Source: an uncultured Verrucomicrobia subdivision 3 bacterium
GTDB lineage: Bacteria; Verrucomicrobiota; Verrucomicrobiae; Limisphaerales; UBA11358
Direction: 5' to 3'
Assembly (NCBI GenBank): GCA_903921455.1
Contig: CAIXPZ010000036.1
Location: 1-34,571 of the forward strand
Length of the DNA stretch: 34,571 bases
Shown here piece after piece: positions 1 to 34,571 of the stretch. The notes under the pieces are model-generated. The model had not been told where the DNA came from. It made no database searches and saw nothing but the letters and a program-made list of their open reading frames with translations. Made by a program: the position numbers and the translations under genes. Numbering within the stretch: position 1 is the stretch's first letter; every line of letters begins with the position of its first letter.

Positions 1-1801
1 CGGAATAGCTGGCCGCGTCGTTGGTGGTGACGGCCGAAATGGTGAACACGTTTGAGGTCGCCCCGGCAATCGGTGCGCCGTTTTTCAGCCATTGATATGT
101 CAGCGGCGCCGTGCCCGTGGCCGTGACGGTGAATGAAGCCGGGTTTCCTTGCGTGATCGTGGCATTCGCCGGCGGCGATGTGATGGCGGGCGCAACGAGC
201 ACAATCAGCGTGGCGCTGGCGCTGGTCGCGCTGCCGACGGCGTTCGTGACGGTCGCAGAATAATTGGCGGCATCCGTGGCGGTAACTTTGGTCAAGGTGA
301 GCGTCGCGGTAGTCGCCCCGGAAATGGGTGTGCCGTTTTTCAACCATTGATAACTCAGCGGCGCGGTGCCGCTGGCGGTGACCGTGAAGGTAATGTTGCT
401 GCCGGCGACAATGGTGGCGCCTACCGGCGACGTCGTGATGGCCGGCGGAATCGCTACTGTGAGCGTGGCGGCGGCACTCGTGACGCTGCCCAGGCTGTTC
501 GACACGGTGACGGAATAAGCCGCCGCATCGCCGCTGCCGACAGCGGAGAGATTCAGGGTGGCGGTGGTCGCGCCGGAAACATTGCCGCCGTCGGCCAGCG
601 GAGCGTTGCCCTTCAGCCATTGATAAAACAGCGGCGTTGAACCGGCGGCGGTCACGGTGAAACTGGCATTGCCACCGGCTACGACGGAAGCACTGGCCGG
701 CGCGGTGGTGATGGTGGGTGCCGCCACCACGGTGAGCGGCGCGATGGAACTGGTGACGCTGCCGGCCAGGTTGGTGATGATCACCGAATAATTGCCCGCA
801 TCTGCCGTGGCGATAGTGGCGACGGTCAGCACGTTGGAACTGACGCCGGAAAATTTTGTGCCGTTGGTGATGGCTCCGCTGTTTTTGAGCCAGCGATAAC
901 TCAGCGGCGCGCTGCCGGTGGCCGTCACGGCAAAAGTGGCGCTCGCGCCGGTCGTCAGGGTTTGCGCGGCGGGCTGGCTGGAAATTGCTGGCGGCACGAT
1001 GACCGTCAAAGCCGCCGCCGTGCTGGTGGCGGTGCCGACGGCATTGCTGACGAGCACGGAATAATTGCCCGCATCCGTCGCGGTTACGCCGGTCAGGGTG
1101 AGCGTGGCGGTGTTGGCGCCGGAGATATTGCCGGTGCTGGCGAGCGGGGTGCTGTTTTTCAACCAGTAGTAGGTCAGCGGCGCGGTGCCGCTGGCCGTGA
1201 CGGTGAAGGTGGCGTTTTTTCCGGTGGCAATTGTGGCGCTGGCCGGCGGGCTGGTGATGGCCGGGGCGGTGGGCGTGGTGGTGCCGCTGATCGTAAGGGT
1301 GATGGATTGCGCGAGTGAGGCATTGCCCGGACTGACGCAGGTCACGCTGGTGGTATATGTGCCGGCGGTGGTCGGCGTGCCGGAGATATAGCCGCCGATG
1401 GTCGACGCTTTGTTGACCCAAGACGCTGTAAATGTCAGCCCTGGTGGCAAGGTGACGGTCGTGCTTTGGTTGTTAGCAAGGAGTGCGGAACTGACGCTGC
1501 CGGCGGACAAAATAAAATAGTCAGCAGAAGCCGCTGTGTTTCCGCCGCCGATGGAAACGGTGACGTTGTTGCTGAACGCAGTTCCCACCGCGCCGCTAAA
1601 GGAGTTTGGCGTGGTGAATAATGACGTCGCCCCGGAAACGGCGTCCACCGAGCCAAGCACGGCTCCCGCGCCGATGCCCCAGCGCAGGATGATGGCAAAG
1701 GCGGAGGCGGTGGCCGGATGGGTGACCAGCGTCCGGGCCAGGGGCAGCACCTGCAACAATGCCGCCAGAACAACCGCGGGCCTGCGTAGGTGAAACAACA
1801 T
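1..1801 (-). CDS. Secreted multi-Ig-domain protein, partial (C-terminus outside window)
   Basis: The frame is open from an ATG at 1801 down to base 1 with no stop, about 600 residues. Residues 1-25 look like a signal or anchor segment. A second hydrophobic stretch (FAIILRWGIG, about 35-50) is followed by DAVSGAT at 53-59, which resembles an ApbE flavinylation site. Residues about 110-155 (PPGLTF then ISGTPTTAGTY) resemble a He_PIG putative Ig domain. From about residue 180 at least five tandem Ig-like domains of 85-92 residues follow, each with a xYxWLKN core, then a DAxxYS turn; they lack paired cysteines. The last is cut by the window edge. The ATG lies 12 bases after the stop of the paralogous upstream gene, so co-transcription is likely. 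The role is unknown; surface adhesion or glycan binding is a common guess for such proteins. Confidence 0.85.
   Translation of the reverse strand, partial: MLFHLRRPAVVLAALLQVLPLARTLVTHPATASAFAIILRWGIGAGAVLGSVDAVSGATSLFTTPNSFSGAVGTAFSNNVTVSIGGGNTAASADYFILSAGSVSSALLANNQSTTVTLPPGLTFTASWVNKASTIGGYISGTPTTAGTYTTSVTCVSPGNASLAQSITLTISGTTTPTAPAITSPPASATIATGKNATFTVTASGTAPLTYYWLKNSTPLASTGNISGANTATLTLTGVTATDAGNYSVLVSNAVGTATSTAAALTVIVPPAISSQPAAQTLTTGASATFAVTATGSAPLSYRWLKNSGAITNGTKFSGVSSNVLTVATIATADAGNYSVIITNLAGSVTSSIAPLTVVAAPTITTAPASASVVAGGNASFTVTAAGSTPLFYQWLKGNAPLADGGNVSGATTATLNLSAVGSGDAAAYSVTVSNSLGSVTSAAATLTVAIPPAITTSPVGATIVAGSNITFTVTASGTAPLSYQWLKNGTPISGATTATLTLTKVTATDAANYSATVTNAVGSATSASATLIVLVAPAITSPPANATITQGNPASFTVTATGTAPLTYQWLKNGAPIAGATSNVFTISAVTTNDAASYS
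1625..1645 (-). other. Candidate FMN attachment motif DAVSGAT in the Ig-like protein
   Basis: Codons 53-59 read D-A-V-S-G-A-T, matching the ApbE target pattern D-x-x-[ST]-[GA]-A-[TS]. The acceptor would be Thr59. The motif directly follows a hydrophobic segment. Flavinylation is inferred from the motif and the nearby apbE only. Confidence 0.4.
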
Positions 1802-1813
1802 AATACAACGGGG

Positions 1814-3097
1814 TTAGGGCACGACCAGTACGCGATAAAAGAGGCTGGGAATGCCGGGTGAATGGGTGATGACGATGGGGGTGGCGGTGGTGGGCGGGAG
1901 AATGTTGGTGAACACGTTCCATGTGCCGCCGGACATCGTCCCGTTGGTCAGCACGGTGTTGGTCAGGCCCACGACCGGCGTGAACGTGAATTGAAAGTTG
2001 CCGCTGCTGGCAGCCGGGCCGGTGATCGGCGGCGGCGGCGGGTTGGTGACCACCAGCGTGGCGAAGATGCTGTTCGTGATGCCGGCGGTATTGGTGATGG
2101 TTACCGAGTAAGTGCCCGCCTGACTGGCGCGTAGATTGGTCAATGCCAACGAGGAATTAGTGGCATCCAGTAGGGCGCTGTTGGTATTGAAGTTCCACTG
2201 GTAAGCCAGCGCCGGCACACCTCCGGCCACGACGCTAAACGAGGCGCTGCCGCCGGCTATAGTTGTCAGGCTGACGGGCTGGTTGGTGATGACAGGTGGT
2301 TGCCAGACGGTGAGCAGCGCATAGGTGCTATTGGTGAACCCGGCGGAATTCGTGATTGCCACCGAGTAGGTTCCGGCGTTGGTGAGTTGGATGTTCGTGA
2401 GCGTAACTGAAGCGTTGGTTTGGTTTAACAACGCCGTATTGGTGTTGTAATACCATTGATATTTGAACGGCGCGGTGCCGCCATTGGTTATGCTGAACGT
2501 GGCGTTGTTGCCGACGGTATTTGTCAGGCTAGTGGGCTGGTTGGTGATGGTGGGGACGGAACCACCACTAGCAGCCAAAATGGCGAAGGTAAAATCACCA
2601 GCAATGGGATTTGCTCCTGAATATGTGAGATCAATGTGAAAAGCATTAGTGCCAACTTTGGTTGGAGTCCCGGAAATTACACAGTAAACATTTGTAAGAC
2701 TCGAACTTCCAGTGTTTCGATCTACAAATTTGAAAGTCAATCCCGGGGGCATACCATTCGTCGTAGTCTGGTTACTAAGAACAACGGCGGCTACCACGCT
2801 GTTAGTTAAGAGGGTGCAAAGTGCTCCCCCATCTCCCGAGGTTTTGACGGTTAATGTCAGGTTGTTGGTTAAAGGCGAATTGACTGTTCCAACCAAGTTT
2901 GTCGGTGCGGCGAAAAAGTTCGTCGCTGCCGAATGTGCATCATAGGCACCTATCACCGCCGCCGAGCCAATGCCCCAACGTAGGATGATGGCAAAGCTAG
3001 AACTAGCCGTCGGGCTGGTGACGATGTTGCGGAGGAGCGGTAGGAGTTGCAGTGCCGCCGCAAGTAACAAGGGTAATGTCCGGGTGAGACGTTTCAT
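1814..3097 (-). CDS. Secreted Ig-like domain protein, paralogue of the downstream gene
   Basis: A 427-residue Asn/Thr-rich protein. The N-terminal ~60 residues align without gaps with the downstream protein: signal-like segment, shared FAIILRWGIG, then DAHSAAT at residues 53-59 where the neighbour has DAVSGAT. A He_PIG-like part follows (PPGLTF and ISGTPTKVGT, about 117-160). Two Ig-like domains occupy about 185-270 and 271-355. The tail ends in SLFYRVLVVP, a C-terminal style common in verrucomicrobial secreted proteins. Cysteines are few. The gene starts 53 bases after the DUF4266 stop on the same strand and no terminator is visible in that gap, so it may belong to the apbE/DUF3570 transcript. 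The function is unknown. The first third of the gene is more AT-rich than its neighbours. Confidence 0.85.
   Translation of the reverse strand: MKRLTRTLPLLLAAALQLLPLLRNIVTSPTASSSFAIILRWGIGSAAVIGAYDAHSAATNFFAAPTNLVGTVNSPLTNNLTLTVKTSGDGGALCTLLTNSVVAAVVLSNQTTTNGMPPGLTFKFVDRNTGSSSLTNVYCVISGTPTKVGTNAFHIDLTYSGANPIAGDFTFAILAASGGSVPTITNQPTSLTNTVGNNATFSITNGGTAPFKYQWYYNTNTALLNQTNASVTLTNIQLTNAGTYSVAITNSAGFTNSTYALLTVWQPPVITNQPVSLTTIAGGSASFSVVAGGVPALAYQWNFNTNSALLDATNSSLALTNLRASQAGTYSVTITNTAGITNSIFATLVVTNPPPPPITGPAASSGNFQFTFTPVVGLTNTVLTNGTMSGGTWNVFTNILPPTTATPIVITHSPGIPSLFYRVLVVP
2921..2941 (-). other. Candidate FMN attachment motif DAHSAAT in the paralogous Ig-like protein
   Basis: Codons 53-59 read D-A-H-S-A-A-T, at exactly the position of DAVSGAT in the neighbouring paralogue. 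Ala replaces Gly in the fifth position, a substitution I believe the pattern tolerates. Inference only. Confidence 0.35.
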
Positions 3098-3150
3098 GTC
3101 TGTTATTTAATTTGGGGTTCTGTGCTGATTTTTTGTTCGCTTGTTAATTG

Positions 3151-3369
3151 TTAATTACAACCGCATCCGCCGCCGCCGACGCCGCGTCCGCCGCTGGCAT
3201 CTTCGCGCGAGAACCAGATGTGTTCGGCTTGGGCCACCCCGAGCGGATCGCGGTCGCCGCGCATGGTATAATCGGCCAGATGTTCGCGCTGCCAGGGTTT
3301 GACGTTTGCGCAGCCGGTAACAGTGATAAGCAAGGCGGATGCCAACAGTAAAATCGCTTTGATTTTCAT
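3151..3369 (-). CDS. DUF4266-family small lipoprotein
   Basis: A 72-residue lipoprotein. Residues 1-19 form a signal peptide ending in the lipobox VTGC, so Cys20 would be lipidated. The mature part has the family's VKPWQRE-LA segment (about 23-32) and ends in a Gly-rich tail with terminal GGGCGCN, leaving two cysteines two residues apart at the extreme C-terminus. This is the DUF4266 pattern as I remember it, and members are commonly found beside DUF3570, ApbE and TlpA-like genes, as here. The ATG at 3369 lies five bases after the thioredoxin stop. Longer upstream starts in this frame were rejected because they would overlap the thioredoxin gene in a shadow frame. The function is unknown; the Cys tail could bind metal or be a thiol substrate of the adjacent thioredoxin (inference). 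Confidence 0.85.
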   Translation of the reverse strand: MKIKAILLLASALLITVTGCANVKPWQREHLADYTMRGDRDPLGVAQAEHIWFSREDASGGRGVGGGGCGCN

Positions 3370-3374
3370 AGGTT

Positions 3375-3869
3375 TTATTTCAAAAGGGAGTCGATTTCGC
3401 TGAGATATTCCTTGCGGGTGTCTTCGCCGTGGAAACCCTTGTGCATAAAACGCACCTTGCCTTCGCCATCCAGAATGAACGAGGTGGGCATGGTCTGTGG
3501 CTCCACCGCCGCCACGAGTTTCTGTTCCCCGTCGCGGACCACCGTGAGCAAGACGGGATGTTTCTGGAGGAATTTGTCCATGTTCGCCTGCTTCTCGTCC
3601 ACATTCACCGCCAGCACGACCAGGCGGTCGCCATATTTTTTCTGGAGTTCGTCCAGCACCGGGAATGACTTGGCGCAGGGCAGGCACCAGGAGGCCCAGA
3701 AATCCACGATCACGATTTTGCCCTTCAGCGAATCGGGCAATTTGCCTTCAAGGTTGAAGGTGGTGAGGTCGGGCAGCGTGTCGCCAACTTTCAGCGCGGC
3801 GCTGGCGGTGTAAACAATTCCAGCGAGCAGCGTCGCCAGTGTCAGTTTTTTAAGCAGGGATGTATTCAT
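3375..3869 (-). CDS. TlpA/ResA-like periplasmic thioredoxin
   Basis: A 164-residue thiol-disulfide oxidoreductase. Residues 1-24 are a signal peptide (ATLLAGIVYTASA). The thioredoxin fold follows, with the active site WCLPC (Cys62 and Cys65), the cis-Pro segment MPTS (Pro128) and the typical FILDGEGKVRFMHKG strand. The start at 3869 was chosen because it gives the signal peptide; it sits inside the 3' end of the full apbE frame (stop at 3850-3852), an overlap suggesting translational coupling. It probably keeps exported cysteines reduced, and the DUF4266 lipoprotein with its CGC tail, encoded five bases downstream, is the obvious candidate partner (inference). Confidence 0.92.
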   Translation of the reverse strand: MNTSLLKKLTLATLLAGIVYTASAALKVGDTLPDLTTFNLEGKLPDSLKGKIVIVDFWASWCLPCAKSFPVLDELQKKYGDRLVVLAVNVDEKQANMDKFLQKHPVLLTVVRDGEQKLVAAVEPQTMPTSFILDGEGKVRFMHKGFHGEDTRKEYLSEIDSLLK

Positions 3870-3987
3870 GGAATTTTCGGGAATAGAGTTTGGTGGTTTC
3901 GGTGGTGACGGCTCCGGCGGCGCCGGGATGGAGTTCGACCAGTTGCAAGCCCTCTTTCGCGCCGAGGATGCACACGCTGGTCGAAAG
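3850..3987 (-). pseudogene. Detached in-frame C-terminus of apbE beyond the amber codon
   Basis: Forty-five sense codons follow the TAG at 3988-3990 in the same frame and end at TAA 3850-3852. They begin LSTSVCILGAKEGL, matching the conserved end of ApbE proteins (LSTxxFxLGxEKG type). No start codon suits independent expression. It would be translated only by amber readthrough, or the TAG is a mutation or sequencing error. Confidence 0.75.
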
Positions 3988-4848
3988 CTAACCAGCAATG
4001 GTGCAGCTCGGCGCGATGATGGACACGGCGCGGCAATCATTCAGGGCGGGATAGCCGGTGCGCGGGTCGAGGATGTGGCCGTAGCGACGGCCGTTAAATT
4101 CAAAGTTGCGCAGGTAATCGCCGGAGGTGGCGACCGCGTGGTCGGTCACGGCCACGCCCGCCCAGCATTTGCCGGGGTTCGTCGCATCGTCGAGGCCGAT
4201 CCACCAGAATTTCTTTTCCAGCGCATGGCCGCGCACGCGCACGTCCTGGCCGAAATCCACCATCACGTTCGGGATACCGCGCTGGATGGCCATGTTCATG
4301 ACGCAGTCCACGGCGTATTCCTTGCCGATGCCGCCCAGGTCGAGCGCCATGCCGGCGCGGGGCAGAAAAATACCGCCGGCCCGGCGCTGGATCTTGTTCC
4401 AGCCGACGAGTTCGCGGGCGGCTTGGATGGCGGAATCGTCCGGCACGACCGGCGGACGCTGTTTCCAGTTCCACAGTTTGATGAGCGGCAAAGCCGTCGG
4501 GTCAAACGAGCCGCGGGTGAAGAAAAATAATTCCTGGCACAGGTTGAACAGGCGGTCGGTTTCGGGATCGGTTTCCACCCAATGTTCGCCGGCGGCGGCG
4601 TTGATCCGGCCGATGAGGCTGTCCGGCAGAAAGCGCGAGTAGCGCGCCTCGAACTGCGCGGTCCAGGTGACGACATCGCGTTGGAAATCGCGGGCGATGT
4701 CGCCGGGGACGCCGTGAAAATTCACGCGGCAGAGCGTGCTCATGGCGCGGAACTCCAGCTTGTGCAAGCCGCGCTCCACCGACGTCTGCGCGGATTGCGA
4801 GACGCGGGCAAGCACTTCCTGCGCTGAATTGGGGCTGGTTATCACCAT
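3988..4848 (-). CDS. apbE: FAD:protein FMN transferase (ApbE family), truncated by in-frame amber
   Basis: ApbE attaches FMN from FAD to Thr/Ser of target proteins. Family motifs are present: ALDLGGIGKEYAVD (168-181), VDFGQDVRVRG (197-207), ATSGDYLRNFEFNG (240-253) and HILDPRTGYP (258-267). The frame stops at TAG (3988-3990, codon 287) immediately after APSCTIAG. The next 45 codons, down to TAA at 3850-3852, continue the family C-terminus (LSTSVCILGAKEGLQ...). The undisrupted protein would be about 332 residues, normal for ApbE. The truncated form lacks the LST threonine region that in characterised ApbE proteins contributes to metal binding, so it is probably inactive unless the amber is read through. 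There is no signal peptide, which is odd if the targets are exported. The ATG overlaps the DUF3570 stop by seven bases. Confidence 0.9.
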   Translation of the reverse strand: MVITSPNSAQEVLARVSQSAQTSVERGLHKLEFRAMSTLCRVNFHGVPGDIARDFQRDVVTWTAQFEARYSRFLPDSLIGRINAAAGEHWVETDPETDRLFNLCQELFFFTRGSFDPTALPLIKLWNWKQRPPVVPDDSAIQAARELVGWNKIQRRAGGIFLPRAGMALDLGGIGKEYAVDCVMNMAIQRGIPNVMVDFGQDVRVRGHALEKKFWWIGLDDATNPGKCWAGVAVTDHAVATSGDYLRNFEFNGRRYGHILDPRTGYPALNDCRAVSIIAPSCTIAG

Positions 4849-6017
4849 AAAATCGAAAGGCCGATGGTATAGACGTTGGCTTTGGGATACATGCCGGAGT
4901 CGGTTTTGCCGTCCATGCCGTGCATTTCGTAGCGGTGATAGCCGGCGACTACATGCACATGATCATTGATCACGGCGGTGGCCTGGAGTCCCATATCTGT
5001 CGAGTATAATTCCGAAAGGCGGTAATCGGATGAGTGGAATCCACCAGGGTTTGTTGTGTATGGCCCGTTAAACGTGACTTGATAAAAATCCGCCGCCGAT
5101 TGTTCGTAAACCCGGACAAAGGGTTCGGCGATGAAATGTTTGCCCAGCCATTGATGCCAGGTCAGGCCTACGGTGTTGGCCGTTACGCCGTAGGTGTCAT
5201 GGTAGAAGCGGTAGGAACCTTCCAGGCTCGCGTTGAGCTTGTCGAAGTATTGGGTCAGCGAAGTGTAGACGATTTCCTTGTTGCGGTGGGCCGGGCGACG
5301 CTCCGGCACGCCGATGTAGAAACCCGCCGGGAAAATGTCAGGGTGATATTGTGCGCTCCGGTAGGGATCGCTTAAATAGCCGGAATCATTTCCAAATGTG
5401 AACGCCGTATTTAAAATGGTCTTTGGTGTGAGTAATTGGGTGATGCCGACAATGCCTTCCGTGGAGGATTTATCGCTCCAGATTGTTTCATTGGGAAAGT
5501 TGCGGACCGTGTCGAAATTATGCGAGACGCCTAATTGCAGGGTGGTGTTCTTTTCGTTGAACTCGATCGCATCATTCAGCGAAATGCCGTAGGACTGGTA
5601 ATCGTGTTCCTTGCTATAGGCGAAACCCGGTGTGATGGTCTGGTTGCCCAGCCGGCAATCCGTTTGCAGGCTGATGGAGCGGCGAATATCCCAAACTTGT
5701 GTGGTTAAGATTTTTCCATTCAAGTTATGCGTTCCCGTCGGGGTGGCTCCGGAGATGCCGTCGTAAACGAGTTCGCCCTTGGCGATGATGGCGTCCACGA
5801 GTTTCTGCTCGAAGTAAACCGAATGCGTGTCAATCGTCATCCGGTTGTTGTCTTCCTTGTAATATTCGTAGCGGTAGTCCACCTGATCCTCGGCGCGGAG
5901 CAATTGCGGGAGGCTCACGGTCAGTCCCAGCGGCAGGCTCCGGCGCCAGTGGCGCAGCATGTGCCAGACTTGGTTCACCGCGCGGGCGGGCCGGAAAGAA
6001 TTCGTATTTCTAATCAT
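4842..6017 (-). CDS. DUF3570-family outer-membrane barrel protein
   Basis: A 391-residue protein from ATG 6017 (a TTG at 6023 is possible). After a short basic N-terminus and weak signal-like segment (LPLGLTVSLPQLLRAED, about 28-44) come alternating amphipathic strands such as VDYRYEYYKED, SLEGSYRFYHDTYG and HFIAEPFVRVYEQ. The final residue is aromatic (IGLSILW), as in outer-membrane beta-barrels. This matches DUF3570 as I remember it. Residues 86-92 read DGISGAT, a perfect ApbE-type flavinylation motif with Thr92 as predicted acceptor. It is the first gene of the minus-strand run and overlaps apbE by seven bases. The function is unknown; a flavin-bearing outer-membrane redox protein is an inference. 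Confidence 0.85.
   Translation of the reverse strand: MIRNTNSFRPARAVNQVWHMLRHWRRSLPLGLTVSLPQLLRAEDQVDYRYEYYKEDNNRMTIDTHSVYFEQKLVDAIIAKGELVYDGISGATPTGTHNLNGKILTTQVWDIRRSISLQTDCRLGNQTITPGFAYSKEHDYQSYGISLNDAIEFNEKNTTLQLGVSHNFDTVRNFPNETIWSDKSSTEGIVGITQLLTPKTILNTAFTFGNDSGYLSDPYRSAQYHPDIFPAGFYIGVPERRPAHRNKEIVYTSLTQYFDKLNASLEGSYRFYHDTYGVTANTVGLTWHQWLGKHFIAEPFVRVYEQSAADFYQVTFNGPYTTNPGGFHSSDYRLSELYSTDMGLQATAVINDHVHVVAGYHRYEMHGMDGKTDSGMYPKANVYTIGLSILW
5742..5762 (-). other. Candidate FMN attachment motif DGISGAT in DUF3570
   Basis: Codons 86-92 are D-G-I-S-G-A-T, the D-x-x-[ST]-G-A-T motif known from NqrB/NqrC/RnfG-type ApbE targets. It is encoded in the gene directly upstream of, and overlapping, apbE. 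The following residues are PTG. Thr92 would be the acceptor. Confidence 0.55.
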
Positions 6018-6282
6018 ATTCAAGGTTGGATTCCCAAAATGTTGCCTGAATCTAGCAGCGCCACCATAAAAAGCCGGTGTATGAAGGATTAAAAAAAATT
6101 TAAGTTTATGAAGTGCCGGGGAACTTAGCGGTGCCTGAACTTGCGGGAATGATAACCCTCCTCCTCTGGCCGGCGACCGGTGTGATTTGGGGAAATGTCC
6201 TTGACGAAAACCCGGTTGCTGGCGTTAATCCCAAGGCAGCTTGACTGGCTTGACGTTGAATTTTTTAATGAAACCACAATTT

Positions 6283-6963
6283 ATGAAACACTCCGCAATA
6301 AATTATTTATCCATCACCTTGGCGGCCTTGGGCTTGACTGTTTTCACCGCGTCGGCAGAAGCCCCGTTGGATGGCCTCAACCTCGTCACCGTCGCCTTGA
6401 CCCTGCAATCCCAGGGCGGATTCAGCGGCGACGGCACCGTCAGCACCTACGCCAAGCCCACGGTCAGCAAAATGGACACCAAAGATATCCTCAACCAGCT
6501 CGCCCGCGACAAATATGCCCAGTCCGTTTACTCCGCCACGTCGTTTCCCAACGGCTCCAAGCTGGCGCTGGCGGGCGGGTTTTTTGTGGTCGTGGATAAG
6601 AACGACCAGCTCATCGTGGATGTCTCGGACATCATGCGGTTTTCCGCCGGGGACAACGATATTTTGAGCGGTAAGATTAATGACACCACAAGGCTCGCCA
6701 GCCCCAGCCTCACCGAATTGATCGTGGTGAAACTCACGTTCGATGACACTTTTATTTTTGGCGGCGGCAACTTAAAGTTTTTTGCGCAGGGCCTGGACAC
6801 CGTCCAGACCAAGGATTCAAAGCCGAACGCCTCCGGAAATTATTCGGAAAATTCTTCCGACTCCGTCAAAAATTCCGCCGGTGAAGGCAGCTCCAAAGGC
6901 TCACCCTTTGTGCTGACCGGTTCCATCCAGGGCAAACGGAATGTGAAGCTGACCCTTAAGTAA
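6283..6963 (+). CDS. Secreted protein of unknown family
   Basis: 226 residues from ATG 6283; an ATG at 6268 and a TTG at 6241 are in-frame alternatives. The 6283 start gives a compact signal peptide, MKHSAINYLSITLAALGLTV with a likely cut after FTASA. No cysteine and no further membrane segment is seen in the mature part. The middle holds strand-rich hydrophobic stretches (LALAGGFFVVVDKNDQLIVDVSDIM, residues about 95-119; TELIVVKLTFDDTFIFGG). A Ser/Asn-rich linker (about 180-208) precedes a C-terminal GSIQGKRNVKLTLK. I do not recognise the family. It is divergent from the DUF3570 gene and convergent with the two-component genes. No good Shine-Dalgarno site lies before any candidate start. Confidence 0.75.
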   Translation: MKHSAINYLSITLAALGLTVFTASAEAPLDGLNLVTVALTLQSQGGFSGDGTVSTYAKPTVSKMDTKDILNQLARDKYAQSVYSATSFPNGSKLALAGGFFVVVDKNDQLIVDVSDIMRFSAGDNDILSGKINDTTRLASPSLTELIVVKLTFDDTFIFGGGNLKFFAQGLDTVQTKDSKPNASGNYSENSSDSVKNSAGEGSSKGSPFVLTGSIQGKRNVKLTLK

Positions 6964-6997
6964 AAGTCCTCCGTGGACTAGAGCCAGTCCCCGCCGG

Positions 6998-8050
6998 TCA
7001 GATGTGAAACGACTCCGGTTGCTCCACGCACGGCACCAGTAGGCGGGCGACGTGGTAATTGCCGCCGTGCCGTCGGTGCAGGCGCATTTCCGGTTCCAGC
7101 CGCAATAGCGCCGCCACCACGCGCAAGCCCAGCCCCAGCGTCGGTTCGGTCGTGTCCATGTGGCTCGTCCGGTTGCTCACAATCAGCGCCGCGAATTTCC
7201 CGCTGCGCTTGACCCGCACCGTCAGATCGCCCGCCCCGTGCTTGAGCGCATTCGTGAGCAGGGCGTGGGCGATTTGCCGGACATGGCGCGGATCGGCGGA
7301 AACCCAGCATTCCGGCACGGATTTCAAGGTGAACTGCCGGTCCCGCTCGGCTGCAAGCAGCTGAAAATCCTCCACCACTTCCGCCACCGTCGTGGAAAGA
7401 TTGAACACCGAGCGCATCGCCATCAACCGCCCCTGCTCGGCCCTTGCGATCAGCAGCGACTGGTCCACCACATGCGTTAGCCGGTGCAACTCGCTTTCCA
7501 GCTCATCCGCGAGTTCCGGGGCGATGCGTTCGCCCGCCTGCTCGACCTTGAGCCGGATGATCGCCAGCGGCGTGCGCAGCTCGTGGGCGACTTTGGCGGC
7601 GTAATTGTTCATCTCGTTGAAGGATTCATCCAGCCGCACCAGCAATTCGTTCAACTGCCGCACCAGGTCGCGGAATTCATCATCCAGCTCCGGCAACGAA
7701 ATCGGTTCGGCCAGGTTGCCGGGATTTTTCGCCTGCAACTGGCGGTTCACGCTTGCGATGGGGCGGAGCGACTGCCGCGCCAGCCAGTAGCCGCCCGCCA
7801 CGGCCACGGCCACGACCGGAATGAGCCATAGAAGCGCCGACTTGAGCAGGGCGTCGGCAATCTGGTGCACCTCCGCCTCCGTCAGGCTGTCGTGCAGCCG
7901 CCAGTCGGGCAGTTCGGGATAGGTTTTGTTGCAGGCTTTTTCGAGCAGTTGCGATTCCAGCGTCAGGTGCAGCAGAAACAGGAACGCCGCCGTCACGACC
8001 GCGAAGCCGAGGCCATACCAGAGCGTGAGCCGCGACCGCAGCGATTTCAC
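6998..8050 (-). CDS. Sensor histidine kinase of an OmpR-type two-component system
   Basis: 350 residues. TM1 is at about 12-29 and TM2 at about 72-90, enclosing a short periplasmic sensor of about 40 residues. A HAMP-like linker is at about 92-145. The H-box is YAAKVAHELRTPL with phosphoacceptor His156. The N-box is ALLTNALKHG (Asn267). The usual DxGxG G1 box is not visible: the position reads IVSNRTSHMDTT. The GLGLRVV G2 box is present (about 306-312) and the domain ends in HGGNYHVARLLVP. Its ATG overlaps the response-regulator stop by four bases (ATGA), so the two are coupled. The signal is unknown. Confidence 0.92.
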   Translation of the reverse strand: MKSLRSRLTLWYGLGFAVVTAAFLFLLHLTLESQLLEKACNKTYPELPDWRLHDSLTEAEVHQIADALLKSALLWLIPVVAVAVAGGYWLARQSLRPIASVNRQLQAKNPGNLAEPISLPELDDEFRDLVRQLNELLVRLDESFNEMNNYAAKVAHELRTPLAIIRLKVEQAGERIAPELADELESELHRLTHVVDQSLLIARAEQGRLMAMRSVFNLSTTVAEVVEDFQLLAAERDRQFTLKSVPECWVSADPRHVRQIAHALLTNALKHGAGDLTVRVKRSGKFAALIVSNRTSHMDTTEPTLGLGLRVVAALLRLEPEMRLHRRHGGNYHVARLLVPCVEQPESFHI

Positions 8051-8724
8051 GGTTCGCCCTCCCGCAAGGTGAAGCCCACGCCGCGCACCGTGTGGATCAG
8101 CGGCACCAGCCCCGGCTTATCAATCTTGCGGCGCAGCATGTTGATATAAACGTTTACCACGTTCGTCTCGGAGTCAAAATGCTGGTCCCACACGTGCTCG
8201 ACAATCGCCGTTTTGCTCACCGGCTTGGGCGAGGCGTTGATGAGCAATTCCAGCAGCGCATATTCGCGCCGCGTCAGCTCGATCTGCTCGCCCGCGCGCC
8301 GCGCCTCGTGCGAAACCAGATCCAGTTCCAGATCCGCCACGCGGATGAGGTTGTTCGCCTGCGGCCGCTGCCGCCGGAGCACCGCGCGCAGCCGCGCCAG
8401 CAGTTCAACGATGGAAAACGGCTTGGTCAGATAATCATCCGCGCCCGCGTCCAATCCGCGCACCTTGTCCTCGATGTCATCGCGCGCCGTGAGGAAAATC
8501 ACCGGCGCGATCACGCCCTTGCGCCGCAGCAGGCGGACCACCGTGATGCCGTCCTTGTGTGGCATGTTGATGTCCAGCAGCAGTGCGTCGTAGGGGCTGG
8601 ATTCGGCGAGCCAGAGCGCCTCGTCGCCGTCGTGGGCCACGTCCACGGCGTAGCCCTCGGCCACGAGACCGGCCCGGATGTGTTCCGCCACTTTGCGTTC
8701 GTCTTCAGCCAGCAGGATGCGCAT
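8047..8724 (-). CDS. OmpR/PhoB-family response regulator
   Basis: 225 residues. The receiver domain (1-~118) has the acidic pair Glu7/Asp8, phosphoacceptor Asp51 (LLLDINMP), Thr79 (FLTARDD) and Lys101 (LTKPF). The C-terminal winged-helix DNA-binding domain (about 128-222) contains LTRREYALLELL and the recognition-helix region TNVVNVYINMLRRKID, ending with the HTVRGVGF wing. It is the first gene of the pair, and its stop overlaps the kinase start. It presumably activates or represses genes after phosphorylation by the downstream kinase; the targets are not evident here. Confidence 0.95.
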   Translation of the reverse strand: MRILLAEDERKVAEHIRAGLVAEGYAVDVAHDGDEALWLAESSPYDALLLDINMPHKDGITVVRLLRRKGVIAPVIFLTARDDIEDKVRGLDAGADDYLTKPFSIVELLARLRAVLRRQRPQANNLIRVADLELDLVSHEARRAGEQIELTRREYALLELLINASPKPVSKTAIVEHVWDQHFDSETNVVNVYINMLRRKIDKPGLVPLIHTVRGVGFTLREGEP

Positions 8725-8750
8725 AGGATTGGTTCAAGGGTTGTGTCTGA

Positions 8751-9683
8751 TTATTTCTGAATTTCTATCTTGGAGAACAAACTCTCCAAACCGTTCAATG
8801 GCGACTCATGTTTCGCGTTCAACATCTGCCGCAGGAATTCCACGCCGTCCTCCACCGTGCGGATGGATTTGGGCAGGATTGCGCCGGCCGCGTTCGCGTG
8901 GCCGCCGCCCTGGAATTTTTCCGCGATCTTGCGCGCCTCGCCGTTGCGGCTGCGGAAGCTGGCGAAAATCGCATTCGAGCGCCGGAACAGCGTCACCAGC
9001 ACCGTGTATTTGGTGGCGCCGCGTTCGAGGAGTTGGTGGACGATTTGGTTGGTGTTGCCGATCAGGGTGTCAACGCAGCCGATCGTGGGCGAAATTTCGG
9101 AAATGTTTTTTTTGCTCCATTCGAAGCCGATGGGATCTTCCACGCGGCGTTTCACCGCCAGCACTTCGAGCAGCGGATGGTCAATCAGCTTTTCCAGTTC
9201 GCCGCCAACGAGCGTGTGCAGGTTCCAGAACGAATAATTCTTCACCAGCCCCGCGTAATCGCCGGCCACCTCGAAGTCCGGGTCTTTTTCCAAAAAAAGA
9301 TCCGCCACGTCGTTCAGGTGCACCAGCCGGTCGAGCGCCGGCGAGCCGAGCCCGTTTTGCTGGCACAATTCATATGCCAGCAGGCCGGCGGACTTGTTCA
9401 CGTCATGGTGCAGATGCGCTTGTTTGGCGACGGTTTCGGTGTGGTGATGGTCCACGACGAGCCAGTCCTGCTTGTCCAGCCGCGCCTCGAAGGTGAAATC
9501 CGTCACCCACGCCGCGCGTTCGCGCAGGTCGCGTTGTTTCCAGAAATTATAGTGATATGCCTGCAAAGGGACTTTTTCGCCGTAGATTTTTAGCGCGAGC
9601 CGCTGGAGCAGCAGGCCGGCGACGAAGCCGTCGAGGTCGCTCTCGTGGGTGATAATGACTTCCGGCTTGGGCAGCGTCAGCAT
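8751..9683 (-). CDS. DHH-family phosphoesterase
   Basis: 310 residues from ATG 9683; longer upstream starts would run into the divergent ATPase gene. N-terminal DHH domain motifs are HESDLDG (13-19), VTDFTF (Asp62) and DHHHTET (78-84). The C-terminal DHHA1-type substrate-binding motif is FQGGGHANAAGA. The family hydrolyses phosphodiester bonds in nano-RNA, pAp, cyclic dinucleotides or single-stranded DNA; which substrate applies cannot be told from sequence. The first motif has HESD where many relatives have DHxD. It is divergent from the HerA-like ATPase with 138 bases between starts, so a shared control region is possible. Confidence 0.9.
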   Translation of the reverse strand: MLTLPKPEVIITHESDLDGFVAGLLLQRLALKIYGEKVPLQAYHYNFWKQRDLRERAAWVTDFTFEARLDKQDWLVVDHHHTETVAKQAHLHHDVNKSAGLLAYELCQQNGLGSPALDRLVHLNDVADLFLEKDPDFEVAGDYAGLVKNYSFWNLHTLVGGELEKLIDHPLLEVLAVKRRVEDPIGFEWSKKNISEISPTIGCVDTLIGNTNQIVHQLLERGATKYTVLVTLFRRSNAIFASFRSRNGEARKIAEKFQGGGHANAAGAILPKSIRTVEDGVEFLRQMLNAKHESPLNGLESLFSKIEIQK

Positions 9684-9728
9684 GGGCGGAAATCTAATAG
9701 ACCGCGCCGCGCGTGGCGAGCGGTGAAT

Positions 9729-9756
9729 TTGCCTGAAAATTCTTTTGAAATCCGGC
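9729..9756. promoter_or_regulatory. 28-nt box shared with the aspS upstream region
   Basis: The segment from TTGCCTGAAAA to TTTTGAAATCCGGC is almost identical, with one indel and about two substitutions, to 14058-14086 upstream of aspS. Both lie in intergenic DNA before plus-strand genes. It may be a shared promoter or operator element or a repeat remnant. Confidence 0.35.
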
Positions 9757-9760
9757 GCGG

Positions 9761-9789
9761 TTGCCGCCAAGCTCTCGGCACGGCATAAT
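9761..9789 (+). promoter_or_regulatory. Candidate sigma-70-type promoter for the HerA-like gene
   Basis: TTGCCG (9761-9766) and CATAAT (9784-9789) are separated by exactly 17 bases, 32 bases upstream of the ATG at 9822. The match to consensus is moderate (4/6 and 5/6). Not experimentally supported. Confidence 0.35.
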
Positions 9790-9821
9790 TTTGCAACTGG
9801 ATTGTCGCCGTAAACCATTCC

Positions 9822-11768
9822 ATGCCCAACACCACCCAAATCACATCCTTGGATCCGCTGGCGCGGCTGATCCAGAAGCCTCAATTCGTCGGCTGGCTCG
9901 GCTCGGCCGATTTCGCGCAGGCGCTGGTGCTGACGAGCGATGTCTGGAAAGCGCAGGCCAAGGGTGTGCCGCATAATTGCTTTCTGCTCGCGGCGGCGGA
10001 CAGTCCGGCTTTGGCGGAGATTCTGCTGCTGCGCGTGTCCGGTTCCGCCGCGCCGCCGGCGGATGCGGAGTTGTCGGCCAAATTGGATAAGCTCAAGGCG
10101 CGCTCGCCGGCTTCCGGCGGCGACCTGACCGTGGAGGAATTCCAATTCGGTCTGCTGCAATGCCGCGTGCTGGGGACGTTTTATCTGCAGGACGGCCGAT
10201 TGCGGTTGGGCAGCGACGTGGAAAATTATACGCAGGCGGCGGGGCTGGCGGTCTATCGGCCCGAGGGCGTGGCACTGGAGGCGATTGTAAATTATTTAAG
10301 CCCGGCGCGCCAGGCGGCGGCGGCGGAAGAGGCCCGGCGGCTGGGGTTGAAAGGCGAACTGCCGCGGTTTCCTATCGGCACGGTGCGCTATGCCTCCACG
10401 GAGCGGCTGCATCGCGGCGCGGACGCGGCGCGGGCGGTTTTTCATTTGAACGCCGTGGATTTTCTGGCGCGGCGCACGGCGGTGTTCGGCATGACGCGCA
10501 CCGGCAAATCTAACACGGTCAAGAAACTTGTCTCGGTGGTGAAACACACGAGCGACGATTTCAAACTGAAAATCGGCCAGATTATCTACGATTTGAACGG
10601 CGAATATGCCAACGCCAACCAGCAGGACAAGGGGTCCATCGCCGAGGTGTTTCCGGGCGACACCGTGCGCTATCGCATGATGCCGACGCCGGGGTTTGAG
10701 CTGATTCTGAATAATTTTTTCCAGCAGATTTCGGAAGGGCACAGCACGCTGCGCGGGTTGCTGGAGGCGAGCCGGGTGCCGCGTTCGGCGGATATGGAGG
10801 CGTTTTTGAGCATGGATTTTGTCCCGCCCAACAAGGAGGATTGCAATACCGACTACGAATTTCAGCGGCAGACGGCCATGTTTCAACTAAAGCTGGCGGC
10901 CTATGAGGCCATGCTGGCGCGGGCGGGCTATGAACTGCCGCCGGATTTCAAAATCACGTTCGAGGTGAACCCCGGCATCCGTAACAAGGTGAACCCGTCT
11001 GTGGATCCGGCAAACGGCCTGACCGCCACGCAGGCTTATGAGTGGTTCTATCTCGTGCGGCAGATTCAGGACGAACTCATCACCACCACGGGCGCGTCAT
11101 GGATCGAACCGGATACGAACGTCCTCATCAACCTGCTGCTCCAGAAAAACGATCAGGGCGGCTATATTCCGGGCTACCGGCTGTTGCAGCCTTTCAAGGA
11201 TTATCACGCGCCGAACCGCCGCACGGATGTCTGCGATGAGATATACCATCATTTGGTCGCGGGAAAAATTGTCATTCTCGATTTGTCCGTCGGCGATCCC
11301 GTGCAGCGTGAGCGCTTGAGCAAGCGGATTGCGCGGCATCTTTATCGCAGTTCGATGGCGACGTTCAACGCCGGTCAGCATGCGCCGCACATTGTGATTT
11401 ATGTGGAGGAGGCGCACAACATCATCGGCCGCCATGAGGCGCTTACCGAAATCTGGCCGACGATTGCGAAGGAGGGCGCCAAGGCGCGCATCGCGATTGT
11501 CTATGCCACGCAGGAGGTTTCTTCCATCCATCCGAACATTCTCGCCAATACCGAGAACATCATCGTCTCGCACCTCAACAACCAGAACGAGATCAGTGAA
11601 CTGGCGAAGTATTATGACTTCGGCGATTTCGCGGATTCCATCATCCGCGCGCAGGATGTGGGTTTTGGCCGCATCAAGACCTTGTCCAATCCGTTTGTCA
11701 TCCCGGTGCAGATTGACAAGTTTGATCCCGAAACGGAAAAGCAGCGCAGCCGCGGGAAACCGCACTGA
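9822..11768 (+). CDS. HerA/FtsK-superfamily ATPase (DUF87-like)
   Basis: 648 residues. The N-terminal ~215 residues are beta-rich with an Ala-rich insert; HerA proteins usually have a HAS barrel there. The ATPase core has Walker A GMTRTGKS (223-230, Lys229), Walker B IVIYVEEAH (about 524-532, Glu529/Glu530) and a polar sensor YATQ (Gln564). An insertion of about 120 residues (about 300-420) separates the motifs. HerA-type enzymes are hexameric DNA translocases that usually act with a nuclease such as NurA in end resection, or with effectors in defence systems. No NurA is visible; the divergent neighbour is a DHH phosphoesterase. The cellular role is inferred only. Confidence 0.88.
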   Translation: MPNTTQITSLDPLARLIQKPQFVGWLGSADFAQALVLTSDVWKAQAKGVPHNCFLLAAADSPALAEILLLRVSGSAAPPADAELSAKLDKLKARSPASGGDLTVEEFQFGLLQCRVLGTFYLQDGRLRLGSDVENYTQAAGLAVYRPEGVALEAIVNYLSPARQAAAAEEARRLGLKGELPRFPIGTVRYASTERLHRGADAARAVFHLNAVDFLARRTAVFGMTRTGKSNTVKKLVSVVKHTSDDFKLKIGQIIYDLNGEYANANQQDKGSIAEVFPGDTVRYRMMPTPGFELILNNFFQQISEGHSTLRGLLEASRVPRSADMEAFLSMDFVPPNKEDCNTDYEFQRQTAMFQLKLAAYEAMLARAGYELPPDFKITFEVNPGIRNKVNPSVDPANGLTATQAYEWFYLVRQIQDELITTTGASWIEPDTNVLINLLLQKNDQGGYIPGYRLLQPFKDYHAPNRRTDVCDEIYHHLVAGKIVILDLSVGDPVQRERLSKRIARHLYRSSMATFNAGQHAPHIVIYVEEAHNIIGRHEALTEIWPTIAKEGAKARIAIVYATQEVSSIHPNILANTENIIVSHLNNQNEISELAKYYDFGDFADSIIRAQDVGFGRIKTLSNPFVIPVQIDKFDPETEKQRSRGKPH

Positions 11769-11814
11769 GCACTGACGACCCCCATAGGGGTGTTCGTATT
11801 GTTCCAGCGGGGTA

Positions 11815-13920
11815 TTAGGGTGAGATATTTAAATAGGCCGCTGGGGTGCTGGTCACACTGCCAAAAAGATTTGTGATGATGACCTGATAATAGCCGATGT
11901 CATTGGTCGTGACGCTGCTTATGATTAGATTATTCGTAAGCGCCCCGGCGATGTGTGTCAGGTCGTTGCTTAAATTATTGGTGGAGCTGAATTGGTTGAT
12001 GACGTTGAATTGCCATTGATAGGCCAGGGGTTGGCTGCCGGTGGCGGTGACGTTGAAGGTGGCGGCGCCGCCATTGGTTGGGTTTGAATTTATGGGCTGG
12101 CTGGTGATTTGCGGGGGAATGGCAAATGATAAGCTGGCAAGTTGACTGGTCACACTGCCGAAAGAGTTGTTGCCGATGACGCGATATTTTCCAAGGTCAT
12201 TTGTGGAGACCGCGCTGATGGTCAGGAGATTTGAAAGTGATCCGGAAATGGTCGAGCCTGAACCGCTGGCGCCGTCGTTAAGATTGGTTCCGTTCAATTG
12301 CCACTGGTAGTTCAATGGCGGCGTGCCGGCTACGGTCACGGTGAAGGTGGCCGTCCCGCCATTGGTGACGGCGGCATTCTGCGGCTGCGTGGAGACCAGC
12401 GGCGGTAGGGCAATTGCGAAGGCGCCGGCATCCGAGCCCTGGAAAATATTGCCGGGCAATCCATAATTTTCGACGAAGTAATTCCCCGAATCCGAAGAGC
12501 TCGTGAACGTCAAAATGTAATACCCGTTCGTGCCGGACTGGCTCAATTGCAGCAGCGATCCGACCGGGCTGTAGTTGGTGTAGGTGAACGTGCCGGTTCC
12601 GTTGGTCGCGAAATTGCCGGCGGAATAGTTGGTGTAGTAGTAGGTCTGGATGTTCAGGGTCTGGCCCGCAATGGGGGCAAAGGCATCCTTGGAGGTAACA
12701 AACCCGTTGCTGTCAAAAAGTAGTGTTACCGTATTGGAACTGGTGTCGTAATCAATGACCGTGCCGGGATAAATCTGCGGTGTCAGGTCCACCCAGGTAT
12801 CGTTCACATACCGCTGGTGTGAGAAGGTCACGGTGGCCCGGTCGCCGATGTTCCCCGGATATTGCGCCGACAATGAAACAACGAGCGGGTTGGCCACCAC
12901 CCCCAGATGACCATTGTCGGTGATTTGCGGCGGATCCAAAAAGACCAGGAGACTTTGGCTGTTATTATTACTGGAGGTTAAAAAAATCTGCGCCCCCGCC
13001 ACGGTGTCGGGAGCAAGCAGGTCCGCCGTTGACAGGCTGAAGCTGTTGAGGCCGCCGCTATCCTTAAACGTGCCGGTGCTGGGATCGGCGAAGGTCAAAA
13101 GCACGGCGACATTGTTTGCCGGGGTTGCCGCCGAGGGGGGGGCGGCGTATTTGAGAATGAGATTGCCGGTGACGGCGCCGGCTTTTTTGTAGGTATAAGT
13201 GCCGACGCCGGTGTCTTCGCTGAAGGTGCCGCTGGCGAAATTGACGGTGAAAATCGAGGTGTCCGGTTTGGTCACGGTCAAGGTGGTCCCGCTCAAAGAG
13301 GCCGGTGCGACGGCGTAAGTCAGATTCAGCTTGTTGGTCTTGGAACAATTTCCGCTGCGGTCTATGGCATACACGAGCAGGGGATTTATGTTCGGATTAA
13401 GCGTCAAATTAGCCCACCAATTGCTCCAGCCATTACCCGTCGTGGCAGCCTGCCAGCCTTGGCCGTTCAAATTATAGAAAACGCCGGCGACTGCATCGTT
13501 ATCCTTGGCCGTGCCTGTGACGACGATGGCCGGATTGGTCAATGCCGTGCTGTTCGGCGGGGTCTTGACGGTCAGGGTGGGTTTCTGCATTTCCGTGAAG
13601 TTGGCCGTAAAAAATAGGCTGCCGCTGTAATCGTTGGAGAAACTCAATTTGGCGTTGAAGTTCGTCTGCACGCCCGCGACATTGGTGTAAATCCAGCCCG
13701 CAAACTTATAGCCCGATTTGGCCCGGGCGGTCATGCTGTAAATTTTATTATTGGTCAGCACCAGTCCGTTGTAATTCGGGCTGACCGACCCGTATTTTGC
13801 GGAGGGTTTGATCTGCACCGTCACTGAGGGGAGCCCGGCAAAACCCGGGCTGGCGGCGAATAAAAGGACGGAAAAAATGGCGGCAATTTTTCCAAGGGAA
13901 TGGGGGTGCAGTAAATTCAT
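11815..13920 (-). CDS. Secreted protein with InlB-type repeat and two C-terminal Ig-like domains
   Basis: 701 residues from ATG 13920 (a TTG at 13929 is in frame). A signal peptide covers about 1-28 (IFSVLLFAASPGFA). The mature N-terminus has a divergent InlB/Listeria-type beta repeat (GSVSP...YSMTARAKSGYKFAGWIY...FTANF, about 46-112). Next comes an Ig-like segment with AVAGVFYNLNGQGW, then a long strand-rich middle (about 210-500) that I do not recognise. Two Ig-like domains with YQWQLNG and YQWQFN cores complete the protein (about 515-608 and 609-701). Its 3' end is convergent with the HerA-like gene 46 bases away. It is unrelated in its N-terminus to the two Ig-like proteins at 1-3097 and lacks the DxxSGAT module. 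Probably surface-exposed or secreted. Confidence 0.85.
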   Translation of the reverse strand: MNLLHPHSLGKIAAIFSVLLFAASPGFAGLPSVTVQIKPSAKYGSVSPNYNGLVLTNNKIYSMTARAKSGYKFAGWIYTNVAGVQTNFNAKLSFSNDYSGSLFFTANFTEMQKPTLTVKTPPNSTALTNPAIVVTGTAKDNDAVAGVFYNLNGQGWQAATTGNGWSNWWANLTLNPNINPLLVYAIDRSGNCSKTNKLNLTYAVAPASLSGTTLTVTKPDTSIFTVNFASGTFSEDTGVGTYTYKKAGAVTGNLILKYAAPPSAATPANNVAVLLTFADPSTGTFKDSGGLNSFSLSTADLLAPDTVAGAQIFLTSSNNNSQSLLVFLDPPQITDNGHLGVVANPLVVSLSAQYPGNIGDRATVTFSHQRYVNDTWVDLTPQIYPGTVIDYDTSSNTVTLLFDSNGFVTSKDAFAPIAGQTLNIQTYYYTNYSAGNFATNGTGTFTYTNYSPVGSLLQLSQSGTNGYYILTFTSSSDSGNYFVENYGLPGNIFQGSDAGAFAIALPPLVSTQPQNAAVTNGGTATFTVTVAGTPPLNYQWQLNGTNLNDGASGSGSTISGSLSNLLTISAVSTNDLGKYRVIGNNSFGSVTSQLASLSFAIPPQITSQPINSNPTNGGAATFNVTATGSQPLAYQWQFNVINQFSSTNNLSNDLTHIAGALTNNLIISSVTTNDIGYYQVIITNLFGSVTSTPAAYLNISP

Positions 13921-14057
13921 AATAAACAATTCAACACCGGATGTTTAAAAAGGATGCTTAATTCTGGCTTGAAGTCAATCGCCCCGCAGTGATTCATCCG
14001 TTGGCCTCGTCTCTGTTGGCTATGGTTAAACGCTGGCGGTCAGTCGTCAGTAGTCGG

Positions 14058-14086
14058 TTGCCTGAAAAATCTCTTTGAAATCCGGC
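14058..14086. promoter_or_regulatory. 29-nt box shared with the HerA-like gene upstream region
   Basis: Near-identical to 9729-9756: TTGCCTGAAAA, a short variable stretch, then TTTGAAATCCGGC. It overlaps the -35 part of the candidate aspS promoter. Confidence 0.35.
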
Positions 14087-14103
14087 ACTTTCACAGCCAC
14101 AAT
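14075..14103 (+). promoter_or_regulatory. Candidate aspS promoter
   Basis: TTGAAA (14075-14080) and CACAAT (14098-14103) are 17 bases apart, about 97 bases before the aspS ATG. A transcript from here would carry the 14123-14192 inverted repeat in its leader. The consensus match is moderate (5/6 and 4/6). Confidence 0.3.
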
Positions 14104-14122
14104 CTGCGTTCGCTTTGCAACC

Positions 14123-14192
14123 GTTGGAGTTCAAGCTTTAGCTTGTCCGGCGGATGAGGGCGAATGAGTCAAACTGAAGCTTGAACTCCGAC
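14123..14192. repeat. Inverted repeat just upstream of aspS
   Basis: Arms 14123-14138 and 14177-14192 are reverse complements at 15 of 16 positions (core GGAGTTCAAGCTT), with a 38-base loop. The left arm runs into a second small palindrome (CAAGCT-TT-AGCTTG). The right arm ends seven bases before the aspS ATG. There is no U-run, so it is not a normal terminator. It resembles interspersed palindromic repeats of verrucomicrobial genomes (recollection, not checked). Confidence 0.75.
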
Positions 14193-14199
14193 TTTTTAA

Positions 14200-16023
14200 A
14201 TGAAACGCACGCATCATTGCAACGAACTGCGCCCGGCACACATCGGGCAGACCGTCACGCTGTCCGGCTGGGTTCACTCCCGCCGCGACCTCGGTGGTCT
14301 CATCTTTATCGACATTCGCGACCGCGAAGGCCGCACCCAGACGGTGTTTGATCCGAGCGATCTTACCCCGGAATTGTTTGCGCAGGCCGCCGCCCTCCGC
14401 AGCGAATGCGTCGTGAGCATCACCGGCAAAGTGCGCCAGCGTCCCGCCGGCACCAACAACGTCAAGATTCCCACCGGCGAAGTTGAAGTCGGCGTCACTG
14501 GTCTCGAAGTGCTGAACATGGCGGAAGTGCTGCCGTTCCCCGTGGACGATCCGGAAATCGCCAACAAGGTGAATGAGGAATTGCGCCTGCAATATCGCTA
14601 CCTCGATCTCCGCCGTCCGGAAATGGCGCGGAACCTCAAACTGCGTTCCAAAGTCGCCATCGCCACCCGCAGCTACATGGACGAGCAAGGTTTTCTCGAA
14701 GTCGAGACGCCCACGCTGTTCAAGTCCACACCCGAAGGTGCGCGGGAATTCCTCGTCCCCAACCGCCGCGAACCGGGCACGTTCTACGCGCTGCCGCAGT
14801 CGCCGCAGCAGTTCAAACAGATTTTGATGGTCGCCGGCGTGGAGAAGTATTTCCAGCTTGCCCGCTGCTATCGCGACGAGGATTTGCGCGCCGACCGCCA
14901 GCCGGAGTTCACGCAGGTGGACATCGAGATGAGCTTCATTGACCGCGAAGACATTTACGCGCTCATCGAAGGTCTCATCAAGCGTGTCTGGAAAACCGCG
15001 CTGAACCTTGACGTGCCGACGCCGTTCAAGCGCATCAGTTTCGAGGAAGCGCTGAACCGCTATGGCATTGACAAGCCCGACACGCGTTTCGCCATGGAAC
15101 TGGTGGACATGACGGAGGATTTCCGCGCGAGCACGTTCAAAGTGTTCAGCGGCACCATCGCCAACGGCGGTGTCGTGAAAGCGCTCAACGCCAAAGGCAT
15201 GGCCGGCGCGACGCAAGGCCAGATTGAGACGATGACCGAATACGCCAAGAGCTTTGGCGCGAAAGGACTGGCGTTTATCAAAGTCGAAGGTGGAGAATGG
15301 AAATCACCCATCGTGAAATTTTTCAGCGAAGCCGAGAAAGCCGCGCTCACCACTAAGCTTGCGATCCAGGAAGGCGACTTGATTCTGTTCGCCGCCGATC
15401 AATGGCTGAATGCCTGTGAAATCCTCGGCAAGATCCGCCTCTACTGCGCTGATGTGTTGAAGTCTCAGGGCAAGCTGACGATTCCTGTTGATCAATTCAA
15501 TTTCCTCTGGGTCATTGAATTTCCGCTGCTCGGTTTCGATCGCGAGCAGAACCGGTGGTATTCCAGCCATCATCCGTTCACCGCGCCGGTCACGGAAGAC
15601 ATCCCGCTGCTCAAGACCGACCCGAAGAAAGTCCGCGGCCAGCACTACGATGTTGTCGTGAATGGCGTGGAACTCGGCGGTGGCTCCATCCGTATCCATC
15701 AGCCCGATGTGCAGAAGACCATCTTCGAGGAACTGCTCGCCATTCCGCCGGAAGAGACCAAGTTGCGCTTCGGCTACATGCTCGACGCCTTCAAATACGG
15801 CGCGCCCCCGCACGGTGGCATCGCGCTGGGCTTTGACCGCCTCATCGCAATTCTCTGCAATACGCCGAGCATTCGCGACGTCATCGCTTTCCCGAAGACG
15901 GCGAAAGGCACCTGCTTGATGACGGATTCCCCGAGCCATGTTTCGCCCAAACAACTGCGCGACCTTTACCTTGAAGTGAAGGTGAAGCAAGCCGCCCCGG
16001 CTGCCGCGCCCGTCAAGTCGTAG
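14200..16023 (+). CDS. aspS: Aspartate--tRNA ligase, bacterial type
   Basis: 607 residues, close to the usual bacterial length. The N-terminal OB-fold anticodon domain (about 1-105) includes LSGWVHSRRDLGGLIFIDIRDREG. The class II catalytic core has motif 2 (ARCYRDEDLRADRQPEFTQ) and motif 3 (GIALGFDRLIAILC). A GAD insertion domain, typical of the bacterial enzyme, spans about 290-410 (includes GGVVKALNAKGMAG). It charges tRNA-Asp with aspartate in the cytoplasm. Whether it is Asp-specific or also charges tRNA-Asn cannot be decided here. The start at 14200 follows directly on an inverted repeat, with no clear Shine-Dalgarno site. It is followed 26 bases on by an alpha/beta hydrolase gene. Confidence 0.97.
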   Translation: MKRTHHCNELRPAHIGQTVTLSGWVHSRRDLGGLIFIDIRDREGRTQTVFDPSDLTPELFAQAAALRSECVVSITGKVRQRPAGTNNVKIPTGEVEVGVTGLEVLNMAEVLPFPVDDPEIANKVNEELRLQYRYLDLRRPEMARNLKLRSKVAIATRSYMDEQGFLEVETPTLFKSTPEGAREFLVPNRREPGTFYALPQSPQQFKQILMVAGVEKYFQLARCYRDEDLRADRQPEFTQVDIEMSFIDREDIYALIEGLIKRVWKTALNLDVPTPFKRISFEEALNRYGIDKPDTRFAMELVDMTEDFRASTFKVFSGTIANGGVVKALNAKGMAGATQGQIETMTEYAKSFGAKGLAFIKVEGGEWKSPIVKFFSEAEKAALTTKLAIQEGDLILFAADQWLNACEILGKIRLYCADVLKSQGKLTIPVDQFNFLWVIEFPLLGFDREQNRWYSSHHPFTAPVTEDIPLLKTDPKKVRGQHYDVVVNGVELGGGSIRIHQPDVQKTIFEELLAIPPEETKLRFGYMLDAFKYGAPPHGGIALGFDRLIAILCNTPSIRDVIAFPKTAKGTCLMTDSPSHVSPKQLRDLYLEVKVKQAAPAAAPVKS

Positions 16024-16049
16024 GCGGGCTAAGCGTTGGCTTGAACCTG

Positions 16050-16889
16050 ATGGACTGGAAAAAATTCAACCGGTCTTTCTTTCGAGTGTTGCAACTGCTT
16101 GCCATCGCGTATGTGCTGGTACTACTGGCGGTGCTGATCTTTCAGCGCCGCCTGATTTATTTGCCGACCAGGATTCCCGCCGATGTCATCGAGTCGGTGG
16201 CTGCCGGACACGGCTTCACTCCATGGAAAAATCCGTCCGGCCAGATCATCGGCTGGAAAATTCCCGCCCGCGGCACGGCCGCCGGTAGTGTGCTCATCGT
16301 TCACGGCAACGCCGGCTGCGCCTTGAGCCGCGATTACATCGCCCAGCCGATTCACGACGCGGCGGCGGTGGATGTTTTCGTTTTGGAATACCCGGGTTAC
16401 GGTGCACGGCCCGGTGCGCCCGGCAAAGCGAGTTTGGTCGCCGCCGCCGGGGAGGCGTTTCAACTATTGCCGACCAATTCGCCGAGATACGTTGTGAGCG
16501 AATCCATCGGTGCCGGTGTGGCGTGCGAATTGGCGCAGCGGCATCCGGCGGAAATCAGCGGCCTCGCGCTGCTCGTCCCGTATGACCGGCTGGCCTCCGT
16601 CGCGCAAAAGCAAATGCCCTTTTTGCCGGCGTATTGGTTACTATTGGATCGCTTCAACCCGGCGGAATGTCTGAAACATTATCACGGCCCGGTGAAAGTT
16701 GTGGTGGCGGGGGCGGATGAAATCCTTGGCGCGGCGGCGGGTCGCCGCTTGTTTGCCGACTATGCCGGACCGAAGTCGTTGCAGGAGTTCCCGCGCGCGG
16801 GGCACAACGACATTGCCGGTCAGCCTTCCGCGTGGTGGCAGGAAGTGTTTTCATTCTGGAACCAGCCCGCGCCGCTTTCGGGCAAATAA
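16050..16889 (+). CDS. Membrane-anchored alpha/beta hydrolase
   Basis: 279 residues from ATG 16050 (a TTG at 16041 is in frame). One N-terminal transmembrane helix is at about 13-33 (LQLLAIAYVLVLLAVLIFQ). The alpha/beta-hydrolase fold follows: oxyanion strand VLIVHGNAG, nucleophile elbow VSESIGAG (the usual first Gly of GxSxG is Ser), acid region VVVAGADEI and catalytic His in AGHNDI near the C-terminus. It resembles the BEM46/YfhR-like serine hydrolases, whose substrates are mostly unknown. It lies 26 bases after aspS and is probably co-transcribed. The gene ends just before a terminator that serves the convergent gene. Confidence 0.88.
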   Translation: MDWKKFNRSFFRVLQLLAIAYVLVLLAVLIFQRRLIYLPTRIPADVIESVAAGHGFTPWKNPSGQIIGWKIPARGTAAGSVLIVHGNAGCALSRDYIAQPIHDAAAVDVFVLEYPGYGARPGAPGKASLVAAAGEAFQLLPTNSPRYVVSESIGAGVACELAQRHPAEISGLALLVPYDRLASVAQKQMPFLPAYWLLLDRFNPAECLKHYHGPVKVVVAGADEILGAAAGRRLFADYAGPKSLQEFPRAGHNDIAGQPSAWWQEVFSFWNQPAPLSGK

Positions 16890-16914
16890 AAAGGGACGGC
16901 TTTTGGCCGTCCCT
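16884..16914 (-). terminator. Rho-independent terminator of the Spy-like gene
   Basis: A nine-base-pair perfect stem (AGGGACGGC / GCCGTCCCT, 16892-16900 with 16906-16914) has a five-base loop. On the minus strand it is followed by TTTTTATT. It lies 17 bases past the stop of the minus-strand gene at 16932. On the plus strand no U-run follows, so it is mainly a minus-strand terminator. Confidence 0.85.
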
Positions 16915-16931
16915 CGTGTGTGCTAAATCAA

Positions 16932-17408
16932 TCAGTCTTTCTTCGGGGCGTTGTCGCCGCCGGGGCCGCCAGGAGCGCCAGCCCCGCCAGGGCCGCCGAG
17001 ACCGCCGGACGGACGGTTGCGCTGCATGTTTTTCTGCCATTTCGCCAATTGGTCGGGCGTCAGGATTTCCTTCATCTTCGCCTGGGAGGCGTCGCGGATT
17101 TCCTTGGCTTTGGCGCGCTTGTCTTCCTGCGAAAGCGCGGTGTCTTCGCGGAGGGCGCGCATTTGTTTTTGCGTGTCTTCCTGCACCGCTTTCACTTTGG
17201 CTTTCTGGTCGTCGGTCAGGCCGAGATCCTTGGCCATCTGGTCAAGGTTGGGCCGAGCGCGTTGGCCGATGCCGCCGGGACCGCCGGGTCCGCCCTGGGC
17301 GCCGGGAGGTTTGTCTTTGGGAGCATCCTGGGCTTGCAACGCCGCGTTGCCCGCCAGCAGGCTGCCGGCGACGAGCGTCGCCAGTGCGAATGTTTTGGTC
17401 AGTTTCAT
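16932..17408 (-). CDS. Periplasmic Spy/LTXXQ-like protein with Gly/Pro-rich ends
   Basis: 158 residues. The signal peptide is MKLTKTFALATLVAGSLLAG with a likely cut near LQAQ-DA. A Gly/Pro-rich segment (about 34-50) precedes a helical core with two LTxxQ-type motifs: LGLTDDQKAKVKAVQED (about 62-78) and ILTPDQLAKWQ (about 114-124). A second Gly/Pro-rich tail (GGPGGAGAPGG) closes the protein. The repeated LTxxQ pattern is that of the Spy/CpxP superfamily, which includes periplasmic chaperones and metal or stress sensors. It lies downstream of hemL on the same strand (80-base gap) and has its own terminator. The function is not certain; the fold assignment is reasonable. Confidence 0.85.
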   Translation of the reverse strand: MKLTKTFALATLVAGSLLAGNAALQAQDAPKDKPPGAQGGPGGPGGIGQRARPNLDQMAKDLGLTDDQKAKVKAVQEDTQKQMRALREDTALSQEDKRAKAKEIRDASQAKMKEILTPDQLAKWQKNMQRNRPSGGLGGPGGAGAPGGPGGDNAPKKD

Positions 17409-17488
17409 AGTTGTTTGTTGTTGGGTGTGAACCGCCGGTTTTGTTGTGGTGGCGGATCAAATAGTCAGACGGGCGGCGCGTTTGAAGG

Positions 17489-18772
17489 TTACAATGTCCG
17501 CAACACCTTCGCCGCGGTCGCAATCGTCTTGTCGATGTCCGCCGCCGTGTGCGCGGTGGACAAAAATCCCGATTCGAACTGCGACGGCGCGAGGTAAACG
17601 CCCGCGGCCAGCATCCCGTGGAAAAATTTCTTGAACCGCTCGCGGTCGCTGTGCATCGCGTCGGCCACATTGTGCACCGGCGCACTCGTGAAATAGCCGC
17701 AGAACATCGATCCGCACTGGTTGAACTGCACCGGCACGTTCGCCGCCTTCGCCGCGTCTTTCATGCCGGCGGCGAGGTGTTGGCCCGTCTCTTCCAGCTT
17801 GGCATACGCGTTGTCGGCCGACAATTCATCGAGGTTCGCCAAGCCCGCCGCCATCGCCAGGGGATTCCCGCTCAACGTCCCCGCCTGATACACCGGTCCC
17901 AGCGGCGCGAGGCAATCCATGATCTCCGCCCGCCCGCCGAATGCCCCCACCGGCAGCCCGCCGCCGATGACCTTGCCGAACGTGCTCAAATCCGGGCGGA
18001 TGCCAAACCGCTCCTGCGCCCCGCCGCGCGCGAGGCGGAAGCCCGTCATCACCTCGTCGAAAATCAGCAGCGCGCCGTGCGCCGCCGTGATCTCGCGCAG
18101 GAATTCCAAATACCCCGGCTGCGGCAGATACAAGCCCGCGTTGCCCGGCACCGGTTCCACGATGATGCCGGCAATCTGGCCCTGGTTCGCCGCGAAAATC
18201 GCCTTGATCGCCTCCACATCGTTGTAAGGCGCGACAATGGTGTGCGATGTGAAGGCCGCCGGAATCCCCGCGCTGTCCGGATGACCGAACGTCAGTGCGC
18301 CGCTGCCCGCGCGCACGAGCAGCGAATCCACATGGCCGTGGTAGCAGCCGTCGAACTTGATGATCTTGTCCCGCTGCGTGAAGCCGCGCGCCAGGCGGAT
18401 GGCGCTCATGCACGCCTCCGTGCCGCTGCTCGTCATGCGGACTTTCTGGACGCTCGGCACCCATTCGCAAATGCGCTTGGCCATGGTGACCTCGAGCGGA
18501 TTCGGGATGCCGAAGCTCGTGCCGAGTTCGGCGGCGGCCTTGACCGCGCCAATGATTTTCGGATGCGCGTGGCCGAGGATGGCGGGCCCCCACGTCAGCA
18601 CATAATCAATCAATTCATTGCCATCCACGTCCCAGACCTTGGACCCGCTGGCGCGGTTGACGAAAAACGGATTGCCGCCTACCGCGCGGAAGGCGCGCAC
18701 CGGCGAATTGACGCCGCCGGGGATGTATTTTAACGCCTCGGCAAAAAGCTGGTCAGATTTGACGCGATTCAT
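17489..18772 (-). CDS. hemL: Glutamate-1-semialdehyde 2,1-aminomutase
   Basis: 427 residues, the normal family length. It converts glutamate-1-semialdehyde to 5-aminolevulinate, the tetrapyrrole precursor made by the C5 pathway. It is a PLP class III aminotransferase: start segment [11 protein letters not shown], cofactor phosphate site MTSSGTEA (113-120), DGCYHGHVD (141-149), FDEVMTGFR (238-246) and the PLP-binding Lys267 in [18 protein letters not shown]. It is separated by about 7.5 kb from the hemE-N-G-H operon in the same window. The promoter is not obvious; the 71-base upstream gap has an AT-rich repeat-like fragment. Confidence 0.97.
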
Positions 18773-18843
18773 GCGGATAAATTAACCACGAAGGAACCCA
18801 GATACAAAGCAGAATGAAAATCAACCTTCAGAGGTGGCAATAA

Positions 18844-19674
18844 TTACTCTTTCATAACTTGAAAGGTAAATTCCTTAATCAATTGCCCATTAAGAAATAT
18901 TGAAATTTTGTGATTCCCTAGCGGGTCGCTTTGAATGATCCGATATGTCTGAACAAACCCCGTTTCCTCGCAGCCATCTTTCATCGCCAAATCAAATTCT
19001 TGAATGCGGCGGTTTCCGCTCGGAGAATATTTATCGCTGATGACTGTCATGCCATCAGGAACCGATGCATTTCCACCCCATGTAGCACCGTCGGGCAGAT
19101 CAAATATCTCTTTAATCCGAACCTTGTCCTCCCGCGAATAAATGCTTAATTCCCATGCATACATTAATCCAACTCGATGGGGAATTCGATTTGTGGGTGT
19201 CAAATTGTCTGCATTGTCATATAGGCCGAATGATACTAGGCAGCATTTTGTGCTCGGCTCTTCGTAAACGTTTTTTTGTTTACCATTATGACAGGCCGTC
19301 ATTTTCCATATATTTGTTCGCGCCTTGTCGCGTTCCCAATTGAGTTCTGAATCACTACCAAGTTCGATAGAAACCCAATCGTGTGTATAAACAATACTAT
19401 CAGGCTTCAAGTTGGTTATAATTGAAGGGAGGTAAGCGGCGGCTAAATTGGTGGCGTCACAAACCCACAATGCATTTGAATCTAATTTCTCTTTTTTCAA
19501 GAAAAAATCACAGGCTTTTGCCAAGTCTGCATAATAAGAGATGTTTTGATGTTCGACGCGACGGATGGTGTAGTTCTGATTTACTTGCGCCAACCAATTA
19601 GCACAACCACAGAACAATAGGCAAAGCATCAATATAGCGGCCAGCCAAACGGTTCTTTGTCCATTCCGGTTCAT
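18844..19674 (-). CDS. AT-rich lipoprotein of unknown function
   Basis: 276 residues from ATG 19674. The signal peptide MNRNGQRTVWLAAILMLCLL is followed by a lipobox-like FCGC, so lipidation at the Cys of CGCANWLAQ is expected. The mature part starts with NQNYTIRRVEHQNISYYADLA and contains several further cysteines (ALWVCDATN, MTACHNG, TKCCLVS, KDGCEETG). No family is recognised. Base use is clearly more AT-rich than neighbouring genes, and it lies between hemL and repeat-laden DNA, which suggests recent acquisition. Longer starts in this frame would cross an inverted repeat and a 21-bp array and were rejected. Confidence 0.75.
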   Translation of the reverse strand: MNRNGQRTVWLAAILMLCLLFCGCANWLAQVNQNYTIRRVEHQNISYYADLAKACDFFLKKEKLDSNALWVCDATNLAAAYLPSIITNLKPDSIVYTHDWVSIELGSDSELNWERDKARTNIWKMTACHNGKQKNVYEEPSTKCCLVSFGLYDNADNLTPTNRIPHRVGLMYAWELSIYSREDKVRIKEIFDLPDGATWGGNASVPDGMTVISDKYSPSGNRRIQEFDLAMKDGCEETGFVQTYRIIQSDPLGNHKISIFLNGQLIKEFTFQVMKE

Positions 19675-19729
19675 GGCGGCAACAGTATGCGGGCCGGGAA
19701 ATCCTGTCCATTGCCTTTTCGCCGCCCAA

Positions 19730-19825
19730 AGCGCCAGAGGACTGGCGCACTCCAAGACGCTCCGCGTTCGCCAAGCGTTTCGTTCCGCGCGCCAGCGTCG
19801 TGGAGTGCGGCGGCCCTCCGCCGCT
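19730..19825. repeat. Long imperfect inverted repeat, MITE/REP-like
   Basis: 32-base arms at 19730-19761 and 19794-19825 are imperfect reverse complements. The inner 16 bases (CGCACTCCA-GACGCT core) match at 15 of 16; the outer part is looser. The loop is 32 bases. It lies in the 441-base gene-free gap 19675-20115. From memory, similar sequences recur between and within verrucomicrobial genes; this needs a genome search. Confidence 0.65.
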
Positions 19826-19856
19826 GTTCCCCGATCGAGGCCAATTTGCCGGGCGG

Positions 19857-20044
19857 CGGCTTTCATACGCCCCCGTTCGGCATTCATTTGCCGCCGGACG
19901 GCATTTATACGCCGGTCAGGGGCGTTTATGTCCCGGTCGTGGCTTCCATATCCCGCTCGACGGGGTCTATATCCCGTCGAACGGGGTTTAATTGCCGGTC
20001 GGGGGCATTCATATCCCGTCGGACGGCATATCAATGCCGGTTAG
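19857..20044. repeat. Degenerate 21-bp tandem repeat, nine units
   Basis: Nine consecutive units of 21 bases (one of 20) share a CGGCATTTATAT-CCGGTCG-like consensus. Unit boundaries are 19857, 19878, 19899, 19920, about 19940, 19961, 19982, 20003 and 20024. Each unit holds a weak GGCAT...ATGCC-like dyad. The single 20-base unit shifts any reading frame, arguing against coding. With the inverted repeat before it, it fills most of the gap between the lipoprotein gene and miaA. No spacers are present, so this is not CRISPR. Confidence 0.8.
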
Positions 20045-20115
20045 CGGCAATTGGAAGGGGTTTAACGGAGAAAGTGTCCAAATCTGGGGCGGTTGGCGCC
20101 CCTTGGCGGTGGTTT

Positions 20116-21078
20116 TCAATCCAGCTTTGCTAATGTGGCGGCCACAGTTTCGTCTGGGGTTAATTCCACCCACACGCAATGCCCGTGACGGCGGAACCAG
20201 GTGAGCTGCCGCTTGGCGAATTGACGGGTGCGGATTTTCACCAGCTCGATGGTTGCGGCCAAGTCGCGTTCCCCGCGCAGATGTTCGACCACCTGCCGGT
20301 AGCCGATGGCTTGCAGGGCAAACTTGTTATCCGCGAGGCCGCGTTGCCAGAGCGAGCGGGTCTCGTCCACGAGTCCCCGGCGGAACATGTCATCCACGCG
20401 GACATTGATGCGCCGGTGCAAATCCGCCGCCGAGCGGGTGAAACAGTAGATGAGCGAGGATGGAGGACGGCCGGTTTGGCCATCCTCCATCTTCAATCCT
20501 CCATCCTCGCTTGTGGAAGCGTTCTTCCACAGGGCGCGTTGTTCGGAAAATGTTTTTCCAGTGAGCCGGATGACTTCCACGGCGCGAATGACGCGGCGGG
20601 GATTTTGTTTATCAATCTTTTCGTAGGCCGCCGGATCGCGGGCTCGCAATTCGGCGAGCAACGCGTCCAAAGGCGCGGCTTCCAATTCGGCGCGGAGTGT
20701 GGCGTCGGTGGCCGGCGCCTCGCCGAGCCCTTCCAGAAAGGCTTGGAAATAAAGCCCGGTGCCGCCGCAGAAAACCGGGGTGCGCCCGCGCGCCGCGATG
20801 TCCGTCACCGCGGCGTGCGCGTGGCGGATGAATTGCGCGGCGTCGAAGGCTTGGTGTAATTCGCAGACATCGAGCAGATGATGGGGAATCCGTTGGCGTT
20901 CGGCCGCCGTGGGTTTGGCCGTGCCGATGTCCAAACCGCGATACACCTGCATGGAATCAACGGTGATGATCTCCCCGCCGACGTGTTCTGCGAGGGCGAG
21001 GGCGAGCGCGGATTTGCCGACCGCCGTCGGGCCGGCGAGGAAGATGGGACGAGGCTGGATGTCGGGAGCGGTGGCCAT
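20116..21078 (-). CDS. miaA: tRNA dimethylallyltransferase with in-frame repeat insertion
   Basis: 320 residues from ATG 21078. MiaA adds dimethylallyl to N6 of A37 in tRNAs reading UNN codons. Seen motifs are P-loop LAGPTAVGKS, DSMQVYRGLDIGTAKP, PHHLLDV, GGTGLYFQAFLEGL and NPRRVIRAVEV near mid-protein, and IKIRTRQFAKRQLTWFR-type C-terminal motif (here VKIRTRQFAKRQLTWFR). About 22 extra residues (SEDGGLKMEDG...PPSSL) interrupt the region before IYCFTRSAADLHRRI; they are encoded by a palindromic repeat at 20453-20511. The chosen start has a GGAGG seven bases upstream; an ATG at 21102, overlapping the lgt stop as ATGA, is the alternative. Confidence 0.93.
   Translation of the reverse strand: MATAPDIQPRPIFLAGPTAVGKSALALALAEHVGGEIITVDSMQVYRGLDIGTAKPTAAERQRIPHHLLDVCELHQAFDAAQFIRHAHAAVTDIAARGRTPVFCGGTGLYFQAFLEGLGEAPATDATLRAELEAAPLDALLAELRARDPAAYEKIDKQNPRRVIRAVEVIRLTGKTFSEQRALWKNASTSEDGGLKMEDGQTGRPPSSLIYCFTRSAADLHRRINVRVDDMFRRGLVDETRSLWQRGLADNKFALQAIGYRQVVEHLRGERDLAATIELVKIRTRQFAKRQLTWFRRHGHCVWVELTPDETVAATLAKLD
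20453..20511. repeat. Palindromic element inserted in frame in miaA
   Basis: Perfect 15-base inverted arms (AGCGAGGATGGAGGA at 20453-20467 and its complement at 20497-20511) flank a core with a second, nested arm pair (13/14 match around GGCC). On the minus strand it encodes SEDGGLKMEDGQTGRPPSSL. Its minus-strand sequence includes GGAGG-N7-ATG. Related copies occur at 21079-21099 and 21296-21383. Confidence 0.85.
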
Positions 21079-21099
21079 TTTCAATCCTCCATCTTCCCT
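21079..21099 (-). repeat. Partial copy of the palindromic element at the lgt-miaA junction
   Basis: Minus-strand sequence of the half-element (AAGATGGAGGATTGAAA) lies between the lgt stop and the preferred miaA start. It would encode REDGGLK if the upstream ATG at 21102 were used. Confidence 0.7.
21086..21090 (-). promoter_or_regulatory. miaA ribosome binding site provided by the repeat
   Basis: GGAGG lies seven bases before the ATG at 21078 and is part of the repeat half-element. Strong Shine-Dalgarno sites are rare in this window, so this decides the miaA start in favour of 21078. Confidence 0.6.
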
Positions 21100-21959
21100 C
21101 ATCGCTTGACCGGCCGCGAGCGCCAGACCCACAGGAGGATTCCCGCCAGGAGAATGGGCGCGCTGACCAGTTGCGCGGGCGTGAACAGGCCGCCGTGGAT
21201 GTGGTCCACCGGATAATCGCCCCGGAAAATCTCCACGGTGGTGCGGCACAGCGCGTAGCCGATGAAGTAGAGCGCGAGAATCTGGCCGTCTGGCCGACTG
21301 GAGGATGGAGGATGGAGGATGGGGGATGGAATACTGGCCCGGCTGCCTTTTACCATCTTCAATCCTCCATCTTCAATCCTCGTTTTCCATCGGCGGCGGA
21401 ACAGCCACGCGAGCGCGAGATACAAAATCAGGTTCAAGAGCGCATCGTAGAGTTCCGTGGGATGCACCCCGGCGCCGTGGGTTTCGTGGTCGGCGGGAAA
21501 GTGAATTGCCCACGGCAGATCGCAGGCGCGCCCATAGCAGCAGCCGTTCAGCAGACAGCCGAGGCGCCCGAACACACTGCCGAGGGCGATGCTGGGCGCA
21601 AGGATGTCCGCGATTTTCCAGATGGGCAGTCTTTTCCACGCGAGATAGGCGACGCCCGCGACCACCGCGCCGATCAGCCCGCCGTAATAGACGAGTCCGC
21701 CATGCTGAATCATGAAGACTTCGGAGAACGGCTGGTCGGCAAATTCCTGTTTCCAATACGTCGTCACATAAACGATGCGGGCGCCGACGATGCTGCCGCC
21801 CATCAGCCACATGGTCACGTCGGCGATGATTTCGCCGGGGACATTGACCAGTCGCGCGCGGCGCGTGGCCGTCCAGAGTCCGGCGAGGAACGCCAGCGCC
21901 ATCATCACGCCATACCAGCGGATGGGCAGGGAACCGAGATGAAAGGCAATCGGATGCAC
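21099..21959 (-). CDS. lgt: Phosphatidylglycerol--prolipoprotein diacylglyceryl transferase with in-frame insertion
   Basis: 286 residues. Lgt transfers diacylglycerol to the lipobox cysteine of prolipoproteins in the inner membrane. The N-terminus has IRWYGVMMALAFLAGLW, several membrane helices, HGGLVYYGGLIGA and the signature GRLGCLLNGCCYGRACDLPW with HPTELYDALLNL downstream. About 30 extra residues (TRIEDGGLKMVKG...PPSSSRP) sit in a loop between the LFRRRWK helix end and DGQILALYFIGYALCR; they derive from the palindromic element at 21296-21383. Apart from this the protein looks intact. It would process the DUF4266 and 18844-19674 lipoproteins among others. The stop overlaps an alternative miaA ATG. 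Confidence 0.95.
   Translation of the reverse strand: MHPIAFHLGSLPIRWYGVMMALAFLAGLWTATRRARLVNVPGEIIADVTMWLMGGSIVGARIVYVTTYWKQEFADQPFSEVFMIQHGGLVYYGGLIGAVVAGVAYLAWKRLPIWKIADILAPSIALGSVFGRLGCLLNGCCYGRACDLPWAIHFPADHETHGAGVHPTELYDALLNLILYLALAWLFRRRWKTRIEDGGLKMVKGSRASIPSPILHPPSSSRPDGQILALYFIGYALCRTTVEIFRGDYPVDHIHGGLFTPAQLVSAPILLAGILLWVWRSRPVKR
21296..21383. repeat. Palindromic element inserted in frame in lgt
   Basis: GAGGATGG-type direct units on one side (about 21301-21330) face complementary CCATCTTCAATCCTCC units on the other (about 21353-21382). This makes an imperfect inverted repeat related to the miaA insertion. The minus strand encodes IEDGGLKM at one end and SPILHPPSSS at the other, as in the miaA copy (EDGGLKM and PPSSL). 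Confidence 0.8.
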
Positions 21960-22008
21960 GGCGGGAAGTTAGAGCGTCGCAACGGAAATTGAAATTTGAA
22001 ACTGCGGG

Positions 22009-22917
22009 TCAGTTCAAATTGGTCGCCACGTTCGGCGCGGGCAGCGGGGGTTCCTCGGCGGAAATCGCATTGCTCGGATCGAGTCCCGGCGGCAGCGGTG
22101 GCCAGAGCGGAACATTCTCCACGAGGTCGCGCCAGGTCTGGCGTTCCTTCGGTGACATCTTGGACCAGCTCGCCGCGTTCTTGAGGAACTCCGCGCGCTC
22201 GGCTTCGCTCATGCTGGCAAACTTGGCGTAGTTGCGGAGGCAGGTGGACCGCTGCTGGGCTGGGAGCTTGTCAAACGACTGCAAGGTTTCCTGCATCTGG
22301 GCGCGTTCGGCGGCCGACAGCGTGTTGAGCGTCTGTTCTTTTTCTTCGGGCGTGAGTTCGAAGAACTGGCTGAACTGGTTGGCAATCTGATGCTGCTGGC
22401 CCGTGGCGGCTGTGGGGTTGTTGGTCTCGACGAGTGCGAAATAGTGCAGCGCCTTCTCGTTATTCAGAATTTCATCTTGTAATTGCGGCGGCAAAATCGT
22501 CCATCCCTCCAATCGCGCCTTGACCAGCGGGCGCAGATTATCGGGCACGGCGGACAGTTGGGCCTCGCGTTTCGCCGGCGGCAGGCGCAGCAAGGGCACC
22601 AGCCACCAGCGCAATTCCGTAGCGCGCAGGCGGAGTTCGCGCTCGTCCGGATCGAGCGTCTGATATTCCTCCACTTTTGCCAGAATGCGGGCGCGGGCTT
22701 CGGGGGACCGGTTGGTCAGGGATTTGAGTTGCGCATCGGGCGACATGGCCAGCAACTGCCGGAAAAAATCCACCGGCGATTGCGCCGACTTGGTTGACCG
22801 TGAAATCTTGGTAGAACCGGCGGGAGAGTTTTTTGGAGCCGCTGGCGCTTGGGCGTAGGCGGTCCACGCCACAATGGCGGCGGTCAGGCAGAGAATTGAC
22901 TGGTGCAACCGGCTCAT
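22009..22917 (-). CDS. DUF3106-family exported protein
   Basis: 302 residues from ATG 22917. The signal peptide is MSRLHQSILCLTAAIVAWTA with a cut near YAQA. A Pro/Ser/Lys-rich stretch (about 25-48) precedes a helical domain. The C-terminal half repeats a short helical pattern with conserved F/W-xxLSxxER and xWxxMSPxER elements (LSAAERAQMQ, LPAQQRSTCL, MSEAERAEFL, MSPKERQTWR), characteristic of DUF3106. The function is unknown. Its ATG overlaps the stop of the anti-sigma-like gene by four bases (ATGA), so the two are translationally coupled. Confidence 0.85.
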   Translation of the reverse strand: MSRLHQSILCLTAAIVAWTAYAQAPAAPKNSPAGSTKISRSTKSAQSPVDFFRQLLAMSPDAQLKSLTNRSPEARARILAKVEEYQTLDPDERELRLRATELRWWLVPLLRLPPAKREAQLSAVPDNLRPLVKARLEGWTILPPQLQDEILNNEKALHYFALVETNNPTAATGQQHQIANQFSQFFELTPEEKEQTLNTLSAAERAQMQETLQSFDKLPAQQRSTCLRNYAKFASMSEAERAEFLKNAASWSKMSPKERQTWRDLVENVPLWPPLPPGLDPSNAISAEEPPLPAPNVATNLN

Positions 22918-23378
22918 TGCAACGCGGCCAGCAGTTCGCCATCGGCGTGGGCCGACCGGCTCATGCGCTGGATGGCGTCGAGATTTTCCAGCACCTCCAC
23001 GCTGGGCAGCGGGTGGGCTACGGCCACCATGGCGACGGTTTTCACCAGGGCGGTGCGTTGCGACTTCGCTTCGTGGCGTTGCAGGCTCACCCCGACCACC
23101 ATCAAAACCGCGGACGCCACCGCGACGCGCGGCCACAGCCGGTGCCAGTTCAACGTCCAGCCGCGTGAACGGGCGGCTTGCGCCTCTTCCCGTTCGATGG
23201 CGGACAGCACGCGGGCGGTGAAATTGGACGGCACCGCCGCATCTGAAATCCTGGCGAGAGCCGCCGTCAGGCGCGCTTCGGCTTTCAGCTCCGGCCGGGC
23301 GGACAAACGGGCGCGGTCGGCTTCGGAAAGCGGCTGTCGCCAAAGGCGTTCGCTTGAATCTGAAGGTTTGTTTTCCAT
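22914..23378 (-). CDS. Putative anti-sigma-like single-pass membrane protein
   Basis: 154 residues. A soluble N-terminal part (1-~82) has the stretch RLTAALARISDAAVPSNFTA, often seen in planctomycete/verrucomicrobial proteins encoded beside ECF sigma factors. One transmembrane helix is at about 89-105 (VAVASAVLMVVGVSLQ), followed by an extracytoplasmic tail. No HxxxCxxC zinc anti-sigma motif is present. It overlaps the DUF3106 gene. The expected ECF sigma gene is not upstream here; a hybrid histidine kinase gene is. Anti-sigma activity is inferred from resemblance only. Confidence 0.7.
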   Translation of the reverse strand: MENKPSDSSERLWRQPLSEADRARLSARPELKAEARLTAALARISDAAVPSNFTARVLSAIEREEAQAARSRGWTLNWHRLWPRVAVASAVLMVVGVSLQRHEAKSQRTALVKTVAMVAVAHPLPSVEVLENLDAIQRMSRSAHADGELLAALQ

Positions 23379-23469
23379 CGCATCCAGTTAAAAACCAGCC
23401 ATCGGCCAAAGTTGCAAAAATATTTCAGTCGGTTGGCTGCTAAAACCATCGCGATCCCGCTGCGCTGTT

Positions 23470-26097
23470 TCAGGTGTCCAGACAGCGCCGGATGGCTTCC
23501 AGGATTTGCCTTGGCGGACAGGGTTTTTCGAGCACTTGCCACTGGTTGCGGACGCGATCCGGTTGCCCGATAAGCTGCTCGCTGTAGCCGGAGGTGAGGA
23601 GGATTTTGAGGTTGGGGCGTTCAGCCTTCAAGGTTTCCGCCAGCGCGATGCCGTTGATGCCTTTGGGCAGGACGATGTCGGTGAGGAGCAGGTTGATTTC
23701 GCTGGCATGATGTTTCCACAGTTCCAGCGCGACGACCCCGGAACCGGCTTCCAACACTTGATACCCCTGATTGCGCAGAATGTGGCTGATTAGGCCGAGC
23801 AAGGCGGGTTCATCTTCGACTAATAAGATGGTTTCGTGTCCGCGGGGAATGTCGCCAAAACTAGCTGTTGATGGTTTATCAGCGGGGAGAACTTCCTGCA
23901 GCGGCAGAAAAACCCGGAAGGTGGTGCCGGTGCCCGGCCGGCTATCCACTTCGATCCAGCCTTGGTGCTGTTCGACAATGCCGTGAACCATGGCGAGCCC
24001 GAGGCCGGTGCCTTTGCCGACGCCCTTGGTGGTGAAAAATGGGTCGAAGATGCGGCCAAGATTTTCCGGGGCGATGCCGGTGCCGCTGTCGGCGACCGTC
24101 AATTTGGCAAAGTGGCCGGGGTGCGCGGCGGGATTCTTGTTTCGATAGGCGGCATCAATGTGAACGCGTTCCGCGCGGATGGTCAGGCGACCGCCTTGCG
24201 GCATGGCGTCGCGAGCGTTGACGGTCAGGTTGAGGAGAATCTGGTCAATCATGCCCGGATCGGCGAGCAGGCCGATGGGGTCGCCGCTGTAATGACATTC
24301 GAGATCAATATCCTCACGGATGAGCCGGCGGAGCATTTTTACGAGCTTGCTGATGACTTCATTGAGGTCGAGCGGTTGCAATTGGATGTTGGTTTTCCGG
24401 CTGAAGGTGAGCAGTTGCCGGGTGAGCACGGCGGCGCGCATGGCGGTCTCGGAGATTTGCCTGAGTGACTCGATTGCTCTGGGGGAGTTGCCGGTTCCCA
24501 TTAATATCAAGTCGGTGTGTCCTTGAATGACGGCGAGCAGATTGTTGAAATCATGGGCGATGCCCCCGGCGAGCGTGCCGATGGCTTCCATTTTTTGGGA
24601 TTGCCGGAGCTGGTCTTCGAGTTTTTTCCGGTAGGTGATATCGCGGAGAATTAATTGGATGGCTGTGACGCCTTGGTCAATGAAGGTGGCGGCGGAAATC
24701 TCCACCTCCACCGAACTGCCATCCAGACGCGTGACTTGCGCTTCGATCAATCCGTCATTTTTCTGCTCGTTCAGCAGCGCGCGGAGATGATTTTGGACCG
24801 TCGGGCGGCAATCCGGTTGAAACCGTTCAATCGGGTCGTGTCCGATCAACTGCTCTGCCCGTTCGGCGCCAAACAACCGCATGCCGGCGGGGTTGATATA
24901 GGTGACGCGATCGGCCCGGTTGATGAAGATGGCGTCCGGTGAAACCTCCAGCAGGGCGCGGTAACGCTGCTCGCTTTCCTGCAGGGCGGACTGGATGCGG
25001 TCGCGCTCGGTGACATCCAGGGATAAGCCGATGATGCCGGTAGGCTGGCCGGTTTCATCAAGCATCCGCACCTTGATGATTTCGAGCTGGTGCCATTGCC
25101 CGTCCACAAACTTGAGCTGCTCGCGCGAGACGTGCGGCTGGCTTTGGGCGAGGGCGGCGCGGTCGGACGCTAGACAATTTTCAGCCGTCGTCTCGTCAAA
25201 AAGCCGGGCGTAATCCGGCACGGCGAGAAATTGTTTTTCTGGGATACCCAAGGCGTCACAAAAAGCCCGGTTCACGAACAGCGGCCGTCCCGTCGCGCTG
25301 GTGAACCATATGCCCAGCGGGGCATTATCTAAAACCGCCCGTAGGATGCGCTGATGCTCGCGCTGCGCCAGTTCCGCCTGCTCGTTGAGTTGTTCCGCCA
25401 CCAGTGCCCGGCGGCGGACGCGCCGGACGGCCAGACTGATGAGTACGGAAATGACCGTCAGACCGGCGAAGGACCAGCCCGCCACCCGCTGCACGGCTCT
25501 CAGCCGGTTTAAATAATCTGCCAGAGAAAGGTCCACGCCGACGATGCCGACTTGTTTTCCCGCAGAATTGAAAATCGGCGCATAGCCGCTCATGAAGGTG
25601 CCGAACTCGTCCACATAAGGCTTTTCGGTGGAAACGATGTCGCCATGGTTCAGCGCCCGCAACATCACCGGGTCCGGGGCTTTGTAAACATCCATGATGA
25701 GCGACGGAATATACGCCCGCGTGGTGTTCAGCTCATTTGAACTGGTGGACGTGTCCAGCACGAACCGCACCTCGTTGCTGACGCTCACACAGGTGTAAAC
25801 ATAGGCCACCGACGGGACCGCGCGGTGAAAACGGATGAGCGGTGCCAGCACTTTCCGGTGGATCTCGCCGTTTAATTGTGCGGGCGAAACCAATTGCGCA
25901 TGCAGGTCGCCATCCACCAGCGGCGCGGCGATTTTGGCGAACTGCTCCAGATCGCTGCGCACATCACGAATTAGTGCGTGATGCGTCCAGTGGTATAGCC
26001 CGAAAATGCTAAATCCGGCGGTCAACCATACCAGCAATCCCACCAGGACGCCTTCGCGGACCGGGTGAATCGTGGTGTTTTTTTTGGCGGCCGGCAT
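23470..26097 (-). CDS. Hybrid sensor histidine kinase (sensor-PAS-PAS-HisKA-HATPase-REC)
   Basis: 875 residues. TM1 is at about 16-36 and an extracytoplasmic sensor of about 165 residues follows, with Cache-like features ([22 protein letters not shown] then GIVGVDLSL). TM2 is at about 206-223. Two PAS domains are at about 250-368 and 373-490. The dimerisation domain has [11 protein letters not shown] with His515; the ATPase has [19 protein letters not shown] and [11 protein letters not shown]. The C-terminal receiver carries Asp807 ([11 protein letters not shown]) and Lys858. HDFNN-type hybrid kinases usually relay to a separate phosphotransfer or output protein, none of which is nearby. It is divergent from hemE with 124 bases between starts; a link to heme genes is not shown. 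Confidence 0.95.
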
Positions 26098-26221
26098 TGG
26101 CGGAAACTAATCGGCGCGGTTCGCCATTACAAGCCTGTCCTTGCAGCCGCAGGGAGTTTGTCGCGCGGTTGCCAATTTTTGAAAAGCCGCTGTCAATCCG
26201 CCCCGGGTTATGCTATTCATC

Positions 26222-27286
26222 ATGGCCAATTTGATGAACTTGAACGCCGAAAAAATCGCCACTTCCCGGGAACGCTTTAACCGCGCCGCCCGCTGTCTGC
26301 CGGTGGACCGTCCGCCGGTGTGGCTGATGCGCCAGGCTGGACGCGCTTTGCCCGAATACCGCAAGCTCAAGGAGACCTACACGTTCGTCCAGCTTTGCCA
26401 GAATCCCGAACTCGCGGTCGAGGTGACGCTCCAGCCGGTGCGCCGGTTCGGTTTCGACGCCGCGATTTTGTTCAGCGACATCCTCGTGATTCCCGAGGCG
26501 ATGGGGCAAACCTATCATTTCAAGGAAACCGGTGGCGTGCAGATGGATTTTGCCGTGACCAGCAAGGCCGACATCGAAAAACTTTCCGTGGAGCGTGTGG
26601 TGGAGCGGTTGAGCTACGTTGATAAGGCCCTGCGAATGCTGCGTAAAGAACTGGGCGACCAGACCGCGCTGCTTGGGTTCACCGGTTCGCCCTGGACCCT
26701 GGCGACCTTTATGATGGAAGGCGCGAGCGTGCCGAAATATAGCCGCGCGTTGCAACTGTTCCGCGAGGACAAAAAAACCTTTTTCGGCCTGCTGGAAATA
26801 CTTACTGCCGCCGTCACCGCCTATCTCAAGATGCAGATTGCCACGGGTATTGACGCGCTGCAGATTTTTGACAGCCACGGCGGACATCTCGCGCCGACGG
26901 AATTTCAGGAGGCCAGCGGCCGTTGGACGAATGAAATCATCGCCCATCTCGGCGGCAAGGTGCCGGTAATAAATTTCTCGCTCGGCACGCATGGCAATTG
27001 GCCGGATTTGATCAACAGCGGTGCGAATATTCTCGGCATTGACTGGCAAACCGATTTGGCGGAAGCGCGTAAGATCATTCCGGCGCAACTTGCCCTGCAG
27101 GGGAATCTTTCGCCGGCGCATATCGCCGAATCCACGCCGGAAGTCGTCGCGGCGGAGACGAAGAAAGTCCTTGAAACCATGCGCGGCCGGCCCGGACACA
27201 TTTTCAACCTCGGCCACGGATTGACGCCGGGGGCAAAACTGGAAAACATCGCCGCCCTGGTGGAGACTGTGAAGGCTTTCAAATGA
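26222..27286 (+). CDS. hemE: Uroporphyrinogen decarboxylase
   Basis: 354 residues from ATG 26222 (ATGs at 26210 and 26234 are in frame). It decarboxylates uroporphyrinogen III to coproporphyrinogen III. Signatures are RPPVWLMRQAGRALPEYR near the N-terminus, FDAAILFSDILVIPEAMG, GFTGSPWTLATFM, IFDSHGGHLAP and FNLGHGLTPGAKLEN near the end. It is the first gene of a four-gene heme operon; its stop overlaps the hemN start as ATGA. The normal catalytic Asp is in FSDILV. The promoter probably lies in 26098-26209 but no convincing boxes were seen. Confidence 0.97.
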   Translation: MANLMNLNAEKIATSRERFNRAARCLPVDRPPVWLMRQAGRALPEYRKLKETYTFVQLCQNPELAVEVTLQPVRRFGFDAAILFSDILVIPEAMGQTYHFKETGGVQMDFAVTSKADIEKLSVERVVERLSYVDKALRMLRKELGDQTALLGFTGSPWTLATFMMEGASVPKYSRALQLFREDKKTFFGLLEILTAAVTAYLKMQIATGIDALQIFDSHGGHLAPTEFQEASGRWTNEIIAHLGGKVPVINFSLGTHGNWPDLINSGANILGIDWQTDLAEARKIIPAQLALQGNLSPAHIAESTPEVVAAETKKVLETMRGRPGHIFNLGHGLTPGAKLENIAALVETVKAFK

Positions 27287-28659
27287 AAACGCTGACCGTA
27301 GATCTGGATTTGGTGCGCAAATACAACGTGGCCGGCCCGCGTTACACCAGCTATCCGCCCGCCACCAAGTTTACCGATGCCGTCACGTGGGAGCAGCTTT
27401 CCGCGAAGATCGAGGACAATAATCGCACGGCGCGCGATCTCTCGATTTATTTTCATATTCCATTCTGCGAAACGCTCTGCTGGTTTTGCGGGTGCACCAC
27501 GGTCATCACGCTCAATCACTCGCAAGGCATGGCCTACGTCGAGGCGCTGGGCCGTGAGGTGGCGCGGTTGGCGCCGATGCTCAACCGGGACCGCAAAGCC
27601 GTTCAACTGCATTTCGGCGGCGGCTCGCCGACGTTTCTGCGCCCCGATGAAATCCGGCGCCTGGGCGAAATCATCCACCAGCACTTCACCTTTTCGTCCG
27701 ATATCGAGGCCAGCGTCGAGGTGGACCCGCGCCGCCTGACGCGCGAGCACATGGTTGCCTTGCGCGAAATTGGCTTCAATCGCGCCTCAATGGGCGTGCA
27801 GGATTTTAACCCGGTCGTGCAGCAAGCCATTCACCGCATCCAGCCGCGCGAAATGACGCAGCAGGCGATGGATTGGATGCGCGAACTCGGCTACAAATCC
27901 ATCAACCTCGATCTCATCTACGGTTTGCCGCATCAGACGCCCGCGACGTTCAACGAAACGCTCGACGCCGTTTTGGAAATGAAGCCGGACCGTCTGGCCG
28001 TGTTCAGTTACGCGCATGTGCCCTGGATCAAGCCCGCGCAGAAAATTCTCGAGGACAAAATCCTGCCGACGCCCGAAAGCAAACTGGAGGTTCTCAAGCT
28101 TGTCATCGAACGGCTTACCGCGGACGACCAATACGTCTATATTGGCATGGACCATTTCGCGAAGCCGAACGACGAACTGACCATCGCGCAGCGTAATAAG
28201 CACCTTCAGCGCAATTTCCAGGGCTACAGCACACGCGCCGGCTCGGACATTTACGCATTCGGCATGAGCGCCGTGTCACAAACGCCTGATGTCTATTGGC
28301 AGAATGAAAAGGAACTGCCGAAATGGCAGACCGCCGTGGACGCCGGCAACGTGCCGCTGCACAAGGCTTACATCGTGAGCGACGAGGACAAGATCCGCCG
28401 CGAAACCATCATGCGCACGATGTGCGACCTCTCGCTCGACTTCGCCGCCATGAGCGCGAAGCTCGGCATCAACTTCGAGCAGCATTTCGCGAAGGAACTC
28501 ACCGCCCTCGCGCCGTTTGCCGCCGACGGCCTCGTGAAGCTCAAACCCGGCGGACTCGAAGTGACCGATGCTGGTCGCCTTTTCATCCGCAACATTGCGA
28601 TGTGTTTTGATAACACGCTCGGCGTGGCGAATGAGCGGAGACATTCGAAGACGATTTGA
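27283..28659 (+). CDS. hemN: Oxygen-independent coproporphyrinogen III dehydrogenase (radical SAM)
   Basis: 458 residues. It converts coproporphyrinogen III to protoporphyrinogen IX using two SAM molecules and a [4Fe-4S] cluster. The N-terminal trip-wire region KYNVAGPRYTSYPPA marks true HemN rather than the HemW look-alike. The cluster motif is HIPFCETLCWFCGC (Cys62, Cys66, Cys69, plus Cys71). GGGSPTFL and the C-terminal HemN domain (IMRTMCDLSLDF, GRLFIRNIAMCFD) are intact. It overlaps hemE by four bases and is followed at once by the protoporphyrinogen oxidase gene, so it is translated from one polycistronic mRNA. Confidence 0.97.
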   Translation: MKTLTVDLDLVRKYNVAGPRYTSYPPATKFTDAVTWEQLSAKIEDNNRTARDLSIYFHIPFCETLCWFCGCTTVITLNHSQGMAYVEALGREVARLAPMLNRDRKAVQLHFGGGSPTFLRPDEIRRLGEIIHQHFTFSSDIEASVEVDPRRLTREHMVALREIGFNRASMGVQDFNPVVQQAIHRIQPREMTQQAMDWMRELGYKSINLDLIYGLPHQTPATFNETLDAVLEMKPDRLAVFSYAHVPWIKPAQKILEDKILPTPESKLEVLKLVIERLTADDQYVYIGMDHFAKPNDELTIAQRNKHLQRNFQGYSTRAGSDIYAFGMSAVSQTPDVYWQNEKELPKWQTAVDAGNVPLHKAYIVSDEDKIRRETIMRTMCDLSLDFAAMSAKLGINFEQHFAKELTALAPFAADGLVKLKPGGLEVTDAGRLFIRNIAMCFDNTLGVANERRHSKTI

Positions 28660-28667
28660 TCGGGCGA

Positions 28668-30035
28668 ATGAAATCCGTCGCAATCATTGGCGCTGGCATC
28701 ACGGGATTGACTGCGGCGTTTTATCTGAAACGCCAAGGCGTGCCCGTCACGGTTTATGAGGCCAGCGGGCGCGTCGGCGGCGTGATTCAATCTGTCCGCA
28801 AGGACGGCTTTCTGGCCGAGTTCGGGCCGAACACGATTCTCGAAACGTCGCCGAAAATCGCGCAGCTCGTCCGCGATGCCGGGCTAGAAGCGCGCAAGCT
28901 TGCCACCGACCCCAAAGCCGAGGCGCGCTACGTCGTGCGCTATGGTCGTCCGATTGAGATGCCCGGCAATCCGCTCGGGTTTTTCACCACGCCGCTGTTC
29001 ACCGCCAAAGCCAAGCTGGCCGTGTTGCGCGAGCCGTTCATCAAACCGCGCCGTGACGGCATCGAGGAGAGTATCGGCCAGTTTGTCGTGCGCCGGTTCA
29101 ATCAGGAATTTCTGGATAACGCGATTGATGCGCTGGTGGCGGGCATCTACGCCGGCGATCCGAACCAGCTTTCGCTGCCGCACGCGTTTCCCAAGCTTAA
29201 GGCGCTCGAAGACAATTACGGTTCGATGATCAAGGGCCAGATTTTCGGCGCGCGCGACCGGAAGAAGTCCGGCGAGGTGGCGAAAGATCGCGCGGCTAAA
29301 TTTTCCTTCGACGAAGGTTTGCAGGTGTTGCCGGACACGCTGGCGGCGCAGCTCGGTGATTCGCTGAAGTTAAATACGCCGGTGATGAAGTTAACCCAAA
29401 CCGCCAATGGCTGGCGCGTGACCACAACGCCAGGCGAAACGGAATTTGGCGCGGTGATTTACTGCGGCACGGCTTACAAGCTGGCGGAGTTGCAATTAGA
29501 TGTTCGGGCTGCGCTGCCGCGCAGCCCTACCGTGACATTTTCCGAAATCAGTTATCCGCCGGTGGGGGCGGTGGTGCTGGGTTTTCGGCGCGAGGATGTG
29601 GTGCATCCGGCATGCGGTTTCGGGATGTTGATTCCTAAGATCGAAGGCTTCAAAATATTGGGCACAATTTTTTCTTCGGCGCTGTTTCCCAATCGCGCCC
29701 CGGCGGGCCACATCACGCTCACCAGTTACATTGGTGGTGCGCGGTATCCCGAGCTCGGTTTGTTGCCGTCGGAAAAACTCGTGGATGCGACAATGGCGGA
29801 TTTACGTGTGCTTCTCGGTGTCAAAGCTCAGCCAGTGTTCCTGCATGCCAAGACGTGGCCGCAGGCGATTCCTCAATACAACGTTGGCTACGGCAAATAT
29901 CGCGACTTGCTAAACGAGATTGAACGCATGTCGCCGAATCTTTTTTTCGCCGGTCATTATCGCGATGGTGTTTCGTTGGGAGACTCAATTGTTTCGGGAG
30001 TGAACATCGCCGAGCGCGTCGGAAAAACTTTTTAG
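28668..30035 (+). CDS. hemG: Protoporphyrinogen oxidase, HemY type (FAD)
   Basis: 455 residues from ATG 28668; a TTG at 28656 overlapping the hemN stop is the alternative. It oxidises protoporphyrinogen IX to protoporphyrin IX with FAD and, in known HemY enzymes, O2. The N-terminal Rossmann motif is IIGAGITGLTAAFYLKRQG with VYEASGRVGG. The C-terminal FAD motif is LFFAGHYRDGVSLGDSIVSG, and PPO-type TxFSE/YPPVGAVVLGF segments are present. The gene name is used in the FAD-oxidase sense (also hemY). It is nine bases past the hemN stop and 87 bases before hemH, with a hairpin between. Confidence 0.93.
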   Translation: MKSVAIIGAGITGLTAAFYLKRQGVPVTVYEASGRVGGVIQSVRKDGFLAEFGPNTILETSPKIAQLVRDAGLEARKLATDPKAEARYVVRYGRPIEMPGNPLGFFTTPLFTAKAKLAVLREPFIKPRRDGIEESIGQFVVRRFNQEFLDNAIDALVAGIYAGDPNQLSLPHAFPKLKALEDNYGSMIKGQIFGARDRKKSGEVAKDRAAKFSFDEGLQVLPDTLAAQLGDSLKLNTPVMKLTQTANGWRVTTTPGETEFGAVIYCGTAYKLAELQLDVRAALPRSPTVTFSEISYPPVGAVVLGFRREDVVHPACGFGMLIPKIEGFKILGTIFSSALFPNRAPAGHITLTSYIGGARYPELGLLPSEKLVDATMADLRVLLGVKAQPVFLHAKTWPQAIPQYNVGYGKYRDLLNEIERMSPNLFFAGHYRDGVSLGDSIVSGVNIAERVGKTF

Positions 30036-30044
30036 CCACCGATG

Positions 30045-30113
30045 GGCACAGCTGAAACACAGATTTTCGGAAAAGAGTTTTTGAATCCGTGTGCATCTGT
30101 GTTTATCTGTGCC
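30045..30113. repeat. Imperfect inverted repeat between hemG and hemH
   Basis: Arms GGCACAGCTGAAACACAGAT (30045-30064) and the complement-like 30095-30113 pair with one bulge and a couple of mismatches around a 30-base loop. On the plus strand the hairpin is followed by TGATTTTTTATG, the T-run running into the hemH start. It could be an intergenic repeat, an attenuator-like terminator, or both. Confidence 0.65.
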
Positions 30114-30122
30114 TGATTTTTT

Positions 30123-31133
30123 ATGAGCAAAGCAATTTTACTGGTCAATTTGGGTTCGCCGGACTCGCCGTCCGTGCCTGATGTGCGGCGTTATCTGAAC
30201 GAATTTCTGATGGACGGGCGCGTGATCGACGTGGCGTGGCCACTGCGCCGTTTGTTGGTCGGTTTGATTCTGATCAAGCGCCCGGCGGAATCCGCTCACG
30301 CTTACGAAAAAGTCTGGACCAAGGAAGGGTCGCCGCTCGTCGTCACGAGTCTGCATGTGCAGGCGCTATTGCAAAAACGCGTCAGCGTGCCGGTGGAACT
30401 GGCGATGCGTTATCAGAATCCGTCCATCGAATCCGCCGTGAAAAAACTGGCGGCCAAGGGTGTGACCGAAGTGCTGCTCATCCCGCTCTTCCCGCACTAC
30501 GCGATGTCGAGCTACGAAACTGCCGTCGTGCGCGTGCAGGCAGTCGTCGCCCGGCTCGCGCCGTCGATGAAGGTGGTGGTGCAGCCGCCGTATTATGACC
30601 AGCCGGATTACATCGCGGCGCTGGTGGCGAGCGCGGCGGATTATTTCAAGAAGGATTACGATCATCTGCTGTTCAGCTTTCACGGCATCCCGGAGCGGCA
30701 CATCAAGAAGTCCGACCTGACCGGTTGCCATTGTCTGGCCACGCCGAATTGCTGCGAGACGCCGAGCCCGGCGCACGCCCAATGTTATCGTGCCCAATGT
30801 TACCGGACGGCGACCTTGTTCATTGAGAAAGCCGGCGTGCCGGCGGGAAAATGGTCGGTGTCCTTCCAATCGCGGCTCGGCAAAGATCCGTGGCTGAAAC
30901 CTTACACGGATTACGAACTGCCGCGCCTCGCGACGGAGGGAAAAAAGAAGATGCTCGTGATTTGCCCGGCGTTCGTCTCGGATTGTCTGGAGACGATCGA
31001 GGAAATCGGCATCCGTGGCTGCGAAGAATTCATGGCCGGCAATGGTCAGGAATTCACGCGTATTCCTTGCATGAATGAGCATCCCGCCTGGATTGCAGCC
31101 TTGGAGAATATGGCCGCAAAATTCCTCGCTTGA
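30123..31133 (+). CDS. hemH: Ferrochelatase
   Basis: 336 residues. It inserts Fe2+ into protoporphyrin IX, the last step to protoheme. The N-terminus is AILLVNLGSPDSP. The substrate region has LLFSFHGIPERHI with the catalytic His of SFHG, SVSFQSRLGKDPWLKPYTD, and the C-terminal catalytic Glu region FVSDCLETIEEI. A Cys-rich insertion (GCHCLATPNCCETPSPAH, then QCYRAQC) occurs after the SFHGIP motif, as in several bacterial ferrochelatases that may hold an Fe-S cluster or metal. It is the last gene of the hem run, but the 87-base gap with a hairpin and T-run may reduce its transcription. It is convergent with the FHA gene. Confidence 0.97.
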   Translation: MSKAILLVNLGSPDSPSVPDVRRYLNEFLMDGRVIDVAWPLRRLLVGLILIKRPAESAHAYEKVWTKEGSPLVVTSLHVQALLQKRVSVPVELAMRYQNPSIESAVKKLAAKGVTEVLLIPLFPHYAMSSYETAVVRVQAVVARLAPSMKVVVQPPYYDQPDYIAALVASAADYFKKDYDHLLFSFHGIPERHIKKSDLTGCHCLATPNCCETPSPAHAQCYRAQCYRTATLFIEKAGVPAGKWSVSFQSRLGKDPWLKPYTDYELPRLATEGKKKMLVICPAFVSDCLETIEEIGIRGCEEFMAGNGQEFTRIPCMNEHPAWIAALENMAAKFLA

Positions 31134-31142
31134 CCCGGCGGG

Positions 31143-31754
31143 CTATTTGCGGCCGGTGCGTTCCTTCCAATAGACGAGGGGCATTTTAACGGTCCGCTCC
31201 AAGAAGCTGAAGAATTTTTCCTTTTGGCGTTCGGTTTTCTGGAGGCGTTCGCATTTGTGGCTGCATAGCGGGCAAAGGTAAAGCGGCTTGCCGCCGCCTT
31301 GCAGGCGCAGGATGTGGACGCAGGCGGCGCACATCTGTTCGTGGCAATGGGTGCAGCGAAACGTCACGAGGGCTTCGGAATGCCGGCGGCATAATAGCGA
31401 GCCGTCTGCCTGCATCAAGGGTGGCGCCGGTTTGTCGTGTTCAATTTTGGGGATGGCAATGTTCACGTCGGTGGATTCGACCGTCAGTTCCACATCGCCC
31501 AGCCGCACCTGCTGGCCGGGTTCCAGGCGGGCGGCCTTGACCATTTCGTTGTTCACGAAGGTGCCGTTGGTGGAATCGCAGTCGCGCACAAATACGCCGT
31601 CATGCGACAGGATGAATTCACAATGCGTGAAGGAAATCGAAGGGTGGGCTAGGGTGAAGTCCGCATCGGGATCGCGGCCGGTGCGGTTAGCCCCCAGCCG
31701 CAGTTCGAGCGAACGAAGTTTTATTCCATCGGTTTTGACCTGTAAGCGCGCCAT
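31143..31754 (-). CDS. FHA-domain protein with C-terminal zinc finger
   Basis: 203 residues from ATG 31754. The FHA domain (about 3-92) has TGRDPDADF (Arg27), HPSISFTHCEF (Ser39) and DSTNGTFVNN (Asn63), the phosphothreonine-binding residues. A linker leads to a Cys/His cluster: C122-x2-H125, C134-x2-C137, C142-x2-C145, C161-x2-C164 and H166/C168. This resembles a B-box or double zinc-ribbon. The C-terminus is basic (KTERQKEKFFSFLERTVK). FHA domains read phospho-Thr, so a Ser/Thr kinase partner is expected, but none is encoded here. It ends nine bases from hemH (convergent) and starts 56 bases after the ferredoxin gene on the same strand. The function is unknown. Confidence 0.85.
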   Translation of the reverse strand: MARLQVKTDGIKLRSLELRLGANRTGRDPDADFTLAHPSISFTHCEFILSHDGVFVRDCDSTNGTFVNNEMVKAARLEPGQQVRLGDVELTVESTDVNIAIPKIEHDKPAPPLMQADGSLLCRRHSEALVTFRCTHCHEQMCAACVHILRLQGGGKPLYLCPLCSHKCERLQKTERQKEKFFSFLERTVKMPLVYWKERTGRK

Positions 31755-31810
31755 GAAAATCGGTTTTGTTCCTGAAAATTGCGTGGGTTCTGTTGCTAAG
31801 TCGAGCCGAA

Positions 31811-32173
31811 TCAACGCAGGGGGTTTTCGGCAAAGGCGAATTCTGTGACCGTCTTTCCGCCCACCAGATGTTCGTGGATGATGCGTTCCAGCACGGCCGG
31901 TGTGCAGCTGTGATACCACACGCCTTCCGGATAGACGACGGCGATGGGGCCGTGCGTGCAGACGCGCAGGCAGCCGGCCTTGGTGCGATACACCAGTGGA
32001 TTGGGGCCGACGAGGTTCAGCTCCTTGAGCCGTTGCTTTAAGAAATCCCAGGCGGCGAGCGTTTGCTCGCGCGGACAGCATTTTGGTTCCGGCGCATCCA
32101 CGCAGAGGAAGATGTGGCGGCGGAATTTTTCCAGTCCAAGCGTGGCGACGGCAGATTGAAGTTCGTCATTCAT
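31811..32173 (-). CDS. Thioredoxin-like [2Fe-2S] ferredoxin
   Basis: 120 residues from ATG 32173 (a GTG at 32191 is in frame). The family pattern is clear: [15 protein letters not shown] near the N-terminus, [28 protein letters not shown] in the middle and [11 protein letters not shown] near the end. Cluster ligands would be Cys24, Cys32 or Cys33, and Cys68-x3-Cys72. Such shuttle ferredoxins carry electrons in the cytoplasm; the redox partner is unknown here. It is upstream of the FHA gene on the same strand and downstream of the EamA transporter gene (78-base gap). Confidence 0.93.
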
Positions 32174-32250
32174 CTTATAAGAATTTGCCACAATGCTCTA
32201 GTGAACACAGCGGAAAAAATTTGGCAAGGGGTGCCTCTCTGGGGCCAAAG

Positions 32251-33168
32251 TCACCGGAAACAAGTGAGGCCGATGACGCCGCCGACGGCGATGAGCGCGC
32301 CGGCCAGGGCGCGAAACCCGATCTTTTCACCTTCAACAATGCGGGTCAACGGCAGTAACACAATCGGCGTCGTGGCAATGATGGCGGTGACGATGCCGGC
32401 TTGCGTTGTCTTGAGCGCCCATTGCATGCAGGTCACGCCGAGCGTCTGGCCGGCGACCGCATTGGCCAGCACCCATGGCCAGAGGCGCAGCCATTTTTCG
32501 CGGGAGACTTGCAAGGTTTTTTCCTCCATCCAGCCGCCATGCGTGTGCGCGGAACGCCATTTGAAAATCAGCAGCGCCAGCGTGGGGATTAGAATGCCGC
32601 CGAGCATGCGCTGATAGCCGGTGGTGCCGGCGTCCGTGTGCAGCCCGGCCGCGTGTATGGCCGTGTAGCCCTTGCGGATGATGACGGCGCCGAGCGCGCC
32701 GCCGAGCGCGGCAATGGCGCTGGCGATAAGGCCGATTTTCCAGTCGTGCGCGGAAATTTTCAGGTGGTCGTCCGGCGTGAGTGCGATGGCGACGCCGGCC
32801 AAAATCACGGCGATGCACAGGATTTCCGGCAGGGCTAATTGGGTGCCAAGCCAGAGCCGTTCGATGAGCGCGGCGAACGGGGCGGTGAGGCATTGTGTCA
32901 GCAAAACGGTGCGCCGGCTGCCGAGCCGGGGCAGGGCCTGAAAATAGGCGGAGTCGCCCAGCCCGATGCCAAACAGCCCGCTCAATATGAACCATTCCGG
33001 AGCGCCGGCAAAGCCCGCGCCGAAGGTGAACGCCCAAATCGTGAGCAATATAGTGGCGATGAGGATGCGCCAGAAATTGGCTTCAATGCCGCCGATTTGC
33101 CTTGCGGTGCGGTAACCGCAAACGGCGGAGGTGGCGAAGAGCAGGGTGGTCAGCAGCGCCGCGAACAT
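32251..33168 (-). CDS. EamA/DMT-superfamily transporter
   Basis: 305 residues, about ten predicted membrane helices in two EamA halves (about 1-130 and 145-303). Typical elements are WRILIATILLTIWAF, LFGIGLGDSAYFQAL, ALPEILCIAVILAGVAIAL and, in the second half, VAGQTLGVTCMQWAL and ALAGALIAVGGVIGL. This family exports or imports metabolites such as amino acids, nucleosides or sugars; the substrate is not predictable. Its ATG overlaps the stop of the upstream winged-helix-like gene by one base (TGATG), so the two are likely coupled. Confidence 0.9.
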   Translation of the reverse strand: MFAALLTTLLFATSAVCGYRTARQIGGIEANFWRILIATILLTIWAFTFGAGFAGAPEWFILSGLFGIGLGDSAYFQALPRLGSRRTVLLTQCLTAPFAALIERLWLGTQLALPEILCIAVILAGVAIALTPDDHLKISAHDWKIGLIASAIAALGGALGAVIIRKGYTAIHAAGLHTDAGTTGYQRMLGGILIPTLALLIFKWRSAHTHGGWMEEKTLQVSREKWLRLWPWVLANAVAGQTLGVTCMQWALKTTQAGIVTAIIATTPIVLLPLTRIVEGEKIGFRALAGALIAVGGVIGLTCFR

Positions 33169-33494
33169 CAGAGCTGCTCGTAGTGTTCGTCCGAGGCCAG
33201 ATCGGCTCCGTTGGTTTCCACCTGAATCCCTTTTTCTTTGAGCAGTTTTTCAATATCGGGCGAGATCCAGCGGCCACCGCCTTTTTTACGTTTGGGTTTG
33301 ATGCGGTATCGGCCCAGCGCGTCGCTTTCGAGCACCCCGCGTTCGACCATGGCCATCAAAATGGGTTTGGCCCAATCTGGATCTGAGTGATAACGCTTTT
33401 TGGAGCCGGCCCGCCGACTGATTTCCTTGGCACTCACAAATTCCGTGCCCCAGGTTTTGAGATAATGAAAAATTTCGCGCTCGTCCGAATCCAT
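33168..33494 (-). CDS. Small winged-helix-like protein, function unknown
   Basis: 108 residues from ATG 33494. The N-terminal half (REIFHYLKTWGTEFVSAKEI, then SRRAG, KPILMAMVERGVLESDALGRYRI) looks like a winged helix: three helices with a turn at SAKEISRRAG, then a wing near GRYRI. A basic patch KPKRKKGGGR follows, then a short acidic C-terminus. No family name is certain. It is coupled to the EamA gene by a TGATG overlap and divergent from scpA with 106 bases between starts. A DNA-binding regulator is the obvious reading but unproven. Confidence 0.75.
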   Translation of the reverse strand: MDSDEREIFHYLKTWGTEFVSAKEISRRAGSKKRYHSDPDWAKPILMAMVERGVLESDALGRYRIKPKRKKGGGRWISPDIEKLLKEKGIQVETNGADLASDEHYEQL

Positions 33495-33600
33495 AACGTA
33501 ATTCTGCCGTATAATGCCAACCGCGTCGAGTAATAAGCTGGGCCGCTTCGTTCCGCCATTGCCAAGCTGCTGGCTTCAATCTACGATTGGCACCCGTTTC

Positions 33601-34571
33601 ATGGCGGAATACAAAGTCCAGTTTGAGGTCTTCGAAGGCCCGCTCGACCTCCTTCTTTATCTCATCAAGAAGGAGGAGGTGGATATCTATGAGGTGAACC
33701 TCACCAAGCTCGCCACCCAGTTCATTGAATACATTGATCTGATGCGCGCGTTCGACCTCGAGGTCGCCGGCGAATTTCTCGTGATGGCCTCCACGCTCAT
33801 GTATGTCAAGAGCCGCGAGCTGTTGCCCGTGGACCAGCAGGTCGTGGTGGAAGCCGAGGACGAAGGCGAAGATCCGCGCTGGGAACTCATCCGCCAGCTC
33901 GTCGAATATAAAAAATTCAAGGACGCCGCCGCTAAATTGCAAACGCTGGAGGAGCGTCAGGAAAATGTCTATCCGCGCCTGCCGGGGAAAATTGAATTTG
34001 AAAGTGATGCCCCTGTGGCCAAGCCGGAAGTCGGCATCTTTGATTTGCTGAACGCCGTCAATTCCGTCCTTAAGCGTTTTCAGGACAAGACTGCCGGCGA
34101 CCGCGAGATTTACGAGGATAAGTGGACCGTTAGCGAAAAAATCGAGTTCGTCCTGAAAACTATCACCGAACGCGGATCGGTGAGGTTCTCTCAATTGTTT
34201 GAAACTGCCGCCAATCGCGCCGAAGTCGTCTGCACCTTTCTTGCCCTGCTCGAATTGATTCGGCTGAAGCAACTCGCCTGCGTGCAGCCGGAGCCGTTTG
34301 CCGAAATTGAAATTGGCCGGGCGGTCGTTTCTGAAGTGCCGCCGGAAATGGCTGCATCCGCCCCGGCCACCGAAGCCGCCGTTAAATCCGCGCCACCGTC
34401 GCTTGAACCAACCATGACCGAAGTTGAAAATGAAGAGGTAGATGATGAGGATGACGATGATGAGGATGACGATGATGAGGATGACGATGATGAGGATGAC
34501 GATGATGAGGATGACGATGATGAGGATGACGATGATGAGGATGACGATGATGAGGATGACGATGATGAGGA
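33601..34571 (+). CDS. scpA: Segregation and condensation protein A, partial, with acidic repeat tail
   Basis: Open from ATG 33601 to the window end, 323 complete codons so far. ScpA is the kleisin of the SMC-ScpAB condensin complex. The N-terminus YKVQFEVFEGPLDLLLYLIK, then KEEVDIYEVNLTKLATQFIEYI, is diagnostic, as are EFLVMASTLMYVKSRELLP and the C-terminal winged-helix segment (KIEFVLKTITERGSVRFSQLF...VVCTFLALLELIRLKQL, about 180-230). After about residue 236 comes an Ala/Pro/Glu-rich linker and then a D/E-only tail from about 281, encoded by a 15-bp minisatellite. The tail is not part of usual ScpA. The C-terminus and any scpB are outside the window. Confidence 0.95.
   Translation, partial: MAEYKVQFEVFEGPLDLLLYLIKKEEVDIYEVNLTKLATQFIEYIDLMRAFDLEVAGEFLVMASTLMYVKSRELLPVDQQVVVEAEDEGEDPRWELIRQLVEYKKFKDAAAKLQTLEERQENVYPRLPGKIEFESDAPVAKPEVGIFDLLNAVNSVLKRFQDKTAGDREIYEDKWTVSEKIEFVLKTITERGSVRFSQLFETAANRAEVVCTFLALLELIRLKQLACVQPEPFAEIEIGRAVVSEVPPEMAASAPATEAAVKSAPPSLEPTMTEVENEEVDDEDDDDEDDDDEDDDDEDDDDEDDDDEDDDDEDDDDEDDDDE
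34441..34571 (+). repeat. 15-bp perfect minisatellite inside scpA
   Basis: The unit GATGATGAGGATGAC occurs eight times identically, followed by 11 bases of a ninth at the window edge. Translated in the scpA frame it gives repeating DDEDD. The identical third positions show recent expansion or homogenisation. Confidence 0.95.

What the first reader, a model, noticed from the sequence alone, without database searches (positions are those of the whole stretch)
4842..6017. DUF3570 barrel next to apbE carries a perfect flavinylation motif
Residues 86-92 are DGISGAT (bases 5742-5762), the D-x-x-[ST]-G-A-T motif to which ApbE couples FMN in Na+-NQR and Rnf subunits. The gene overlaps apbE by seven bases. 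I infer that DUF3570, a barrel of unknown function, is a covalent FMN protein of the outer membrane, possibly for extracellular electron transfer. I recall related SGAT/SGAS motifs in other DUF3570 proteins but cannot confirm it. The missing signal peptide on ApbE is an open problem.
Basis: partly seen in the sequence, partly recalled or inferred. Interest (0 to 1): 0.75.

Follow-up and report, generated by a model that had tools for sequence, protein, structure and literature searches.

The report
Flavin-carrying outer-membrane barrel with unusual ApbE
The finding is right that this outer-membrane barrel carries a flavin-attachment site, but that was shown for its family in 2021; what looks new is that its partner enzyme belongs to a group with no export signal and an altered metal site.

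Summary
In detail: DGISGAT is at residues 86-92 of a DUF3570 protein (bases 5742-5762, minus strand), whose gene overlaps apbE by 7 bases. The main inference fits but is published: Meheust et al. 2021 showed that ApbE flavinylates DUF3570 and described the ApbE/DUF3570/thioredoxin/DUF4266 cluster seen here.

Added here:
(1) AlphaFold gives a 16-strand barrel; strand alternation puts Thr92 inside the lumen, in the extracellular half, within a conserved polar pocket.
(2) The missing ApbE signal peptide is a clade trait: 100 of 103 rows of this type lack a hydrophobic N-terminus. FMN is probably attached before export.
(3) The metal-binding Asp, reported as one of three conserved catalytic ApbE residues, is Gly in this type, and a Glu is fixed in the neighbouring metal loop. 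Of 149 distinct ApbEs, 95 have Glu+Gly, 54 Gly+Asp, none is mixed; the tree needs one change.
(4) DUF3570 motif type follows ApbE type: mostly SGA[ST]P with Glu/Gly enzymes, mostly [ST]SAS with Asp enzymes.
(5) The window's apbE stops in frame 46 codons short of relatives, so flavinylation in this organism is uncertain.

The substrate is already known; the enzyme is a new variant.

The parts
4842..6017 (-). DUF3570 protein, predicted 16-strand outer-membrane beta-barrel
5742..5762 (-). flavinylation motif DGISGAT, residues 86-92, acceptor Thr92
   Evidence: Thr92 inward and in the extracellular half by strand alternation
3988..4848 (-). apbE (FAD:protein FMN transferase), Glu/Gly type, no signal peptide, interrupted by an in-frame stop
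   Evidence: PF02424 E 1e-61; 286 aa against 332 in the closest relatives; motifs
3988..3990 (-). in-frame stop that ends apbE early
   Evidence: 119 of 121 listed ApbE proteins (window included) read on through this motif
3850..3987 (-). rest of the apbE frame after the stop, not decayed
   Evidence: 41-aa piece matches ApbE and is 100% identical to L001-L003
3375..3869 (-). exported thioredoxin-like protein (TlpA-like, CLPC motif)
   Evidence: Pfam Thioredoxin_8 E 3.1e-17
3151..3369 (-). DUF4266 small lipoprotein with C-terminal CGCN
   Evidence: PF14086 E 9.7e-20; DUF4266-like gene present for 143 of 151 DUF3570 rows
6998..8724 (-). sensor kinase (6998-8050) and response regulator (8047-8724) upstream of DUF3570
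   Evidence: Pfam; kept in 6 of 6 nearest loci L001-L006
1814..3097 (-). Ig-domain protein downstream of DUF4266
   Evidence: Pfam Ig_3 E 1.2e-17; kept in 6 of 6 nearest loci

Best explanation
This is a DUF3570 flavin-barrel system of an uncultured verrucomicrobium. DUF3570 is a 16-strand outer-membrane barrel that takes one covalent FMN on Thr92 (family shown in print, this protein inferred). Its ApbE belongs to a separate subfamily that has no signal peptide and whose metal-binding carboxylate seems to have moved from the canonical Asp to a Glu in the adjacent metal loop (inferred). It most likely works in the cytosol and loads FMN onto the unfolded precursor before Sec export. In the finished barrel the FMN would sit in a conserved polar pocket in the extracellular half of the lumen and pass electrons between periplasmic thiols (thioredoxin-like protein, DUF4266) and an outside partner (inferred, not shown). 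The window's apbE has an in-frame stop, so here the system may be failing, recently damaged or misread.
For: Published flavinylation of C. luteolum DUF3570 by its cognate ApbE, in cells, with mostly insoluble substrate (PMC8238504 passages). Motif and cluster match. Barrel model and lumen pocket: inward residues 8-15 positions above the periplasmic end have mean entropy 1.58-1.59 bits, all other bins 2.36-3.01. No hydrophobic N-terminus in 100 of 103 Glu/Gly ApbE rows, against 2 of 18 Asp-type rows away from DUF3570. Sec-type hydrophobic signal in 135 of 151 DUF3570. Glu with Gly, or Gly with Asp, in 149 of 149 distinct ApbEs. SecYEG lumen up to 2.4 nm (PMC6028853 passage).
Against: The window apbE is cut short. 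17 of 36 Asp-type ApbEs beside DUF3570 also lack a hydrophobic N-terminus and 19 have one, so the place of loading is not uniform in the wider family. The Glu/Asp switch happened once, so compensation is not shown by repetition. Two ApbEs of a third kind exist, EG with AN. Three Glu/Gly ApbEs lie in stretches without DUF3570 (L118, L281, L282). The facing of Thr92 rests on alternation; no coordinates were available. I did not read the C. luteolum ApbE itself, so its type is inferred from its family. The window's own DUF3570 signal region is only weakly hydrophobic.
Confidence: 0.55

Rival explanations
1. DUF3570 is flavinylated in the periplasm before barrel assembly; the ApbE without a signal peptide is exported by an unrecognised route or together with its substrate.
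For: 19 of 36 Asp-type ApbEs beside DUF3570 have a hydrophobic N-terminus and are probably periplasmic.
Against: The Glu/Gly type lacks a hydrophobic N-terminus in 100 of 103 rows, even with the longest possible start; Chlorobi enzymes begin 7-11 residues before the first fold motif; in the AlphaFold model of P0123 residues 7-19 are a confident helix.
Confidence: 0.2
2. The window's apbE is a true pseudogene and this organism's DUF3570 is no longer flavinylated; the barrel persists for a while with its motif intact.
For: In-frame stop 46 codons before the end of 332-aa relatives, removing the C-terminal part with the conserved Thr that follows the metal motif.
Against: The letters after the stop are not decayed, 41 of 41 identical to L001-L003, which also fits a sequence error or a very recent change. 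The rest of the genome is not held, so a second apbE cannot be excluded.
Confidence: 0.18
3. The Glu/Gly ApbE is not an active FMN transferase and the DUF3570 motif is kept for the structure of the barrel.
For: The Asp reported as conserved and catalytic is missing in the whole subfamily; the motif persists in 27 of 32 DUF3570 genes with no apbE in the fetched stretch.
Against: Published flavinylation of a Chlorobium DUF3570 by its cognate ApbE. Ala91 faces outward by alternation yet is nearly invariant, 0.34 bits, as expected of a residue read by an enzyme. The motif changes together with ApbE type. The residues aligned with the catalytic Ser and His, Ser242 and His258, are invariant in 49 of 49.
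Confidence: 0.07

Closest known systems
ApbE/DUF3570/thioredoxin/DUF4266 clusters, 'DsbD systems', Meheust et al. 2021 (PMC8238504)
   Same: Same four gene families; flavinylated DUF3570 barrel; the paper counts 316 such clusters without DsbD, as here
   Different: One flavin site here where C. luteolum has two; extra sensor kinase/response regulator and Ig-domain genes; the paper passages I read do not mention the missing signal peptide or the missing Asp of this ApbE type
Characterised ApbE enzymes (T. pallidum Ftp, V. cholerae ApbE, L. monocytogenes FmnB)
   Same: Pfam ApbE; model TM-score 0.86, rmsd 2.1 to Ftp 4ig1; catalytic Ser and His kept
   Different: No signal peptide; metal-binding Asp is Gly; Glu after the loop Lys
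Cytosolic ApbE of Klebsiella pneumoniae (fumarate reductase); kinetoplastid ApbE domains (PMC12052999 passages)
   Same: ApbE without a signal peptide
   Different: There the substrate stays in the cell; here it is an outer-membrane barrel
Porin-cytochrome conduits such as MtrAB (recalled, no call)
   Same: A redox group inside an outer-membrane barrel, if the model here is right
   Different: Covalent FMN on the barrel wall instead of a haem protein plugged into it; electron transfer not shown

Membership tests
DUF3570 (PF12094) | profile match over the curated cut-off | tested here: met
   207.3 bits against cut-off 25
ApbE flavinylation substrates | D-x-x-[ST]-G-A-[ST] motif | tested here: met
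   DGISGAT, residues 86-92
ApbE flavinylation substrates | covalent FMN on the Thr or Ser | not testable with these tools
   shown in print for C. luteolum DUF3570, not for this protein
Outer-membrane beta-barrels | closed barrel with an even number of strands and an export signal | tested here: met
   16 strands; barrel matches; hydrophobic signal in 135 of 151 relatives, weak in the window protein itself
ApbE (PF02424) | profile match and fold | tested here: met
   209.3 bits; intact relative P0123 modelled, TM 0.86 to Ftp
ApbE (PF02424) | conserved catalytic Ser and His | tested here: met
   Ser242 and His258 invariant in 49 of 49
ApbE (PF02424) | conserved metal-binding Asp | tested here: not met
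   Gly in the window and in 119 of 119 listed relatives that can be read there
Extracytosolic ApbE | signal peptide or lipobox | tested here: not met
   frame starts at the DUF3570 stop; no hydrophobic stretch in the 32 residues before the fold
DsbD/DUF3570 systems of Meheust et al. [quoted passage not shown]
DsbD/DUF3570 systems of Meheust et al. | DsbD gene in the cluster | tested here: not met
   no DsbD match among the 27 window proteins scanned; the paper counts 316 clusters without it

The most novel reading that the evidence does not exclude
A cytosolic ApbE subfamily with a relocated metal ligand loads FMN onto an unfolded outer-membrane precursor, which then carries its covalent cofactor through Sec and barrel assembly, so that the flavin ends up near the extracellular mouth in a pocket that no periplasmic enzyme could reach.
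Probability: 0.4. Interest if true: 0.72.

Novelty: new variant of a known kind. Interest (0 to 1): 0.47.

Why it matters
DUF3570 flavinylation is known, but how an outer-membrane barrel gets its FMN is not. If this ApbE works in the cytosol, the cofactor is fitted before export, and surveys that drop genes without a signal peptide (as the 2021 survey did in its first count of extracytosolic components) miss part of this chemistry. A subfamily without the Asp held to be catalytic makes the metal mechanism of ApbE directly testable. The predicted lumen pocket names residues to mutate in the search for the redox partner.

Tried and rejected
DUF3570 as a new ApbE substrate: rejected, published in 2021. 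In the library, DUF3570, DUF4266 and PF12094 occur in that one paper only. Searches on ApbE with signal peptide, metal, subfamily or Asp terms listed no paper that I could recognise as describing this ApbE type (I saw listings, and passages of PMC8238504, PMC12052999, PMC4767422, PMC8906456 and PMC6028853; no paper was read whole and no supplements were available).

Asp-to-Gly as damage in this window: rejected, it is a clade feature. Tat export of a loaded barrel, suggested by WRRSLPLGL in the window protein: rejected as a general route, 7 of 151 look twin-Arg-like. Repeated compensatory evolution of the Glu/Asp switch: rejected, one change on the tree. The motif as a marker of a neighbouring apbE: rejected.

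Exceptions kept: Glu/Gly ApbEs in stretches without DUF3570: L118 beside PepSY_TM, in a genome with DUF3570 elsewhere (L036, L037); L282 beside DsbD, in G204, where the genome search found no DUF3570; L281, in G486, where it found none. Two ApbEs read EG with AN (L265, L270). No coordinates were available, so the Glu-to-metal distance could not be measured. Among the 50 rows shown by each structure search I saw no flavoprotein barrel, which excludes nothing.

Full report
What is there. On the minus strand lie, in order, a response regulator (8047-8724), a sensor kinase (6998-8050), DUF3570 (4842-6017), apbE (3988-4848), a thioredoxin-like protein (3375-3869), a DUF4266 protein ending in CGCN (3151-3369) and an Ig-domain protein (1814-3097). 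The six nearest loci, L001-L006, named Verrucomicrobia subdivision 3 or Verrucomicrobiia, keep all seven in 6 of 6; the plus-strand gene at 6241-6963 has no match in any of the six. DGISGAT is at residues 86-92, bases 5742-5762, and the 7-base overlap is real. Shuffling gives the motif in 38 of 20,000 trials.

What is known already. Meheust et al. 2021 (PMC8238504; outline and passages) expressed C. luteolum DUF3570 with its cognate ApbE in E. coli, found it flavinylated, and had to change the Ser of both [ST]GA[ST] motifs to abolish this. They describe clusters of ApbE, DUF3570, a thioredoxin-like protein and DUF4266 with DsbD, and 316 without it. The central inference of the finding is therefore right for the family and published.

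The motif across the family. Of 121 aligned proteins (the window and the 120 listed of 2,087 hits), 107 read D-x-[IV]-[ST]-G-A-[ST], 13 have Ser in place of Ala, and one reads DGISGSN. In 151 DUF3570 proteins from fetched loci (window included), the column was tested with the loose pattern [DNE]..[STA][GS][AS][ST]. It fits 78 of 82 beside a Glu/Gly ApbE, 17 of 17 beside an Asp ApbE without a hydrophobic N-terminus, 5 of 19 beside an Asp ApbE with one, 27 of 32 with no ApbE in the stretch, and the one beside a masked ApbE (L017). Of the 14 misses in the third group, 11 read SAY[ST]SAS and 3 read D.[VI]SAAS. Beside Glu/Gly enzymes the usual form is SGA[ST]P; beside Asp enzymes 31 of 36 read [ST]SAS and all 36 keep [SA]AS. 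Motif type and enzyme type go together, but both follow kinship, so this is not proof of co-adaptation. Chlorobi copies mostly carry a second site upstream; the window and most Verrucomicrobia have one.

Where Thr92 sits. AlphaFold on 101 sequences (44 of the 121 listed proteins and 57 of 58 locus ORFs in hand) gives a 16-strand barrel, mean pLDDT 87.5, pTM 0.81, with residues 1-42 below 50. The long loops 214-243 and 307-336 follow odd strands and are taken as extracellular, so strand 3 (77-97) runs outward. Hydrophobic alternation puts its even residues inward: Lys80, Glu82, Asp86, Thr92. Over 151 sequences, inward residues 8-15 positions above the periplasmic end have mean entropy 1.58-1.59 bits; all other bins lie at 2.36-3.01. 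Asp86, Thr92, Asp110, Arg112, Glu137, Asp274 and Gln306 lie in that band; Arg270 and Arg302 lie one position below it. Ala91 faces outward yet is nearly invariant (0.34 bits). All this rests on alternation; no coordinates were available. Structure searches match general outer-membrane barrels (FadL, PelB, BamA, OmpG and others).

The ApbE. The window protein ends at ...CTIAG, 286 aa. The closest relatives (92% identity) have 332 aa. Of 121 listed ApbE proteins (window included), 119 continue as AG-[LI]-[LF]-[SA]T; the window and P0208 do not. The 41 residues that follow the stop are identical in L001-L003, so the stop is recent or a sequence error.

The Gly of CTIAG aligns with an Asp of the T. 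pallidum enzyme. Passages of PMC12052999 and PMC8906456 give this Asp, with a Ser and a His, as the conserved catalytic residues; it binds Mg2+, and Ala mutants of these metal-site residues lost much or all activity in FmnB. In E. coli Ftp the equivalent Asp283 binds metal site 1 and Glu169, which I place by recall at the loop Lys position, binds a second Mg2+ (PMC4767422 passage). The loop reads G-A-I-A-K-G in T. pallidum and G-G-I-G-K-E here. Among 121 listed relatives 119 have Glu there, one has Asp, and one could not be read by the pattern. Of 158 ApbE rows, 103 have Glu with Gly, 54 Gly with Asp and one (L017) is masked. Without the window, L017 and duplicates, 149 remain: 95 Glu/Gly, 36 Gly/Asp beside DUF3570, 18 Gly/Asp elsewhere, none mixed. 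A further 51 ApbEs from two phylum samples, partly overlapping the first set, gave 4 Glu/Gly, 45 Gly/Asp and 2 of a third kind, EG with AN. In a quick tree of 86 of the 149 (42 of 95, 26 of 36, 18 of 18) with both columns masked, the Glu/Gly type lies on one side of a branch, SH-aLRT 95, one change. The switch therefore happened once; that Glu compensates for Asp is inference, helped by the relative with Asp in its place.

No signal peptide. By a simple hydrophobicity test on the longest open frame, 100 of 103 Glu/Gly rows have no hydrophobic N-terminus; L113, L139 and L144 are flagged, in my view because the longest frame starts upstream of the true start. Asp-type rows away from DUF3570 have one in 16 of 18, and in 39 of 42 of the second sample. 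Asp-type ApbEs beside DUF3570 (Bacteroidota sample, and L116 and L117) are split, 19 with and 17 without. The model of the intact relative P0123 (pLDDT 93.7) has a confident helix at 7-19, and matches Ftp 4ig1 with TM 0.86. In the Chlorobi family, 30 ApbE loci were fetched from 61 genomes searched: 23 Glu/Gly and 7 Asp. Of the 23, 20 lie in genomes with DUF3570, 2 have it in the fetched stretch (L138, L149), and one, G204, has none found; the 7 Asp genomes have none. Fisher's test on the 28 genomes in both searches gives p 7e-6, ignoring kinship.

How it probably works. DUF3570 has a hydrophobic, Sec-like signal in 135 of 151 rows; the window's is weak, 1.2. A cytosolic ApbE can only act before export. 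The published C. luteolum DUF3570, made without its signal peptide and mostly insoluble, was still flavinylated, so a folded barrel is not needed (my inference). SecYEG can open to about 2.4 nm (PMC6028853 passage). After assembly Thr92 would be out of reach of a periplasmic enzyme, which gives a reason to load early. The thioredoxin-like protein and DUF4266 would exchange electrons with the FMN from below; the outside partner is unknown. Electron transfer by DUF3570 is a proposal, in the 2021 paper and here.

Distribution. DUF3570 was found in 14 of 145, 85 of 296 and 29 of 398 genomes drawn from the phyla of G006, G013 and G017, which by the titles of their loci I take as Verrucomicrobiota, Bacteroidota with Chlorobi, and Pseudomonadota.

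Verdict. Observation confirmed; interpretation mostly right and already in print. The enzyme side (no signal peptide, Asp lost, Glu gained, one clade) is not described in the papers I searched and is the part worth following.

Noticed in passing
6241-6963 (+): A 240-aa exported protein without a Pfam match, on the opposite strand between the sensor kinase and DUF3570; no match in any of the six nearest loci, so it looks like an insertion in this lineage.
   Followed up: partly
26210-31133 (+): Haem biosynthesis run: URO-D, HemN-type radical SAM, flavin amine oxidoreductase (HemG/HemY-like) and ferrochelatase.
   Followed up: no
1814-3097 (-): Ig-domain protein kept directly after DUF4266 in 6 of 6 nearest loci: a possible further member of the system in Verrucomicrobia.
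   Followed up: partly
L109, L110, L111, L113: DUF3570 motif reads D-x-I-A-G-A-T-P, Ala in place of the first Ser/Thr, beside Glu/Gly ApbEs.
   Followed up: partly
L118, L281, L282: Glu/Gly ApbEs without DUF3570 in the stretch; L118 beside PepSY_TM, L282 beside DsbD. Their substrates are unknown.
   Followed up: partly
L265, L270: Two ApbEs of a third kind, EG in the loop and Asn in place of the metal Asp, with hydrophobic N-termini.
   Followed up: no
L112 (G141:C1:1015153-1016333): DUF3570 open frame broken into pieces, with an in-frame TAG, beside an intact Glu/Gly apbE.
   Followed up: no
L007: Two DUF3570 genes with one Glu/Gly apbE in one locus; Chlorobi stretches such as L023 hold up to four.
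   Followed up: no
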